Source: an uncultured Clostridia bacterium (GTDB lineage Bacteria; Bacillota; Clostridia; Christensenellales; Borkfalkiaceae). From it: DNA of 59,966 nucleotides. Made by a program: the position numbers and the translations under genes. Within the stretch, counting starts at the first letter, position 1; every line of letters starts with the position of its first letter. The notes beneath the pieces were generated by a model. That model was not told where the DNA came from. It was given only the letters and a program-made list of their open reading frames with translations, and made no database searches. Location: NCBI GenBank assembly GCA_930990665.1, contig CAKNQN010000009.1:1-59966 (forward strand). The letters are read 5' to 3'. Below are positions 1 through 59,966 of this stretch, piece after piece.

Positions 1-42
1 CGCCAGCGTTCATCCTGAGCCAGAATCAAACTCTTAAGTTTA
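1..42 (-). rRNA. rrs: 16S rRNA gene, 5' end only
   Basis: Read on the minus strand, positions 34 to 1 give AGAGTTTGATTCTGGCTCAG followed by GATGAACGCTGGCG, the universally conserved start of bacterial 16S rRNA (the 27F primer site). The mature 5' end should lie about eight bases upstream, near 42. The rest of the gene is outside the window. Confidence 0.97.
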
Positions 43-244
43 ATTGCTTAAAGCCCGTTCTTTCGAACGTCTGCTCTAACGTTATTATTTGCTGACTGTT
101 CTTTGAGTACTTTGTACTTAAAGTATAATTGACAGAAACTTTCAAACATTTTCTTTCGAAAATATTTAATTCATTTCCTTCTATTCAATTTTTAATCTGC
201 GTTGAACCGAACTTCGTTCGGTGCTCTCTTGCGAAAGCCTATCT

Positions 245-273
245 ATCATACCATATTCAAAATCTTTTGTCAA
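245..273 (-). promoter_or_regulatory. rRNA operon promoter, proximal
   Basis: On the minus strand there is a perfect -35 TTGACA (273-268), a 17-base spacer and -10 TATGAT (250-245), about 205 bases upstream of the 16S 5' end. The leader between promoter and rRNA contains small hairpins (for example CCGAAC/GTTCGG near 205-220) that could serve processing or antitermination; I saw no convincing boxA. Confidence 0.85.
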
Positions 274-359
274 CTGTTTTTCACAAGTTTTTTGAACTTT
301 TTTTGACAAGTTTTTTGAATCGGCTGCAACAGATCGTTCTCTCGTGCGACAGCTTGATT

Positions 360-388
360 ATAATATCATACCTTAAAGGAAATGTCAA
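360..388 (-). promoter_or_regulatory. rRNA operon promoter, distal
   Basis: A second minus-strand promoter: TTGACA (388-383), 17-base spacer, TATTAT (365-360). It lies 115 bases upstream of the proximal promoter, giving the tandem arrangement usual for rRNA operons. Confidence 0.8.
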
Positions 389-844
389 CTGATTTTCGCA
401 AATTTTTTGATTTTTTTTGAAGTTTTTTGTCTGCTACAATCTATGGTGGTTCCCCGCCCGGACAGACACGAAATATGTCTTTTTATCTCCTTTTTGCTCT
501 CCTTTATTTTCATTAAGATAGCTTTTTGTTTTCCTTATTAATATATATCTATAACTTTCTTCCCTTTCCCGCTTATCTCCAGATTTCTTTTTGATCACAG
601 AAAAATGGGAAACACTTCTTTTGTTACATAAAAAAAGACCGTATTTCACATGCTGGAAATTCGGACTTTTATCCATATCAACTTTTATAAATTAGATGAG
701 CTTTTAATACAGACATCAAAAATGTAAACCAAGAACTAACTGCGATAACCTTTTTCGAACAAAACTTTTGTCCAAAAACACCCCTTCATTTTTATAAATA
801 CAATTAATTATTTCCCTGGTTCTTAAAAATTATGATTTGCGTTT
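389..844. other. AT-rich intergenic region upstream of rrn
   Basis: I see no supported gene here. A minus-strand frame of about 80 codons (676-434) lacks a Shine-Dalgarno sequence and has no recognisable domain, so it is not called. The stretch contains T-rich runs and probably holds upstream activating sequence for the rRNA promoters, which is an inference. Confidence 0.4.
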
Positions 845-1024
845 TTACAAATTCCCTTCATTTTTATCATCTTTTTTATCTTTTTCATCCTCCAAAGGAA
901 AATCATAAGGAGAAATATCAAGATCTTTCGGAAGATGAGAAGACTTCTTAAAAGAACCGGTAAAAACACACCGCCACAATAAAATTATAGCAGGAATAAT
1001 CAAAAGCAATAAAAGCAGCTCCAT
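845..1024 (-). CDS. small single-pass membrane protein, 59 aa
   Basis: A short open frame whose ATG (1024-1022) is preceded by AAGGGGGG about nine bases upstream. The product starts MELLLLLLIIPAIILLW, a single hydrophobic helix from residues 3 to 17, then a short basic stretch (RCVFTGSFKK) and an acidic/lysine tail with many D, E and K (residues 41-56). The helix plus positive-inside pattern and good ribosome site support translation. I recognise no family. It lies alone between the rRNA promoters and the parB terminator, on the same strand. It could be a membrane-anchored small protein with a cytosolic charged tail. Confidence 0.6.
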   Translation of the reverse strand: MELLLLLLIIPAIILLWRCVFTGSFKKSSHLPKDLDISPYDFPLEDEKDKKDDKNEGNL

Positions 1025-1142
1025 AACATGATACCCCCCTTCCTATAAAGCATTATAAAGAATTAACATTAAAATGTCAAGAGCTTTTATAAAATACAGC
1101 GTTTCTACCGACTATTTATCAGGGCTTAACTACTATTGAGAG

Positions 1143-1250
1143 TCAAGCGGCGTCCAAATATAGGAGTATCCGACACCTCTGTAACTCAAAGTATCTTAGC
1201 CTCTTTGCATCTATGGTGTCATTTACTCTACCATAACCTTGATTTTTCAT
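1143..1250 (-). other. 35-codon open frame, doubtful
   Basis: A minus-strand ATG frame (1250 to 1143) encodes a 35-residue peptide ending in LLYLDAA. There is no clear Shine-Dalgarno sequence and no family match that I recognise. It reads more like the end of a protein than like random sequence, so a decayed gene end is possible. The surrounding 1025-1333 otherwise shows nothing I can name. Confidence 0.2.
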
Positions 1251-1333
1251 CACTTTGAATTATATGTAATAACAAATATTCTGAAAAACGCGAAACATAA
1301 AACAACTTTCCATCGTCCACTTTAGATTTAAAT

Positions 1334-1371
1334 AAAAAGCAGACGGCCGTTTGGACTGCCGTCTGCTTTTT
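1334..1371 (-). terminator. terminator of parA-parB
   Basis: Perfect inverted repeat AAAAAGCAGACGGC / GCCGTCTGCTTTTT with a 10-base loop, two bases beyond the parB stop. The T-run follows the stem on the minus strand, and A/T runs on both sides would let it work in both directions. Confidence 0.9.
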
Positions 1372-1373
1372 AT

Positions 1374-2315
1374 TTAGAATTTATTTGCCTTTTCGGCGAG
1401 TTCCACGATCTCGTTGATGCGGTCCAGGTCGTCGGTGTTGTAGTAGTCAATGTAGATGCGGCCCTTGCGGTCGTTGCCGATGAGGGAAACTTTCGTCTTG
1501 AAAGCGTGGCGCATCCGCTCGACGAGATCTTTCAGCTCGATGGAGACCTGCTGTTTTTTCTTTTCCTTTTTGTCGGCGAGTTCTTCGGGCGAAGCGAAAT
1601 AGTCGCGCACGCTGCGTTCGATGTCGCGGACGGAAAGGCCGTCTTTGACCGCGTCGGTGGCAAGCTTGTACTGCGCGTCTTCGGGCAAGGTGACGAGCGC
1701 GCGCGCATGGCCGGCGCTCAGCCTGCCCGATGAGACCATGGTGATGACCTCGGGCGACAGCGAGAGAAGGCGCAGGGTGTTGGTGACCGCAGGACGGCTC
1801 TTGCCGATGCGCTCGGCGAGCTCTTCCTGGGTGAGATGGTACTCGTCCATCAGCTGTTTCATGGCGTTTGCCGCCTCGATGGGGTTGAGGTCCTCGCGCT
1901 GCAGGTTTTCGATGAGGGAGATCTCCTTGATCTCGCGGTCGCTGTACGAACGGACGACGACAGGTATGGTCGTCTTGCCCGCCATCTTCGCCGCGCGGTA
2001 GCGGCGTTCGCCCGCGATGATCATGTACTTGCCGCCCTCCATGTTGTTGACGACGATGGGCATGATCAGCCCGTGCTTTTTGATGGAATCGGAAAGCTCC
2101 GCCAGCGCCTCCTCGTCAAAATGCTTGCGCGGCTGGTTGGGATTGGGGCGGACGAGGTCGATGTCTACCTCTTTCAGACCCTTGATGTCCTCGGGCAGGG
2201 GCGCAGAGGGAATATCCTCGGGAAAGGGGGATTTGGCGGCGTTTTCATACGCCTCCTCCGTATCCGAAAACAGCGCCGAAAGACCGCGGCCGAGCCCCCT
2301 GTTCATCTGTTTCAT
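1374..2315 (-). CDS. parB: chromosome-partitioning protein ParB (Spo0J)
   Basis: A 313-residue CTPase clamp that loads at parS sites and slides on flanking DNA, organising the origin and recruiting SMC. The N-terminal RGLGRGLSALF is the ParA-stimulating peptide. GERRYRA (about 102-108) and ENLQREDLNPIE (about 136-147) are the conserved CTP/parS-binding motifs, and a helix-turn-helix covers about 161-185 (TQEELAERIGKSRPAVTN). The C-terminus is the dimer domain. Its start overlaps the parA stop by four bases (ATGA), so the pair is translationally coupled. Candidate parS targets lie 6 kb away at 8.25-8.9 kb. Length and motifs are normal for the family. Confidence 0.97.
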   Translation of the reverse strand: MKQMNRGLGRGLSALFSDTEEAYENAAKSPFPEDIPSAPLPEDIKGLKEVDIDLVRPNPNQPRKHFDEEALAELSDSIKKHGLIMPIVVNNMEGGKYMIIAGERRYRAAKMAGKTTIPVVVRSYSDREIKEISLIENLQREDLNPIEAANAMKQLMDEYHLTQEELAERIGKSRPAVTNTLRLLSLSPEVITMVSSGRLSAGHARALVTLPEDAQYKLATDAVKDGLSVRDIERSVRDYFASPEELADKKEKKKQQVSIELKDLVERMRHAFKTKVSLIGNDRKGRIYIDYYNTDDLDRINEIVELAEKANKF

Positions 2316-3088
2316 TTTTTACGCTCCTCCCTCTTCAGATATTCTTCGGTGAGTGCCTTATAGGCGCGCGCCCCCGTGCATTTGGGGTCGTGCAGGAGGA
2401 TGGGTTTGCCGTAGGACGCCGCCTCTACCAATCGGATGTTGCGCGGTACGACGATCTCGAACAGCCGCTTGGTGAAAAATTTCTTGATCTCTTCGGCGAT
2501 CTGACGGGAGATCAGCGAGCGGCTGTCGTACATGGTCAGAACAACGCCGTCCACTTCCAGCCCGGGGTTGAGATGCTGTTTCACGAGCGTGATGGAATTC
2601 ATCAGCTGCGACAGACCTTCGAGCGCGTAATATTCGCTCTGGATGGGGATGATGACCGAGTCGGCCGCCGAAAGCGCGTTGATGGTCAGAAGCCCCAGCG
2701 ACGGAGGACAGTCAATGAATATGTAATCGTACTTGTCCTTGACCTCTTCCAGCTTGGATTTGAGCACCTTTTCGCGGTTGCGCTTATAAACCAGCTCGAC
2801 TTCCGCGCCCGCCAGGTCGATGTTCGAGGGCAGAAGGTCGAGATTCTCCATCTCCGTCTTGCGGATGTTGGCAGACGCCTTTTCTTCGTCCTCGATGAGA
2901 ACATTATACACCGATTCTTTCAGCGAGCTCTTGGAAAGCCCGAAACCGGTGGTCGCATTGCCCTGCGGGTCGATGTCTACAAGCAGTACTTTCTTGCCGA
3001 ACGACGCGATGTACGCCGCCATGTTCACGCAGGTCGTCGTCTTTCCGACGCCCCCCTTCTGGTTGGAAAACGATACGATCTTTCCCAT
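2312..3088 (-). CDS. parA: chromosome-partitioning ATPase ParA (Soj)
   Basis: A 258-residue deviant Walker-A ATPase that dimerises on ATP, binds nucleoid DNA and is stimulated by ParB; in spore-formers it also modulates DnaA. The sequence shows KGGVGKTT near residue 10-17, the switch motif DIDPQGNATTG (about 38-48) and the Walker B strand YIFIDCPPSLG (about 120-130). It is the first gene of the parA-parB operon. The upstream 94 bases carry a GC-rich inverted repeat belonging to the ftsH 3' end. The start ATG at 3088 follows a weak AGAG-containing leader. Confidence 0.97.
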   Translation of the reverse strand: MGKIVSFSNQKGGVGKTTTCVNMAAYIASFGKKVLLVDIDPQGNATTGFGLSKSSLKESVYNVLIEDEEKASANIRKTEMENLDLLPSNIDLAGAEVELVYKRNREKVLKSKLEEVKDKYDYIFIDCPPSLGLLTINALSAADSVIIPIQSEYYALEGLSQLMNSITLVKQHLNPGLEVDGVVLTMYDSRSLISRQIAEEIKKFFTKRLFEIVVPRNIRLVEAASYGKPILLHDPKCTGARAYKALTEEYLKREERKK

Positions 3089-3145
3089 TTTTCATTACCT
3101 CTCTTTGGTATTCGGAGCGGCTCCCGCCGCTATGCTTTTGCAATC

Positions 3146-3178
3146 CCCGCCCGCGGCCGGCTACGGCCGCGGGCGGGC
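3146..3178 (-). terminator. GC-rich hairpin after ftsH
   Basis: CCCGCCCGCGGCCG and CGGCCGCGGGCGGG are separated by four bases, just beyond the ftsH stop codon. There is no long T-run, so it may terminate poorly and let ftsH transcripts read into parA. Confidence 0.55.
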
Positions 3179-3182
3179 CTTG

Positions 3183-5126
3183 TCAGTTGTTGCCGTCGCC
3201 CTTGTCTTTCGGCGCGCTCTCCGATGCGGAGGACCCTGCCGGAGCAGAAGGCTTTTCATCGTCGGTAACGAAACGCTTGAACGGGTTTTCCTCTTCCTGC
3301 TTCTCGTATTTGTCCATGTGCGCGTACACCTGCTCGGTCGTCGCACCGTCGAGCAGCATATCCACCTCTTCGGTGTAGATGGTCTCGCGCTCAATGAGGA
3401 CGCGCGCCATGTTGTCGAGCACCTTGCGGTTTTCGGTGAGAAGTTTCACGGCGCGGTTGTGTGCCTCGTCGATGATCTTGTGCACCTCTTCGTCGATGAT
3501 GCCCGCCGTCTCTTCGCTGTACGTGTTGTGCGCCTCCATGTCCCTGCCGAGGAAGATGGGGCTGTCGCTCTGGTAGGTCACGAGGCCGACGCGGTCGCTC
3601 ATGCCCCATTCGGTGACCATCTTGCGCGCGATCTCGGTGACCCGCTGCAAGTCGTTGGATGCGCCCGTCGATACGTCTTTGATGACCAGCTCTTCCGCCA
3701 CGCGCCCGCCGAGAAGCTCACAGACGAGGTCGGTGAGTTTGGCTTTGGTCATGTGGTTGTCGTCGTTGTCCGGGCGGGTCATCGTGTAGCCCGCGGCCAT
3801 GCCGCGCGCAATGATGGAAACTTCCTGCACCGGATCGCAGTTTTTGCAGAGCTTTGCGATGATCGCATGGCCGCTCTCGTGATAGGCGGTGATCCGCTTA
3901 TCCGATTCGGTGACAAGGCGGCTCTTTTTCTGCGGGCCGAGCAGCACCTTGTTGATGCCCTCGAACAGTTCCTGGTTGCCGATCATCTTTTTGTTTGCGC
4001 GCGCGGTGAGAATGGCCGCTTCGTTGAGAAGATTTTCCAGGTCTGCCCCCGAAAATCCGCTGGTCATGCGCGCGAGGATCTTGAAGTTGACGTCCGGCGC
4101 GAGCGGTTTGTTGCGCGCGTGGACTTTGAGGATGGCCTCCCTTCCGCGAACGTCGGGAAGGTTGACATGGATCTGACGGTCAAAACGCCCCGGACGCAGC
4201 AGGGCCGGGTCGAGGATGTCGGCACGGTTGGTCGCCGCCATCACAATGATGCCTTCGTTGGTCTCAAAGCCGTCCATCTGGACAAGCAGCTGGTTGAGCG
4301 TCTGCTCGCGTTCGTCGTGACCGCCGCCAAGGCCGGTGCCGCGCTGGCGGCCGACCGCGTCGATTTCGTCGATGAATACGATGCAGGGCTGGCTCTTTTT
4401 CGCCGCGTCGAACAGATCGCGCACGCGCGACGCGCCGACACCGACAAACATTTCCACAAAGTCGGAGCCGGATATGGAGAAGAAAGGCACGTTCGCTTCG
4501 CCCGCGACCGCCTTCGCAAAGAGCGTTTTACCCGTTCCCGGAGGGCCTACGAGAAGAATGCCCTTCGGAATGCGCGCGCCCAGATCTGCAAATTTGCGGG
4601 GGCTTTTGAGAAATTCGACCACTTCCGCAAGCTCCTGCTTCTCTTCCTCCGCACCCGCAACGTCGGAAAAACGCACCTTGATGTTGGAGTTGACCCGCGC
4701 TTTGGTCTTGGCAAAGCTCATCGCCTTGCTCCCGCCTCCCTGCGTCTGGCGTATGAGCAGCCAGAATACCACGCACACGAGGATCACGCCGAAAAGCGGG
4801 ATCAGATAGGACATAAAGCTGCCCGCGTTGGGGTCGGTATAAGTATAGGTGATGCCGTACTGCTTCGCCCAGTTGTCCAGCAGCTGGGCATCGAATTCCA
4901 TGCGGCCGAACGTCGCCTCATACACGACGCGGCCACCCTTGTAACAGAGAAGATTGTAATCGTCCACAACGATGCGATCGATCTCCCCCGCCACAACGTG
5001 CTGCTCGACTTCGGAATAGTCGATCTCCTTGCCTCCGCTGAGCATGCTCGTGAGCACGATCGAGAGGATCAGAACCAATACCACGCCGAGTACGACCCAG
5101 AGCAGTATTTTGGATGTTTTACTCAT
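3183..5126 (-). CDS. ftsH: ATP-dependent zinc metalloprotease FtsH
   Basis: A 647-residue membrane AAA+ protease that extracts and degrades membrane and short-lived cytosolic proteins. Transmembrane helices lie at about 7-27 and 107-126, with a short external domain between them. The AAA module has Walker A GPPGTGKT (194-201), Walker [12 protein letters not shown] and the second region of homology ending RPGRFDR. The protease zinc motif HESGH is at 416-420. The tail after residue 600 is acidic and low-complexity. The ATG is preceded by AAGGAG seven bases upstream. FtsH next to ParA is an unusual neighbourhood. A 35-bp tandem array begins about 195 bases upstream of the start. Confidence 0.97.
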
Positions 5127-5319
5127 TGATAACTCCTTGTATGAAAATTGCTGTTCCTTTTTTCAGGAAAATATGGATCTTCCGCCGCTTTTCCGCAGAC
5201 GGTGAATCGTCTATTGTCTGTTTCGGCTTCGCCTTTGCTTGGCCGCCCCACCATCGCGACAGTCTCTCTTTTTTCGCCTTTACGAGGTGCCCCACCATTT
5301 TAGTAATCTGTTTTTCGGC

Positions 5320-5591
5320 TTTTTCTTCACCGGGCAAGGATTGCCGTTTTCAGCTTTTTCTTCGCCAGGCAACGATTGCCGTTTTCAGTTTTTTCTTCAC
5401 CGGGCAGGGTTTGCCGTTTTCAGCTTTTTCTTTGCCGGGCAGAGTTTGCCGTTTTCAGTTTTTTCTTCACCGGGCAGGGTTTGCCGTTTTCAGCTTTTTC
5501 TTTACCGGGCAACGATTGTCGTTTTCAGTTTTTTCTTCACCGGGCAGGGTTTGCCGTTTTCAGCTTTTTCTTCACCGGGCAGAGCTGTTGC
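5320..5591. repeat. 35-bp tandem array, seven and a partial copies
   Basis: Unit of 35 bases running TTTTTCTTCACCGGGCAGGG then TTTGCCGTTTTCAGC, with copies starting at 5320, 5355, 5390, 5425, 5460, 5495, 5530 and a decayed one at 5565. Copies alternate between two types (ending CAGC and CAGT), so there is a 70-bp higher-order period. The unit is not a multiple of three, which argues against coding. Each copy can form a small GGCA/TGCC hairpin. There are no spacers, so this is not CRISPR. Confidence 0.9.
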
Positions 5592-6886
5592 GTTTTTTTA
5601 CAACTCCGCTTCCCTCTTCTATTTATGATTGGGTTTGTACTTTTGCCGCTTTTATCCGACTCTTTTTTTCACGTAGTTTTACGATCTTTTTCCCGTCGTC
5701 GTTCTAGGAGACTGTTCTTTTTCGTTTTTCTCCTGTACCGCAGAAATTCTTTCCCCTTCGTGCCGTCCGTCCTTTCGCCGACGCTGCCCGCCCCAGTCTG
5801 TTCCAGGGGGGGGATTTGCCTTACTCCTCTGTCCGTTTCTGTATTACAACCCCTTCTCGAAAAACTGTCGGCGTCTCCTCCATACCGCTCCCCTTTTGAC
5901 CAAGGCCGTCCGCTCCCCTCTGTATTTTGAAAAAGGCATCCGCCTTGCCATATTTATCTCTGTCCTTTCCGCTGTCCATGTTGATTTTCCAAGGTCTTCA
6001 TGCCCCTACCATTTGTCCTTCTTTCCTTGACTTAGTAAATCCAGCCTCATTGTTTTCAAGTTTTACATTTGTATTGGTTCGGACTTGAGCAGTTACCTAA
6101 TATAGGATACTGCGGATTTCGAGGTCTCCTCGATTCTGACAACCTTGCCCTCTCTTCCTCCTGCCTTCACATGCCTTAGCTGCTGGTCCGCATTTGTCGT
6201 TTTCCAAATTTGTACGGCAACCCGCCACAAGGCCAGCCCCGTACTTAATCTAAATCTGTTCGCCTCGTCAGCCCTTTTAGCCTCATCGGTCCTTTCGGTC
6301 TGGCTAAGTTCCTGTGTTCTTGAATTTACATACATCCATTCGCGACGCCCGAACCGTGCAACTAAAGCCCAAAAAATATTCTGAAAAAATTCTCAAGGCT
6401 TCCCTTATCTTTCTCCCCTTACTCCTCATTTCTCTTGTCGACAACAATAACCCACAACTCTTTCAGACGCACTCATTCGTAGAATTGCCAAATCAGCTTT
6501 CACCACCCTATCATCCAGCCAAAAACAGACATCTCGGCTCGCAAAAAATACTTTCGTCCTTTCAGCCACTACCCTCGTCGCGTCGCTTGCCGTCAATCCC
6601 AACCGAGAATTTTCCGTCTCTTCCTAAACGTCCGAAATCACTAAATCGTATCATTAAACCGAAAAAAATTTTTTCAAAAATCCCTAAAACCCTCTCGCGC
6701 AGACTTGTACTCGCCTGCTTTGTAATGAAATTTGCCTGCTCTAATCGACACAAACCTATGAAAGTAATTCCGACACACTAAAAGTTCGTTCTGCGACAAG
6801 CGCAAACCCTAAATTTTTGTATGTGCATTCCTTATTCTATTATAACACTTTCAATAAATAATAATAAAAACTATTTAGAAACATCC

Positions 6887-6970
6887 AAGTCATGCAACTT
6901 CAAAACGCCCATGTCATGCAACTCTGAAACGTCAAAGTCATGCAACTTCAAAACGCCCATGTCATGCAAC
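6887..6970. repeat. 48-bp tandem duplication
   Basis: A unit containing AAGTCATGCAACTTCAAAAC, then GCCCATGTCATGCAAC, occurs nearly twice in tandem with a 48-base period. The core TCATGCAAC appears four times. The period is a multiple of three, but there is no supporting ribosome site, so I treat it as non-coding. Confidence 0.6.
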
Positions 6971-7661
6971 ACACGCCGAGCCTTCAAAAAAAATTTTCCC
7001 CTGCAAGATCTCGAAAAAACCGACACGCGTTCGTTTTCACCGAATCAAATCGCAAAGCGATTCCATGCCTTAGCCGTACTCCGAAATTCTCTTCGGCGAT
7101 CCGGGACCTCGACCTCGCCGAGCACACCTTTTACGTATTGCAGAGCGAACCCTCCCTCCCGAAGCCGCTAATGAGTCTCTTCTAAAAAACTTAAAGCCGC
7201 AAAGAGCAAAACAATCAACATCGTTCTTCGTATACTGAAAAATCTACCCGAATCACAACATAAAGGCAAAAATCAACGAAGTTTTGAATACTGCGCTATA
7301 TTTTAGAAAATCAAAAATACCCGATTTTTCATTAAGCGCCATCAATATTCTAATGCGCCAATAAATTACGCAAAGATCATATTAAACAAAGAATAAAAAG
7401 TATTAAATAAAGAGTACAAAAATCCGCAAAGAAAATTTACGTCGGAATTTAGGCCTGTTTTTCCACGCCTTTCATGAGGTCAGAAAAAGTCAAATCACGA
7501 CCGGACAGCAGTAGAACAGCCAACCCGATCAAAAGCCTACAGACAATAAAAGTAATTCTGCTTTTCTCCGTAAAGAACGCCCACGCTTAAGAGACCTGCA
7601 TCTCTTTTCCCTTCCGCAGATTGCCCGAAAGCGATTCTTGCTTACTCTTTCAGGCTCGTAC

Positions 7662-7765
7662 CCTTCTTCGTCCTCGTATAGAACTTCGTACAAAAAGGCA
7701 ACAAATAATTCATCCGCATAGTTTTGTCCTTCTTCGTCCTCGTATAGAACTTCGTACAAAAAGGC
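7662..7765. repeat. 38-bp direct repeat, 66-bp period
   Basis: The segment CCTTCTTCGTCCTCGTATAG followed by AACTTCGTACAAAAAGGC occurs at 7662-7699 and 7728-7765 without mismatch. On the minus strand both copies read in frame as LYEVLYEDEEG within a frame of about 76 codons, but that frame has no proper start or Shine-Dalgarno sequence. It may be a remnant of a repeat-containing gene. Confidence 0.7.
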
Positions 7766-8251
7766 CGGATTGGAACAGCCTACCCCATCATCATCCCAAA
7801 ACTGAAAAAAACTCCATTCAAAGGAAGATGACGCCGTTAAAGCGTCGCCGGGGCACAGGCCCTCGGCCAGGCAGCCAAAAGATCTTTTTTACAAAGAGAC
7901 ACCGCATCCCGTTTTCGGCAAAACCTTTTATTCTCTATAAAAAGTTCTGCGCCGATTTACCCTTTTGCGCCCATTGCTCACGCGCGCGTCTATACTAATG
8001 TAGCAAACCTTCTTTTTTTTAACAAAACAACAGAAGTTTATACAATTTTGCGCCAACAGAACTTTATAGGCAATTTTTTGCTATGGTATTATCATATCAT
8101 AAAGAAGACAAAAATTCAACTGTTCTGCATCAAAAAGTTCTTAAAAAGATTTTTTTTATCATTTTATCATCTAAAGTCCATAAATTACCTCAAAAAACGA
8201 TGATAAAATTGGTTGCGCTCCATAATTTTTGCCTTTTTATAGCCTTAAAAA

Positions 8252-8267
8252 TGTTTCATATGAAACT
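8252..8267. promoter_or_regulatory. parS-like site, variant, imperfect
   Basis: TGTTTCATATGAAACT: the parS arms with the central CG replaced by AT and one mismatch in the last base. It is the leftmost of four such sites. Confidence 0.55.
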
Positions 8268-8283
8268 TTCCATAAAACTCTTA

Positions 8284-8299
8284 TGTTTCACGTGAAACA
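8284..8299. promoter_or_regulatory. parS, exact consensus
   Basis: TGTTTCACGTGAAACA is a perfect match to the conserved 16-bp bacterial parS palindrome bound by ParB/Spo0J. It lies in the AT-rich desert, about 6 kb from parB. Confidence 0.95.
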
Positions 8300-8338
8300 T
8301 TATTTTTGTTAAATTTTTTCTAGCGCATTTGATACAAA

Positions 8339-8364
8339 GGCAATGTTTCATATGAAACATTGCC
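8339..8364. promoter_or_regulatory. parS variant inside a 26-bp palindrome
   Basis: TGTTTCATATGAAACA (8344-8359) is a perfect palindrome with parS arms and a CATATG centre. Perfect symmetry extends outward to GGCAA...TTGCC, 26 bases in all. Confidence 0.7.
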
Positions 8365-8884
8365 TTCAAAAGATACTTTTTTGACTTGATCGATATTTTG
8401 CACGTATTTTTTGCGTTCTTAAACCTATTCGCATACCATCGATGTCTCCGCCCCTATTTCAGATCTACAAAATCGGCATTTTATACAGCACGCATCTAAA
8501 ACGCGTAACTCGTAATTTTGAATTTTTTTGCGCTGATAAAAATAAAATATTGGCGTAAAGGGCCATAAAGGGACCGTGATAGCTTAAACAAGTAATTTGC
8601 GTTTCTTTACTGATTAGACGCAATACTTTTTTTGACTGCTTGAATTCAAAAAAAGAGACGCAATCGAATAAATTATCGGAAATAAGCTTTTTAAGTTCAA
8701 AAATTCTAAACTGTTTTTAGATATTTTTTTGCGCTTGCTTTATATAATATTAAGACGCAAAGCAATAAAACTGCACTAATATTTAGCGTATTACGAAACG
8801 CTATACTTAAAAACAGCATACTCCTTCTTTACATTTTATATCTATTCGCGACTGCAATAAGATAATTTTATGCGCTGTTTTACT

Positions 8885-8914
8885 TTCGGAATGTTTCATA
8901 TGAAACATTCCGAA
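8885..8914. promoter_or_regulatory. parS variant inside a 30-bp palindrome
   Basis: The same 16-mer with a CATATG centre (8892-8907), here with symmetry extended to TTCGGAA...TTCCGAA, 30 bases in all. The flanking sequences differ from the 8339 site, so the extended symmetry arose separately or is selected. Confidence 0.7.
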
Positions 8915-9528
8915 AAGACCTCACTTGGCAAAATTACAGACGTAAAATTTGGTAAAAATCATGCTTTGTGAAGAAAAATCAAGGTTTTTAGGTCGCTTTT
9001 TTCGGAAAAATGAAAAATTATTCTGTCTGAAATCGTCTGAGAGCCTTTTTTTGAGCATGAATTTAGCTCTTATCCCTTGAAAAACGGCAATTTAGGCCTA
9101 TTTTTTGATGGGCGCACTGCAATTTTTTCGAAAAAATTAACTTTAAGTCATTTGAACAAAAACCACCTCAAAATGATGAAAACGATTAAAATCTAGCCTA
9201 AAAATTACAAAAAACAGGTTGCGCTGAGTTCTAGAAATGGGGAATTAGCTTATGCCAAACTTAATATGAGAAAAACTAAGAAAAATCGTTAAAAAACAAG
9301 AAGATTTAGATCACTTTGTATACTTGTTTCCGTGCGCCAAAATAAATTTTTTCCTTGCGCGTTCATTTACTCAAGGCGCACAGGTATAAATTTGCTCTGA
9401 AATATTCAGTGCCATTCAAATTCTTTAGAATCGAATGAAGTGATCATGCGTCTTTCATTATGCAACCTTACTGTTCGAGCGCAATAATTTTTGCGCTAAA
9501 AAGTTATCCTAGTGCGAAAAAAGTATTT
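8915..9528. other. gene desert, right part
   Basis: No gene is supported. The sequence is very AT-rich with scattered TTGCGC/GCGCAA motifs, which continue to about 9.65 kb. I see no tRNA or known RNA fold. Confidence 0.5.
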
Positions 9529-9584
9529 TAGCGCAATTATATTGTGCGCCTTCTAATTTATTGGCGCACAATATAATTGCGCTA
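9529..9584. repeat. perfect 22-bp inverted repeat
   Basis: Arms 9529-9550 (TAGCGCAATTATATTGTGCG then CC) and 9563-9584 are perfect reverse complements around a 12-base loop. There is no T-run on either side, so it is not a simple terminator. It could form a cruciform or an RNA stem. It lies 270 bases from the inverted DnaA-box pair. Confidence 0.85.
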
Positions 9585-9850
9585 GTTAAAAATAATGCGC
9601 TAAAATTTTTGAGCGCTCATAAGTTTAGTTGCGCTATCTTTGGATAAAAGAAAACTTATTTAATCATATCATTATTAGTGAGCAGCTTAACATTGACACA
9701 AAAAAATTTTTAATATCAATAGACCTGGATAAAATCATCTATTTTGCATTTTTCCCATCTTAATGTGCTTTCGTTTTCGCTCAATCAAATTTTGGTCAAA
9801 ATTTTTTTAGGTTTGTACGCAAAAGCACGTTGATAACTTTCTCAGATTAA

Positions 9851-9888
9851 AGTTATCCACAAAAGCGCTTTTTGATTTGTGGATAACT
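9851..9888. promoter_or_regulatory. inverted pair of DnaA boxes
   Basis: TTATCCACA (9853-9861) and TGTGGATAA (9878-9886) are consensus DnaA boxes facing each other. The symmetry covers 13 bases per arm (AGTTATCCACAAA / TTTGTGGATAACT) around a 12-base centre holding AGCGCTTTTT. AT-rich sequence follows at 9889-9920. Together with nearby parS sites, this marks a possible origin element. Confidence 0.75.
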
Positions 9889-10608
9889 CATATATATCTA
9901 TACATCAATTATCGTCACGAAAGTTAAACAGAAAACGTTTTTAATGTGGTCGTTTTATCAACGCCCTTGCGTTTTCGCTGAAGGGACAAAGCACCGGTCA
10001 AAAATATTAAATTTTAGATCTGAATCCTGAAGCAGTGGCGAACGCCGCAGCAAACAAAAAAATATAACTTAGAAGCACCCTGAGAGCAATCGAAAATAGC
10101 TTAACATTTCGGAAAAGGTGCAAATAATATTTAATCGACCTAAAAAACTTAAAAATCCAAGAAGTGACCATCGGAAAACAGATATCTAAAACCCGCCATG
10201 GGAAAAATTTCTTATCAATGAAAAACAACTTAAACGGCCTTGGAGGTAACAAAAATAGCCTTAATAAAGGGCCAAAAAACTAAATTTTCAATTAAAATGA
10301 AAACACATTTCGAAAAAGCTGGGATGTATCGATTGAAATAAAAATGAGCGATAATTTTCTTGGCGCTAGAGGCAAACAGTGATAATAATACCAAATAAAA
10401 AGTGATTTTTTATAAAAATAAACAAAAAATTTAACAAATTAAAAAATAGGAAATTAAAGAATTTTGACGGAAGCGGACAAAATTTTCCTGAACAAATAAC
10501 CAGTAATATAAAATCCTACAACTGATTCAAAAACGAAACATAAAATGAAAGGTATAATTTATCTGAAAACTGGAAATAACCATTTCAAAAAATTCAGGCA
10601 GGAAAAAA
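9889..10608. other. A-rich intergenic region before yyaC
   Basis: About 700 bases with no supported gene. The plus strand is clearly A-rich, in contrast to the T-rich 5-6 kb end of the desert. A TATAAT-like hexamer lies near 10553, about 55 bases before yyaC. Confidence 0.5.
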
Positions 10609-11169
10609 ATGGATTACACCTTTAACGTATGCAATTCTCTGGCCAGAACAGGCCTTGTCATGGCCTTGCACAAAGCAATCGCGAGTGATCGTCCGCCGGT
10701 TGCCCTGTGCATCGGGAGCGATCTTGTCATTGGTGATAGTCTCGGGCCCGTCTGCGGAACCCTCTTGCAAGAAAAAACAGGGGCGGGAATTTTCGTATAC
10801 GGGACACTCCGCCATCCGATCACCGCAAAAGAAGTAAAATATCTCAACGAATTTTTGAAAGACACGCATCCCGGATGTCCGATCATCGCCATAGATGCGG
10901 CTGTCGGCGACGCCGGCGACATAGGGCTTTTGAAACTCACAACCTCGGGCATTCGCCCGGGGCTTGGCGCGAACAAAAAACTCTGTAGGGTGGGTGACGT
11001 CGGCATCATGGGTATCGTCGCCGAAAAGTCTATCTTCAATTATTCTCTGATGAACCTTACCCGTCTTAATCTCGTCTATAAAATGGCCGAAATCGTCGCA
11101 GACGCCGTTGCAGACTTTGCTCTCGAAAAAAAATCTGCGACCGCACCATTCCGCGGACTCGCCGGTTAA
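10609..11169 (+). CDS. yyaC: YyaC-type spore protease (DUF1256)
   Basis: 186 residues of the YyaC/DUF1256 family, conserved in endospore-formers, related to the hydrogenase-maturation/GPR protease fold and made during sporulation. Recognisable family motifs are CIGSDLVIGDSLGPVCG (about 34-50), VYGTLRHPI, CPIIAIDAAVGD, GIRPGLGANKKL and VGDVGIMGIV. The ATG follows AGGCAGG by seven bases. In Bacillus subtilis yyaC also sits beside the parAB/origin region, so the location is conserved. The last 18 codons have a decayed duplicate just downstream. The exact substrate of YyaC proteins is not settled. Confidence 0.9.
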   Translation: MDYTFNVCNSLARTGLVMALHKAIASDRPPVALCIGSDLVIGDSLGPVCGTLLQEKTGAGIFVYGTLRHPITAKEVKYLNEFLKDTHPGCPIIAIDAAVGDAGDIGLLKLTTSGIRPGLGANKKLCRVGDVGIMGIVAEKSIFNYSLMNLTRLNLVYKMAEIVADAVADFALEKKSATAPFRGLAG

Positions 11170-11196
11170 CCTCCCGCTTTTCTGCACAGGTACTCT

Positions 11197-11249
11197 ACTT
11201 CGCTTTCAAAAAATTTGCGACCGCACCCTTCCGCAATCTTGCCGGATGA
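11197..11249 (+). pseudogene. duplicated 3' tail of yyaC
   Basis: Positions 11197-11249 resemble the yyaC end at 11114-11169: both contain TGCGACCGCACC, then a TTCCGC core, then GCCGG and a stop-like codon. This looks like a tandem duplication of the last 50-55 bases that has since diverged. The rest of 11250-11760 shows no gene I can support. Confidence 0.55.
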
Positions 11250-11762
11250 TCCACGCTCTTCCCTCCGCTCATACGCAAAAGTAACAAATATATCCATAGA
11301 ATCAAAGATTTGCTGTGCTCCTTTTCCGAGAGGCGCAGCTTTTTCATTTTTTGCGCCCTTGAAAATATATAGCATATTTATGTATAAACGTAATATTTTA
11401 TCGTAAATCTTGACACTGTCACAGAGGCATACCGCTTGCCAAAAGTCATTGCTGTGAACACCCCGTTGTGCCGACCTGCTATTTTTGCATAAACTCTTGG
11501 AAAGAAAACTCAAAAGATTTTGCAAAAAGTTATGCGCGAATAAGCCCTACTTGGACCACGTATTATCGACCTAACACGAAAGCAGGAAGCTGATTTTATG
11601 AAATACTGACGTTTTCTGAAATATTAATCTGATTGCAAAATCTAAGCTTTTACGCCAAATATCCGCAAAAAAGCGTATATTATTGTAATAAGATTTATAA
11701 TTTTTTGGAGCAAAAAAAATAAAAAATTGTTACAAAAAGCTGTCAGTTGTCCTATTATTTTG

Positions 11763-11791
11763 TTGCACAAGATGAATGATTGTGATATAAT
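11763..11791 (+). promoter_or_regulatory. promoter of pilin-like gene 1
   Basis: TTGCAC (11763-11768), 17-base spacer ending TGTGA, TATAAT (11786-11791). The element strongly resembles the promoter of the second pilin-like gene (TTGCCC, 17 bases ending GATGA, TATAATTTA). Confidence 0.75.
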
Positions 11792-11853
11792 TTACACTGT
11801 TAAAAATTCCGATAAAAATCAATGCAGAAAAATTTTTGAAGGAGGGTATTTTT

Positions 11854-13620
11854 ATGATGTTTTTGCGTCATAAAGCCCCGCTAAGTGAGGAAGAAGCGGG
11901 GAGTAAGCGCACGGTAAAGTCGGCTTTGCGGCGCGCGTTCACGATCACCGAGCTTGTGATCGTAATCGCCGTGGTGGCGATCCTGGCAGCGGTGCTGATC
12001 CCGACGTTTGCCAATATCATTGACAAGGCGAACGAATCGGCGGACACGCAGACGGTCAAGAACCTGAACACGATCCTGGAAGCGAACGAGACGCTGGGCG
12101 ATCGTGCGGATACGGTAGAAGAGGCTCTTGCGCAGGCGCTGGAAGGCGGCTACAAGGTGGAGAACCTGACCCCGACCAGTGACGGATACGATATCGTATG
12201 GGATGCAGCGAACAACCGTTTTGCGCTCATTGATAAAGACGGGAACAAGATCTTCGGCGACCCTGCCACGCCCGACAACGTCGCGGGAACGGGGTGCTGG
12301 CAGTTTTCCGAAAACTACTCCGACGTTTCCGACGATAATTATCTATGGTATATGTCGCCCGAAGCGCAGCTTCCTGTAGACGGAAGCGGCAATCTGAATG
12401 TCAGCACCAGCATCAATCTGAGCGCCTTCCCCGAACTGGAAAGCGTGACCGTCCCCGCTGATGCGTCCGGAAAGATCGATATCACGCTGAACAGCGATCA
12501 GACAAATGTGATCGTTGGCGGCTCCAGTACTGCTACTGCTAACGAAGCGACTGTTAATGTTTACGGTTCTATGAAATCCATTCAAGGGCCAAAACCTACC
12601 GCCAGTTTCCAAAATGCCATCGGCGGAAATTATGGGATGAACTCTCTGCATATTTACGGAAATGTAGAGTATCTCTATTATGCTACGGGGCACGTGGTAA
12701 TTGAAAACAATGCTTTTGTCGGAGCTTTGGTCGCCACTTCCGTATTCTCTTCTAACGCCGATAAAATTGATATTGAAATCAAAGCGGGCGGAAAGATTGA
12801 TTATTTGGCAACATCAAGTCAAGTCAACTTGTCTACTTTCAAAGATCCCGCAAAATTGATGAATTATATAGATGATCAAAACGCTGTATCCTCTGTAAAT
12901 ATTCTTTCCGATTACAATATTTCCATCGATTCATTCTTTGTTTCCGGTGGTTTAGGGGTCGAAAAATATCCTTATTCTATAACTACGAATTCTCAGTTTG
13001 GTTATATTAACTCTATCAATTATAGCGAACCCGTACCTTATTATTTTGAATTATCCGCAGATATAGTAATTAGTACTCAATATTTTACTCAATTATCGAA
13101 TATGTATCTTGACCTCAACGGTCATACTATCACAATCAACGTAAAAGATTCGGATACCGTCGCCTCTGCGTTTTTGGTCCAGAAAGGGCACGAACTTACC
13201 ATCAACGACTCCGTAGGTACCGGCGGTATTATCACCCCTGCAAACTATTCGACTGTCGGGAGTGTTGGTTATATCTTTGCACTTGTAGGAACTTCCGGCA
13301 ATAGCAAACTTACCATCAACGGCGGCAATTTTGTTTGCGGTCTGACCGCTGTACAGACAGACGACAAATGCACGGCTGTCATCAATGGCGGAAAATTCTC
13401 TTCGCTTGTAGAAGAAGGGGAGGTTTTCCTGCTCAACCGAATAGACCATGCTGACGACGGCGGTCCTCTCTCCACCATTACGGTAAACGGCGGTCGGTTC
13501 AAGGATTTCGACCCCGCATCCAACAATGCGGACGGCGCAAAGACCAATTATTTGGGCAGCGGCCATACTTCCACAAAAGATACTTCTGTTGCCGGAGAAG
13601 TGTGGTATGTAGTTGCATAA
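11854..13620 (+). CDS. type IV pilin-like protein with beta-helix passenger, 588 aa
   Basis: The ATG at 11854 has GGAGGG eight bases upstream; a TTG 18 bases earlier lies on the ribosome site and is rejected. A 28-residue basic leader ends RRA, then FTITELVIVIAVVAILAA: a class III prepilin signal and pilin helix with Glu at +5, but Ala rather than Gly at -1. Residues to about 150 form a short pilin-like domain. The rest is a long passenger with LDLNGHTITI, LTINDSVGTGG and INGGNF/INGGKF/VNGGRF units, typical of right-handed beta-helix surface proteins. GC content drops through the middle of the passenger. No pilus assembly genes (pilB, pilC, pilD) are nearby. It is probably exported and surface exposed; function unknown. 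Confidence 0.85.
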   Translation: MMFLRHKAPLSEEEAGSKRTVKSALRRAFTITELVIVIAVVAILAAVLIPTFANIIDKANESADTQTVKNLNTILEANETLGDRADTVEEALAQALEGGYKVENLTPTSDGYDIVWDAANNRFALIDKDGNKIFGDPATPDNVAGTGCWQFSENYSDVSDDNYLWYMSPEAQLPVDGSGNLNVSTSINLSAFPELESVTVPADASGKIDITLNSDQTNVIVGGSSTATANEATVNVYGSMKSIQGPKPTASFQNAIGGNYGMNSLHIYGNVEYLYYATGHVVIENNAFVGALVATSVFSSNADKIDIEIKAGGKIDYLATSSQVNLSTFKDPAKLMNYIDDQNAVSSVNILSDYNISIDSFFVSGGLGVEKYPYSITTNSQFGYINSINYSEPVPYYFELSADIVISTQYFTQLSNMYLDLNGHTITINVKDSDTVASAFLVQKGHELTINDSVGTGGIITPANYSTVGSVGYIFALVGTSGNSKLTINGGNFVCGLTAVQTDDKCTAVINGGKFSSLVEEGEVFLLNRIDHADDGGPLSTITVNGGRFKDFDPASNNADGAKTNYLGSGHTSTKDTSVAGEVWYVVA

Positions 13621-13635
13621 CCCCAAAACCAAAAC

Positions 13636-13670
13636 GCGGGAGCGCCGAATGGCGCTCCCGCTTCTCTTTT
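13636..13670 (+). terminator. terminator of pilin-like gene 1
   Basis: GCGGGAGCGCC, loop GAAT, GGCGCTCCCGC, then TTCTCTTTT, 16 bases past the stop. Confidence 0.85.
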
Positions 13671-13680
13671 CCGTTAAAAT

Positions 13681-13707
13681 ACCCGCCGCGCTCTTTGCGC
13701 GGCGGGT
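13681..13707 (-). terminator. terminator of the zinc-ribbon gene
   Basis: ACCCGCCGCGC / GCGCGGCGGGT around a five-base loop, ten bases beyond the minus-strand stop, followed on that strand by ATTTTAA. It may also act in the plus direction (TTTCCTTT). Confidence 0.7.
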
Positions 13708-13716
13708 TTCCTTTGT

Positions 13717-14214
13717 CTATCTTTTTTGCTCCACGGGCGTCCCGCAATAGGGGCACCACGCGTCTTCCGTCTTCTTATACGAGAACTTGGCGCCGCAGGC
13801 AGGGCAGGTGACCGTCTCTTTCTGTTCGCTCAGCTGGCGGTTTGTGTTCAGGATCAGCTCGTCTCCGTTGCGACGGTATCCGATCAGCCACCGCTTACTG
13901 AAACACACCTCGATGCGGTTGCGCACTTCCTTTTCCGGCAGTCCCAGCTGCGAGGCCAGCTCCTGCACCGTATACAGGTGCTCCTCCTCGATGGCCGTGA
14001 TAAACCGAAAATATTCCCTCTTGTTGCCATAGCTCACCCATCCGATCGGGCATCCGTAAAATCCGGCCGCCAAAAATGCGATCCCCACCGCCCAGATTCC
14101 GGGCTGGCCGATCCCCAGCCCTACGCCGAGCAGAACCCCGCCCAGTGGCAATGCAAATGTCAGAAGCAGCGCCAGCGTCAGACTGGAACGAACTGCCTTG
14201 CGTATGGGTTCCAT
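13717..14214 (-). CDS. membrane zinc-ribbon protein, 165 aa
   Basis: Two transmembrane helices near residues 9-35 and 38-58 are followed by a winged-helix-like segment (YTVQELASQLGLPEKEVRNRI) and a C-terminal zinc ribbon (CPACGAKFSYKKTEDAWCPYC). The ATG at 14214 is chosen because it lies seven bases after GGGAGG; an upstream ATG two codons earlier abuts that sequence. It is transcribed divergently from an SPFH protein that also carries zinc ribbons, so the two probably belong to one membrane-associated module. The ribbon may bind a partner rather than DNA. No named family is certain. Confidence 0.8.
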   Translation of the reverse strand: MEPIRKAVRSSLTLALLLTFALPLGGVLLGVGLGIGQPGIWAVGIAFLAAGFYGCPIGWVSYGNKREYFRFITAIEEEHLYTVQELASQLGLPEKEVRNRIEVCFSKRWLIGYRRNGDELILNTNRQLSEQKETVTCPACGAKFSYKKTEDAWCPYCGTPVEQKR

Positions 14215-14244
14215 TTCCATACCTCCCTGATTTTGTACGCTATC

Positions 14245-14273
14245 ATTATATTTTCTTTGACGGGTTTTGTCAA
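14245..14273 (-). promoter_or_regulatory. promoter of the zinc-ribbon gene
   Basis: Minus-strand TTGACA (14273-14268), 17-base spacer, TATAAT (14250-14245): perfect consensus. It sits back to back with the SPFH promoter 47 bases away. Confidence 0.85.
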
Positions 14274-14319
14274 TTCCTTTGGCCTTTTTCCGCCCCGTTT
14301 GATAAATTTTATCACACTG

Positions 14320-14348
14320 TTGACTTTTCCGCGTATTTATGGTATAGT
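14320..14348 (+). promoter_or_regulatory. promoter of the SPFH operon
   Basis: TTGACT (14320-14325), 17-base spacer ending TATGG, TATAGT (14343-14348), 65 bases before the SPFH start codon. Confidence 0.8.
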
Positions 14349-14412
14349 AAAATAGCAGGGGAAGGGCCGTATCACGGCAACGAACATCCCCCTGAAAGGA
14401 AGGTAATTTGCA

Positions 14413-15456
14413 ATGGCGTTGCTGAAAGTGATCGAATGGACAGACAATTCTTCCGATACGATCGTCTATAAAGTCAATATGCAGGGCAACGAGATCAAGC
14501 GCGGCAGCGCACTCACCGTGCGCGAGAGCCAGGTCGCCGTCTTCTGCGACAAGGGCAAAATGGCCGACGTCTTCTTGCCCGGTTACTACAAACTGGATAC
14601 CGACAGCCTGCCCATCGTGACCAAACTCCTCTCCTGGAAATACGGTTTCGAAACACCCTATAAGTCGGATATCTATTTCGTGAACACCAAACAGTTCACC
14701 GGCCAGAAATGGGGCACTTCCAACCCGATCATGATCCGCGATGCCGATTACGGCGCCGTGCGCGTGCGCGGGTTCGGCACCTACGCTTTCCGCGTGAAAG
14801 ACGCCTTCGTGTTCATGCAGGAGCTTTCGGGTACCAATTCCAGCTTTACCACCCGCGACATCACCGACCACATCCGCAGCATGCTCGTGATGGGCATTTC
14901 CGACGCGATCGGCGAGAGCGGCGTGCCCGTCCTCGACATGGCCGCCAACCTCATGGAACTGAGCGCCGCGGTCAAACAATCGCTCTCTGCACGCTTTGAA
15001 TCGATGGGCCTGGAGCTGACCGCTTTCAACTTTGAAAGCTTCTCCCTCCCGCCCGAACTGGAAAAGGCGCTCGACGAGAGCACGCGCCTCGGCATGATGC
15101 GCAAAAATATCGACATCTACACCCAGCTCGCCCAGGCCGACGCGCTCAAAGAAGCCGCCAAAAACCCCGGCATGGCGGGCGGAACCATGGGCGCGGGGAT
15201 CGGCCTCGGGGTCGGCATGCAGATGGGCCAGATGTTCGCAGGCATGGCTCAGCCGCAGAATCGCGGCGCCGCCGGCGCGCCCGCAGCCTCTGCCGCGGGC
15301 GGAAAACACTGCCCCAACTGCGGCGCGCAGCTTTCGCCCAATGCGAAGTTCTGCCCCGAATGCGGCACGCCCGTGCAGCCGAAATGCCCCAACTGCGGCG
15401 CAAATTTGCCCGCGAACAGCAAATTCTGCCCCGAATGCGGCTCGAAAGTCCGCTGA
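14413..15456 (+). CDS. SPFH-domain protein with double zinc ribbon (YdjI-like)
   Basis: 347 residues. The first 230 match the SPFH/YdjI-type family often labelled 'virion core protein', a cytosolic scaffold that assembles on membranes under envelope stress. A Gly/Met/Ala-rich linker (about 250-290) leads to two zinc ribbons: CPNCGAQLSPNAKFCPECG and CPNCGANLPANSKFCPECG. GGAAGG lies ten bases before the ATG. It heads an operon with two small membrane proteins, which resembles the ydjGHI part of the B. subtilis pspA operon, although no PspA is present here. The role in membrane stress is inferred from that family. Confidence 0.88.
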   Translation: MALLKVIEWTDNSSDTIVYKVNMQGNEIKRGSALTVRESQVAVFCDKGKMADVFLPGYYKLDTDSLPIVTKLLSWKYGFETPYKSDIYFVNTKQFTGQKWGTSNPIMIRDADYGAVRVRGFGTYAFRVKDAFVFMQELSGTNSSFTTRDITDHIRSMLVMGISDAIGESGVPVLDMAANLMELSAAVKQSLSARFESMGLELTAFNFESFSLPPELEKALDESTRLGMMRKNIDIYTQLAQADALKEAAKNPGMAGGTMGAGIGLGVGMQMGQMFAGMAQPQNRGAAGAPAASAAGGKHCPNCGAQLSPNAKFCPECGTPVQPKCPNCGANLPANSKFCPECGSKVR

Positions 15457-15471
15457 CACAGGAGGAATGCC

Positions 15472-15888
15472 ATGCTTACAGCCGTAGCGGTCCTGTCCGT
15501 GACCACGGGCGTATTTCTCATCGCTTCCGTCGTGCTCGGTCTTCTGTACGCGCGCGAACACGCCGCAAATGACAGTCAGCGCGCCGGAAAAGTCAAGATC
15601 AAAAAGGGCGTGCGCTACTCCGCCGACGATCGCATCGCCGACGAAAAGGGCCCCGTCGTCACCCTCGCCGAAGGGGACGTTCTCCTCGAAGCGGGCAAAG
15701 TCTACCGCGCCGAACGGGGCGGAACGCTCCTTCCCGGAACGTACACCGCGCTTTCCGCCAGCGACGCTACCCATACCTTTAAGCTGCGCGTCGGCGGGTA
15801 TGTGCGCGACTTCTCACACGGCGAAACGCTCGTCCTTTCGGACGGAGACGAGATCTGTGCCGTCTCCTCCAACGTCATTCTGCGCTGA
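15472..15888 (+). CDS. small membrane protein in SPFH operon, 138 aa
   Basis: An N-terminal transmembrane helix (about 4-26) is followed by a soluble domain rich in short beta-strands (VKIKKGVRYSADD, VVTLAEGDVLLEAGKVYRAE, FKLRVGGYVRDFSHGETLVLSDGDEI). The second half resembles a jelly-roll or SHS2-like sandwich, but I cannot name a family. The ATG at 15472 follows AGGAGG by seven bases, and the gene starts 15 bases after the SPFH stop, so it is in the same operon. Confidence 0.75.
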   Translation: MLTAVAVLSVTTGVFLIASVVLGLLYAREHAANDSQRAGKVKIKKGVRYSADDRIADEKGPVVTLAEGDVLLEAGKVYRAERGGTLLPGTYTALSASDATHTFKLRVGGYVRDFSHGETLVLSDGDEICAVSSNVILR

Positions 15889-15917
15889 TTGCGCCCGAAA
15901 ATAAGGAGATCTTTATC

Positions 15918-16367
15918 ATGAGTAAAAATTTCTTTGTGAAACTTCTCGTCGCGCTCGCCTTCCTGGCCGCCGCGGTGTTCTTCTTTCTCTCCGTGCTCGA
16001 AGTGGAACCCTTCACCGAGTTCTCCGCTTCCTGGGCGGGCGTCATCTTCGCGGGAGTGAGCGGCCTCGCGCTCTTGCTCTCTTCCATCGGCACCAAAAAT
16101 TCCACGCAGCTGAAAAAATTGCAGCTGACTTTGAGCACGGCTTTGCTCGTCGTGGCACTCGTCTGCCTCGTCTTCGCGCTCGCCCTGCCCAAAAACTGGA
16201 TTTTGCCCCTCATCCTCATCCTCATCGGCGTGATGCTCGTGCTCAGCATCCTCATCACGGGCGGGAAAAAATGGGACGAGGGCGACAACCACAAGGTCGG
16301 CTATAAAAATTATTACCAGCGCAAGGCCGAAGAGGAAAAAAATAAAAAAGATCAGGATAACCAATAA
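15918..16367 (+). CDS. four-helix membrane protein in SPFH operon, 149 aa
   Basis: Hydrophobic segments at about 7-26, 37-56, 72-90 and 94-113, then a charged Lys/Glu-rich tail after residue 120. The start follows AAGGAG. It is third in the SPFH operon, 29 bases after the preceding gene. I do not recognise the family; it probably forms the membrane part of the module. Confidence 0.75.
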   Translation: MSKNFFVKLLVALAFLAAAVFFFLSVLEVEPFTEFSASWAGVIFAGVSGLALLLSSIGTKNSTQLKKLQLTLSTALLVVALVCLVFALALPKNWILPLILILIGVMLVLSILITGGKKWDEGDNHKVGYKNYYQRKAEEEKNKKDQDNQ

Positions 16368-16594
16368 ACTGCATTTGTGCAATTTTGTCAAAGAAAACAG
16401 CGCCGTTTTCCACATTTTTGTGTATTGCGCGGTGAACAGCGCAAATTTTCTTTCTAATCGATCGGCGCACGCGGCTTTCCTTTTTTGAAACTCCGACCTC
16501 AGCCGTACAAACCTTTGTTTCCGAAAAAGCAGCCTGTCCAGGTTTGTCCGGTTCGCACCCTTTCATTCCTCCTGCCATAATTTTTCAAAAATCA

Positions 16595-16622
16595 TTGACA
16601 AACAAAAATTCCGTATTATAAT
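16595..16622 (+). promoter_or_regulatory. promoter of the CE15-like gene
   Basis: TTGACA (16595-16600), 16-base spacer, TATAAT (16617-16622); CCGGAG ahead of the ATG serves as the ribosome site. The 16368-16594 stretch holds no gene that I can see. Confidence 0.75.
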
Positions 16623-16650
16623 AGAAAAAAACTCCGGAGAAAATAAAACT

Positions 16651-17730
16651 ATGCCAAAGGCGGAAGATCGCGGCGAACGGGCAATTTTGCCCTCGCTGTT
16701 CGGGAAAGACAAGACCGAAAATTGGGAAAAGCGAAGAAAAGAGCTGGGAGAGATTCTGGCCGGGGAAGAGTACGGCAAGATCCCGCCGCCGCTTCCTTTT
16801 CGCGCGGAAATTCTCAAAACACAGGAAGAGTTTGCCGGAAAAGGTTTCATGGAGTGGCTTTCTCTTCATTTTGAAAGGGAGGAGGCCGCCTTTTCTTTTC
16901 CCGCAAGGCTGATTTATCCGAAAGGCGGACGGAAGTTTCCCTTTTTTATCTTTGCGAATTTTTCCGACGCCGTTCCGGACAGATATTTCCCGGCCGAAGA
17001 GATCATCGATCACGGTTTCGGGGTCCTTTCTTTCTGTTACCAAGACGTTTCCGCTGACCTTGATTCGTTCGGGCAGGGTGCCGAAAAACTCTTTTTAAGC
17101 GGAGATCGGGCGCCTTCGGATTTCGGAAAGATCTCCCTCTGGGCGTGGGCAATGTCGCGGCTTCTGGATTATCTTCTGCAAAGGGGTCTCGCCGACGAAA
17201 ACCGCATCGCGGCGATCGGCCATTCCCGCCTGGGAAAAACCGCCTTGTGGGCGGGAGCCAACGACGAACGCTTTTCCTTCGTCTTTTCCAACAACTCCGG
17301 CTGTTCGGGCGCTTCCCTTTCCCGCAACAAATCGGGCGAAACCGTAAAGATCATCACAGATGCCTTTCCCCACTGGTTTTGTAAAAATTACAGAAAATAT
17401 GCCGATCACGAGGCGTCGATGCCCTTTGATCAGCACTTTCTGCTCGCCATGATCGCGCCAAGGACCGTCGCAATCGGGGCGGCAAAAGAGGACACCTGGG
17501 CGGATTCCCGCAGCCAGTATCTCTCTTGCAGAGCCGCAGAAAGCGCCTATCGCCTCTTCCGACCGGGCACCTCGTTCGAAGATGATTCGCCCCGGACGGG
17601 AAAAGAATATGGAACCTCCGGCATTTTTTTCCGCGAACGGGAGGGGACGCACTACCTCAGCCGCGCAGATTGGCTCTATTATCTCCGCATCATGGAAAAA
17701 TCTGCCCCCGCAAAATCCGAAAATTTCTGA
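16651..17730 (+). CDS. CE15-like (glucuronoyl) esterase family protein
   Basis: 359-residue alpha/beta hydrolase. The nucleophile motif GHSRLGKTALWAGA (about 190-203) is the CE15-type G-x-S-R-x-G-K sequence, and SGCSGASLSRNKSGE plus FPHWFCKNYRKY are also typical of CE15 and related acetyl-xylan esterases. The catalytic histidine is likely in EGTHYLSRADW near residue 332. CE15 enzymes cut ester bonds between glucuronic acid in xylan and lignin alcohols. There is no signal peptide, so it is probably cytosolic and works on imported oligosaccharides. It stands alone between its own promoter and a strong terminator. Confidence 0.8.
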   Translation: MPKAEDRGERAILPSLFGKDKTENWEKRRKELGEILAGEEYGKIPPPLPFRAEILKTQEEFAGKGFMEWLSLHFEREEAAFSFPARLIYPKGGRKFPFFIFANFSDAVPDRYFPAEEIIDHGFGVLSFCYQDVSADLDSFGQGAEKLFLSGDRAPSDFGKISLWAWAMSRLLDYLLQRGLADENRIAAIGHSRLGKTALWAGANDERFSFVFSNNSGCSGASLSRNKSGETVKIITDAFPHWFCKNYRKYADHEASMPFDQHFLLAMIAPRTVAIGAAKEDTWADSRSQYLSCRAAESAYRLFRPGTSFEDDSPRTGKEYGTSGIFFREREGTHYLSRADWLYYLRIMEKSAPAKSENF

Positions 17731-17739
17731 GAAGAAAAA

Positions 17740-17776
17740 GCGGCATCCCGCCCTTTCGGCGGGATGCCGCTTTTTT
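17740..17776 (+). terminator. terminator of the CE15-like gene
   Basis: GCGGCATCCCGCC, loop CTTTC, GGCGGGATGCCGC, then six T. An A-rich run on the left side means it can also stop the minus-strand MATE transcript. Confidence 0.92.
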
Positions 17777-17815
17777 GTCTTTTTTTACTGCTTTTCTCTT
17801 CTTTGTCTGCGTGTT

Positions 17816-19627
17816 TTATCTGCTTTCGTCTTCGTCTGAAAGATCGGATGCGCCGTCTTTTTTCGTTTCCGCGGCAATCGGATCGTCCAAAGCGAGAGAA
17901 TCGGCGGCAGATGCGCCCCCCATAGGCGCAAAATCTTCCGCAGGTACAGAATCCGAACGGTCGGCGATGTCGGCGGCAGGCACGATATCGGCGGACACGG
18001 GGACCGAAAGATCGGCGATGTCGACGGCAGGGGCGGTATCGGCGGACACGGCGGCCAAAAGATCGGCGGCGTCGGCGGCAGGCACGATATCGGCGGACAC
18101 GGGGACCGAAAGATCGGCGGCGTCGGCGGCAGGCACGATATCGGCGGACACGGGGACCGAAAGATCGGCGATGTCGACGGCAGGGGCGGTATCGGCGGGC
18201 ACGGCGGCCGAAAGATCAGGGACGGGGGCAGGGGAGGCTCCCGCGGCGGAAAGGTCGGAGGAGGCCATTTTGGCGAACTCCCTGCGGCGGACGTATGCGA
18301 AGAGGCAGACGGCGTGCACAAACGAGGTTACGACCCAGCTGATGGGGTAGGAGAGGTAGAGGTTGAAGAGGGTGCGATTGGCGGCGAAACAGGTAAAGAT
18401 GTACACGATGCGCAGGCCGCACACGCCCGCAATGGAGACGAGCATGGGCGTGACCGAATGTCCCATGCCGCGCATGGAACCGACGAGGACTTCCATGATC
18501 CCGCAGAGAAAATAGGTGGTACAGATGACGGAAATGCGCTGCATTCCGAGGCGGATGACCTCTTCCGATCGGGTGTAGATGGAAAGGATCTGCGGCCCCG
18601 CAAAATACACGCCGAACCCGAGCAGCAACCCGAGCACCGTCACGACCAGCAAGCTGTCGATGAGCACGACGTCGATGTTCTTTTTGCGGTGTGCGCCGAA
18701 GTTCTGCCCGGTAAAGGTGAGGCAGGCTTGCGAAACGGCGTTCATACAGGTATAGACGAACCCTTCGATGTTGGCGGCGTCGGCGTTGGCGGTGATGGTC
18801 ATATCGCCGAAGGCGTTCACCGAGGACTGAATGACGACGTTCGAGAGGGAGAAAATGCACCCCTGCAGCCCCGCGGGCAGGCCGATGCGGAGAATATCGC
18901 CCAAGGCGTCTTTATACAGCCGCAGACGGCGCAGGCAGACCTTACAGTGCCCCTGCAGGCGCATGAGATGCCCCATCACGAGGGCGGAAGAGATGATCTG
19001 CGAGATGACCGTGCCGAGCGCCACGCCCGCCACGTCCATGCGGCACACGGCGACAAAAAAGATGTTCAGCCCGACGTTCGCCACCCCCGCCGCACAGAGA
19101 AAGAAGAGGGGATGTTTCGAATCTCCCCGCGCACGGCAGAGAGAGGACCCGAAATTGTAGAGCAGGTTGAAGGGCATCCCCGCAAAATAGATCTGCAGGT
19201 ACATGGTCGAGAGGGGCAGAACGCTGTCGGCAGGGACGTTCATCAGAAGCAGGAGGGAACGGGCCGCCAGGATCCCGAAAATGCCGATCGCCACCCCGCC
19301 GATCAGCGCGATGAGGATGGCGGTATGCACCACGCGGTCCAACCGCTGTTCGTTCTTCGCCCCGATCCACCGCGCGGCTGACGTGCACGCCCCCACCGAC
19401 AGCCCCAAAAACAGGTTGACGGTCAGGTTGATCAGCGAGCTCGTCGAGCCGACCGCGCCCGCCGATACGTCGCTGGCGAACTGGCCGAGGGTGATGATGT
19501 CCGCCGCATTGTACAAAAGCTGCAATATTCCCGTCGCCATGATGGGCAGCGCAAACAAAATGATCTTGCCAAGCAGCGGCCGCGAACACATATCTAACTC
19601 GCGCCGCTTTTTCACCTTTTCTCTCAT
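17816..19627 (-). CDS. MATE-family efflux transporter 1 with repeat tail
   Basis: 603 residues. The first 470 are a normal 12-helix MATE antiporter (MCSRPLLGKIILFALPIM near the start, LLYNAADIITLGQF, two pseudo-symmetric halves), which would export drugs or metabolites using a Na+ or H+ gradient. The last 120 residues are Ala/Asp/Val/Ser-rich 17-residue repeats (DLSVPVSADIVPAADAA) encoded by a 51-bp minisatellite. The ATG at 19627 is preferred because relatives carry a short KKRELDMCS-like lead; it lies only eight bases after the -10 box, so the mRNA would be leaderless. An ATG at 19591 is the alternative. It is divergent from a second MATE gene. Confidence 0.9.
   Translation of the reverse strand: MREKVKKRRELDMCSRPLLGKIILFALPIMATGILQLLYNAADIITLGQFASDVSAGAVGSTSSLINLTVNLFLGLSVGACTSAARWIGAKNEQRLDRVVHTAILIALIGGVAIGIFGILAARSLLLLMNVPADSVLPLSTMYLQIYFAGMPFNLLYNFGSSLCRARGDSKHPLFFLCAAGVANVGLNIFFVAVCRMDVAGVALGTVISQIISSALVMGHLMRLQGHCKVCLRRLRLYKDALGDILRIGLPAGLQGCIFSLSNVVIQSSVNAFGDMTITANADAANIEGFVYTCMNAVSQACLTFTGQNFGAHRKKNIDVVLIDSLLVVTVLGLLLGFGVYFAGPQILSIYTRSEEVIRLGMQRISVICTTYFLCGIMEVLVGSMRGMGHSVTPMLVSIAGVCGLRIVYIFTCFAANRTLFNLYLSYPISWVVTSFVHAVCLFAYVRRREFAKMASSDLSAAGASPAPVPDLSAAVPADTAPAVDIADLSVPVSADIVPAADAADLSVPVSADIVPAADAADLLAAVSADTAPAVDIADLSVPVSADIVPAADIADRSDSVPAEDFAPMGGASAADSLALDDPIAAETKKDGASDLSDEDESR
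17962..18216. repeat. 51-bp minisatellite in MATE 1 tail
   Basis: Five in-frame tandem copies of a 51-base unit (CGGCGATGTCGGCGGCAGGC, then ACGATATCGG and so on) starting at 17962, 18013, 18064, 18115 and 18166. Two sequence subtypes alternate irregularly. Confidence 0.9.
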
Positions 19628-19634
19628 GCGCCCC

Positions 19635-19663
19635 ATTATACTACGCCCGTCCCGAAAAGTCAA
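19635..19663 (-). promoter_or_regulatory. promoter of MATE 1
   Basis: Minus strand TTGACT (19663-19658), 17-base spacer, TATAAT (19640-19635). The expected transcription start is at or next to the ATG. Confidence 0.8.
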
Positions 19664-19718
19664 AGGCTTTCCAAAGCCTTTCTGCCTTTCTTTTCCTCCC
19701 CTTCCGCCGGAAAAATCT

Positions 19719-19747
19719 TTGACAGAAACCCAAACTCGTGCTATAAT
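19719..19747 (+). promoter_or_regulatory. promoter of MATE 2
   Basis: TTGACA (19719-19724), 17-base spacer, TATAAT (19742-19747). The ATG is ten bases after the -10 box, so the message should be leaderless or nearly so. Confidence 0.85.
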
Positions 19748-19756
19748 CGTACCGTT

Positions 19757-21385
19757 ATGGAAAGGACAAAAAATGCGCCGGCGCTCGGCACCGCGCCGGT
19801 AGGAAAACTCGTCTTCAAACTCGCCGTGCCCGCCGTGGTGGCGCAGATCATCAATCTTTTATACAACCTCGTCGACCGCATGTATGTGGGCAGCATCGAG
19901 GGCATCGGCACAGACGCGCTCGCGGGTCTCGGCGTCGTGTTTCCCATCGTCATCATCGTCAGCGCCTTCGGAAACCTCGTTGGCCTCGGCGGCGCGCCCC
20001 TTTCCAGCATCTTTTTGGGCGAAAAAAAGAGGGAGGAGGCCGAACGCACCTTTAACACGGGCGCCCTTCTCCTCGTCCTGTTCGGGGTGGCGCTGACGAT
20101 CGTCGTCCTGTCCGCGGGCGACCCGCTCATCCGCCTGTTCGGTTCGCCCGATTCCAGCTTCTCCTACGCCAGCGAATATCTCTTCATCTACGGCTTCGGA
20201 AGCCTGTTTGTCATGCTCTCGCTCGGGCTCAACCCCTTCATCACGGCGCAGGGCTTCAGTCTCACGTCCATGGCGACCGTCGCCATCGGCGCGGGCCTGA
20301 ACATCGGGCTCGACCCCCTGTTCATCTTCGTCTTCGGCATGGGCGTGCGCGGCGCGGCGCTCGCCACCGTCCTCTCGCAGGCGGTCTCTGCCGCGTGGGC
20401 CGTTCTCTTCTTCTTCGGAAAGAGGTCGCAGTTCCGCTTCACGGCAAACTTTCTCCATCCCGACTTCCGCATCGCCGGAAGAATGCTCCTGTTAGGGCTC
20501 TCGCCCTTTATCATGACGGCCACCGAAAGCGCCATTCAGATCGTCTTTAACGTCAATCTGCGGCTGTATTCGGGCGGCAACAGCGATTATACCGCCGCCC
20601 TCACCGTCATGCTCAGCGCCATCCAGATCATCTCCCTGCCTCTCAACGGCCTGGGTTCGGGCGTCCAGCCCCTCGTCAGCTACAACTACGGCTGCGGCAA
20701 CTTCGACCGCATCCGCAAGACGGTCAAGATCATTACACTCGTCGCCCTCGTGTGCAGTACCTCCGTCTGGCTGGTTTCCATTCTTTTCCCGCAGATCTAC
20801 GGCTACATTTTCAGCGCCACCGACTCCGTCATGCGCCTCATCGTCCGCTATACCCCCTTCTTTATGATGGGTTCGATCATGTTCTTTGCGCAGATGACCC
20901 TGCAAAACGTCTTCGTCGCACTCGGCCAGGCCAAGATCTCCATCTGCCTCGCCTGCCTGCGCAAGGTCATCCTGCTCATCCCGCTGTGCTGTCTTCTCCC
21001 CCTCTGGCTGGGCATTGACGGCGTCTATTACAGCGAAGGCATCTCCGACCTCATCGCCGGCATCATCACCGCTCTGACCTTCTTCCTCCTCGCTCCCCGC
21101 ATCCTCCGCAAACGCGAAAAACAGCTCGCCGCCCTCGCCGCAAAGCAAGCGGAAAGCGCGATTGCAGGGGAGGCCGCCGAGGAAATTTCTGCGGAAAGTT
21201 TTTCTGCGGAAAATACGGTCGCAGAGGAAGCCACCGCGAAAAGTTCTTCCATGGAAAACTCGGTCGTAGAGGAAGCCACCGCGAAAAGTTCTTCCATGGA
21301 AAACTCGGTCGTAGGGGAAACCCCCGCGGAAAACTCGTCCGCCCGGGATGCGGACGGCGCGCAGGCGGCGCCCCGCGAAGAGTAA
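19757..21385 (+). CDS. MATE-family efflux transporter 2 with repeat tail
   Basis: 542 residues. Residues 1-455 form a MATE transporter of the DinF/NorM-like group (GKLVFKLAVPAVVAQIINLLYNLVDRMYVG near the start, GLNPFITAQGFSLTSM, GSGVQPLVSYNYG). The last 85 residues are low-complexity Glu/Ser/Ala-rich 15-residue repeats (EEATAKSSSMENSVV) encoded by a 45-bp minisatellite. No Shine-Dalgarno sequence is visible because the promoter lies directly before the ATG. The divergent neighbour is also a MATE protein with an unrelated repeat tail, so the tails arose separately. Confidence 0.92.
   Translation: MERTKNAPALGTAPVGKLVFKLAVPAVVAQIINLLYNLVDRMYVGSIEGIGTDALAGLGVVFPIVIIVSAFGNLVGLGGAPLSSIFLGEKKREEAERTFNTGALLLVLFGVALTIVVLSAGDPLIRLFGSPDSSFSYASEYLFIYGFGSLFVMLSLGLNPFITAQGFSLTSMATVAIGAGLNIGLDPLFIFVFGMGVRGAALATVLSQAVSAAWAVLFFFGKRSQFRFTANFLHPDFRIAGRMLLLGLSPFIMTATESAIQIVFNVNLRLYSGGNSDYTAALTVMLSAIQIISLPLNGLGSGVQPLVSYNYGCGNFDRIRKTVKIITLVALVCSTSVWLVSILFPQIYGYIFSATDSVMRLIVRYTPFFMMGSIMFFAQMTLQNVFVALGQAKISICLACLRKVILLIPLCCLLPLWLGIDGVYYSEGISDLIAGIITALTFFLLAPRILRKREKQLAALAAKQAESAIAGEAAEEISAESFSAENTVAEEATAKSSSMENSVVEEATAKSSSMENSVVGETPAENSSARDADGAQAAPREE
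21181..21340. repeat. 45-bp minisatellite in MATE 2 tail
   Basis: In-frame units of 45 bases at 21181 (diverged), 21226, 21271 and a partial at 21316. The 21226 and 21271 copies are almost identical (GGAAGCCACCGCGAAAAGTT, then CTTCCATGGAAAACTCGG). Confidence 0.9.
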
Positions 21386-21417
21386 AGGGTTCCGACAAAA
21401 ATCTTTTTTGACATTCT

Positions 21418-21442
21418 GCCCCGCTGTAAAGCGGGGCTTTTT
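21418..21442 (+). terminator. terminator of MATE 2
   Basis: GCCCCGC, six-base loop, GCGGGGC, then TTTTT, 33 bases beyond the stop. Confidence 0.88.
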
Positions 21443-21710
21443 GTTTGCAGGAAAGAACAAAAAACAAGCAAAGGAGGAGCTTGCAAAAGAGCGAACGCAG
21501 AAAAGGGATTCAAGCATAAAAAAACATGAAAGAAAGGCCGCACAAAAAAAGGAGCAAAAGAGCGGACGGTAAAAGAGATTCAAGCATAAAAGGGCGTAAA
21601 AGACGGGCCGCGCAGATTTGCGCGGCCCGTCGTATCCTTTCCATGCCAAGGATGCGCGTCCGGCGGCCCTCGGCTGAATCATCACCGCTTACATAGCGTG
21701 TGGTTTATTT
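21443..21710. other. intergenic, no gene seen
   Basis: An A-rich stretch with two near copies of GGATTCAAGCATAAAA-type sequence (about 21507 and 21580), then a GC hairpin GACGGGCCGCGC / GCGCGGCCCGTC at about 21603-21633. No gene can be supported. Confidence 0.5.
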
Positions 21711-21803
21711 GGTCATAGCCCTTGTTCACGTAATTCTTTTGGGCATAACGCTTGTTCACGTGGTTTTTTTCGGGCATAGCCCTTGTTCACGTGGTTTCCC
21801 TTA
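21711..21803. repeat. 31-bp tandem array, three copies
   Basis: Units at 21711, 21742 and 21773, core GGCATAGCCCTTGTTCACGT followed by a T-rich filler. A partial decayed copy precedes them near 21690. The array lies directly downstream of the jag terminator. Confidence 0.85.
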
Positions 21804-21807
21804 TATC

Positions 21808-21840
21808 AAAAAAAACGCCCCCTGCGGCAGCAGGGGGCGC
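21808..21840 (-). terminator. terminator of the yidC-jag operon
   Basis: Minus strand CGCCCCCTGC, loop TGCC, GCAGGGGGCG, then eight T. It lies seven bases beyond the jag stop. Confidence 0.92.
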
Positions 21841-21846
21841 ACTTTT

Positions 21847-22752
21847 TTATTCTTCCTTATTTTCGGGAGCTTTGTTCTCCTGTTCGGCCTTTTTGTTCAG
21901 ATCGTTGCTGTTGCCGAGGAAAGTCCCGAAGTAGGGCTGACGCTTGGAGCGGGGGAGACCCGATGCGCGCGGCCGCTCTTCTCTGCGGCGGTCATATCCG
22001 CCCTTGCCGCCTCTGTCCGAACGGCGGTCGTCATACGGCCTGTCCGAACGGCGGTCGCCGTAGGGTTTCTCCGAGCGGCGGTCGCGTCCGCCGCGCTTGT
22101 CAAAGCGGCGGTCCGGCTTGTCTGCGCCCGGGCGCAGGTTGTTGGGCACCACCACGATATAGCGGTTGGGTTCCTTTCCTTCGCTCACCGTCTTCACGTC
22201 GGGGTTATCTGCAAGGGCCGCGTGAATGATGCGCCGCTCATAGGGGGTCATCGGCTCGACGGCCACCTTCCTGCCCATGCGCACCGCCTTTTCGGCGAGC
22301 TTCTGTGCCAGACGTCTGAGCGTCTGTTCGCGCTTTTCACGATAGTTTTCGCAGTCCACGACCACCCGCTCGTATTCCTCGCGGCCGATGTTCGCCACCG
22401 CGCCCGCAAGCACCTGCAGGGCGTCGAGAAGTTCGCCCCTGTGCCCGATCACCGCATAGGTGTTCGGGGTGATCACGTTGATGCGGGTGTGCTCTTCCGT
22501 CTCATCCAGCTCGGTGGTGGCGGTAAAATGCAGGATGGAGAACAGCCCGTCCAGAAATGCCTGTGCACGTTCGCCGTCCGTCTGCCTTTTGCCGACTTTG
22601 ACGCGCGCCTTCACGCCTTTGCTGAACAGTCCGCCCTTTTTCCCCTCTTCCAATACCTCGATCTGCGCCTCTTCGCGCGTGAGTCCCAGCGTCTTGAGAC
22701 CCTCTTCCACGGCTTCTTCCACCGTCTTGCCCGAAAACTCAAATTGCGTCAT
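21847..22752 (-). CDS. jag: RNA-binding protein KhpB/Jag (SpoIIIJ-associated)
   Basis: 301 residues. Jag-N domain (about 1-52, with EVLEEGKKGGLFSKG), KH domain (about 75-148, with HTRINVITPNTYAVIGHRGE) and R3H domain (about 150-215, with MTPYERRIIHAAL). A long Arg/Asp/Gly-rich tail (216-301, repeats of SDRPYDDRRSDR) is an unusual extension likely to bind RNA. KhpB with KhpA is a global RNA chaperone linked to cell division and elongation. Its ATG overlaps the yidC stop by four bases, the standard yidC-jag coupling. Confidence 0.95.
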   Translation of the reverse strand: MTQFEFSGKTVEEAVEEGLKTLGLTREEAQIEVLEEGKKGGLFSKGVKARVKVGKRQTDGERAQAFLDGLFSILHFTATTELDETEEHTRINVITPNTYAVIGHRGELLDALQVLAGAVANIGREEYERVVVDCENYREKREQTLRRLAQKLAEKAVRMGRKVAVEPMTPYERRIIHAALADNPDVKTVSEGKEPNRYIVVVPNNLRPGADKPDRRFDKRGGRDRRSEKPYGDRRSDRPYDDRRSDRGGKGGYDRRREERPRASGLPRSKRQPYFGTFLGNSNDLNKKAEQENKAPENKEE

Positions 22753-24149
22753 TTTTTCTTTCCTCCGTTCCGCACATCCGCATCTTTGGCGGCCTGCGGG
22801 ATCCTCTTGTTGTATTTTTCGCGGATCTCCTGTTCCTCGATCTTGCGGAACTTTCTGTCGATAAAGAAATTGATGGTCAGCGTGCTCGCGATGCCGAATA
22901 CGTTGCTCGTGATCATGTAGATACTGAACGCCGAGCTGTAAAAGAAAGAGAATATACCGAAGATGATCGGCATCATGATGAGCATGACTTTCTGCGTCTT
23001 CTGTCCGCGCCCGTCCGCCGTCTGCAACTCGTTCTGCGCCTTCTGGCTGCGCGAGATGATAAACTGCGAGAGGAACATGGTTCCGATGGAGATCACGATG
23101 AGAATGTAATACCCGTTGGGAGCGCTCTTTTCGCTGCCGAGGTTAAAGGTGAGCTCTTCGTAGACGTTGTTCATGGTATTCAGCTCCGTCGGTCTCTTGA
23201 CGGGATGCTCGTAGGAAGTATCCGGATACCATATGTTTTTCACCCACAGGAACTGGAAATGTTCGGTGCGGTACTGCGCCTCGGCGGCGTCTCTCCCCAC
23301 CTGTTTGATGATCTCCGCCGCCCTTGCGTCTTCCGTTTCATACGTCTTTTCTGCAAAGGATTCGCGGATCGCGGCGATCTTTTCGTCGCCGCTCTGCAGC
23401 ACTTTCTGCGTCTGGATATAATAAGTGGCGGTGCCGTCCGAATAGGGGATCTGTTCAAACAGCGTCTCCATCGCGGCCGTATCTTCCACGTTCTGCGCGC
23501 TCTGGGCTATCACCGTGCGCACGATGCGCACTTCGATCAGCCCCGTATCGGCGTTTTCGTCGGCGGCGTACACGATCAGACGGTCATAGGCAAATTTTCC
23601 GTTCGCTTCGTCCGTCTGCGCGGCGTTGACAGAATAGGTGATCACCCCTTCCGCCCCGCTTCGGTAATCTTCGGGGGTGTATTCGGTGATGGCGGCATTG
23701 TACTGGCTCGCCATCATGCGGTACACGTCCACGTTCATGAATTTGGAATAATCGTCGAACGCGCCGAGCACGATGATGAACAGCACCAGCGTCACGATCA
23801 TGGGCAGGCAGGCGCCGAACATGGAGTAGCCGTTCTTTTTGTACAGCTCCATCATCTTCTGGTTGTACGCCGACTGGTCGTTCTGGTACTGTTTCTGCAA
23901 TTTTTCCAGCTGCGGCCGCATCTTTTCCATCTTCAGGCTGTTTTTGCGCATGGAAGCCTTGGAATAGATGTCGAGCGGCAGGGTGATGATCTTCAGCGCG
24001 AGCGTGAACAGCACGATGCCGAGCCCGATGTTCCCGGCAATGCCGATGATCCACTGTATCAAGCGGCCGATCCAGTTCAGCGATTCTCCGAAGTCGCTGC
24101 TGAACAGCACGATTGTGTTGTCAAGCAATAATTCGATCATTCTACTCAA
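22749..24149 (-). CDS. yidC: membrane protein insertase YidC with large insertion
   Basis: 466 residues, against about 210-290 for usual Gram-positive YidC/SpoIIIJ. The insertase core is recognisable: GNIGLGIVLFTLALKIITLPLD (TM1), the cytosolic hairpin KMEKMRPQLEKLQKQY, LPMIVTLVLFIIVLGAF (TM2), FLWVKNIWYPD and the last helices with FSFFYSSAFSIYM. About 170-190 residues are inserted between TM2 and FLWVKNI (roughly 145-320), with acidic, soluble character (VYAADENADTGLIEVRIV, TATYYIQTQKVL), predicted outside the membrane. The protein inserts membrane proteins with or without SecYEG. No lipobox is seen at the N-terminus. Confidence 0.93.
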   Translation of the reverse strand: MSRMIELLLDNTIVLFSSDFGESLNWIGRLIQWIIGIAGNIGLGIVLFTLALKIITLPLDIYSKASMRKNSLKMEKMRPQLEKLQKQYQNDQSAYNQKMMELYKKNGYSMFGACLPMIVTLVLFIIVLGAFDDYSKFMNVDVYRMMASQYNAAITEYTPEDYRSGAEGVITYSVNAAQTDEANGKFAYDRLIVYAADENADTGLIEVRIVRTVIAQSAQNVEDTAAMETLFEQIPYSDGTATYYIQTQKVLQSGDEKIAAIRESFAEKTYETEDARAAEIIKQVGRDAAEAQYRTEHFQFLWVKNIWYPDTSYEHPVKRPTELNTMNNVYEELTFNLGSEKSAPNGYYILIVISIGTMFLSQFIISRSQKAQNELQTADGRGQKTQKVMLIMMPIIFGIFSFFYSSAFSIYMITSNVFGIASTLTINFFIDRKFRKIEEQEIREKYNKRIPQAAKDADVRNGGKKK

Positions 24150-24347
24150 TCCAAAAAATGTCCCGGCGAAAGGTCCCGCACTTAGGGACCCCCTTCTTTC
24201 TCCCGAACGGGGGCACCGCCGCGTGCCGCCCCGGATGCTTTCGCGCCGCCCTTTCGCTTCCGGGCGGGACGCCTCTTTCTGTGTCCGACCCCCCGCCTTT
24301 CCCGCAGGGCCTGTCCTTACGAGCGCGGAAAAGGGGAGCGGAAAAGT
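24150..24347. other. yidD-yidC intergenic
   Basis: 198 bases. On the minus strand it holds a weak inverted repeat around 24185-24215 (CCCCCTT...AACGGGGG). No reading frame or clear terminator is supported, so yidC may be co-transcribed with rpmH-rnpA-yidD. Confidence 0.4.
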
Positions 24348-24641
24348 TCAATAGAGCCACCGCACCTTGAAATAATTTTCGGGCACGGGGTCATAGCCGC
24401 CCTTGGAAAAGGGGTTGCAGCGCAGAAGCCGCCAGCATCCCAGCAAAATCCCGATGATCACGCCGTGGTTGTTGATCGCCTCCAGCATATACTGCGAGCA
24501 GGTAGGGCGGTACAGACAAGTCTTTTTGGAAAAATATTTCTGGTAAAAGACGATGGCGTGCATGCACAGCATTTTCAGATAGGGGCGAAAGACCGTCCGC
24601 CGCAGATATCTGTACGCGGCGCGGATGCGGGCGCGGTTCAC
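24348..24641 (-). CDS. yidD: membrane protein insertion efficiency factor YidD
   Basis: 97 residues of the YidD family with the cysteine-rich signature [20 protein letters not shown] and [20 protein letters not shown], followed by a short tail. YidD is a small membrane-peripheral factor that helps insertion together with YidC. Its start overlaps the rnpA stop by four bases, the canonical rpmH-rnpA-yidD-yidC order. Confidence 0.96.
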
Positions 24642-24961
24642 GGCAGCAGCCCTTCGCGGCGCAGCGCGCCTTTCAGACTTTTATAAAAGGCGGCATAGGA
24701 ATACTCCTCCGCCTGTTTGGGTATGAGCACCACGGCATACTTTCCCGTAAGCTCGGGGCAAAGGGCGCGGAAAACTTCGCGCAGCAGCCTCTTGATGCGG
24801 TTGCGCCGCACACTCTTGCCGTGCTTCTTGCTCACGCAGATGCCCAAAGATGTCTCTTTTGCCGGCATGTACAGGACAATTAAAGCAGGGGAAAAAGATT
24901 TTTTTCCCCTCGTAAACAATTTTGAAAATTCATTGTTTTTCTTTAATCTCTTATACAACAA
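24638..24961 (-). CDS. rnpA: ribonuclease P protein component
   Basis: About 107 residues, the protein subunit of RNase P that matures tRNA 5' ends. The RNR signature [18 protein letters not shown] is present (about 49-66), preceded by a typical central [17 protein letters not shown]. The start is one of two adjacent TTG codons (24961 or 24958); AGGAAGG lies about ten bases before the second. It lies between rpmH and yidD in one operon. Confidence 0.95.
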
Positions 24962-24979
24962 AGCGCGGCCTTCCTGTCA

Positions 24980-25114
24980 TCAGGCAGAGATCTTCTTTCT
25001 GCCCTTGTTTCTCCTTCTCTTGAGCGTGTTCCTTCCGCCCTGCGTCTTCATCCTCTGGCGGAATCCGTGTACTTTGCTTTTCTGCCTTTTTTTCGGTTGA
25101 AATGTCCTTTTCAT
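24980..25114 (-). CDS. rpmH: 50S ribosomal protein L34
   Basis: A 44-residue basic protein: [20 protein letters not shown], then [20 protein letters not shown] and KISA. This is the standard L34 sequence with a one-residue variant (QPKKRQKSK). The ATG at 25114 follows AGGAG. It is the first gene of rpmH-rnpA-yidD. Confidence 0.98.
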
Positions 25115-25150
25115 GGGAAAATGTATCTCCTGTCAAAATGTTTGCTATTT

Positions 25151-25180
25151 ATTATACATAAAATTATTTGTGCCTGTCAA
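25151..25180 (-). promoter_or_regulatory. promoter of rpmH
   Basis: Minus strand TTGACA (25180-25175), 18-base spacer, TATAAT (25156-25151). It begins seven bases past the dnaN stop, so there is no space for dnaA between rpmH and dnaN. Confidence 0.85.
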
Positions 25181-25186
25181 CCGTTT

Positions 25187-26287
25187 TTATGCAGTTGTTC
25201 GCACAGGAAGTATCAAATAGAGGTAGGCATCGCCGTCGACGGGAGTGATCACGCAGGGCGCGACGCTGCCGTTGAAGCCCATGCGGATCTTTTCGTCGGC
25301 GATGGCGCCGAGGCAGTCGCTCACATATTTGCAGTTGAGCGCGATGCTCACGTCCTTGCCTTCCAGCATGACGCCGATGCTCTCGTCCACCCGCCCGATG
25401 GAGGTGTTGGAGGAGATGCGCATGCCCTCTTCGCCGATGTCGAACATGACGACGCTGTTTTTATCCGTGCGGGCGAGCACGGCGGCGCGCTGCACGCTCT
25501 CGTCCAGCTCGTTTTTCTCGACCACCGCCTCGCTGACAAAGGTGTGCGGCACGATGTTCCCGACGTTCACATACTCCCCTTCGTACAGGCGGCTCGTGAG
25601 AACTGTATCGTCGATGCTGACCATGAGCAGGTTCTTTTTCAGATAAATGCTGATCTTTTCATCGTCGGCGCCCAGCATGCGTGCGATCTCGTTGAGGGTG
25701 CGGCCGGGGCAGATGATGCGGATATCCCCGCCGATGCCGAGCACCGTCTTTTTGCACACGGCCATGCGGTAGCCGTCCAGCGCGGTGAAAGTGATCCCTC
25801 CCTGCTCGGTGCAGATCAGACACCCTTTGAGCACCGGCCGCGAATCGTCCTGCGCGCAGCAGAAGGTCGTCTTGGCGATCAGCTCTTTGAGATCCTTGGC
25901 AAGGATCTCCACGCGGTTTTCATCGATGGAAAAGTCGATCTTGGGGAAATCTTCCGCCGAAAGGGTCTGCATGCTGCTCTGCGACTCCCCGTAACTGATC
26001 TGAATGCTCCCTTCCTCGGAAGAGATGGTGATCTGTTCCCCCTCCAGCCGCTTGACAAAATCGGCAAAGAACTTGCCGGGCACGCACACGGCTCCCTCTT
26101 CGTGCACGTCCGCGCGTATTTTTTTCAGCATCGCGATCTCGCCGTCCGTCGCCAGAAGCGAAACGCCGTCGTTTTCCGCCGCGATGCGCACCGTTTCGAG
26201 TATGGGATTGGTCGTCTTCGTGCTGCACGCCTTCACGACCTTCATCACCGCATCCGAAAGGTCGATCCCTTCGCAGATAAATTTCAT
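25187..26287 (-). CDS. dnaN: DNA polymerase III beta subunit (sliding clamp)
   Basis: 366 residues with the three-domain beta-clamp pattern: MKFICEGIDLSDAVMKVVKACSTKTTNPILE at the start, LLATDGEIAMLKKI, GCLICTEQGGITFTALDGYRMAVCK in the middle and the C-terminal YLYLILPVRT (usually LPMR). It holds polymerase III on DNA. AGGAGG lies six bases before the ATG. Its promoter region is crowded with DnaA-box-like sites. In most Firmicutes dnaA precedes dnaN; here it does not, and the upstream neighbour is the divergent rsmG. Confidence 0.97.
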   Translation of the reverse strand: MKFICEGIDLSDAVMKVVKACSTKTTNPILETVRIAAENDGVSLLATDGEIAMLKKIRADVHEEGAVCVPGKFFADFVKRLEGEQITISSEEGSIQISYGESQSSMQTLSAEDFPKIDFSIDENRVEILAKDLKELIAKTTFCCAQDDSRPVLKGCLICTEQGGITFTALDGYRMAVCKKTVLGIGGDIRIICPGRTLNEIARMLGADDEKISIYLKKNLLMVSIDDTVLTSRLYEGEYVNVGNIVPHTFVSEAVVEKNELDESVQRAAVLARTDKNSVVMFDIGEEGMRISSNTSIGRVDESIGVMLEGKDVSIALNCKYVSDCLGAIADEKIRMGFNGSVAPCVITPVDGDAYLYLILPVRTTA

Positions 26288-26354
26288 GAAAATTCCTCCT
26301 TCAACGCGAATAATATATATAAGTATTTATTTTTTAAGGTAGTATTTAATAATA

Positions 26355-26600
26355 AGCGGTGTGGAAATGTGGACAGCTTTCCGCACTCCCCATTATTATA
26401 TAAGAAAACGCGGCAAAAAGCAAGTTATTTTTTCCCGTTTACGCGGTGGAAAAGTGTGTGGATGCCGTGTAGAGAATTCGGGCATAACTTTCCTTTTTCT
26501 TGCGGGAAAGGGAAGGAAGAGGGAAAAAACGAGGGACGCGCATGGAAGATTTCCGCCGAAAGAGGGGGTTGTCCACCAAAAATTCCACAATGTGGATAAA
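26355..26600. other. oriC: candidate oriC: DnaA-box cluster between dnaN and rsmG
   Basis: Sites resembling TTATCCACA lie at 26360-26368 (TGTGGAAAT), 26368-26376 (TGTGGACAG), 26457-26465 (TGTGGATGC), 26569-26577 (TTGTCCACC), 26581-26589 (AATTCCACA) and 26591-26599 (TGTGGATAA, perfect). AT-rich sequence lies beside them at 26310-26350 and 26385-26440. Genes diverge from this point (dnaN left, rsmG right). An origin is the natural reading, although dnaA is absent and a second DnaA-box pair exists at 9.85 kb. Confidence 0.6.
26395..26423 (-). promoter_or_regulatory. promoter of dnaN
   Basis: Minus strand TTGCTT (26423-26418), 17-base spacer, TATAAT (26400-26395). Two DnaA-box-like sites lie just downstream of the expected start, suggesting DnaA control of dnaN. 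Confidence 0.6.
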
Positions 26601-26639
26601 GATACAAACAGGTTGTAGACAAAACTTTCGGGAAAAATG

Positions 26640-26668
26640 TTGAAATCCGCGCGCGGTTATGGTATAAT
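26640..26668 (+). promoter_or_regulatory. promoter of rsmG
   Basis: TTGAAA (26640-26645), 17-base spacer, TATAAT (26663-26668). The rsmG ATG follows only eight bases later, so the transcript should be leaderless or nearly so. Confidence 0.8.
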
Positions 26669-26676
26669 GAAAATGT

Positions 26677-27372
26677 ATGCAGGAAATTGCGATCGAAGAG
26701 TATGAATCCCTCTTTGCAGGGGGAGAGAGCGCGGAAAAATTCGAAGAATTCTACCATTTGCTCTCGGAATGGAACAAAAAATTCAATCTTACCCGCATTA
26801 TAGATGCAAACGACTGCCGCGTCAAGCATTTTTTGGACAGTTTGCTGGGCGAAAAGCTCTTTCCGGAGGGCGCGTCGTGCATCGAAGTGGGCAGCGGCGG
26901 CGGGTTTCCGTCCCTGCCGCTGATGATCGTGCGGCAGGATCTGCGGTTCGTGCTCGTGGAGTCTGTGGAAAAAAAATGTGAATTTCTGCGCACGGCGGTA
27001 GAAAAGCTCGCGCTCGGCGCCCGCGTGGAGAACGCCCGCGCCGAAGACCTCGCCAAAAAGGCGGAGTTCCGCGAAAAGTTCGACGTGTGCTGTGCCCGCG
27101 CGGTGGCGCGGCTGAACACCCTTTCCGAATACTGTCTGCCCTTTGTGAAAGTGGGGGGCATCTTTGCGGCGTACAAGGGGAGCTCGGCCATGGAGGAGCT
27201 TGCTCAGGCGCAGCGCGCCGTCCGCCTTCTCGGCGGCCGAGAGGAAGAGGCCCTGCACGCCCTTTTGCCGGGGGGCGCGGGGGAGCGGACGGTGCTTTGC
27301 ATCCGCAAGATCGCTTTGACGCCCCCGGCTTATCCGCGCGGCAGGGGAAAGGAACGCAGCGCGCCGCTGTAA
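26677..27372 (+). CDS. rsmG: 16S rRNA m7G527 methyltransferase RsmG (GidB)
   Basis: 231 residues, SAM-dependent methyltransferase for G527 of 16S rRNA. The family motifs are FNLTRIIDANDCRVKHFLDSLL, the SAM loop CIEVGSGGGFPSLPLMI, LRFVLVESVEKKCEFLR and CARAVARLNTLSEYCLPFVKVGG. It begins at ATG 26677 without a Shine-Dalgarno sequence because the promoter is adjacent. It lies at the right edge of the DnaA-box cluster; gidB is an origin-proximal gene in many Firmicutes. Confidence 0.95.
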   Translation: MQEIAIEEYESLFAGGESAEKFEEFYHLLSEWNKKFNLTRIIDANDCRVKHFLDSLLGEKLFPEGASCIEVGSGGGFPSLPLMIVRQDLRFVLVESVEKKCEFLRTAVEKLALGARVENARAEDLAKKAEFREKFDVCCARAVARLNTLSEYCLPFVKVGGIFAAYKGSSAMEELAQAQRAVRLLGGREEEALHALLPGGAGERTVLCIRKIALTPPAYPRGRGKERSAPL

Positions 27373-27412
27373 TTGAGCACTAATAAAATAAGAGGAAAAA
27401 TAGAGAAAGAAT

Positions 27413-27916
27413 ATGGAAGATTTTCAACTGACGTACGGGCAAAATGCGGTTTCCGAAAAAATTCCGCCCTGTAAGGTGGTTTCGGTCACAGGGCACAGGG
27501 ATCCGGAGTCCCGCTTTTCCGTCGCCTCCCTGCAGAATTTGTTTGATCGGCTGGTCGCGGCCGGGGCGGATACCTTCTGCATCGGCATGGCGCGGGGGTT
27601 CGACCTTCTCTGCGGCAGGCTTCTGTGCGAGATGAAGGAGCGGATTCCCTTGAAGCTGGTGGCGTGCATCCCCTGCGCGGACCAGAGCGACGGTTTCCGC
27701 CCGCGCGACAAGAGCATTTACGAGATCGTGCTCTCCCGCTGCGACGAAAAGATCGTGCTCTATAAAAAATATGAGAAGGGATGTATGCTCGAGCGCAACC
27801 GCCTGCTCGTCAGAAAGTGCGACGTGCTTGTAGCCTACCTGCGCAAGCGGGAAGGCGGCACCTTTTATACCGTCAACTACGCCGAAAAACTCGGCAAACC
27901 CGTCCTTTTCGTCTGA
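27413..27916 (+). CDS. SLOG-family protein YpsA-like (DUF1273)
   Basis: 167 residues with the YpsA/DUF1273 Rossmann-type SLOG signature: VVSVTGHRDPE near residue 23, FCIGMARGFDLLCGRLLCEM, VACIPCADQSDGF, CMLERNRLLVRKCDVLVAYL and GGTFYTVNYAEKLGKPV. SLOG proteins bind nucleotide-derived ligands; YpsA affects cell division in B. subtilis and S. aureus. It lies 40 bases after rsmG, and AGAAAG gives a modest ribosome site. No DprA-like motifs are present. Confidence 0.85.
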   Translation: MEDFQLTYGQNAVSEKIPPCKVVSVTGHRDPESRFSVASLQNLFDRLVAAGADTFCIGMARGFDLLCGRLLCEMKERIPLKLVACIPCADQSDGFRPRDKSIYEIVLSRCDEKIVLYKKYEKGCMLERNRLLVRKCDVLVAYLRKREGGTFYTVNYAEKLGKPVLFV

Positions 27917-27941
27917 AAAGGGAAAAAAGGAGAAAAAGAAA

Positions 27942-28526
27942 ATGGAATGGTTCCGACAGCTTTCCGGCCTGGAGATCGCCTATTTTATCATCGCCTGTGC
28001 GGGAACGCTACTGCTTCTCATACAGATCATTCTGATGCTCGTCGGAGCGGGCGGCGATGCCGACCTCGACACCGACACGGATGCGGACGGCATGCCCGAC
28101 ACCCATACCGATACGGGGGTATCCCTCTTCACGATCAAGGGACTGACCGCCTTTTTTGCCATCGGCGGCTGGATGGGGCTCGTGCTCCTTTCCTATGATG
28201 TGAACGTGGGTCTGTCCATCGGCCTTTCGGTGCTGGCGGGGCTTGTGGCCTATTTTGTCGTGTGGCTTCTTGTCCGGCTCGTCCTGCGCCTGCAGGAAGA
28301 CGGCACAACGGATTATGCGTCTGCGCAGGGCAAAACGGCCACCGTGTATGTGAGTATCCCGCCGCGGCGCACGGGCAGGGGCAAGGTCACGCTCACCCTG
28401 CAGGGCCGCTATACCGAGGCAGACGCCGTCACCGACGACGAGGAACGCATCCCCGTCGACGCCACGGTCGAGATCGTCGGCTCCGCGGGCGACTTTTTCG
28501 TCGTCAGAAGAAAAGAGGAAAACTGA
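27942..28526 (+). CDS. NfeD-like membrane protein, FloT partner
   Basis: 194 residues. Transmembrane helices lie at about 11-36, 61-85 and 88-112 around an acidic loop (DADLDTDTDADGMPD), followed by a C-terminal OB-fold (DYASAQGKTATVYVSIPPRR, RGKVTLTLQG, IPVDATVEIVGSAGDFFVVRR), the layout of the YuaF/short NfeD family. YuaF and FloT share an operon in Bacillus, as here. AAGGAG lies ahead of the ATG. The Asp repeat is a local peculiarity with a D-x-D-x spacing that could bind Ca2+, an inference. Confidence 0.85.
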   Translation: MEWFRQLSGLEIAYFIIACAGTLLLLIQIILMLVGAGGDADLDTDTDADGMPDTHTDTGVSLFTIKGLTAFFAIGGWMGLVLLSYDVNVGLSIGLSVLAGLVAYFVVWLLVRLVLRLQEDGTTDYASAQGKTATVYVSIPPRRTGRGKVTLTLQGRYTEADAVTDDEERIPVDATVEIVGSAGDFFVVRRKEEN

Positions 28527-28711
28527 GCGCAAAAGGATTTTCCCTTTCGCGTTTCCCGGCACATTTGGGTAAAATTTCCCGTTCAGAGGGAACGCCCCGG
28601 CATCGCTGTCCCGCGGCTTGGCCGGAATACCCCGGAATGGCCGGGAAAACCCTCCGTTTCAATGAAAAAAATTCCGGCGTGAGCCGGAAAAAATAAAAAA
28701 AAGGAGTTAAT

Positions 28712-30124
28712 ATGGAAGCCTGGATCGTCATACTTATCATCGTAGCGGTGCTCGTGCTCTTTATGATCTTTCTCATGGTCGTCACGCGCTACAAGAAATG
28801 CCCGCCCGACAAGATCATGGTCATCTACGGTAAGGTAGGGGCAGACAAAGAGGGAAATGCGCGCAGCGCCAAGTGCATTCACGGCGGCGCCGCGTTTATC
28901 TGGCCGCTCGTGCAGGCGTTTACCTATTTAGACCTCACGCCCCTTTCCATCAGCGTGGATTTGAAGAGCGCGCTCTCGCGGCAGAACATCCGCATCGACG
29001 TGCCGTCCATCTTCACCGTCGGCATCTCCACCGAGCCCACGGTCATGGAAAACGCGGCCGAGCGTCTGCGCAATCTCAAGATGCAGGAGATCCAGGAGCT
29101 CGCCAAGGACATCATTTTCGGTCAGCTGCGTCTCGTGATCGCGACGATGAACATCGAGGAGATCAACACCGACCGTGATAAGTTTCTGGAAGCGATCTCC
29201 CGCAACGTGGAAGGGGAACTGAAAAAGATCGGTCTGCGCCTCATTAACGTGAACGTGACGGATATTTCCGACGAATCGGGGTACATCATCGCGCTCGGCA
29301 AAGAGGCGGCGGCCAAGGCGATCAACGACGCGAAGATCTCCGTGGCCGAGGCGAACAAGATCGGTTCGATCGGCGAGGCGAACGCCAAGATGGAAGAGCG
29401 CGTGCGGGTGGCTGAAGCGGAGAGCGAGGCGATCAAGGGCGAAAACAAGGCGAAGGCGGAGATCGCCAAGACGCAGGCGGAACTGCGCGAAAAGGAAGCG
29501 GAGGCGCTCAAACTGGCGGTCACCGCCGAAAAGGTGCAGGCGGCCAAGGCGCTGGAAGAGAGCTACCAGGCGGAAAGATCGGCCGAGCTTTCGCGCGCGG
29601 AGAAGGAAAAGGCCACGCAGGAAGCGGACGTCATCGTCAAACAGGAGATCGAAAAGCGCCGCAAAGAGATCGAGGCGGACGCGGAAGCGGAGCAGATGCG
29701 CCGCACCGCCAAGGGCGAAGCGGATGCGATCTATGCGAAGATGGAGGCGGAGGCGCGCGGTCTGAAAGAAAAGCTCTCCAAGCAGGCGCAGGGTTTTGAC
29801 GCCCTCGTGCGTGCGGCGGGCGGCGAGGCGGACAAAGCGGTGCGCATGCTGATCGCCGACAAGATCGAACAGCTCATTGCCGAACAGGTCGAGGCAATCA
29901 AGAACGTCAAGATCGACAAGGTCACCGTCTGGGACGGCGGCGAAGGCAAGGACGGAAAGACGGCCACGGCGGGATTTTTAAGCGGACTTCTGAAGAGCCT
30001 GCCTCCGCTGGAAGAGATGTATAACATGGCGGGGCTGTCGCTGCCCAAAATCGTGGCGCCGCAAAAGGCGGAGGACGGCGGAACAGAATCCGAGAAAGAA
30101 AATTCCGCACCGAAAAAAGAATAG
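28712..30124 (+). CDS. floT: flotillin-like SPFH protein FloT
   Basis: 470 residues, membrane-microdomain scaffold. One N-terminal hairpin helix (about 4-24), then the SPFH/PHB domain (about 27-200) and a long Glu/Ala/Lys coiled coil (about 205-370) with repeated AEA motifs, then a flotillin C-terminal oligomerisation part and an acidic tail. Flotillins organise functional membrane microdomains and influence FtsH, secretion and signalling. AAAGGAG lies before the ATG. A 185-base gap with a TTCCGGC/GCCGGAA hairpin (28672-28689) separates it from nfeD; no separate promoter is obvious. Confidence 0.93.
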   Translation: MEAWIVILIIVAVLVLFMIFLMVVTRYKKCPPDKIMVIYGKVGADKEGNARSAKCIHGGAAFIWPLVQAFTYLDLTPLSISVDLKSALSRQNIRIDVPSIFTVGISTEPTVMENAAERLRNLKMQEIQELAKDIIFGQLRLVIATMNIEEINTDRDKFLEAISRNVEGELKKIGLRLINVNVTDISDESGYIIALGKEAAAKAINDAKISVAEANKIGSIGEANAKMEERVRVAEAESEAIKGENKAKAEIAKTQAELREKEAEALKLAVTAEKVQAAKALEESYQAERSAELSRAEKEKATQEADVIVKQEIEKRRKEIEADAEAEQMRRTAKGEADAIYAKMEAEARGLKEKLSKQAQGFDALVRAAGGEADKAVRMLIADKIEQLIAEQVEAIKNVKIDKVTVWDGGEGKDGKTATAGFLSGLLKSLPPLEEMYNMAGLSLPKIVAPQKAEDGGTESEKENSAPKKE

Positions 30125-30196
30125 ACATACAAAAAAGGGCGCATTCTGAAAAGTTTGCTCCCTTTTATTTTTTTTTGAAAAAGAGGAAAAATTTTC

Positions 30197-30225
30197 TTGA
30201 CAAAGAAAAAAAGAAGTGATAGAAT
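30197..30225 (+). promoter_or_regulatory. promoter of the feo operon
   Basis: TTGACA (30197-30202), 17-base spacer, TAGAAT (30220-30225). A palindrome overlaps the expected start point. Confidence 0.8.
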
Positions 30226-30236
30226 AAAGCAGAAAA

Positions 30237-30250
30237 TTAACCATGGTTAA
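30237..30250. promoter_or_regulatory. operator candidate upstream of feoA
   Basis: TTAACCATGGTTAA, a perfect 14-base palindrome 12 bases downstream of the -10 box and before the AGGAGG ribosome site. Position and symmetry fit an iron-dependent repressor of the DtxR/MntR or Fur type. Which one is not shown by the sequence. Confidence 0.6.
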
Positions 30251-30270
30251 GTTTTAGGAGGTTTTGCGGC

Positions 30271-30480
30271 ATGCCTTTACCGATCGCGCCGGAAGATACG
30301 GAACTTACGGTCAAAAAAATACTGGCAGACGAAAAGAACAAGCGTCATTTTGAAAACCTGGGCATATTGGTGGGCAGCAAACTCACGGTACTGTCGGCAG
30401 TAGGGGGGAGTGTCATCTTAAAAGTGCAGGGCGTGCGTCTCGCACTCGACAGGACGCTGGCGATGAAAATACTTGTGTAA
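30271..30480 (+). CDS. feoA: FeoA-domain protein, first copy
   Basis: 69-residue SH3-like FeoA domain: PLPIAPEDTELTVKKILADE, HFENLGILVGSKLTVLSAVGG, VILKVQGVRLALDRTLAMKI. FeoA proteins assist the FeoB ferrous iron transporter. A strong AGGAGG lies before the ATG. It is the first gene after the iron-type operator and is separated by about 500 bases from the second feoA. Confidence 0.92.
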   Translation: MPLPIAPEDTELTVKKILADEKNKRHFENLGILVGSKLTVLSAVGGSVILKVQGVRLALDRTLAMKILV

Positions 30481-30983
30481 AAAAACTCTCGCGCAAGGAA
30501 AACCGCACCATAGCGATAACAAAGTTGTCGCACAACTTCGTCAATTTTGCATGAATGCCCGCAAGCGGCCGCTCCGCAAAATTGACTTCGTCAGCCCGCA
30601 GAGCAACCCTGTTTGCCGACACTTCGGCTCATGGGAAGAGGGTGAATTTTTTGCCGTAATCAATCGTGCAAGGGAAATCGAATTTTTCCGCAGCACAACC
30701 CAATTTGCGCGTGAGCGCTTAACGGGTGAATGCGGCGCGCGTATGAATGGAGAGCACCTAAAAATGCGCGCCGCAGAGGGCAGAGCCCTCTAAATCACGG
30801 AAAATTTGTGAACTCTTTTCGCAAATTTTCGTGAACAGTGTGGTGAGCCCTTAAATTAGGGCAAAAAAAGGGAGAAAACGCCGCACAGCCGCCTTTTTAA
30901 GCGGCGCGCGGCGGTGTCGCCCTCAAATCTCGGCATTTCGCAGCCGGCAGCCCGGCGAGAAATGCGAGAATAAGGAGTTTTTT
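30481..30983. other. 500-base insert between two feoA genes
   Basis: A frame of about 100 codons (plus strand, to 30793) is open, but it lacks a ribosome site and overlaps the feoA end. The minus strand is also partly open. Hairpins occur at AGAGGGC/GCCCTCT (about 30776-30793) and in the GCCGC-rich stretch 30870-30910. Base content resembles neither gene. It may be a dispersed intergenic repeat or a structured RNA; I cannot name it. Confidence 0.35.
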
Positions 30984-31220
30984 ATGGAAAAAAAGCTGAA
31001 CGAATTTGCCGTCGGTGAAAAGGGCATCGTGCGCCGCATCGAGGGCGAAGGCAAAATCAGGCGCCGCCTGTTCGACATGGGCGTAACCCCCGGCGCGGAA
31101 ATTTATCTGCGCAAACTCGCGCCCCTCGGCGATCCCGTCGAGGTCACGCTGCGCGGGTATGAACTCACGTTGCGCAAAAGTGAGGCGGCCTGCGTCGTAA
31201 TGGAGGTAAACAATGCTTAA
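30984..31220 (+). CDS. feoA: FeoA-domain protein, second copy
   Basis: 78 residues: LNEFAVGEKGIVRRIEGEGK, IRRRLFDMGVTPGAEIYLRK, PLGDPVEVTLRGYELTLRKS. This is the canonical FeoA, more typical than the first copy, and it overlaps the feoB start by eight bases, so the two are translationally coupled. AAGGAG lies before the ATG. Confidence 0.95.
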   Translation: MEKKLNEFAVGEKGIVRRIEGEGKIRRRLFDMGVTPGAEIYLRKLAPLGDPVEVTLRGYELTLRKSEAACVVMEVNNA

Positions 31221-33549
31221 ATTCGCACTCGCCGGCAACCCGAACAGTGGCAAAACCACCCTGTTCAACGCGCTTACCGGCAGCACCGCGCACGTCGGCA
31301 ACTGGCCGGGCGTCACCGTCGATAAAAAAGAGGGTACCTATAAAAAACTCAGCGTACCCGTTTCCATCATCGACCTTCCCGGCATCTATTCGCTGTCGCC
31401 GTACACGCCCGAAGAGGTAATTTCGCGCAACTTCATCATCGACGAAAAGCCGGACTGCGTAATCAACATCGTCGACGCCACCAACTTAGAGCGCAACCTG
31501 TACCTCACCACACAGATCATGGAGATCGACGTCCCCATCGTGCTGGCGCTCAACATGATGGACGCCGTCAAAAAGGCGGGCGACAAGATCGACGCGAAAA
31601 AGCTGGAAAAAGAGATCGGCCTGCCCGTCGTGGAAATTTCCGCGTTGAAAGACGAGGGCATCCAAGAACTGATGGAGCGCGCCTACAAGGCGGCGCAGGA
31701 AAAGCGCGAAGGCACCACCGTGCTCAAAGATTCCCGCCTGGCTCACGTCGTCGACGACGTGAAGATCGCGCTGAAGGGCAAAAATGTGCCCAGCCCCCTC
31801 TTTCATGCCGTAAAGCTGGTCGAGGGCGATGAACTGGAAGTGCAGAACCATCCCGCAGAAGTGGCGATGGTCGAGGAGTTCAAAAAACAATTTTCAGACG
31901 ATGTGTTCGAAGGCGATTTCGAAGCCATGGTCGCCGACGAGCGATATAAGTACATATCCGCGCACTTCTCCGGCGCCGTAACGCGTGCCGCCCGCACGGA
32001 AAAGCTGACCAAATCGGATAAGGCGGATAAGGTGCTCACGCACCGCATTTGGGGCATTCCCATCTTTCTCGTAATCCTGTTCGCCATCTTCCACCTCACG
32101 TTCAGCGGCGATTTTCTCTATATGAATACCATCGCCGGCTGGTTCAACGGCGGCGCGGGTTTCGCGTACGACGTAGATACCGGCAACGAAGTGCTCAACG
32201 CCTTCGTGGCGGTATTCTTTACGGCAGACGGCGTATCCACGCCCGGCGCCATCGTATTCAACCTGATGGGCTTTATCTGCGATCAGATCGGCGGCGGCAT
32301 CGCCACCGGGCTGGAAAACGTCGGCGCGGCGGCCTGGGCGCAGGGCCTGGTCAACGACGGCATCTGGGCGGGGCTTTCGGGTGTATTGTCCTTTATCCCG
32401 CAAATTCTGTTCTTGTTCCTTCTCATCTCCATTCTGGAAGATTCCGGCTATATGGCGCGCGTCGCCTTCATTCTCGACCGCGCATTCCGCAAATTCGGCC
32501 TTTCCGGCCGCGCGTTCATTCCCATGATCATGGGCTTCGGCTGCTCGGTGCCCGCTGCCATCAACACGCGTACTCTCGTTGACGAAAAAGAGCGCGTCAT
32601 GACCAACCGCGTCATTCCGTTCTTCACCTGCGGCGCCAAAGCGCCCATTCTCGCCGCCGTGTGCGGTGCGATCGTGCAGGTTTGGAACCCCGGCATCGAC
32701 GCGGGGCTTATGACTTTCCTGCTGTATGTGTTCGGCATGGCGATGGCCATTATCATGGTCGCATTCATGCGCCAAACCTCCATGCGCGGCGAAGTGGCCC
32801 CCTTCATCATGGAGCTTCCCGCCTACCACGCACCGCAGTTTCACAACCTGATGGTGCACCTGTGGGATAAACTCAAACACTACATCAAAAAGGCGTTTAC
32901 CATCATCGTCGCCTCGGCAATCGTTATCTGGTTTTTGTCGCACTTCTCGTGGGAGTGGCACTACCTCGCCGACGAGCAGATGAACGAGAGTATTTTGCAC
33001 GACATCGGCTCGTTCGTGCAGTGGATCTGCACGCCGATGGGCTTCGGCTACAACAGCCCTGCCATGCGTGAGGTCGGCTGGGTGTTCGTCGTGGCGGCTG
33101 TCACCGGCCTCATCGCCAAAGAAAATGTTATTTCCACCTTCTTCGTGCTGGGCAACTGCATTGCGGCAGTTTCCGGTGCGGACGGCGTGCTCGATGAAGA
33201 TACGATGGAAGGCTGGCAGGCCGTCAGTTTCCTGGTTTCGGAAACGGGCATTACCTGGCAGGGGCTGATCTCCTTCACCGTCTTCAACATGCTCACCGTG
33301 CCCTGCTTTGCGGCGGCAGCAACGGTCAAGGGCGAATTACCCAAAGGCAAATTCCGCTATACGGTCGCATTCTGGCTGCTCACATCTTACATCACGGCGA
33401 GCCTCGTGTTTGTAATTTTGAGCTGGTGGTGGACGGTGTTCATCGTAGCCGCCGCAGCGGCGCTGGTAATTGCGTACTTTATTCTGCGCAATAGAGGCAA
33501 AATCAACCTTTCGCGTAAGCATAAAAAAGAAGTACAGAAGCGCGAATAA
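31213..33549 (+). CDS. feoB: ferrous iron transporter FeoB
   Basis: 778 residues. N-terminal G domain with GNPNSGKTTLF (8-18), switch regions NWPGVTVDKKEG and DLPGIYSLSPYTPEE, and NMMD (NKXD-like G4). The helical linker is followed by the membrane part with two Gate motifs, including ILEDSGYMARVAFILDR and GFGCSVPAAINTRT, and the C-terminal TAFE-like GLIAKENVISTF. It imports Fe2+ across the membrane under anaerobic conditions. It lies downstream of feoA and upstream of a Cys-rich peptide. Confidence 0.97.
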   Translation: MLKFALAGNPNSGKTTLFNALTGSTAHVGNWPGVTVDKKEGTYKKLSVPVSIIDLPGIYSLSPYTPEEVISRNFIIDEKPDCVINIVDATNLERNLYLTTQIMEIDVPIVLALNMMDAVKKAGDKIDAKKLEKEIGLPVVEISALKDEGIQELMERAYKAAQEKREGTTVLKDSRLAHVVDDVKIALKGKNVPSPLFHAVKLVEGDELEVQNHPAEVAMVEEFKKQFSDDVFEGDFEAMVADERYKYISAHFSGAVTRAARTEKLTKSDKADKVLTHRIWGIPIFLVILFAIFHLTFSGDFLYMNTIAGWFNGGAGFAYDVDTGNEVLNAFVAVFFTADGVSTPGAIVFNLMGFICDQIGGGIATGLENVGAAAWAQGLVNDGIWAGLSGVLSFIPQILFLFLLISILEDSGYMARVAFILDRAFRKFGLSGRAFIPMIMGFGCSVPAAINTRTLVDEKERVMTNRVIPFFTCGAKAPILAAVCGAIVQVWNPGIDAGLMTFLLYVFGMAMAIIMVAFMRQTSMRGEVAPFIMELPAYHAPQFHNLMVHLWDKLKHYIKKAFTIIVASAIVIWFLSHFSWEWHYLADEQMNESILHDIGSFVQWICTPMGFGYNSPAMREVGWVFVVAAVTGLIAKENVISTFFVLGNCIAAVSGADGVLDEDTMEGWQAVSFLVSETGITWQGLISFTVFNMLTVPCFAAAATVKGELPKGKFRYTVAFWLLTSYITASLVFVILSWWWTVFIVAAAAALVIAYFILRNRGKINLSRKHKKEVQKRE

Positions 33550-33633
33550 AAAGCAAAAAAATATCTGCACGCGGCGCCCTGGCGAAAAAATTTTCAATCG
33601 GGTGCGCCGGCGGGTGCGGAAAAGGAGGGCATT

Positions 33634-33834
33634 ATGCTGCATAGTTTGCTGTCGGCTGCCGGAACGGCCGTATCGGTCGTTATCGCCGTCGTCGCCGTCG
33701 GGCTGGTCGTGTTTGCAATCGTGCACCACTTTGTGCGCAAAAAGCAGGGCAAAAGCGGGTGTGATTGCGGCTGTTCGAACTGCCCCGGCCATTGTTCTTC
33801 CTGCCTGCCCAAAAAAGAGGAAGAAAAGAAATAA
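33634..33834 (+). CDS. FeoB-associated Cys-rich membrane protein
   Basis: 66 residues: one transmembrane helix (about 8-32) then a cluster CDCGCSNCPGHCSSC (about 44-58) and a Lys/Glu tail. Small proteins of this kind follow feoB in many Clostridia and may bind iron or a cluster. AAGGAGG lies six bases before the ATG. Confidence 0.85.
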   Translation: MLHSLLSAAGTAVSVVIAVVAVGLVVFAIVHHFVRKKQGKSGCDCGCSNCPGHCSSCLPKKEEEKK

Positions 33835-33873
33835 GTTCACACAACTGTAATCTCCAAACAGACCTTATACAAA

Positions 33874-33905
33874 CGCCCCGCGGAATTTTCCGCGGGGCGC
33901 TTGTG
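33874..33905 (+). terminator. terminator of the feo operon
   Basis: CGCCCCGCGGAA / TTCCGCGGGGCG around a two-base centre, with only a short T-poor tail, so strength is uncertain. Confidence 0.6.
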
Positions 33906-34098
33906 GTTTATGGATTTGCAAAAGGATGTTTGCGCGCGGTTTATGATTTTGCATAAGGCGGTTTGCGGATAAGGCGGCAGGAAAAAAAGGACGGTTTTTC
34001 TGCCGACGTATGCCGAAATTTGTGTTTTTAAGGGATTATTTCCGTCCGCCGCGGCTCCCGTTTTTCGCTTTACCGCGGCGGCCGCGCAAAGGTTTGTG

Positions 34099-34611
34099 CT
34101 ATTTTTCGCCGCGCAGTTTTCGAAGCAGCTCTTCCAGCGTCTGCAGGTGCAGCTTTTCGTCGAGGATGATGCGCTCAATTACGGCTCGGATGCGCTCGCT
34201 CCGGAGCTTTCCGAGCATGCTTTCGTAGCCGCGGATGGCGTTCTTTTCGCCGCGGATGTCAATTTCCAGCATCTTTTCCGGCTGTGTTTCGTACGACACG
34301 GCCGCCGTCGAATAAAAATCAAACTTGCGCGGCGGGCGGGATGTGTACACCGGCAGGGCGCCGAGCTGCAAGATCAGCTCGCCCAGCGTATCCAGGTGCA
34401 TCATTTCGGAAAGGGAAATGCGTACGAGCGTGTCGGCATAGTCCGCCATGCCCGCCTTCCGGAACAGGAAAGACTGATAAATATACAGCAAAATAGCAGT
34501 CATCTCGCTCTCGCGGTCGGCATAGGCGGGCGAGAGGATGCGTACGGCGGCGGGGTCTTTTCCGATTCCGTCGAGCGAAGGGTAGGGCTGTTCGGCGCGT
34601 AAGGCTTCCAT
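34099..34611 (-). CDS. ferritin-like domain protein, 170 aa
   Basis: A four-helix ferritin-like protein. Glu/His ligands are visible as ESEMTAILLYIYQ, SEMMHLDTLGEL, IDIRGEKNAIRGYE and IILDEKLHLQTLEELL, the pattern of the rubrerythrin/bacterioferritin-like group that binds a di-iron centre. The N-terminal YPSLDGIG...VRILSPAYADRE is typical of a clostridial subfamily. The ATG at 34611 has AGGTG nine bases upstream. Convergent with the feo operon, it may store iron or detoxify oxygen species, an inference from family and location. Confidence 0.82.
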   Translation of the reverse strand: MEALRAEQPYPSLDGIGKDPAAVRILSPAYADRESEMTAILLYIYQSFLFRKAGMADYADTLVRISLSEMMHLDTLGELILQLGALPVYTSRPPRKFDFYSTAAVSYETQPEKMLEIDIRGEKNAIRGYESMLGKLRSERIRAVIERIILDEKLHLQTLEELLRKLRGEK

Positions 34612-34869
34612 GAAAATCACCTCTTGGGTTTTTCTTTCATTGTATGCGCACGGACTTGAAAAAGGTGCAGGCGCACAGCCGCCTGTACGGGGGAAATCCC
34701 GCCCCGACCGAAACAAAAAAACCGCTGTAAAAAACGGCTCCGCTACCCCGCAAAAATTACAGCTGTCCTGAAACCCGCCGTGCCCGAAACAACAAAAATT
34801 TGTGTACTGAAAACCGTTCCGACGAGAATGGTATGAAAAAACGCCCAAACCCGCCGTGCCCGAAACAAC
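34612..34869. repeat. intergenic region with a 28-bp direct repeat
   Basis: AAACCCGCCGTGCCCGAAAC followed by AACAAAAA occurs at 34771-34798 and 34847-34874 with no mismatch. The second copy supplies the T-run of the rlmI terminator. No gene is seen. Confidence 0.7.
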
Positions 34870-34904
34870 AAAAAAGCCGCCGCGCGGGCAAGCCGCGCGG
34901 CGGC
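34870..34904 (-). terminator. terminator of the rlmI-like gene
   Basis: Minus strand GCCGCCGCGCG, loop, CGCGCGGCGGC followed by six T, 35 bases past the stop. Confidence 0.88.
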
Positions 34905-34939
34905 GTCCCCTTGGCAGGGGCGAGGGCGAAACAGGCAGA

Positions 34940-36115
34940 TCAGGAGATCTGCAAGATGAACACTTTCAGGTAGCTCGTCTCTTCGGCGGCCAGGAGCGCG
35001 GGGTGATCGGGCGCCTGCACGCGCACTTCGAGCACCTTTGCCCGCCGCCCGGCAAGGCGCGCGCTCTCGGCGAGCATCTTTTCAAAGAGTGTGGGGGTCA
35101 TGTAGTGGGAACAGGAACAGCTCACCAGAAATCCGCCTGGCCGCACCAGCTTCATCGCCGAAAAATTGATGTCGCGGTAGCCGCGGTAGGCGTCTTTTAC
35201 CTCCGCCGCGCTCTTGCAGAAGGCGGGCGGGTCGAGCACGATCGTATCAAAACTTCTGTTCTCGGCGCGGAAGGCGCGCAGAACTTCAAAGACGTCTCCT
35301 TGCAGCGTCGCAATGTTTGTGAACCCGTTCAGCCGCGCGTTCTCTTCCACGTTCTGCAGCGCAAACTCGGATACGTCCACCGCCGTCACGCTCTTTGCCG
35401 CCGTCGCCGCGTTCAGCGAAAACCCGCCGCTGTTACAGAAACAGTCCAGAACTTCCGCCCCGCGGCAGTACCTCCGCACCGCCAGCCTGTTTTCTTTCTG
35501 GTCGAGAAAATACCCCGTTTTCTGCCCGTTCTTCACGTCGACACACATGGAAAGCCCGTTCTCGCGCACGACGATCTTTTCGGGCACTTCCCCGTACAGA
35601 AGGGTGTTTTCGAGGGGCAGGCCCTCCTTCTGCCGCACGGCCACGTCGCCCCGCAGATAGATGCCTTTGGGCGAAAACAGCTCGCACAGCGCCTGCACCG
35701 CCCATTCTTTGCGCTTGTCCACGCCGAGAGAAAGGCATTGCAGCACAAAATAATCCGCGTAGCGGTCGATGATGAGCGCGGGCATGTCGTCCGCCTCGGC
35801 AAACAGCAGGCGGTAACAGTTGTGCTCTTTGGGCGAAAACAGCTTTTCGCGGAGGGCATGGGCGGCGGCGATGCGCTCTTTCCAGAGCTGCGGCCCGTCT
35901 TCCTCCTGTCCGCGCACAAAGATGCGCACGAGGATCTTGGAAAGATGGTTGATGTATCCCTTTCCGATGAACCGCCCGTCCGCGCCGTACACTTCGGCCA
36001 GCGAACCGTTCGCGTCTTTGCCCTCGATTTTGGCCGCCTCGTTCGCGTATACCCAGCTGTGCCCGCCCAGAATGCGCTTCTCTTCGCCCTTTTTCAGAAT
36101 CACTTTGTACGGCAT
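34940..36115 (-). CDS. rlmI: class I rRNA methyltransferase RlmI-like (PUA + MTase)
   Basis: 391 residues. N-terminal PUA domain (YKVILKKGEEKRILGGHSWVYANEAAKIEG), central RlmI-type segment (QKTGYFLDQKENR) and SAM-binding Rossmann fold: VLDCFCNSGGFSLNAA, TAVDVSEFALQNVEENA, FDTIVLDPPAFCKS and a final FLVSCSCSHYM. Family members methylate C1962 of 23S rRNA. The ATG at 36115 follows GGTGGAG; a longer frame upstream lacks support. It stands alone and divergent from dxs. Confidence 0.93.
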   Translation of the reverse strand: MPYKVILKKGEEKRILGGHSWVYANEAAKIEGKDANGSLAEVYGADGRFIGKGYINHLSKILVRIFVRGQEEDGPQLWKERIAAAHALREKLFSPKEHNCYRLLFAEADDMPALIIDRYADYFVLQCLSLGVDKRKEWAVQALCELFSPKGIYLRGDVAVRQKEGLPLENTLLYGEVPEKIVVRENGLSMCVDVKNGQKTGYFLDQKENRLAVRRYCRGAEVLDCFCNSGGFSLNAATAAKSVTAVDVSEFALQNVEENARLNGFTNIATLQGDVFEVLRAFRAENRSFDTIVLDPPAFCKSAAEVKDAYRGYRDINFSAMKLVRPGGFLVSCSCSHYMTPTLFEKMLAESARLAGRRAKVLEVRVQAPDHPALLAAEETSYLKVFILQIS

Positions 36116-36281
36116 GCTCTCCACCCCGCAGAAAATTTCCGCCGCGGCAGGCGCGGCGATCACGTTTATTATAACAGAACGCGCGCAAAAACGCAACTGC
36201 CCCGCCCGCGCGAAGTCTGAAAAGCCGCCGAAGGGGCGGGAAGTTTGCCTGCGCGAAGTTTTAGCGGAGTTTGCAAACGTC

Positions 36282-36310
36282 TTGACAAAAGGGGGCAAAA
36301 AGGCTAAAAT
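36282..36310 (+). promoter_or_regulatory. promoter of dxs
   Basis: TTGACA (36282-36287), 17-base spacer, TAAAAT (36305-36310), 65 bases before the start codon. Confidence 0.75.
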
Positions 36311-36374
36311 AAAGTGGTACGGCGCTGTTCTTATCCGCGGGCGGCGGTCGTATGATAGAAGAGGAGGCGCGGCG

Positions 36375-38168
36375 ATGCTGGCAGAAGAGATCAAAAATTA
36401 CAACGTGCATCAGCTGCGCGAACTTGCGGGCTCTCTGCGCGCGGAGATGGTGGAGGCCGTCCGTGAAAACGGCGGGCATCTTTCTTCCAACCTCGGTGCG
36501 GTGGAGCTCATTCTCGCGCTCTACAAGGCATTCGACTTCCCGCGCGACAAATTGCTGTTCGACGTGGGGCACCAGGCGTACGCGCACAAGCTTTTGACGG
36601 GGCGCAGCCTGCATGATCTGCGCAAGCCGGGGGGTGTGAGCGGGTTTCCCGACCCTTCCGAGAGCGAATACGACGCATTTATCGCCGGCCACAGCGGCAA
36701 CTCCATCGCCGCGGGGCTGGGCTATTGTGCCGCGCGCGACATCCGCGGCGAAACATATAAGGTGGTATGCTGCATCGGCGATGCGTCGCTGGCCAACGGA
36801 ACGGCGCTGGAGGCGATCTTCGGCTCGGAAAGCAAGCCGAAAAATTTCGTCGTTGTGCTCAACGACAACGGCATGGCCATCGACAAGAACGATTCGGCGC
36901 TGTACCGTTCCCTATCCAAGGCCACGGCGCGCCGCCGCTACCGCAAATTCAACGCCTTTCTCGACCGGCGTTTCCGCACCACGAGCCCCTTCGGCCGCAG
37001 GCTGCGCCGCTTCAAGTACATGGTCAAGGGCTGGCTGAACAAAAATTACTTTTTCGAGCGCTGCGGGTTCAAGTACGTCGGCCCCGTCGACGGGCACGAC
37101 CTTTCCGAACTCGTCGGCGTGCTCACGGAAATATCCAAAATCGACGAGCCGGTTTTGCTGCATGCGGTCACCGTCAAGGGCAAGGGGCTTGCCGAAGCGG
37201 AAGGGGATCCCACCCGCTATCACGGCGTCGGGAAAAATTTTGCCCCTTCCGACCATTCCTTTTCCACGGCGCTAAGTAGGCTCCTGTGTGCGCGCGCGGC
37301 GGAAGACGGGTCGCTCGTCGCCCTCACCGCGGCGATGGCCGACGGGGTGGGGCTTGCGGAATTTTCCGAAAAATTCCCGACGCGCTTTTTCGATGCGGGC
37401 ATCTGCGAGGGCGCGGCGGTGACGATGGCGGCGGGCATGGCGATGGGCGGCCTGAAACCCGTCGTGTGCGTGTATTCCACCTTTTTGCAGCGCGCCTACG
37501 ACCAGATCGTGCACGACGTGTGTCTGCAGAATCTGCCCGTCGTGTTCTGCATCGACCGCGCGGGACTGGTGGGTGCGGACGGCAAGACGCACCAGGGCCT
37601 TCTCGACTTGTCTGCCCTGCGGTCGGTGCCCAATCTCCGCATCTTTGCGCCCAAGGACTGCGCGGAGCTTGCGGATATCTTTGATTATGTCCGCGAGACG
37701 GGCGGGCCTGCCGCCATCCGTTATCCCAACGGCTATTGTCCCAACCTCGGCGTGCGGCAGAAAATTTCCGACTATTACCTTTGGGAGACGATGTCGGAAG
37801 GGGACGGGTTGGTCGTTCTCGCCTGCGGCGCGCGCGCCGTGGCGCGCGCGCTCGAAGCCAAGCGCATTTCGGGCTTGAAAAATGCGCAGATCGTCAACTG
37901 CCGCAGCGTCTACCCGCTCGATTGCCGCCTTCTGGATTATTTTTCCCGCCGAAAGATCCTCACCTTCGAAGAGGGATACGAAAGCGGCGGGTTCGGTGCG
38001 GCGGTCGCCGAATACTTTGCGGAAAACGGCAAAGCGGTGCGCATCCGCATCGTCGGCGCGCCGCGCATCTTCGTGCCGCACGCGAGCGCGCAGCAGCAGG
38101 CGCAGCTCTGCGGCCTGACCGCCCAGGACCTCGCCCGCAAAATGCAGCAATTCGACGCCCAGGAGTAA
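36375..38168 (+). CDS. dxs: 1-deoxy-D-xylulose-5-phosphate synthase
   Basis: 597 residues, thiamine-diphosphate enzyme joining pyruvate and glyceraldehyde-3-phosphate, the first step of the MEP isoprenoid route. Visible are HLSSNLGAVELILALYKAFD, LLFDVGHQAYAHKLLTGR, the ThDP region IGDASLANGTALEAI with LNDNGMAID, KGKGLAEAEGDPTRYHGV, and DRAGLVGADGKTHQGLLDLS. The ThDP segment differs from the usual GDGALTGGMAxEALNN and NDNEMSIS, so it is a divergent member. GAGGAGG lies nine bases before the ATG. The next gene starts four bases after its stop. Confidence 0.92.
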   Translation: MLAEEIKNYNVHQLRELAGSLRAEMVEAVRENGGHLSSNLGAVELILALYKAFDFPRDKLLFDVGHQAYAHKLLTGRSLHDLRKPGGVSGFPDPSESEYDAFIAGHSGNSIAAGLGYCAARDIRGETYKVVCCIGDASLANGTALEAIFGSESKPKNFVVVLNDNGMAIDKNDSALYRSLSKATARRRYRKFNAFLDRRFRTTSPFGRRLRRFKYMVKGWLNKNYFFERCGFKYVGPVDGHDLSELVGVLTEISKIDEPVLLHAVTVKGKGLAEAEGDPTRYHGVGKNFAPSDHSFSTALSRLLCARAAEDGSLVALTAAMADGVGLAEFSEKFPTRFFDAGICEGAAVTMAAGMAMGGLKPVVCVYSTFLQRAYDQIVHDVCLQNLPVVFCIDRAGLVGADGKTHQGLLDLSALRSVPNLRIFAPKDCAELADIFDYVRETGGPAAIRYPNGYCPNLGVRQKISDYYLWETMSEGDGLVVLACGARAVARALEAKRISGLKNAQIVNCRSVYPLDCRLLDYFSRRKILTFEEGYESGGFGAAVAEYFAENGKAVRIRIVGAPRIFVPHASAQQQAQLCGLTAQDLARKMQQFDAQE

Positions 38169-38171
38169 ATT

Positions 38172-39329
38172 ATGGAAGAAAAAAAAGTTCCCCCCTCCGG
38201 TGCGCCGGAAAGGGCGCCCGATGGGGCGGACGGGAAAAATTTGCCGATCGCAGAGCCCGCCTCGACGCCTGTGCAAGGGGCGGACAACGCGCCGAATGGT
38301 GCGAAAAATGCACCGACGTGTGCGCAGAATGGGGACAACGCACAGAAAGGGGAAGAAAAGCCGCAGGCGGCCGCAGACAGTGCGGTTGTTCTGGCGGCGG
38401 ACGAGCCCGATCTGCATTATAAAAACAAGCGCGAGGCGGCCAAGGGCGGCCTGCTCGGATTTTTCATCGGGCTGGCGGTCATCGTGCCGGGCGTCAGCGG
38501 GTCGGCGGTGGCGATCATTTTCCGCCTGTACGACAAGCTGCTGTACGCGCTGGGCAACATTCTCAAAAAGTTCGGCAAGTGCGTGCGCTTTCTTCTGCCC
38601 ATCGCGGCGGGGGTGGCCGTCGGGTTCGTGCTCGGCTTTTTCGCTGTGCAGAAGCTCATCGATCTCGTGCCGTTCATCGTCATCGGGCTGTTTGCGGGCC
38701 TGATGCTGGGCGCCTTTCCGGCGGTTTCCGCCGAGATCGCCGGGCAAAAGAGAACGCCGCCGCGCCTTCTTCTCTTTCTGGCGGGACTGGCTGTCCCCAT
38801 CGCTTTCGGCGTCCTTTCTACCCTGTGTGTGCCGGGCGGCAGGGGATTGGAAAATCTGCAATTCTATCATTATATCATCTTTTTCGTGCTGGGAGCGGCG
38901 GTCGCCGTCACGCAGATCGTGCCCGGCCTGAGCGCCTCGGCGCTTCTGATGATGGCCGGCTATTTCTCCGCGCTGATGGATTCGGTGCACCTCTCTTACT
39001 GGCAGCAAAACCCCGCGGTGTTTGCGGTGTATGCCTGCCTCATCGTCGGCTTCGCCGTGGGGCTTGTCGGCTTTTCCAGGCTCCTTTCCGCCCTCCTTTC
39101 CGGGCGCAGAAGGGTCCCCGCCTTCTTTGTCATCTGCGGCCTCTCCCTGGGTTCGGTCGTCACGATGTTCTTCAATCCCGACGTCTTCGCCGTTTATCAG
39201 AGCTGGGCTTCGGGCGGCGTCGAAACGCTCGATCTGGTCCTCGGCATCCTCCTCTTCTTCGTCGGCGCGGCGTGCTCCTACTATTTCGTGCGCAAGGAGA
39301 GAAACAAAGTGAAAGCTCTGCAAAAATGA
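38172..39329 (+). CDS. DUF368 (PopT-type) undecaprenyl-phosphate translocase candidate
   Basis: 385 residues. A soluble low-complexity head of about 85 residues (repeats of NAPNGAKNAP, QNGDNAQKGEEKPQ) is followed by the DUF368 membrane domain with about nine helices; AVIVPGVSGSAVAIIFRLYD and QIVPGLSASALLMMAGYF are the paired PG-S/S motifs of the family. DUF368 proteins (PopT) recycle undecaprenyl phosphate across the membrane for wall synthesis. It is coupled to dxs by four bases, so carrier-lipid precursor supply and recycling share one transcript. The head extension is unusual. Confidence 0.85.
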   Translation: MEEKKVPPSGAPERAPDGADGKNLPIAEPASTPVQGADNAPNGAKNAPTCAQNGDNAQKGEEKPQAAADSAVVLAADEPDLHYKNKREAAKGGLLGFFIGLAVIVPGVSGSAVAIIFRLYDKLLYALGNILKKFGKCVRFLLPIAAGVAVGFVLGFFAVQKLIDLVPFIVIGLFAGLMLGAFPAVSAEIAGQKRTPPRLLLFLAGLAVPIAFGVLSTLCVPGGRGLENLQFYHYIIFFVLGAAVAVTQIVPGLSASALLMMAGYFSALMDSVHLSYWQQNPAVFAVYACLIVGFAVGLVGFSRLLSALLSGRRRVPAFFVICGLSLGSVVTMFFNPDVFAVYQSWASGGVETLDLVLGILLFFVGAACSYYFVRKERNKVKALQK

Positions 39330-39861
39330 CACATCCGCACCGTCTGTAAACAAATTGTGCGGTCGGAAATGTCATGATATTTATATAAGAGGAAATGATT
39401 TTTATATATAAATATTTATAAAGAAAAGAATTTCATAGAAAGTCATAAAAGCGGAAGCGTCCCTGTGCGGGGCGCTTTTCTTTTTTGTCCGCGATCGGCT
39501 TTGCTATGCGGCTCGGGTTTTCGGGGAATTTTGTCCGTCGCGGGTGTTTTTTTCGCACCTTTGAGAAATTTTGTTCGGCGCAGGAGGGCATACTTGGAGA
39601 GGGTGATTTTGCGCAGATGTTTGCCCGCGGGGGCGCCGCGGTTGTGCCTGTCGCCGTTCGGTTTTCCTGCCGCGATCGGTTTTGCGCGCGGCTCGGTTTG
39701 CCTGCGGCCGCGCGGGAATGTTCGCCGCAATCGAGCTTGCCGCGAATCATTTTGCCAGCCGCGGCCCGGTCTGCCTGCGCGGATGCTTTTCCGCACTTTC
39801 GCGTCAAAGGGGGAAAAAACGGGCAAAAAGCCAAAAAAGAAAGGGAAAACGGGCGATTTTA
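39330..39861. other. intergenic, no gene supported
   Basis: About 530 bases: an AT-rich 39375-39430, a terminator at 39455-39487 and a GC-rich stretch with open frames on both strands but no ribosome sites. I see no conserved product. Confidence 0.5.
39455..39487 (+). terminator. terminator of dxs-DUF368
   Basis: AAGCGTCCC, loop TGTGC, GGGGCGCTT then TTCTTTTTT. It lies 126 bases past the stop, after an AT-rich spacer. Confidence 0.8.
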
Positions 39862-39900
39862 TTACAAAAGAGTGACAAAAGGAGGAAAATTTTTTTACAA
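39862..39900 (+). promoter_or_regulatory. PhoP-box-like repeats upstream of pstS
   Basis: TTACAA (39862), TGACAA (39873) and TTACAA (39895) lie in phase at 11 and 22 bases, the period of PhoP direct repeats (TT-A/T/C-ACA) in Bacillus. A TATAAT follows at about 39909-39914. Confidence 0.65.
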
Positions 39901-39946
39901 GGGGGAGATATAATGAAGGTACAAATTTGAAAGGAGAAAAGTAAAA

Positions 39947-40852
39947 ATGAAAAAAATCCTTCTGGCAGTGATGTCGCTGGTGTTGGCGTGCGGCATCGGG
40001 TTTGCGGCAGTGGGCTGCAACAGCGAAAACGAAAAGGGCGGCTCGGATGCATCCGGAGCGATCATCGTCGTCAGCCGCGAAGACGGTTCGGGCACGCGCA
40101 GCGCGTTCATCGAGCTGACGGGCATCGAGACGGACGAAGAGGGTGACCGCACGATCGAATCGGCGATGTTCACCAACAGCACGAACATGGTTCTCACGAC
40201 GGTGGCGGGCGCGGCGGACGCGATCGGCTACGTTTCGATGGGTTCGCTCAACAGCAGCGTCAAGGCGCTGAAAGTGGACGGCGTGGAAGCGACGACGGAA
40301 AATGTCCTGGCGGGCACCTATAAACTTTCCAGGCCCTTCAACATCGCCTATGCCAAGAACGCGGCGGCAGATCCCATTCGCGACGATTTCATCAAATTCA
40401 TCTACAGCGACGAAGGGCAGCAGATCGTGACGGATCAGAAATACATCGCGCTCCCCGAAGGCGATGCGCAGCGCACGGGTGCATACACGGCTCCCGCAGG
40501 CCTGTCCGGAACGATCACGGTGGGCGGATCTTCTTCCGTATCCCCGCTGATGGAAAAGCTCATCGAGGCATATGAAGCGAAAAACAGCGGCGTGACCATC
40601 GACCTGCAGACTTCCGATTCGACGGCGGGCATGACCAATGCGGCGAACGGTTCTTACGACATCGGCATGGCTTCGCGTGCGCTGAAAGAGAGCGAATCGA
40701 CCTCCCTCAACGGCATGGCGATCGCGCAGGATGGCATCGCGGTCATCGTGAACAAGAACAATTCCCTTTCCGAGATCACGATGACGATGATCTGCAACAT
40801 CTACATCGGTCAGGTGACGACCTGGGAGCAGGTGCGCGGCGACGCCGAATAA
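39947..40852 (+). CDS. pstS: phosphate-binding lipoprotein PstS, permuted
   Basis: 301 residues. Signal peptide with lipobox AVGC (Cys24). The usual order of a phosphate-binding protein is reversed: the half with VVSREDGSGTRSAF (about 42-54) comes first, and the half that normally starts the protein, GTITVGGSSSVSP (188-200) through DGIAVIVNKNN and IYIGQVTTWEQV, ends it. All ligand loops are present, so the fold can be complete as a circular permutation. I recall similar order in other Clostridia. It binds phosphate outside the cell and feeds PstCAB. AAAGGAG lies before the ATG. Confidence 0.88.
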   Translation: MKKILLAVMSLVLACGIGFAAVGCNSENEKGGSDASGAIIVVSREDGSGTRSAFIELTGIETDEEGDRTIESAMFTNSTNMVLTTVAGAADAIGYVSMGSLNSSVKALKVDGVEATTENVLAGTYKLSRPFNIAYAKNAAADPIRDDFIKFIYSDEGQQIVTDQKYIALPEGDAQRTGAYTAPAGLSGTITVGGSSSVSPLMEKLIEAYEAKNSGVTIDLQTSDSTAGMTNAANGSYDIGMASRALKESESTSLNGMAIAQDGIAVIVNKNNSLSEITMTMICNIYIGQVTTWEQVRGDAE

Positions 40853-41001
40853 AGTCGCAGTCAAAAAACAGGGTAAAGGCGGGGCTGCAAAGACCCGCTT
40901 TCGCCGTGTTCGGAAGAAAAAGCTCTGACAGGTAAATCGTTGTCGGAAGAACGGGCGGCGGGCCGGCAGACGCGCGGCCGATTGCAAGAGGAGAAAAAGT
41001 T

Positions 41002-41913
41002 ATGACGGAAGAAGTGATGCAGGAAGAACGGGCGGTGCGCCGGCAGGCGCGGGTGGATCCGAAAGAGCTGATCATGAAGATCGTTTTCATCGTGGCGGCG
41101 ATCGTTTTCATCGTGGCGGTCGTAACCATCTGCGTGTTCATCTTTGCGCAGGCGGTGCCCGCGCTGAAAGAGATCGGCCTGTTCAAATTCCTGTTTACGA
41201 CGACGTGGAAGCCGGACACAAGCGGCGCGGGCGGCGGGGAATACGGCATTGCCACGATGATCGTGGGCAGCTGTTACATCACGGCGGGCGCGCTGATCGT
41301 GGGGGTGCCCATCGGATTTCTGACGGCGGTGTTCATGGCGCGCTACTGCCCCAAGCCCCTCTATAAAGTCATGAAGCCGATGACCAACATTCTGGCGGGC
41401 ATTCCCTCCATCGTGTACGGCTATTTCGGCGTGCAGGTCATCGTTCCCTTTGTTCGCGAAAATTTCGGCGGGTACGGATTTTCCATCCTCACCGCGTCGA
41501 TTGTACTCGGAATCATGATCCTGCCCACCATCATCAGCGTTTCGGAAAACGCCATCCGCGCGGTGCCCAAGAGCTACTTTGAAGGCGCCGTCGCGCTCGG
41601 CGCCACCAAGGAGCGCGCCATTCTCCTCACCGAAGTCCCCGCGGCCAAGTCGGGCATCGTGACGTCCGTCATTCTGGGGCTCGGCCGCGTGATCGGCGAA
41701 ACGATGGCGGTGGTCATGCTCTGCGGCAACCAGACCGTCCTGCCCGATTCCGTGCTCGACGGCGTCCGCACGATGACGGCGAACATCGTTCTCGAACTCG
41801 GCTACGCGACGGACCTTCACCGCGGCGCGCTCATCGCCACGGCGGCGGTGCTGTTTGTGTTCATCCTGGTCATCACGCTGCTCGTGTCGCTCATCCGCAA
41901 AAAGGCAAAATAA
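41002..41913 (+). CDS. pstC: phosphate ABC transporter permease PstC
   Basis: 303 residues with six helices and the ABC permease EAA loop ALGATKERAILLTEVPAAKSGI (about 190-212). The N-terminal 22 residues are a charged cytosolic lead. AGGAG lies before the ATG. A 150-base gap separates it from pstS, with no terminator that I can see; it is the second gene of the pst operon. Confidence 0.93.
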   Translation: MTEEVMQEERAVRRQARVDPKELIMKIVFIVAAIVFIVAVVTICVFIFAQAVPALKEIGLFKFLFTTTWKPDTSGAGGGEYGIATMIVGSCYITAGALIVGVPIGFLTAVFMARYCPKPLYKVMKPMTNILAGIPSIVYGYFGVQVIVPFVRENFGGYGFSILTASIVLGIMILPTIISVSENAIRAVPKSYFEGAVALGATKERAILLTEVPAAKSGIVTSVILGLGRVIGETMAVVMLCGNQTVLPDSVLDGVRTMTANIVLELGYATDLHRGALIATAAVLFVFILVITLLVSLIRKKAK

Positions 41914-41924
41914 GGAGGTCAGGT

Positions 41925-42863
41925 ATGGAAAACGCAAAGGCACTTCCCCTCGGAAAGGAACCGGAAAAAGAGCCGGAAATCGACGTATCCAAGATCGTCG
42001 CCATCAACCGGCAGAGCCTTACGGACAAACTCCGGGCATATTGCAAAAAGCCCTTTTCGCTGGTGCTCGTCATCCTCGTGCTCTGCGCCGCCCTCCTCAC
42101 GGCGGCAGCGGTCATCTTCATCGTCGTTTACACAATCATACAGGGGCTCCCCAACCTCAAAGGTTCCCTCTTCGCGTGGGAATACAACTCCGACAACGTG
42201 TCTATGATGCCGGCAATCATCAACACGCTCTTTCTTGCCGTTATGACGCTCGTCATCGCCGTGCCGATCGGAGTCTTTGCCGCGATCTTCATGGTAGAGT
42301 ACGCAAAATCGACCAACGTATTCGTAAAAATCGTGCGCATGGCCGCGGAAACCCTATCGGGAATCCCGTCCATCGTGTTCGGTATATTCGGCATGATCTT
42401 CTTTGTCGAAGTGGTGGGCTGGGGCTTTTCGATGCTGGCGGGCATCTTCACGATGGTGCTGATGGTGCTGCCGCTGATCATGCGCACCACCGAAGAGGCG
42501 CTCCTCGCGGTGCCCGATTCTTTCCGCGAAGGTTCTTATGCGCTCGGCGCGGGCAAACTTCGCACCATCTTCGTCATTCTTCTGCCGGCGGCGCTCTCGG
42601 GCATCATTTCGGGCATCATCCTGGCGCTGGGGCGGGTGGTCGGCGAAACGGCGGCGCTCATCTATACGGCCGGTTCCTCGCGCAAGCTGGCGGCGGGATT
42701 TCTGCAGAGCGGCGAGACCCTATCCATCCATATGTATTTCCTCGCCAACGAGGGCCTGCATGTGGGCGAGGCGTGGGCGACGGCCGTCGTGCTCATCGCG
42801 CTCGTGCTCATCATCAACGGCGCGGCGGAATTCGTAGGAAACAAGTTGAAAAAGGAGTATTGA
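41925..42863 (+). CDS. pstA: phosphate ABC transporter permease PstA
   Basis: 312 residues, six helices after a 40-residue charged lead (PLGKEPEKEPEIDVSKI). The EAA loop is ALGAGKLRTIFVILLPAALSGI, and AETLSGIPSIVFGIFGMIFF is a PstA signature. AAGGAGG lies before the ATG, and the gene follows pstC by 11 bases. Confidence 0.93.
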   Translation: MENAKALPLGKEPEKEPEIDVSKIVAINRQSLTDKLRAYCKKPFSLVLVILVLCAALLTAAAVIFIVVYTIIQGLPNLKGSLFAWEYNSDNVSMMPAIINTLFLAVMTLVIAVPIGVFAAIFMVEYAKSTNVFVKIVRMAAETLSGIPSIVFGIFGMIFFVEVVGWGFSMLAGIFTMVLMVLPLIMRTTEEALLAVPDSFREGSYALGAGKLRTIFVILLPAALSGIISGIILALGRVVGETAALIYTAGSSRKLAAGFLQSGETLSIHMYFLANEGLHVGEAWATAVVLIALVLIINGAAEFVGNKLKKEY

Positions 42864-42866
42864 AAG

Positions 42867-43667
42867 TTGGAGAACGCAAACACGATCAACGGCGCACAGG
42901 CCCTTGCGGCAGAAAAACCGGACAAATTCAACGTGCGGGATCTGCACCTCTATTACGGCAAATTCCACGCGCTCAAGGGCATCACCATGGATATCAAGGA
43001 AAAGGAGATCACAGCCTTCATCGGCCCGTCCGGGTGCGGTAAATCCACCTTTTTGAAGACGCTCAACCGCATGAACGACCTCATTCCCGACTGCAAGATC
43101 ACGGGCGAGGTGCTCATCGACGGGGAAGATCTGTACGGCAAAGTGGATATCAACGTGCTGCGCAGGCGGGTGGGAATGGTCTTTCAGAAGCCCAACCCCT
43201 TCCCGATGAGCGTGTACGACAACATCGCTTACGGCCCGCGGACGCACGGCATCCGCAAAAAGGGCCGTCTGGACGAGATCGTCGAGCGGTCGCTGCGGCA
43301 GGCAGCCATCTGGGATGAACTGAAAGACCGGCTCAAAAAGTCGGCGCTCGGCCTTTCGGGCGGGCAGCAGCAGCGGCTGTGCATCGCGCGGGCGCTGGCG
43401 GTGGAGCCGGAGGTCATCCTCATGGACGAGCCGACGAGCGCGCTCGACCCGATCTCCACATCCAAGATAGAAGATCTGGCGCAGGAACTCAAAGACAAGT
43501 ACACCATCGTCATCGTAACGCACAACATGCAGCAGGCGGCGCGTATTTCCGATAAAACGGCGTTTTTCCTGCTGGGCGATCTCATCGAATACGGCGAAAC
43601 CGATCAGATCTTCGACCGTCCGCAGGACAAGAGAACGGAAGACTACATCACGGGGAGGTTCGGTTGA
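42867..43667 (+). CDS. pstB: phosphate ABC transporter ATPase PstB
   Basis: 266 residues beginning at TTG. Walker [11 protein letters not shown]-loop [14 protein letters not shown], signature [16 protein letters not shown], Walker [14 protein letters not shown] and the H-loop [19 protein letters not shown] lies before the start. It is four bases from pstA. Confidence 0.95.
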
Positions 43668-43668
43668 T

Positions 43669-44331
43669 ATGGTACGCAAAGTATTCGACGAGCAGCTTTC
43701 GGAACTGAAAGCGTTGCTCACTAAAATGGGGGAACTCAACTGCGAGGCGATCGCCGACGCGGTCACCGCGCTGGAAACGCAGGATACCGAGCTTGCGCGG
43801 CGGACCAAGGGGGTTGAGATCCTGGTCGACGAAAAGGAACAGCAGATCGAAAGGCTGTGCCTCAAACTCATCCTCAAACAGCAGCCGGTGGCGAGCGATC
43901 TGCTCTTTATCACCAGCGCGATGAAGATGATCACGGACATGGAACGCATCGCCGACCAGGCGGCGGACATTTCCGAGCTCGTCATCAAGATGAGCCGCCT
44001 GCCGTATGCGGAGGCGGTTTCGGAGATCTCGGAGATGGCCGAGCAGGTACAGAAGATGGTGCGCGACGCGGCGCAGTCCTTCGTCGAGCGTGACGGCGAC
44101 CTCGCGAAAGCGGTCTGCCGCGCGGACGACAGGGTGGATGATCTGTTCGACGTGATCAAGGGCAAGCTCACCGGCATCGTGCACCGCGACGTAGACGCCG
44201 AAGAAAACGGCGAACAGGCGCTGGATATGCTGATGGTCGCAAAGTATCTGGAAAAGATTGGCGACCACGCCTCGAACATCGCCGAATGGGTGCTCTTCAT
44301 GCTCACGGGCGAACATAAAAAGCTCAACTGA
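43669..44331 (+). CDS. phoU: phosphate signalling protein PhoU
   Basis: 220 residues with two PhoU repeats (three-helix bundles): FDEQLSELKALLTKMGELNC and the metal-binding EADRQ-like motif EKEQQIERLCLKLI, then MERIADQAADISELVI and KYLEKIGDHASNIAEWVLF. PhoU links PstSCAB to the sensor kinase. It starts two bases after pstB. Confidence 0.95.
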   Translation: MVRKVFDEQLSELKALLTKMGELNCEAIADAVTALETQDTELARRTKGVEILVDEKEQQIERLCLKLILKQQPVASDLLFITSAMKMITDMERIADQAADISELVIKMSRLPYAEAVSEISEMAEQVQKMVRDAAQSFVERDGDLAKAVCRADDRVDDLFDVIKGKLTGIVHRDVDAEENGEQALDMLMVAKYLEKIGDHASNIAEWVLFMLTGEHKKLN

Positions 44332-44343
44332 TTTTTCTTCGCC

Positions 44344-44376
44344 GCCCCGCGCGCCTTTTGCGCGCGGGGCTTTTTT
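44344..44376 (+). terminator. terminator of the pst operon
   Basis: GCCCCGCGCGC, loop CTTTT, GCGCGCGGGGC then six T. Confidence 0.92.
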
Positions 44377-44643
44377 GTCATTTTTGCGCCCTTCGACTCG
44401 CCGCGTCCGCCGTCACCCCGCGCCCGCTGTAACCCCCGTGCCCGCCGTTGCCTCTGTCACCCCCGTGTTCGCCGTCGCCGCCGCGCCCGCCGAGGTGCTC
44501 TGCCTCAAGCGCTTCGCTCTTTTCACCGCTCCGCGCGCGCCTTCTGCCGCGCGGAGCACCTTCCCCGTGGGGCAAAAGCTTTTTGTATTTTTGCCAACGC
44601 GGGGCCGTCGGGCGCCTCCGAAAAGGCAGCGATTCCTTTTTTA
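44377..44643. other. GC-rich intergenic stretch
   Basis: Low-complexity repeats of the CCCCCGTG-CCCGCCGTTGC kind at about 44395-44500. No gene is supported. Confidence 0.5.
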
Positions 44644-44669
44644 TTACAAATTTATTACAAATTTTACAA
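44644..44669 (+). promoter_or_regulatory. PhoP-box-like repeats upstream of the Na/Pi symporter
   Basis: TTACAA at 44644 and 44655 (11 bases apart), then TTTTACAA ending at 44669 and TTACAA at 44690. TATTAT (44673-44678) or TACAAT (44691-44696) may be the -10 box. The pattern matches that upstream of pstS. Confidence 0.7.
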
Positions 44670-44745
44670 GTGTATTATACATCTGTTTTTTACAATAGAA
44701 AAGAAGTGTAAAAACGTAAGAGAAAGGGATAAGGAGAAAGTTGCA

Positions 44746-46440
44746 ATGGATGGAATGAGCATGAGCGCGCTGCTGATCGCGGGGGCGGAAAGCTGGGGAG
44801 CAGGGGAATACCTGCTCAAGATCGTTTCGCTTCTGGCGGGGCTGGGCGCTTTTTTGCTGGGATTCAAGATCCTTTCGGACAACATCGAAAAACTCGCCAC
44901 GAACAAACTCCGCCGCTGGTTCGATAAAACCAGCAAAAGCCGCCTCGCCGGCGTCGGCATCGGCGCGGGCGTCACGGCCATCATTCAGAGTTCGTCCGCC
45001 ACGACCGTCATGGTCGTCGGCTTTGTAAACGTCGGGCTCATGTCGCTTTTCCAGGCGACGGCGGTCATCATGGGCGCCAACATCGGCACCACGGTCACCG
45101 CCTATTTTTCCGTCATCGCGGATATTCCCTTCATCGAGATCATCACCGTGTTCACCTGCGTGGGCATCTTCATGGATATGCTCTGCAAAAAAGACAAGAG
45201 CAAGACCGTCGGCATGATGCTCGCAGGGTTAGGCCTCGTGTTTTTGGGGCTCGAATACATGGGCATGGCGATGGACGAATTCGCGCAGCAGCAGATCGTC
45301 AAAGATTTCCTCGTCAGCGTAGACAACCGCCTCGTGCTTTTGCTCGCGGGCGTCATCATCACGGGCATCGTGCAGTCGTCGTCGGCGGTCACCACGCTCA
45401 TCGTGCAGATGGTCGGCGCCGGCCTCGTCATCGGCGATCCGTCCAACAGCGGCGTGCTGTTTCTGGTGCTGGGCACCAACATCGGCACCTGCGTTACGGC
45501 GCTCCTTTCGTCGATCGGCGCGAACACCAACGCCAAGAGGGCGGCTTTCATCCACCTCATGTTCAACGTGTTCGGCACCGTCATCTTTTCGGTTTTCCTG
45601 CTCTGCTGGCCGGGTTTCATGGATGCCACGATCGGCAAGTGGTTCGCAAACGATCCGGGGTTGCAGATCGCGCTGTTCCACACCTTCTTCAACGTGGTAT
45701 GCACCTGCATTTTCCTGCCGTTCGCGCAGGTGTTCGTAAAGGTATCCACCACGATCATCCGCGACAGAAAGGGCGAACAGAAACCCGCCACGGACACCGT
45801 TCTGCTCGACGACCGCTTTCTGGCCACGCCGTCGGTGGCGGTGGAACAGGCCAACAAGGCCACGGCGCGCATGGCGGATATCGCCATGGAATCGCTCAAA
45901 GGCGCGTTCGACGGGTTCCTCGCCGAGTCGGAAGAGGCCAAAGAAAAGGTAGACGAACTGAACGTGCGCGTCGCGGAAATGGAGCGCGCGATCGTCGCGT
46001 ATCTGATCAAAATTTCCTCGCAGGACGTTTCCATGACGGACGAAAAACTGGTTTCCGCCATCCACCACGCCACGGGCGACATCCTGCGCATCAGCGAACT
46101 GGCGGATAACATCACCAAATACACGCGCAACTGCCGCCGCGACGGCATCGAATTTTCGGCGGGCGTAAAAAAATCATTGCAGGATATGTACGCAAAAATC
46201 GACGAGTTGTATCAAAAAACGCTCGACGTATTCGATAAAAAGGACATCACCGCGATCAAGGCGGTCGACGCCGTGGAAGACGAAGTCGACGCCGCGCGCA
46301 AGTCGATGGTGCAGGACCACATCCGGCGCCTCAACGAGGGCAAGTGCAAGCCCGATTCCAGCGGCGTGTTCATCAACCTCGTCGGCAACCTGGAACGCGC
46401 GGCCGACCACCTCACTTATATTGCGCACGCGTTCGATTAA
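44746..46440 (+). CDS. nptA: Na+/phosphate symporter with C-terminal PhoU domain
   Basis: 564 residues. Two inverted Na_Pi_cotrans repeats carry the QSSSA motifs (AIIQSSSATTVMVVGFVNVG and GIVQSSSAVTTLIVQMVG). The last 200 residues are a PhoU-like helical domain (EQANKATARMADIAMESLKG, ISELADNITKYTRNC, NLERAADHLTYIAHAFD). The PhoU part probably gates transport or senses phosphate. PhoP-type repeats lie upstream, so the gene should be induced on phosphate starvation. Confidence 0.92.
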   Translation: MDGMSMSALLIAGAESWGAGEYLLKIVSLLAGLGAFLLGFKILSDNIEKLATNKLRRWFDKTSKSRLAGVGIGAGVTAIIQSSSATTVMVVGFVNVGLMSLFQATAVIMGANIGTTVTAYFSVIADIPFIEIITVFTCVGIFMDMLCKKDKSKTVGMMLAGLGLVFLGLEYMGMAMDEFAQQQIVKDFLVSVDNRLVLLLAGVIITGIVQSSSAVTTLIVQMVGAGLVIGDPSNSGVLFLVLGTNIGTCVTALLSSIGANTNAKRAAFIHLMFNVFGTVIFSVFLLCWPGFMDATIGKWFANDPGLQIALFHTFFNVVCTCIFLPFAQVFVKVSTTIIRDRKGEQKPATDTVLLDDRFLATPSVAVEQANKATARMADIAMESLKGAFDGFLAESEEAKEKVDELNVRVAEMERAIVAYLIKISSQDVSMTDEKLVSAIHHATGDILRISELADNITKYTRNCRRDGIEFSAGVKKSLQDMYAKIDELYQKTLDVFDKKDITAIKAVDAVEDEVDAARKSMVQDHIRRLNEGKCKPDSSGVFINLVGNLERAADHLTYIAHAFD

Positions 46441-46449
46441 AAAATTGAC

Positions 46450-46478
46450 TTGCCTTTCGGTGTCCGCTGTGGTATAAT
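46450..46478 (+). promoter_or_regulatory. promoter of phoP
   Basis: TTGCCT (46450-46455), 17-base spacer, TATAAT (46473-46478), ahead of AGGAGAAAGAGATC and the TTG start. Confidence 0.65.
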
Positions 46479-46529
46479 GAGAGCGCGGTAAGCCGCAGGA
46501 GAAAAAGATCGCGGCAGGAGAAAGAGATC

Positions 46530-47186
46530 TTGGATAAAAAAATCTACTTGCTGGAAGACGATAAAAATATCGGCGAACTGGTGCGGTGTGCGCTGGAGCT
46601 TTCGGGGCTGCAGGTCGAGTGTTACGAGACGGTGGCGGCCTTTACGGAAGCGGCGGACAGGCAGCCGCCCGCGGTGGCGCTTCTGGACATCATGTTGCCG
46701 GACGGCAACGGGCTGGACGTGCTTGCCAGGCTCAAGCAGAAGAGTCCCTCGACGGGGGTGATCATGCTTTCGGCGCTGGGGCAGGAGACGGACAAGGTGC
46801 GCGGGCTGAATCTGGGTGCGGACGACTACATATCCAAACCGTTCGGGGTATTGGAGCTGGCGGCGCGCGTGAACGCGCTTCTGCGGAGGTACACGCCCAA
46901 CGCCTCTATCGTGCGCGGAGATCTTTCCCTCGACGAGGACACGATGACGGCGACGCTGCGCGGGGTGCGGCTGGAACTGAACAACAAGGAATTCAACCTC
47001 CTGAAATATCTCATGCAGAAGGAGGGCAAGGCGCTCACCCGCGAGAACATACTCAACGCCGTATGGGGATACGACGAAGGGGAAACGCGCACGGTAGACA
47101 ACCACATTGCCCGGCTTCGCAAACTCGGCATCGACTACATCGAAACGGTGTTCGGCGTCGGCTATAAATTCGTTTACAGGGAGTAA
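46530..47186 (+). CDS. phoP: response regulator PhoP
   Basis: 218 residues, OmpR/PhoB class. Receiver domain with acidic pair LEDDKN, phosphoacceptor Asp in VALLDIMLPDGNG, Thr/Ser in VIMLSAL and Lys in YISKPFG. The C-terminal winged helix has LNNKEFNLLKYLMQKEGKAL and TRTVDNHIARLRKLG. It starts at TTG 46530 with AGGAG 11 bases before. Its neighbours (phoR, pst, Na/Pi symporter) support phosphate control. Confidence 0.9.
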   Translation: MDKKIYLLEDDKNIGELVRCALELSGLQVECYETVAAFTEAADRQPPAVALLDIMLPDGNGLDVLARLKQKSPSTGVIMLSALGQETDKVRGLNLGADDYISKPFGVLELAARVNALLRRYTPNASIVRGDLSLDEDTMTATLRGVRLELNNKEFNLLKYLMQKEGKALTRENILNAVWGYDEGETRTVDNHIARLRKLGIDYIETVFGVGYKFVYRE

Positions 47187-47251
47187 GCGGCAGGCGGAGA
47201 TCAAATCTCCGCCCTTTTTGCTTTTCCGGCAAATAAGCCGCAAATACGGTT

Positions 47252-48892
47252 ATGAAAAGAAAGATCATTTTCGCCGCCCTCGGCATCTCGCTGGCGGCGG
47301 CCCTCTTTTCCTCAATGATCGCCGCGGCGGCCTGCCGCAGCGAGGCGGCGGCGCAGGTCGGGCGCGCGCTTTCGGGGTACATGAATATTTTTGAAGAGCA
47401 ACTCGCCGGTGCGGAAAGCGAGGGGAGTTTGCAGGCTCTCGCCGAAGACTTTGCGGCGGAAACGGGCGTGCGCGTCACGCTGCTCTCGGCGGACGGCATT
47501 GCCGTTGCAGACAGCGGCGGCGAGGCGGGCGAAGACTTTTCCGGCCGCGAAGAGGTGGCTGCCGCCGTCGAAACGGGCGAGGGCAGGGCGGAAGGGCCGG
47601 AAGGCGGCGACACCGTTCGCCTCTGCCGCAAAACGGGGCAGAATGCGCTCGTGTTGCTCGCGGCGGATGCGCCTTCGTTCGGCGCCGCGTGGGGCGGCGT
47701 GTTCCCCGCTTTTGCCGGTGCAATGGCGCTCATTTTGCTCTGCGGGCTGGCAGTGGCCTGGATGACGGCCTCGTTCGCGCTCAAACCGGTGGAAAAACTT
47801 ACCCGCGAGGTAGCCATCGGTGCGGGGAGGGAGATCCATACCGACGCGCCCCCGCTGCAGCCGCTTGTGAAGATGCTCAACGAGATGAACGCCGACCTCG
47901 AATCGAAGGTCGCCAAAATGAAGGAAGACCGCAGCATCGAAAAACTCATCCTCAACAGCATGGAGCACGGCATCGTCATTTTCCGCAGCGCGTCAGACGT
48001 CATCCTCATCAACCGCACGGCCGAGCGCCTGCTCGATTACGAAAAGAACGAGCCGATACGCTGTTTTTCTGAAGACAGAGAGATCGCCGCCATCCTCGAA
48101 GAGGGCGAGGCCGCATCCGTTTCCCGCCGCATCGAAGGGCGCGATTACAGTTTCCGCTTCACCTTCAAAAAGCAGGGCAGCGTGCTGCTCATCACCGACG
48201 TCACCGAAACGGTGGCGGCGGCGCGCTCGAAGAACGATTTTATCGCCAACGTCACGCACGAAATGAACACGCCGCTCACCAGCATCCGCGGCTTTGCCGA
48301 ACTCATCGCGGCGGACGGCGTGCCGCCCGAGCGTATCGGGCACGCGGCGCGCACCATCATCCGCCAGAGCGACCGGCTTTCGGCGCTCATCCGCCGCATC
48401 ATCAACTTTTCCGCCATCGACAGCGACGCCCTGCCCGATTACGAGGTAGACCTCTCCGCCCTGCTGGGCGAGGTTCTGCCCTCGTTCGAGCCGCGCATTG
48501 CCGAAAAAAAGATCGCTTTCACGCAGGAAGTGGAAGAGGGCGTAAAGGTGATGTCGCGCCGCGAGCGGCTCATCGAAATCGTCAACAACCTCGTTTCCAA
48601 CGGGATACGCTACAACAAGGAGGGGGGCACGCTCACCGTCCGTCTTACGGGCGGCGCGCACCCCGTTCTTTGCGTGCGCGATACGGGCGTGGGCATTGCC
48701 GAAGAGGACAAAACGCGCATCTTCGACCGCTTTTACACGGTGGATAAATCGCACGGCGGCGAGGGCGGCGGGTTTGGTTTGGGGCTTGCCATCGTCAAAA
48801 AACTGTGCCTGCGCGCCGGGTGGAAGCTCTCGGTCGAGAGCACGTTGGGCGAGGGCACGGAGTTTAAAATCGAATTCGCGCCGGAAAAATAG
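47252..48892 (+). CDS. phoR: sensor histidine kinase PhoR
   Basis: 546 residues. TM1 (about 5-22), an external sensor domain (about 40-145, with VRVTLLSADGIAVADSGG), TM2 (about 150-175), HAMP-like linker, PAS segment with HGIVIFRSASDVILINRTAERLLDYE, then the kinase core. The phosphoacceptor H-box is NVTHEMNTPLTSIRGFAEL, with EMN replacing the usual ELK. N-box NLVSNGIRYNKEGG, G1 DTGVGI and G2 GFGLGLAIVKKL are intact. It is co-directional with phoP after a 65-base gap. Confidence 0.92.
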   Translation: MKRKIIFAALGISLAAALFSSMIAAAACRSEAAAQVGRALSGYMNIFEEQLAGAESEGSLQALAEDFAAETGVRVTLLSADGIAVADSGGEAGEDFSGREEVAAAVETGEGRAEGPEGGDTVRLCRKTGQNALVLLAADAPSFGAAWGGVFPAFAGAMALILLCGLAVAWMTASFALKPVEKLTREVAIGAGREIHTDAPPLQPLVKMLNEMNADLESKVAKMKEDRSIEKLILNSMEHGIVIFRSASDVILINRTAERLLDYEKNEPIRCFSEDREIAAILEEGEAASVSRRIEGRDYSFRFTFKKQGSVLLITDVTETVAAARSKNDFIANVTHEMNTPLTSIRGFAELIAADGVPPERIGHAARTIIRQSDRLSALIRRIINFSAIDSDALPDYEVDLSALLGEVLPSFEPRIAEKKIAFTQEVEEGVKVMSRRERLIEIVNNLVSNGIRYNKEGGTLTVRLTGGAHPVLCVRDTGVGIAEEDKTRIFDRFYTVDKSHGGEGGGFGLGLAIVKKLCLRAGWKLSVESTLGEGTEFKIEFAPEK

Positions 48893-48933
48893 CGGCGTTG
48901 CAAAACCGCGCAACAACGGCACGCAAATTTTAC

Positions 48934-48967
48934 GCAAAAGGCCTCGGCGAAAACCGAGGTCTTTTGC
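48934..48967 (+). terminator. terminator of phoP-phoR
   Basis: GCAAAAGGCCTCGG / CCGAGGTCTTTTGC around a six-base loop. Confidence 0.75.
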
Positions 48968-49221
48968 TTGATGGCGCTTCACGGCGCAACGTGTGCGGTA
49001 TGCAAAGTTTAGTTTATTCTTTTTACTTTACTCACACTATAATAAAATGCTTAATGAAAATCTGACTTTGGATTAAAAGAAAAACAACGGAAACCAAACC
49101 TTTCGGTTCAAATTACGTTGTAAATAGAGCATCAGATTTGTAGTAAATACACCACAAACGCAACGCGGCGGCTGCCCGAACGGGCGGCCGCCGCGCCGCG
49201 TTTGAAAAATAAATCTCATTG
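48968..49221. other. intergenic, GC hairpin
   Basis: A mostly AT-rich stretch with a long GC hairpin near 49158-49201 (AACGCGGCGGC / GCCGCCGCGCCGCGTT with an inner CCCG/CGGG). No gene is supported; a minus-strand frame of 63 codons lacks a ribosome site. Confidence 0.45.
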
Positions 49222-49252
49222 TAAAAACTCCCCCGCGATAGCCGCAGGGGAG
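49222..49252 (-). terminator. terminator of nrdD-trxB
   Basis: Minus strand CTCCCCTGCGG, loop, CGCGGGGGAG then TTTTT, 17 bases past the trxB stop. Confidence 0.85.
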
Positions 49253-49268
49253 TAAATTTTGCAAAAAT

Positions 49269-50186
49269 TCAGTTTTTCAGACTTTCCAGATACAGCGATG
49301 CGTTCGTGGCGGCGATCGCCCCGTCGGAAACGGCGGTGGATACCTGCCGCACCGCCTTCGTGCGGCAATCGCCCGCCACGAACACGCCGGGCGTGCGCGT
49401 CTTGCAGTTTTCGTCCGCAAGGATGTAGCCCGCCTCGTCCAGGTCTGCCACGTTTGCGAACGCCTTGTTGTCGGGCACCTGCCCGATCGCGATGAACACC
49501 GCGGGGATCTCCTGGCGGCAGAGGTTGCCGTCCTCGTCCGTATACTCGATGGCTTCCAGCTCGTTTTCGCCGATAAAGTCGATCACGCTCGTATTCGGCC
49601 GCACTTCCACGTTTTCCTTGGCGCGCACCGCTTTCACGAGGCTCTCGTCGCCGAAAAACTTGTCGAAGAGGGTGTACATGTACACCTTTTTGCAATACCC
49701 CGAAAGGAGCAACGCGTATTGCAGGGCGGAGTTCGCGTCGCCGATGAGCGCCACCTCCCTGCCTTTATAAAAAGGTCCATCGCACACGGCGCAGTAATAG
49801 ACGCCCTTGCCCACGAGATCTTCTCTCTCGTGCTTAGTCCGAAGGTGCTTGTGCTTCACGCCCGCGGCGATGATCACGCTCTTTCCCTCGTAGCCGCCGT
49901 ACTCGGTGCGCACGAAAAAGTCCCCTTCGCCGCGCTTTTCGATGCCCGTCGCCTTCTCGATCTCCACTTCGGCACCGAGGTCGGTGATCTGCTCGAAGAG
50001 GTTGTCGGCGAACTGTTCGCCGCTGATCTGTTTGATGGAGGGAAAGTTTTCCAGCCGGGGGGAAGTGGCGATCTGTCCGCCCAAGCTGTCGCCTTCGAGG
50101 ACGAGTACTTTTTTTCCGTTCCGCAAAGCGTAGAGCGCGGAGGTCATGCCTGCCGCGCCCGCGCCGATCACAATGATGTCGTACAT
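49269..50186 (-). CDS. trxB: thioredoxin reductase TrxB
   Basis: 305-residue FAD/NADPH disulfide reductase. FAD loop IVIGAGAAGMTSALYALRNG, redox pair CAVC in YYCAVCDGPFYKGREVALIGDANSA (the NADPH loop), and the C-terminal GVFVAGDCRTKAVRQVSTAVSDGAIAA. The ATG at 50186 is one base past the nrdD stop, so it is co-translated with the reductase-redoxin fusion. The obvious job is to recycle the redoxin for ribonucleotide reduction. Confidence 0.96.
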   Translation of the reverse strand: MYDIIVIGAGAAGMTSALYALRNGKKVLVLEGDSLGGQIATSPRLENFPSIKQISGEQFADNLFEQITDLGAEVEIEKATGIEKRGEGDFFVRTEYGGYEGKSVIIAAGVKHKHLRTKHEREDLVGKGVYYCAVCDGPFYKGREVALIGDANSALQYALLLSGYCKKVYMYTLFDKFFGDESLVKAVRAKENVEVRPNTSVIDFIGENELEAIEYTDEDGNLCRQEIPAVFIAIGQVPDNKAFANVADLDEAGYILADENCKTRTPGVFVAGDCRTKAVRQVSTAVSDGAIAATNASLYLESLKN

Positions 50187-50187
50187 A

Positions 50188-52551
50188 TCAGCCGATGCTC
50201 TCGATGTATTTGCGGATGTCGCTCGCGTTGTCAAAGGTTTTGAACCCGTCGCCGTCGGGAACGAGCAGGGAAGGCGCCTTTTTCACCCCGTATTTGCGGG
50301 TGGCGGCCACATCCTGTTCCGCGTTGATCACGCGGTATTTCACGCCCGCCTTGTCCAGCATGAGCTTGCTCGTCTTGCAGTTGGGGCAGCCGTCGCGGGT
50401 AAAGAGGACGGGCCCTTCGAGAGCGGGCGCCGCGCAGACGGTCTCCGCCTTTTCCTCTTTCACCTTGTGCGTCTTGAGGGTGGAATGTTCGATGTCGTAG
50501 ACTTTTCTGTCCTTGAACTCCTGCGCCTTGCCGTCGTTCCAGTTCTGCACGGGGCGGTAGTAGCCGGTGATGCGGCTGTAAACTTCCGTCTTTCCGCCGC
50601 AGTGCGGGCAGGTGAACTGCTCGCCCGCGAGGTAGCCGTGTTCCTTGCAGATGGAATAGGTGGGCGACAGGGTGTAATAGGGCAGTTTGTAGTTATCCGC
50701 GATCTTCTTGACCAGCGAAGCGGCCGCTTTCCAGTCGGGGAGTTTTTCGCCGAGGAAGGCGTGGAACACCGTGCCAGAAGTGTACAGCGTCTGCAGATCG
50801 TCCTGGATGTCGAGGGCGTCGAAGATGTCGTCGGTGTATCCGACGGGCAGGTGCGAGCTGTTGGTGTAGTAGGGGGTGCCGTGCTCGTTGGCCGTGATGA
50901 TGTCGGGGAACTGTTCTTTGTCGTGTTTTGCGAAGCGGTAGGTGGTCGACTCGGCGGGCGTCGCTTCGAGGTTGTACAGATCGCCGTACTTTTCCTGGTA
51001 ATCGGAGAGGCGTTCGCGCATATGGTTGAGCACCTTTTTGGTGAACTCCTGCGCTTCCGGCCGGGTCATATCCTTGCGGATCCAGCGGGCGTTGAGCGCC
51101 GCCTCGTTCATGCCGACAAGTCCGATCGTGGAGAAGTGGTTGGCGAAGGTGCCGAGATAGCGCTTGGTGTAGGGATACAGGCCTTCGTCGAGCAGTTTCG
51201 TGATGACCGTGCGCTTGGTTTTGAGGGAGCGCGCGGAGATATCCATCAGTCTGTCGAGACGGCGGAAGAATTCATCCTCGTCCTTGGAAAGGTAGGCGAT
51301 GCGCGGCATATTGATGGTGACGACGCCGACAGAGCCGGTGGATTCGCCGCTGCCGAAGTAACCGCCCGATTTCTTGCGCAGTTCGCGAAGATCCAGGCGC
51401 AGGCGGCAGCACATGCTGCGCACGTCGCTGGGCTGCATATCCGAGTTGATGTAGTTGGAGAAATAGGGCGTGCCGTATTTGGAGGTCATCTCGAACAGCA
51501 GGCGGTTGTTTTCGGTGTCCGACCAGTCGAAATCGCGGGTGATGGAGTAGGTGGGGATGGGGTACTGGAAGCCGCGGCCGTTCGCGTCGCCCTCGATCAT
51601 CACCTCGATGAACGCCTTGTTCACCATGTCCATCTCTTTCTGGCAGTCCTTATATTTGAAGTTCTGCTCCTTGCCGCCGACGATCGCGGGAAGCTCCGCG
51701 AGGTCCTTCGGCACGACCCAGTCCAGCGTGATGTTGGAGAAAGGCGCCTGCGTGCCCCAGCGGCTGGGGGTGTTCACGCCGTAGATGAAGCTCTCAATGC
51801 ACTTTTTCACCTGTTCGTAGTCGAGGTTGTCCGCCTTCACGAAAGGTGCGAGATAGGTATCGAAGGAAGAGAAAGCCTGCGCGCCCGCCCACTCGTTCTG
51901 CATGATGCCGAGGAAGTTGACCATCTGGTTGCACAGGGTCGCGAGGTGTTTGGCGGGTGCGGAAGTGATCTTGCCGGGGATGCCGCCGAGGCCTTCCTGG
52001 ATGAGCTGTTTGAGGCTCCAGCCCGCGCAGTAGCCGGTCAGCATGGAGAGGTCGTGGATGTGGATGTCCGCATTGCGGTGCGCATTCGCCACTTCCTCGT
52101 CATAGATCTCCGAAAGCCAGTAGTTCGCGGTAATCGCGCCGCTGTTGGAAAGGATGAGCCCGCCCACCGAATAGGTCACGGTCGAGTTCTCCTTCACGCG
52201 CCAGTCGGTCGCCTTCACATAGCTGTCGACGAGCTTTTTGTAGTCGAGCATGGTCGACTTCATGTTGCGGATCTTTTCGCGCTGTTTGCGGTAGAGGATA
52301 TAGCACTTTGCCACGTCCGCATATCCCGCTTCCGAAAGCACCGCCTCCACGCTGTCCTGAATGTCCTCCACGGCGATCTTGCCCTCTTTGATCTTGGGCT
52401 CGAAATCCGCGGTTACTTTCAGCGCCAGCATGTCGATCACGCTCGGATGATACTGCTTCTGCATGGCGTCGAACGCCTTCGTGATCGCGACGGATATCTT
52501 TTTGATGTCAAATTCCGCGATCTGCCCGTCTCTCTTGATGACTTGGTACAT
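50188..52551 (-). CDS. nrdD: anaerobic ribonucleotide reductase NrdD fused to a redoxin
   Basis: 787 residues. The start ATG at 52551 follows AGGAGAGG; the open frame extends further, but that part is promoter. ATP-cone at 1-90 (MYQVIKRDGQIAEFDIKKIS), class III catalytic barrel, zinc site CKEHG...CPHC and glycyl radical segment RITGYYRP (Gly663). Residues 712-787 form a glutaredoxin/NrdH-like domain with CPNC (722-725). This matches the formate-independent, redoxin-using NrdD group. The adjacent trxB supplies electrons. NrdR boxes and a consensus promoter lie upstream. The activase gene lies 2.7 kb away beyond a pilin-like gene. Confidence 0.95.
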   Translation of the reverse strand: MYQVIKRDGQIAEFDIKKISVAITKAFDAMQKQYHPSVIDMLALKVTADFEPKIKEGKIAVEDIQDSVEAVLSEAGYADVAKCYILYRKQREKIRNMKSTMLDYKKLVDSYVKATDWRVKENSTVTYSVGGLILSNSGAITANYWLSEIYDEEVANAHRNADIHIHDLSMLTGYCAGWSLKQLIQEGLGGIPGKITSAPAKHLATLCNQMVNFLGIMQNEWAGAQAFSSFDTYLAPFVKADNLDYEQVKKCIESFIYGVNTPSRWGTQAPFSNITLDWVVPKDLAELPAIVGGKEQNFKYKDCQKEMDMVNKAFIEVMIEGDANGRGFQYPIPTYSITRDFDWSDTENNRLLFEMTSKYGTPYFSNYINSDMQPSDVRSMCCRLRLDLRELRKKSGGYFGSGESTGSVGVVTINMPRIAYLSKDEDEFFRRLDRLMDISARSLKTKRTVITKLLDEGLYPYTKRYLGTFANHFSTIGLVGMNEAALNARWIRKDMTRPEAQEFTKKVLNHMRERLSDYQEKYGDLYNLEATPAESTTYRFAKHDKEQFPDIITANEHGTPYYTNSSHLPVGYTDDIFDALDIQDDLQTLYTSGTVFHAFLGEKLPDWKAAASLVKKIADNYKLPYYTLSPTYSICKEHGYLAGEQFTCPHCGGKTEVYSRITGYYRPVQNWNDGKAQEFKDRKVYDIEHSTLKTHKVKEEKAETVCAAPALEGPVLFTRDGCPNCKTSKLMLDKAGVKYRVINAEQDVAATRKYGVKKAPSLLVPDGDGFKTFDNASDIRKYIESIG

Positions 52552-52611
52552 AATCCTCTCCTTTTCCCGCCTTGTAAAAATGCTTGCGGTCTCTTTTTCG
52601 TGTAGGCCTTT

Positions 52612-52640
52612 ATTATAACACCGCCATACCCCGTTGTCAA
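52612..52640 (-). promoter_or_regulatory. promoter of nrdD
   Basis: Minus strand TTGACA (52640-52635), 17-base spacer, TATAAT (52617-52612): perfect consensus. Confidence 0.9.
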
Positions 52641-52650
52641 GAGGTGACAG

Positions 52651-52694
52651 ACAATATCTTGTAAAAAATTTTTGAGTTATCCACAATATATTGT
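52651..52694. promoter_or_regulatory. tandem NrdR boxes
   Basis: ACAATATCTTGT (52651-52662) and ACAATATATTGT (52683-52694) have centres 32 bases apart, about three helical turns. This is the paired-box arrangement bound by the NrdR repressor. They lie directly upstream of the nrdD -35 box. Confidence 0.85.
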
Positions 52695-52711
52695 GTATTT
52701 GTGCATAACTC
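52674..52711. promoter_or_regulatory. inverted DnaA boxes over an NrdR box
   Basis: TTATCCACA (52677-52685) and TGTGCATAA (52700-52708; reverse TTATGCACA) both fit TTATNCACA. The 13-base arms GAGTTATCCACAA / TTGTGCATAACTC have one mismatch and enclose the second NrdR box. The layout resembles the 9851-9888 pair. Confidence 0.7.
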
Positions 52712-53075
52712 GGCGTGAAACAGCGGGGCGCAGGAATGTTTTTCGGCGGAAGGGGGGATCGCCCAATACCCCGCCGAAAACGGCGCGGATTATGCGCGGG
52801 CGGCAAAGTGCTGCGTACTTCTCGCGGCGCGTGTCCCTGTTTCATGCCGCCCGCGGCCGCCTGTCCCTTGCAGTCGTCTGTTGCCCGCGGTTGCCAGGCG
52901 CCGTATCTGCTTGGCGTGCGCGGCCGCCTGTCCCTTGCAGTCGTTTGCCGCCCGCGGTTGCCAGGCGCCGTATCTGCTTGGCGCCCGCGGCTGCCTGTTC
53001 TTCGCGGAGGAATTCTGGTCTGACCGGAAAGGGGTAAAATTTTTGTGAAAAGACAAATTTTGCAATGGGAATTTC
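52712..53075. other. GC-rich intergenic region with arrays
   Basis: No gene is supported. The 67-bp array is listed separately. The plus-strand side becomes AT-rich near 53030 before the pilin promoter. Confidence 0.5.
52852..53005. repeat. 67-bp tandem repeat, two copies plus a partial
   Basis: Unit CGCGGCCGCCTGTCCCTTGC then AGTCGT...TTGCCAGGCGCCGTATCTGC, with copies at 52852 and 52919 and a decayed start at 52986. Confidence 0.88.
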
Positions 53076-53104
53076 TTGCCCGATTTCCGCAAAGATGATA
53101 TAAT
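53076..53104 (+). promoter_or_regulatory. promoter of pilin-like gene 2
   Basis: TTGCCC (53076-53081), 17-base spacer, TATAAT (53099-53104). It is followed by a 100-base leader. Confidence 0.75.
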
Positions 53105-53121
53105 TTATGCGGAACTTTGGT

Positions 53122-53160
53122 AAACGGCCGGCCGTTTCTTTTTTGCAAGCAAAAAAGAAA
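53122..53160 (+). promoter_or_regulatory. possible transcription attenuator in the pilin 2 leader
   Basis: AAACGGCCGGCCGTTT (53122-53137) followed by C and six T looks like an intrinsic terminator. TTTCTTTTTTGC / GCAAAAAAGAAA (53135-53146, 53149-53160) overlaps its T-run and could compete with it. The order terminator-then-alternative stem lies between promoter and ribosome site (AAAAAGGAG). Confidence 0.5.
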
Positions 53161-53209
53161 ACAAATTTAAGGGACACAAACGGGCACAGGCTCGAAAAAG
53201 GAGAAGCAT

Positions 53210-55114
53210 ATGGCAAAAAGATGGAAACGTGCGTTTACGATCACGGAGCTTGTCATCGTGATCGCGGTAGTGGCGATTCTCGCCGCGGTGCTGATCCCCA
53301 CTTTTGCGAACGTCATCAAGAAGGCGGACGAGAGTGCGGACACGCAGATCGTGCGGGAGATGAACACGGCATTGTCCATGGGCAGCGCGGAAGGAAATCC
53401 CGATTCGATCGGCGAGGTTCTGGACATTCTGCTCGAAGAGGGCGGTTTTGACATGGCCAAGGTCAATCCTTCATCGGAGGGATATCTGTATGCGTGGGAA
53501 AAGGCATCCAACCAGATCTTGCTGCTCAACGAAAAGGGGGAGGTAGTATACAGCAACCGCGCGTATGATACGGCGGACTGGGAGCTGTATGTTCCTGTCG
53601 GGAACAACACGGCGGCGACGGCGCTCAACGTATTCAGCGGCAAGGCGAACGTGTATGTTTCGGAAGATCTCACCTTTGATTTTAAGTTCAAGAATGCGAT
53701 GTCTCTTATGGTGGCGGAGGGCAAGACGCTGACTGGCAGCGTGACGCTGGGCGGAAGCGCTGCGGCGTCGGCCACGATCAGCGGACAGATCGACGGAGCG
53801 CTCGTAGTCAATAACGCAGCGGCGGAAGTGTCCCATTACGGCATGGTCGAAAGCGTCGATCTGCAGGCGGTCGCGTCGAACAGCTATCATGAATACGGCA
53901 CGGTTTTGGGCGAGTTCAGCGTATCGCAGGGGCGCGTCGTGGTCGAAAACGGAGCCAACGTATCGGAAATTTCCGTACCCGCGGGCGCGCAGAACGTAAA
54001 GATTCTTTCCAATGCGTCGCAGAACGTCGTGGTCACGACGGAATCTTCTTCGGTGACGATCGAAAAGGGCGCAGGCAAAGTGTTTGTCGGCGGCTCGCAG
54101 GCGAGCGGCGTTGCGGGAAGTGGAGCGATCACTGTACAGGAAGTCGGGGATAAAGCCTCGTTGAAAGCTGCCATGCAGACGAATTCCTATGTGCGCCTTA
54201 CACAGAATCTGGTATTCACGACGGCAGATATTATCGATATCCCCGCGGAAGCGGCTGTCGTCTTGGATATGAACGGCAAGAGCATCACGGTGGAATCGGA
54301 TTTTGAAGGCCATCCGTTTGTCAACAACGGTACGCTTACCGTCACCGGCAACGGAACGATCGATTCTTCTGCTTCAAGTAAAAACGGGAAGGGAGCCATA
54401 GAAAATTATGGTACTTTACTTATTGAAGACGGTAATTATCGTGGTGCCTATGCCGCAGGCGGATCAGTTATACGTAATATGGGTAAAGATGCTGTATTAA
54501 TTATAAATGATGGAATTTATGAAGAGGCCCCTGTTGCAGTATTTAATGAAGGCACAGCAACTATAAACGGAGGCTCGTATACAGGAACGACATGCAGTGC
54601 TTGTGATAAGGATTATTGGACTTATACAATCAGAAATACTACGGTTGACAGTTATATGATTATCAACGGCGGTACGTTTATCGGAACGCAGGGCGCTGTT
54701 TCCGCGGCGATCGGTACATTGATTGTAAACGACGGATATTTTAAGAGCGTTGTGTGCGAAAACAATCATACCGGAGCGGTATTTTATGCTCTATATGCAG
54801 CCGGTGAAGCCGGCAGAGTTCGTTGCGTGATCAACGGCGGCACCTTTGAAACGGAAGGAAATGTTACTGCGGTTTCAATCGGTAACGATAACTCCGGCGG
54901 CGACGGCGGTATCAAAGCGCCCGCTACGGGAGAAATTTACGGCGGCACGTTTATTGCACCGGCTGGTGTGGATGCATTGCGTGTTGCGGACGTAACGGGC
55001 ACTCCGTTTATTTTCGGCGGTTCTTATACCAAGGCTTTTGATGAAAAATATTTAATGACAGGTTATGAATTTGTTCAAGAAGGCAACTACTATGTCGTGC
55101 GCGCGATCGCGTAA
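53210..55114 (+). CDS. type IV pilin-like protein with beta-helix passenger, 634 aa
   Basis: The ATG follows AAAAAGGAG by eight bases. The leader MAKRWKRA is only eight residues, then FTITELVIVIAVVAILAAVL, the same class III signal and pilin helix as the 588-residue protein, again with Ala at -1 and Glu at +5. The next part (to about 130) shares ESADTQ and N-terminal pilin-like segments. The passenger carries VLDMNGKSITV, TVTGNGTIDSS, INGGSY/INGGTF/VNDGYF units and ends YYVVRAIA, comparable to YVVA in the other protein. Internal AT-rich patches lie at 54390-54700. It interrupts the nrdG-nrdD locus in opposite orientation. Probably surface displayed; function unknown. Confidence 0.85.
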   Translation: MAKRWKRAFTITELVIVIAVVAILAAVLIPTFANVIKKADESADTQIVREMNTALSMGSAEGNPDSIGEVLDILLEEGGFDMAKVNPSSEGYLYAWEKASNQILLLNEKGEVVYSNRAYDTADWELYVPVGNNTAATALNVFSGKANVYVSEDLTFDFKFKNAMSLMVAEGKTLTGSVTLGGSAAASATISGQIDGALVVNNAAAEVSHYGMVESVDLQAVASNSYHEYGTVLGEFSVSQGRVVVENGANVSEISVPAGAQNVKILSNASQNVVVTTESSSVTIEKGAGKVFVGGSQASGVAGSGAITVQEVGDKASLKAAMQTNSYVRLTQNLVFTTADIIDIPAEAAVVLDMNGKSITVESDFEGHPFVNNGTLTVTGNGTIDSSASSKNGKGAIENYGTLLIEDGNYRGAYAAGGSVIRNMGKDAVLIINDGIYEEAPVAVFNEGTATINGGSYTGTTCSACDKDYWTYTIRNTTVDSYMIINGGTFIGTQGAVSAAIGTLIVNDGYFKSVVCENNHTGAVFYALYAAGEAGRVRCVINGGTFETEGNVTAVSIGNDNSGGDGGIKAPATGEIYGGTFIAPAGVDALRVADVTGTPFIFGGSYTKAFDEKYLMTGYEFVQEGNYYVVRAIA

Positions 55115-55121
55115 AAAAATA

Positions 55122-55171
55122 AAAAATATAATAGGGGGGGACGCTGAGGCGTCCCCCCCCTATTATATTTA
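55122..55171. terminator. bidirectional terminator between pilin 2 and nrdG
   Basis: An almost perfect long stem, AAATATAATAGGGGGGG-ACGC / GCGT-CCCCCCCTATTATATTT with loop TGAG. A and T runs on both sides suit termination in both directions. Confidence 0.88.
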
Positions 55172-55205
55172 TAATGTCTGACAGTCAGTAAAAAAAGACA
55201 GGCGT

Positions 55206-55889
55206 TCAGTTTTCCCCGCGGATGAGCACGTTCGGGATAAAGGGTTTCATGAGCTGTTTGAAGACCTGCATCTCTTCGTCCGAACAGGCGGTGAGGCCGC
55301 GGCGCAGGACGGCGTCGCCGTCGCGGAAAGCCTGCAAAAAGTACCGTTTGGCTCCTTTCAGCCACTGTCCGATGCGCACGAAATCCTCGGCGCGGTGCAA
55401 TTCTTTCACCACCGTGGTGCGAAATTCGTATTCGATGCCGCTCTCCATCAGAAAGGCTGCGCTCTCGCGGACGGCGTCCAGATTTACGGAAACGCCCGCC
55501 GTCGCAGCGTAGCGTTCGGGCGAATTTTTGATGTCCATCGCCACGAAATCCACCAGCCCTTCGGCGCAGAGCTCTTTCAGCCGCGCGGGAAAGGACCCGT
55601 TGGTGTCCAGTTTGACCGCATAGCCGAGCGCGCGGATCTCGCGCAGAAAGGGCGCAATGTCCTGCACGAGCGGCTCGCCGCCCGTCACGCACACGCCGTC
55701 GAGGATGCCCCGCCGCTTTGCAAGAAAGGCAAAGAGCTCCTCTTTGGATAGCTTTTCCTCTCTGCCGTCGAGGATCTCCCCGTTCTGGCAAAAGGGGCAG
55801 CGGAAGTTGCACCCCGACAAAAAAACCGTGCATGCCACCCTTCCGGGAAAATCCAGAAGGGTCGTCTTTTGCAGTCCTGCGATCTTCAT
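55206..55889 (-). CDS. nrdG: anaerobic ribonucleotide reductase activase NrdG
   Basis: 227 residues, radical-SAM enzyme that installs the glycyl radical on NrdD. Cluster motif CNFRCPFC near residue 27-34 (SGCNFRCPFCQNG), GGEP in VCVTGGEPLVQD, and the NrdG2-type start MKIAGLQKTTLLDFPGRVACTVF. It is on the same strand as nrdD, but the pilin-like gene lies between them. AGGA lies before the ATG. Confidence 0.93.
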   Translation of the reverse strand: MKIAGLQKTTLLDFPGRVACTVFLSGCNFRCPFCQNGEILDGREEKLSKEELFAFLAKRRGILDGVCVTGGEPLVQDIAPFLREIRALGYAVKLDTNGSFPARLKELCAEGLVDFVAMDIKNSPERYAATAGVSVNLDAVRESAAFLMESGIEYEFRTTVVKELHRAEDFVRIGQWLKGAKRYFLQAFRDGDAVLRRGLTACSDEEMQVFKQLMKPFIPNVLIRGEN

Positions 55890-56129
55890 TTTTCCTCCCA
55901 GCGGAAAGTTCCGCCCCGTCTTTTTCTCTCACATTATACTCTTTCGCCCCGCAAAAGTAAAGATTTTTTGAGAAAAGGCGCCGAAATCCGTGCAATTTTT
56001 CGGAAAATGGTTTATAATACAGGCATCCGAAACGGGCATACGTGCGGCATTTTTTCACAAAGTAATCATGAAAATGTGCCTTTTGCCGTCATATGTTCCG
56101 TTTACAATAGAAAAAAGGAGGGAACCAGT

Positions 56130-57539
56130 ATGAAAAGGAAGTTCCGTTATCTCATCGCCGTCATCGCGGTCGTGTGTGCGCTCTCTTTGGCACTGGCGGG
56201 CTGCACGCAGCAGACTTCCCGCTACATCACGAGCATCACTCAGGTCGGCGGGAACATCGTCGCCTACTATTCCGACGGCACCAGCCAGACGATCGGCAGC
56301 GCCGGCGGGGAATTTTCCCTCGAAGATGTCTACGAGGCGGCCAAGACGATCGAAGGGGAAGACTATACTTACGAACAGTTTCTGAAAGATTACGTGCAGG
56401 TGGAGACCGCGGTCGACAACTCCAAGGCGATCAACCGCGCGCTCGCGTCCAGCGTGAAATTCTATACCGAGTTCAGCGAGACGGCGCCGCGCGAAGGTTT
56501 TCCGATGATGACCGAGCAGCGCACGGGCGTGTACACCGGTTCGGGCGTCATCTACCGCAAGGATAGCGATTACACCTACATGATCACCAACTATCACGTC
56601 GTGTACAGCCAGTATGCCAACAGCGACAACGGTTCGACGAAGATCGCCAAGCGCATCCACTGCTATCTGTACGGGAGCGAGAGCCAGCCTGCGCCTTCCA
56701 AGACGCAGACCAACCGCTATTACACCACCTATGAATACGATTCGTATGCCGTCGAATGCGAATATGTCGGCGGGTCTCTGACCAACGACATCGCGATCGT
56801 GCGCGCCAAGACGGCGGACATGACGGCGATCAACCCCGATTTCCTCGTGGCGGAATTTGCCGATTCCTATCACGTGGGGCAGACGGCCATCGCCATCGGC
56901 AACCCCGAAGGGGAGGGCATCTCCGCATCGCAGGGCATCGTGTCCGTCGCCGACGAATACATCAGCCTGAACATCGACGGCACGGCGCGTTCCTACCGTT
57001 CCATGCGCATCGACACCGCCATCTACGGCGGCAACTCGGGCGGCGGCCTGTTCAATACCGAGGGCAAGCTCATCGGCATCACGAACGCGGGCGACGGAGA
57101 AGACCAGAGCATCAACTTTGCCGTGCCTCTGGAAATCGCCAAAGGGGTGGCGGATAACATTCTCGACGCCTTCGGCGACGGGTCGGGCGGTTCCGTTTCG
57201 GCGCAGACGCCCACGCTCGGCGTGACGGTCACCACGTCCAATTCCCGCTATGTGTACGATTCCGGCCTCGGGTACGGGGAGATCGTCGAGACGATCACCG
57301 TGCAGAGTGTGGTGTCGGACTCCATCGCTCAGACGCTCGGTCTGCAGACGAACGACGTGCTCACGGGCATCTCGGTGGGCGGCGTGTCCTATGCGCTCAA
57401 CCGCAATTTCGACATTTCCGATGCCCTTCTCACGGCGCGCGTCGGTTCTGAGATCACCGTCACCTATTTCCGCGGCGGCCAGAGCCAGACTTCAGGCAGC
57501 TACACCATGAAGGCGTCCGACTTCTCCGCGGTGCAGTGA
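56130..57539 (+). CDS. HtrA/DegP-type serine protease lipoprotein with PDZ domain
   Basis: 469 residues. Signal peptide with lipobox LAGC (Cys25). The trypsin-like domain has His156 (MITNYHVV), Asp220 (SLTNDIAIVRA) and Ser303 (GGNSGGGLF), so the triad is complete. The C-terminal PDZ domain (about 355-455) includes VSDSIAQTLGLQTNDVLTGI. A 90-residue linker precedes the protease domain. HtrA proteases degrade misfolded proteins outside the membrane. AAAGGAGG lies eight bases before the ATG; longer upstream frames are rejected. A -10-like TATAAT is at 56013. Confidence 0.92.
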   Translation: MKRKFRYLIAVIAVVCALSLALAGCTQQTSRYITSITQVGGNIVAYYSDGTSQTIGSAGGEFSLEDVYEAAKTIEGEDYTYEQFLKDYVQVETAVDNSKAINRALASSVKFYTEFSETAPREGFPMMTEQRTGVYTGSGVIYRKDSDYTYMITNYHVVYSQYANSDNGSTKIAKRIHCYLYGSESQPAPSKTQTNRYYTTYEYDSYAVECEYVGGSLTNDIAIVRAKTADMTAINPDFLVAEFADSYHVGQTAIAIGNPEGEGISASQGIVSVADEYISLNIDGTARSYRSMRIDTAIYGGNSGGGLFNTEGKLIGITNAGDGEDQSINFAVPLEIAKGVADNILDAFGDGSGGSVSAQTPTLGVTVTTSNSRYVYDSGLGYGEIVETITVQSVVSDSIAQTLGLQTNDVLTGISVGGVSYALNRNFDISDALLTARVGSEITVTYFRGGQSQTSGSYTMKASDFSAVQ

Positions 57540-57575
57540 TCGGGTTTGTTAAAAATAGAATTTGCTTCTTCTTAT

Positions 57576-57602
57576 CCCCCGGCCCGGCCGGGGGATTTTT
57601 TG
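57576..57602 (+). terminator. terminator of the htrA-like gene
   Basis: CCCCCGGCC / GGCCGGGGG then ATTTTTTG, 37 bases past the stop. Confidence 0.88.
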
Positions 57603-57752
57603 TATATCGTTTTTTTTCGTATAAGAAAATATCCGATCGCTGAAAAAATCTTTCGGCAAAGATAGGCGCCGCGCGTTCGTCCGTCCGCCGTCGCTCGTCT
57701 GTGCCTGCTTGTCCGTCGCCTTTTTGTTGCCGCCGCGCACCGGTTCGTCCGC

Positions 57753-58130
57753 TTGGTTGCATATTTTGGCGCCGCGCGTTCGCCCGTCCGCGGGGGGGGC
57801 GCCGCTCGTCCGCTCGACGGTATGAACCCGCGGCCCGACCATCCGAACCTTCCGCTCTCCTGTCATCATTCCTCCCTCTTCCTCGGCTGGATGCAGGGCG
57901 TCGTACAGGCCCTTGCCGCACTCAGCGGGGTCGAGGAACTGAGCGTCACGGTAGACGGCGACGGCGTGAGCCTCATTTACCTCCACGGTGTGGCTGTCTC
58001 CGACGGAGCGGGCCGGGTCGATATAGAGGTCACGATCGAGGCGGAAGAGATCGGCGGAAGCGTGACCATCGAATTTCCGTCCGACGTGACAAGCCTTGCC
58101 GACAGCTACTATGAAGCCATGTATTCTTGA
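57753..58130 (+). pseudogene. possible remnant of a secreted beta-rich protein
   Basis: The frame to 58130 has coding character only in its last 75 codons: GVEELSVTVDGDGVSLIYLH, VDIEVTIEAEEIGGSVTIEF and SLADSYYEAMYS, an alternating beta pattern such as occurs at the C-terminus of lipoproteins. There is no ribosome site, and the preceding part is GC-rich low complexity. It may be the tail of a broken gene. The rest of 57603-57752 holds duplicated GGCGCCGCGCGTTCG-type sequence. Confidence 0.35.
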
Positions 58131-58244
58131 CCGCGGCGGAGCGAGCGATCCGAGCCGGCCCCGCAGCGGGATGCGATCTTTTGGTTTATAGCCGCGGCGG
58201 GTCGGCAAAGCTTTGTTTGCCGATCAGCCGCGGGAAAAGTGCGG

Positions 58245-58276
58245 CCGCCCCCTGCGCCTTCGGGCGCAGGGGGCGG
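58245..58276. terminator. GC hairpin
   Basis: CCGCCCCCTGCGCC / GGCGCAGGGGGCGG with a four-base loop; no T-run on either strand. Confidence 0.55.
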
Positions 58277-58287
58277 AATTCATAAAA

Positions 58288-58327
58288 TTGCAGGAAGGGG
58301 AGGCCTTACGGCCTCCCCTTCCTGCAA
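58288..58327 (-). terminator. terminator of hppA
   Basis: Perfect 18-bp stem TTGCAGGAAGGGGAGGCC / GGCCTCCCCTTCCTGCAA with loop TTAC, 49 bases beyond the hppA stop; on the minus strand it is followed by TTTTATG. Confidence 0.75.
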
Positions 58328-58376
58328 AACATCTTTTGCAGAAGCGCAAAAGCAGAATTTTTCGCGAAGAGGGGTA

Positions 58377-59966
<1,590 letters not shown>

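Follow-up and report, generated by a model that had tools for sequence, protein, structure and literature searches.

A shared pilin head probably lets one pilus machine of an uncultured Clostridia bacterium display a choice of binding parts. The protein that led to this reading is encoded on a contig of 59,966 nucleotides (the window, contig C9), part of a metagenome-assembled genome (MAG) of 1.5 Mb in 28 contigs that is 74 % complete (the home genome). We consider it likely that this target protein is a modular type IV pilin that depends on a single, remote machine, displays a binding module at the filament tip and is one of several alternative long subunits. Judged by sequence, the family appears to fit the known class of modular pilins. 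What is new is the dispersed multi-copy repertoire, its setting without PilT and its mRNA leader.

How type IV pili gain their many functions is an open question. Modular pilins offer one answer from the literature, elaborated in Streptococcus sanguinis with two subunits. With a helix that is identical residue by residue within the home genome, passengers that are mostly invisible to domain databases and up to eight long subunits for a single machine (in genome G036), the present family offers a natural series on the limits of pilus cargo. It also bears on whether loss of PilT accompanies display and on the attachment of uncultured Clostridia.

The target frame (11854-13620) is a single uninterrupted open reading frame of 588 codons (Table 1). 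Directly after the Ala (-1) that ends its leader stands FTITELVIVIAVVAILAAVLIPTF, and the leader together with E5 constitutes the class III signal by which modular pilins are recognised: a hydrophilic leader closed by Gly or Ala, then a stretch of about 21 hydrophobic residues that includes Glu5. The NCBIfam model TIGR02532 (prepilin cleavage/methylation domain) scores 19.7 bits, above its cut-off of 16.3, and Pfam N_methyl 16.4 bits, below its cut-off of 21.2. An earlier note, made from the letters of the window, had described a complete class III prepilin signal and pilin helix; the above-cut-off match, the 28-residue leader and the Ala at -1 bear this out. About 450 further residues lie C-terminal of the helix.

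Table 1 Positions of the features discussed (plain numbers refer to the window; other positions are given as contig or locus and position)
Feature	Position	Strand	Basis
Promoter-like site TTGCAC-17-TATAAT, sigma-70-like	11763..11791	+	by eye
Ribosome-binding site AGGAGGG, upstream of ATG at 11854	11840..11846	+	by eye
Prepilin leader of target, 28 residues, last residue Ala	11854..11937	+	sequence
Pilin module, made up of an assembly helix (with F1, E5 and P22) and a neck domain	11938..12255	+	genome matches
Stalk, kept in part of the family; NSYHEYG / GRVVxE pattern in relatives	12256..12939	+	alignment A2; end by eye
Distal passenger: NGG module behind a start segment GGxGxExxPY	12940..13617	+	alignments
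Terminator-like hairpin GCGGGAGCGCC/GGCGCTCCCGC, then T-rich run	13636..13671	+	by eye
Two overlapping hairpins before second window member	53122..53160	+	hairpin and model searches
Second long member of the window, 634 aa, MAKRWKRA leader	53210..55114	+	head match
Head matches in the home genome	C9:11938 (target), C9:53234, C6:93219, C7:36774, C8:35478, C8:33160, C10:6204, C10:47390		
Copies of the mRNA leader	window 53122-53160; L009:13595, L011:6104, L012:9291, L013:8673 and relatives		

Because a protein of 564 mature residues from another MAG (L025, 51 % identity) aligns with the target over its entire mature length, the fusion of pilin and passenger is a conserved gene; a relative of 519 residues from another family (L136, 34 % identity) has its parts in the same order. 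The frame error or pair of separate genes that the earlier note had considered is ruled out by the intact frame and these two relatives, both of which share the layout of the target. Along the mature gene the G+C content is 0.55-0.57 in the first 600 bases, then 0.30-0.42 and then about 0.5, a profile that suggests a passenger of mixed origin. DUF1559 is a mark of PVC-type pilin-like proteins, and its Pfam model matched neither the target nor the second member of the window at E <= 1; plasmid records gave no match to the target at E 1e-5. The passenger was also considered as a phage gene and rejected, PHROGs matches being confined to the pilin part of the target. Stretches 34-37 % identical to the NGG module of the target occur in three human-gut phage records, one of them within a hypothetical protein (L193, OQ749652.1 44481-45950; L194 is likewise phage); at that identity they are too distant, and we therefore name no source for the module.

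The earlier note had suggested searching the genome for relatives of the head. The mature pilin module finds eight matching places in the home genome (E 3.8e-64 to 1.9e-13), with differing C-terminal parts. Seven are long members of 530-765 mature residues, at seven places on five contigs; the eighth is a short pilin of 139 mature residues, whose match is limited to the first part of the module. Mature residues 1-24 are identical in all seven long members. In each of the 21 pairs, 7-13 of the 72 bases behind these residues differ (59-65 shared), so the identity reflects purifying selection, not recent copying, and recent gene conversion of the heads is ruled out. Between the C8 and C10:47390 members, identity is 95 % over the head and 28 % over the passenger. 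Run against solved structures, a profile of the eight heads (A1) aligns with pilins at their N-terminal helix (best E 3.7e-12); 19 distinct sequences match at E <= 0.01, most of them inside that helix.

F1 and E5 are present at all eight places. P22 is found in 86 of 87 long pilin-headed proteins, a set in which six doubly fetched genes are counted once and incomplete proteins are kept; conservation of F1 and E in the wider set is uninformative, since the pattern that gathered it demanded F1, E at position 4 or 5 and Gly, Ala or Ser at -1. Relatives are not simply ordinary short pilins, an outcome for which the earlier note had allowed: among 107 complete pilin-headed ORFs of the collected loci, which include the home genome and other pilin types, 72 have at least 300 mature residues and 34 at most 240.

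Ala at -1 had been taken as unusual, and a PilD of relaxed specificity had been proposed for it. Neither idea survives. Ala ends the leader at six and Gly at two of the eight places, side by side in a genome with one PilD found, and Ala stands at -1 in 58/126 pilin-headed ORFs of the collected loci (the pattern allowing Gly, Ala or Ser only). In the excerpts of the literature cited here, Ala is an accepted prepilin cleavage residue (PMC8179133; PMC3244431), so that a relaxed PilD is unnecessary, and Gly or Ala at -1 lies within the definition of modular pilins (PMC8179133). That definition, together with the two kinds of leader and the one PilD found in this genome, rules the relaxed enzyme out.

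The machine itself lies elsewhere in the genome. One PilD (C8:28485), one PilC (C8:26603-27580, two domains) and one PilB (C8:24849) score above cut-off in the home genome, a set spanning C8:24849-28820; none of the three is in the window, all above-cut-off matches being on contig C8. The earlier note had seen no machine gene near the target and had offered a remote machine as one option. Both points stand: with PilD, PilC and PilB all on contig C8, beside two family members, the target would rely on a remote machine. Upstream in the C8 operon, on the same strand, are a long member (797 aa with leader) and the short pilin (152 aa), together with a single-pass protein of 176 aa, two proteins of 198 and 253 aa whose N-termini are of pilin type, and a frame of 654 aa, PilM-like by eye, which matched no Pfam or NCBIfam model. 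No gene of this operon was identified as PilN or PilO.

We searched 61 genomes for the head, PilC and PilB: 37 of the genus, the home genome included, and 24 members of other families of the order. PilC and PilB occur in 10/37 genus members; the head occurs in those 10 and in G007, and 26 have neither. The matches in G007, the one genome with a head among the 27 genus members without the machine, are weak (9e-8, 1e-6) and come without PilC; one translated frame is another pilin type, and contamination is possibly the source. Elsewhere in the order, head, PilC and PilB occur together in G037, G051, G056 and G060. G040, G042, G046 and G057 have no head, with weaker PilC and ATPase matches such as other filament systems would give, and 15/24 have neither head nor machine. 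Fisher tests of head against PilC, which keep G007 and treat the genomes as independent although they are related, give p = 3e-8 within the genus and p = 1e-8 over the full 61. Each machine-bearing genus member has 1 to 8 long frames of at least 300 aa, 41 in the 10 genomes by a hand count that includes partial matches. In G047 (L116:1497-2650) the neck domain matches a frame without a pilin helix, in a genome with no PilB or PilC match; this pilin relative is a possible relic after machine loss.

These observations bear on the possibility that the pilin helix is only an anchor and secretion signal, the long proteins being cut by PilD and remaining unpolymerised surface monomers. Of the seven long genes in the home genome, one sits in the machine operon and six lie elsewhere, as such monomers would permit, and in the modular-pilin survey, as excerpted, processed pilins are held in the membrane by their helix before assembly (PMC8179133). 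However, the assembly-linked F1, E5 and P22 are kept in the home-genome members, P22 nearly throughout the long proteins; the presence of the head tracks PilC and PilB in the genus; and one long member stands upstream within the PilB/PilC operon. We consider monomers unlikely and favour assembly into a pilus.

Behind the constant head the proteins diverge. In an alignment of 18 relatives of the target (A2), mature residues 1-106 form the pilin module; a stalk of ~230 residues common to part of the family follows, then a segment of the pattern FAGGxGTExxPYLI, beyond which conservation falls. Of the 3741 pairs that the 87 long proteins form, 3740 match over residues 1-106 at E <= 1e-3, and 678 over the remainder (4094/4095 and 742/4095 with the double fetches retained). 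Nine of the 21 pairs of home-genome passengers match, at 25-38 % identity, so that part of the diversity of passengers is divergence, not exchange. The target passenger matches those of the C6, C10:47390 and C8 members at about 26 % over 144-276 residues, and gave no match to the passengers of C10:6204, C7 and C9:53234.

The earlier note had read more than 400 residues of the target as beta-helix. This proves too long: the LDLNGH/INGGxF pattern is found at about residues 415-550 only, and the first ~230 passenger residues are the stalk, a different conserved part. The last ~200 residues form the NGG module (LDLNGHTIT ... LTINGGNF ... VNGGRFKDFDPA). None of the Pfam beta-helix models matched the target, and its residue periodicity is not above that of shuffled sequences; a beta-helix is a fair reading of the NGG motif, as a putative fold. 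Nine NGG-module rows (A7) can be aligned from LDLNGHT to GGxFxxFNPA, followed by an NFVAxGY-like end. Four of these rows are pilin-headed, and five come from four frames (378, 761, 1376 and 2950 residues) of other genomes, each closed by an upstream stop and none with a pilin head; the frames of 761 and 2950 residues start, by eye, with a Sec-like signal. A profile of the GGxGxExxPY segment (A4) matches 3n6z, a solved putative IgA1 protease (E 1.3e-4), and the NGG module has no credible relative among solved structures (best E 0.15).

Pfam, run at E <= 1e-3 on the 72 complete long members, recognised Beta_helix in two and LRR_5, Glug and Pectate_lyase_5 in one each; four further matches, to LRR_8 (in the LRR_5 protein), FTCD_C, Phage_TAC_9 and DUF2232, look like chance or overlap. 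Since Pfam leaves most of these passengers unmatched, a domain-based survey would miss them. By eye, the C7, C8 and C10 members appear to carry GLUG-like passengers, with no match to Pfam Glug in those scanned. Judged from its domains, L027, from another species of the genus, would show most clearly that unrelated passengers can share a mount: its LRR_5 (E 1.3e-54) follows the family's pilin module and stalk. This leucine-rich repeat protein contains what we take to be the entry IPR026906. In the excerpted survey, IPR026906 is among the 15 commonest modules of modular pilins (PMC8179133). The LRR_5 of L027 and the head-less NGG frames show modules that are not specific to pili, as in modular pilins. 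A surface-display family with variable passengers, which the earlier note had ventured, is supported by the seven long ORFs, by passengers that match in only nine of 21 pairs and by the LRR_5 of L027.

Polysaccharide lyases often have beta-helix-type folds. It is accordingly conceivable that the passengers are pilus-displayed enzymes, such as polysaccharide lyases on a beta-helix, and not adhesins. The two Beta_helix matches among the 72 long members would suit this, as would the single Pectate_lyase_5, which is described as an adhesive domain; but no catalytic family matched the target, and we regard enzymes as quite unlikely passengers compared with binding modules.

The motor ATPases set the genus apart. 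At E <= 1e-10, exactly one PF00437 protein, PilB-sized, is present in each of the 10 machine-bearing genus members, and two to four in each of G037, G051, G056 and G060. In each of these four genomes an ATPase of 354-362 aa is taken for a putative PilT by its size and, in three of them, by its position beside PilB. A type II-like secretion system or a competence pseudopilus with the long proteins as its pseudopilins, to which the absence of a second motor ATPase from all 10 genomes would point (secretion systems do without one), and whose NCBIfam models gspG and ComGC touch the helix far under their cut-offs, is very unlikely given the separate short pilin in the machine operon and the one to eight long members with diverse passengers per genome, to our knowledge no feature of such systems.

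Judged by PF00437 count and size, then, no PilT was found in the 10 machine-bearing genus members, and the filament is therefore probably not retracted by PilT. All are incomplete MAGs (the nine besides the home genome are 66-94 % complete), so that a gap in the assembly could account for the missing PilT in single cases. The excerpted literature already knows Gram-positive pil operons that have no pilT (PMC3244431), and its absence alone is thus not new.

Large pilins had been presented in the earlier note as an anomaly, which they are not. Raynaud and others defined modular pilins in 2021, with over 1,200 proteins in 264 architectures, and the excerpts of their survey call this count a probable underestimate, with more modules expected outside the databases (PMC8179133). 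The modular pilins PilB (vWA) and PilC (lectin) of S. sanguinis likewise have a class III leader, the pilin module first and a big C-terminal module, and their extra modules are thought to sit at the pilus tip, as far as excerpts of the two sources go (PMC8179133; PMC10628169). S. sanguinis has two such pilins, whereas here seven long genes lie at seven places and no PilT was found. The type IV pili of Clostridia and S. sanguinis also share with the present system the kind of helix and PilB, PilC and PilD in monoderms, but in the excerpted source they are described with PilT (PMC6916266), and here the long members exceed the short pilin about four- to fivefold in length. ComZ of Thermus thermophilus is another pilin with a large added domain. 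Its beta-solenoid is inserted in the pilin sheet, whereas the passenger here, of putative fold, comes after the pilin module (PMC8179133, as excerpted). The tapirins of Caldicellulosiruptor (PMC7142884, in excerpt) differ: their model NF051896 gave the short pilin only 15.8 of 600 bits, no match at E <= 1 for the target and none in the five long members scanned. Among the open-licence papers listed on type IV pili, modular pilins and prepilin beta-helices, titles and abstract openings mention no such repertoire.

We propose that, after membrane insertion, the single PilD of contig C8 would cut the target after Ala28 and the PilB/PilC machine would assemble it into a filament in which the short pilin of the C8 operon is probably the main subunit. 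The large C-terminal part would then be carried at a distance from the cell, most likely at the tip of the filament, and act as a binding module for some ligand. At least seven long genes would supply alternative subunits to this one machine. Since it has to fit into the filament, the pilin module would be preserved by selection, while the passenger beyond the stalk may be exchanged, perhaps by recombination, and sometimes move between species. Probably without PilT retraction, such a filament would serve display and attachment rather than twitching.

One gene points to recent exchange between species. The C6 member and its homologue in G035, of the same genus, share 97.7 % DNA identity over 2.2 kb (L009:11723-13913 versus L026:23-2223), against 82-86 % for the C7 and 75-79 % for the C8 pair of the same two genomes, and it is this difference that suggests the exchange. 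Downstream of the C6 gene, the frames of the two genomes share only about 30-36 % likeness. As a caveat, each of the two contigs ends about 350-400 bases before the gene starts, which looks like a break at a repeat.

Two overlapping hairpins precede five of the six non-operon long genes of the home genome and were not found before the target. The layout is a loop-less palindrome and a second hairpin using the same 3′ arm, followed by a TTAACGGC-like stretch and a ribosome-binding site. In 11 aligned copies all 143 cells are paired, and in 6 of the 13 pairs both partners have changed, a result favoured by the choice of all 11 through hairpin searches; sliding the partner lowers the pairing to 49-57 %. 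A hairpin filter was passed by 27 of 79 long genes with enough upstream sequence (25 after removal of L089 and L095 by eye) and by 10 of 2460 shuffled upstream pieces. By -1 residue, the 25 leaders fall to 24/41 genes with Ala and 1/38 with Gly.

Within 732,581 bases of loci chosen around pilin heads or passengers, and with repeated cores, low-G+C cores and antisense readings removed, 27 distinct copies stand before pilin heads and six elsewhere: two reuse a listed palindrome on the other strand, two are A/T-only and two precede a small membrane gene. In these last two loci (L069:2462, L079:2471) the leader is followed by a small membrane protein gene, recognised by eye, and then by a pilin-headed gene. 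Searched against whole genomes, the leader model also matches in the home genome, where an ABC transporter follows, in G021 (followed by a lipoprotein) and in G013, G018 and G008 (followed by zinc-ribbon proteins); these genes are named by eye, and the four other genomes have no pilin head. A pilin-specific element is ruled out by these similar leaders before other genes; the predicted double hairpin is a lineage-wide leader, used by most dispersed members of the home genome. RNAalifold gives only a weak consensus for the 26-row alignment because the palindromes are out of register, and Rfam has no family for the leader in the 8 loci scanned. The two pairings are mutually exclusive and therefore suggest a switch or timer, which is a guess.

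Taking these observations together, we tentatively entertain, as possible rather than probable, a non-retracting display stand: dispersed tip subunits would each offer a fixed plug and stalk, a GGxGTExxPY joint and swapped beta-helix, GLUG or leucine-rich modules, with some interspecies exchange, and the double-hairpin leader on most dispersed copies might choose or time the subunit.

The earlier note had placed the target near the origin, which the ParB, ParA and FtsH genes at 1374-5126 of the window make plausible. Further along the window, a MatE transporter frame (17816-19663, minus strand) carries at its end several near-repeats of ~17 residues (DLSVPVSADIVPAADAA; window 17816-18320).
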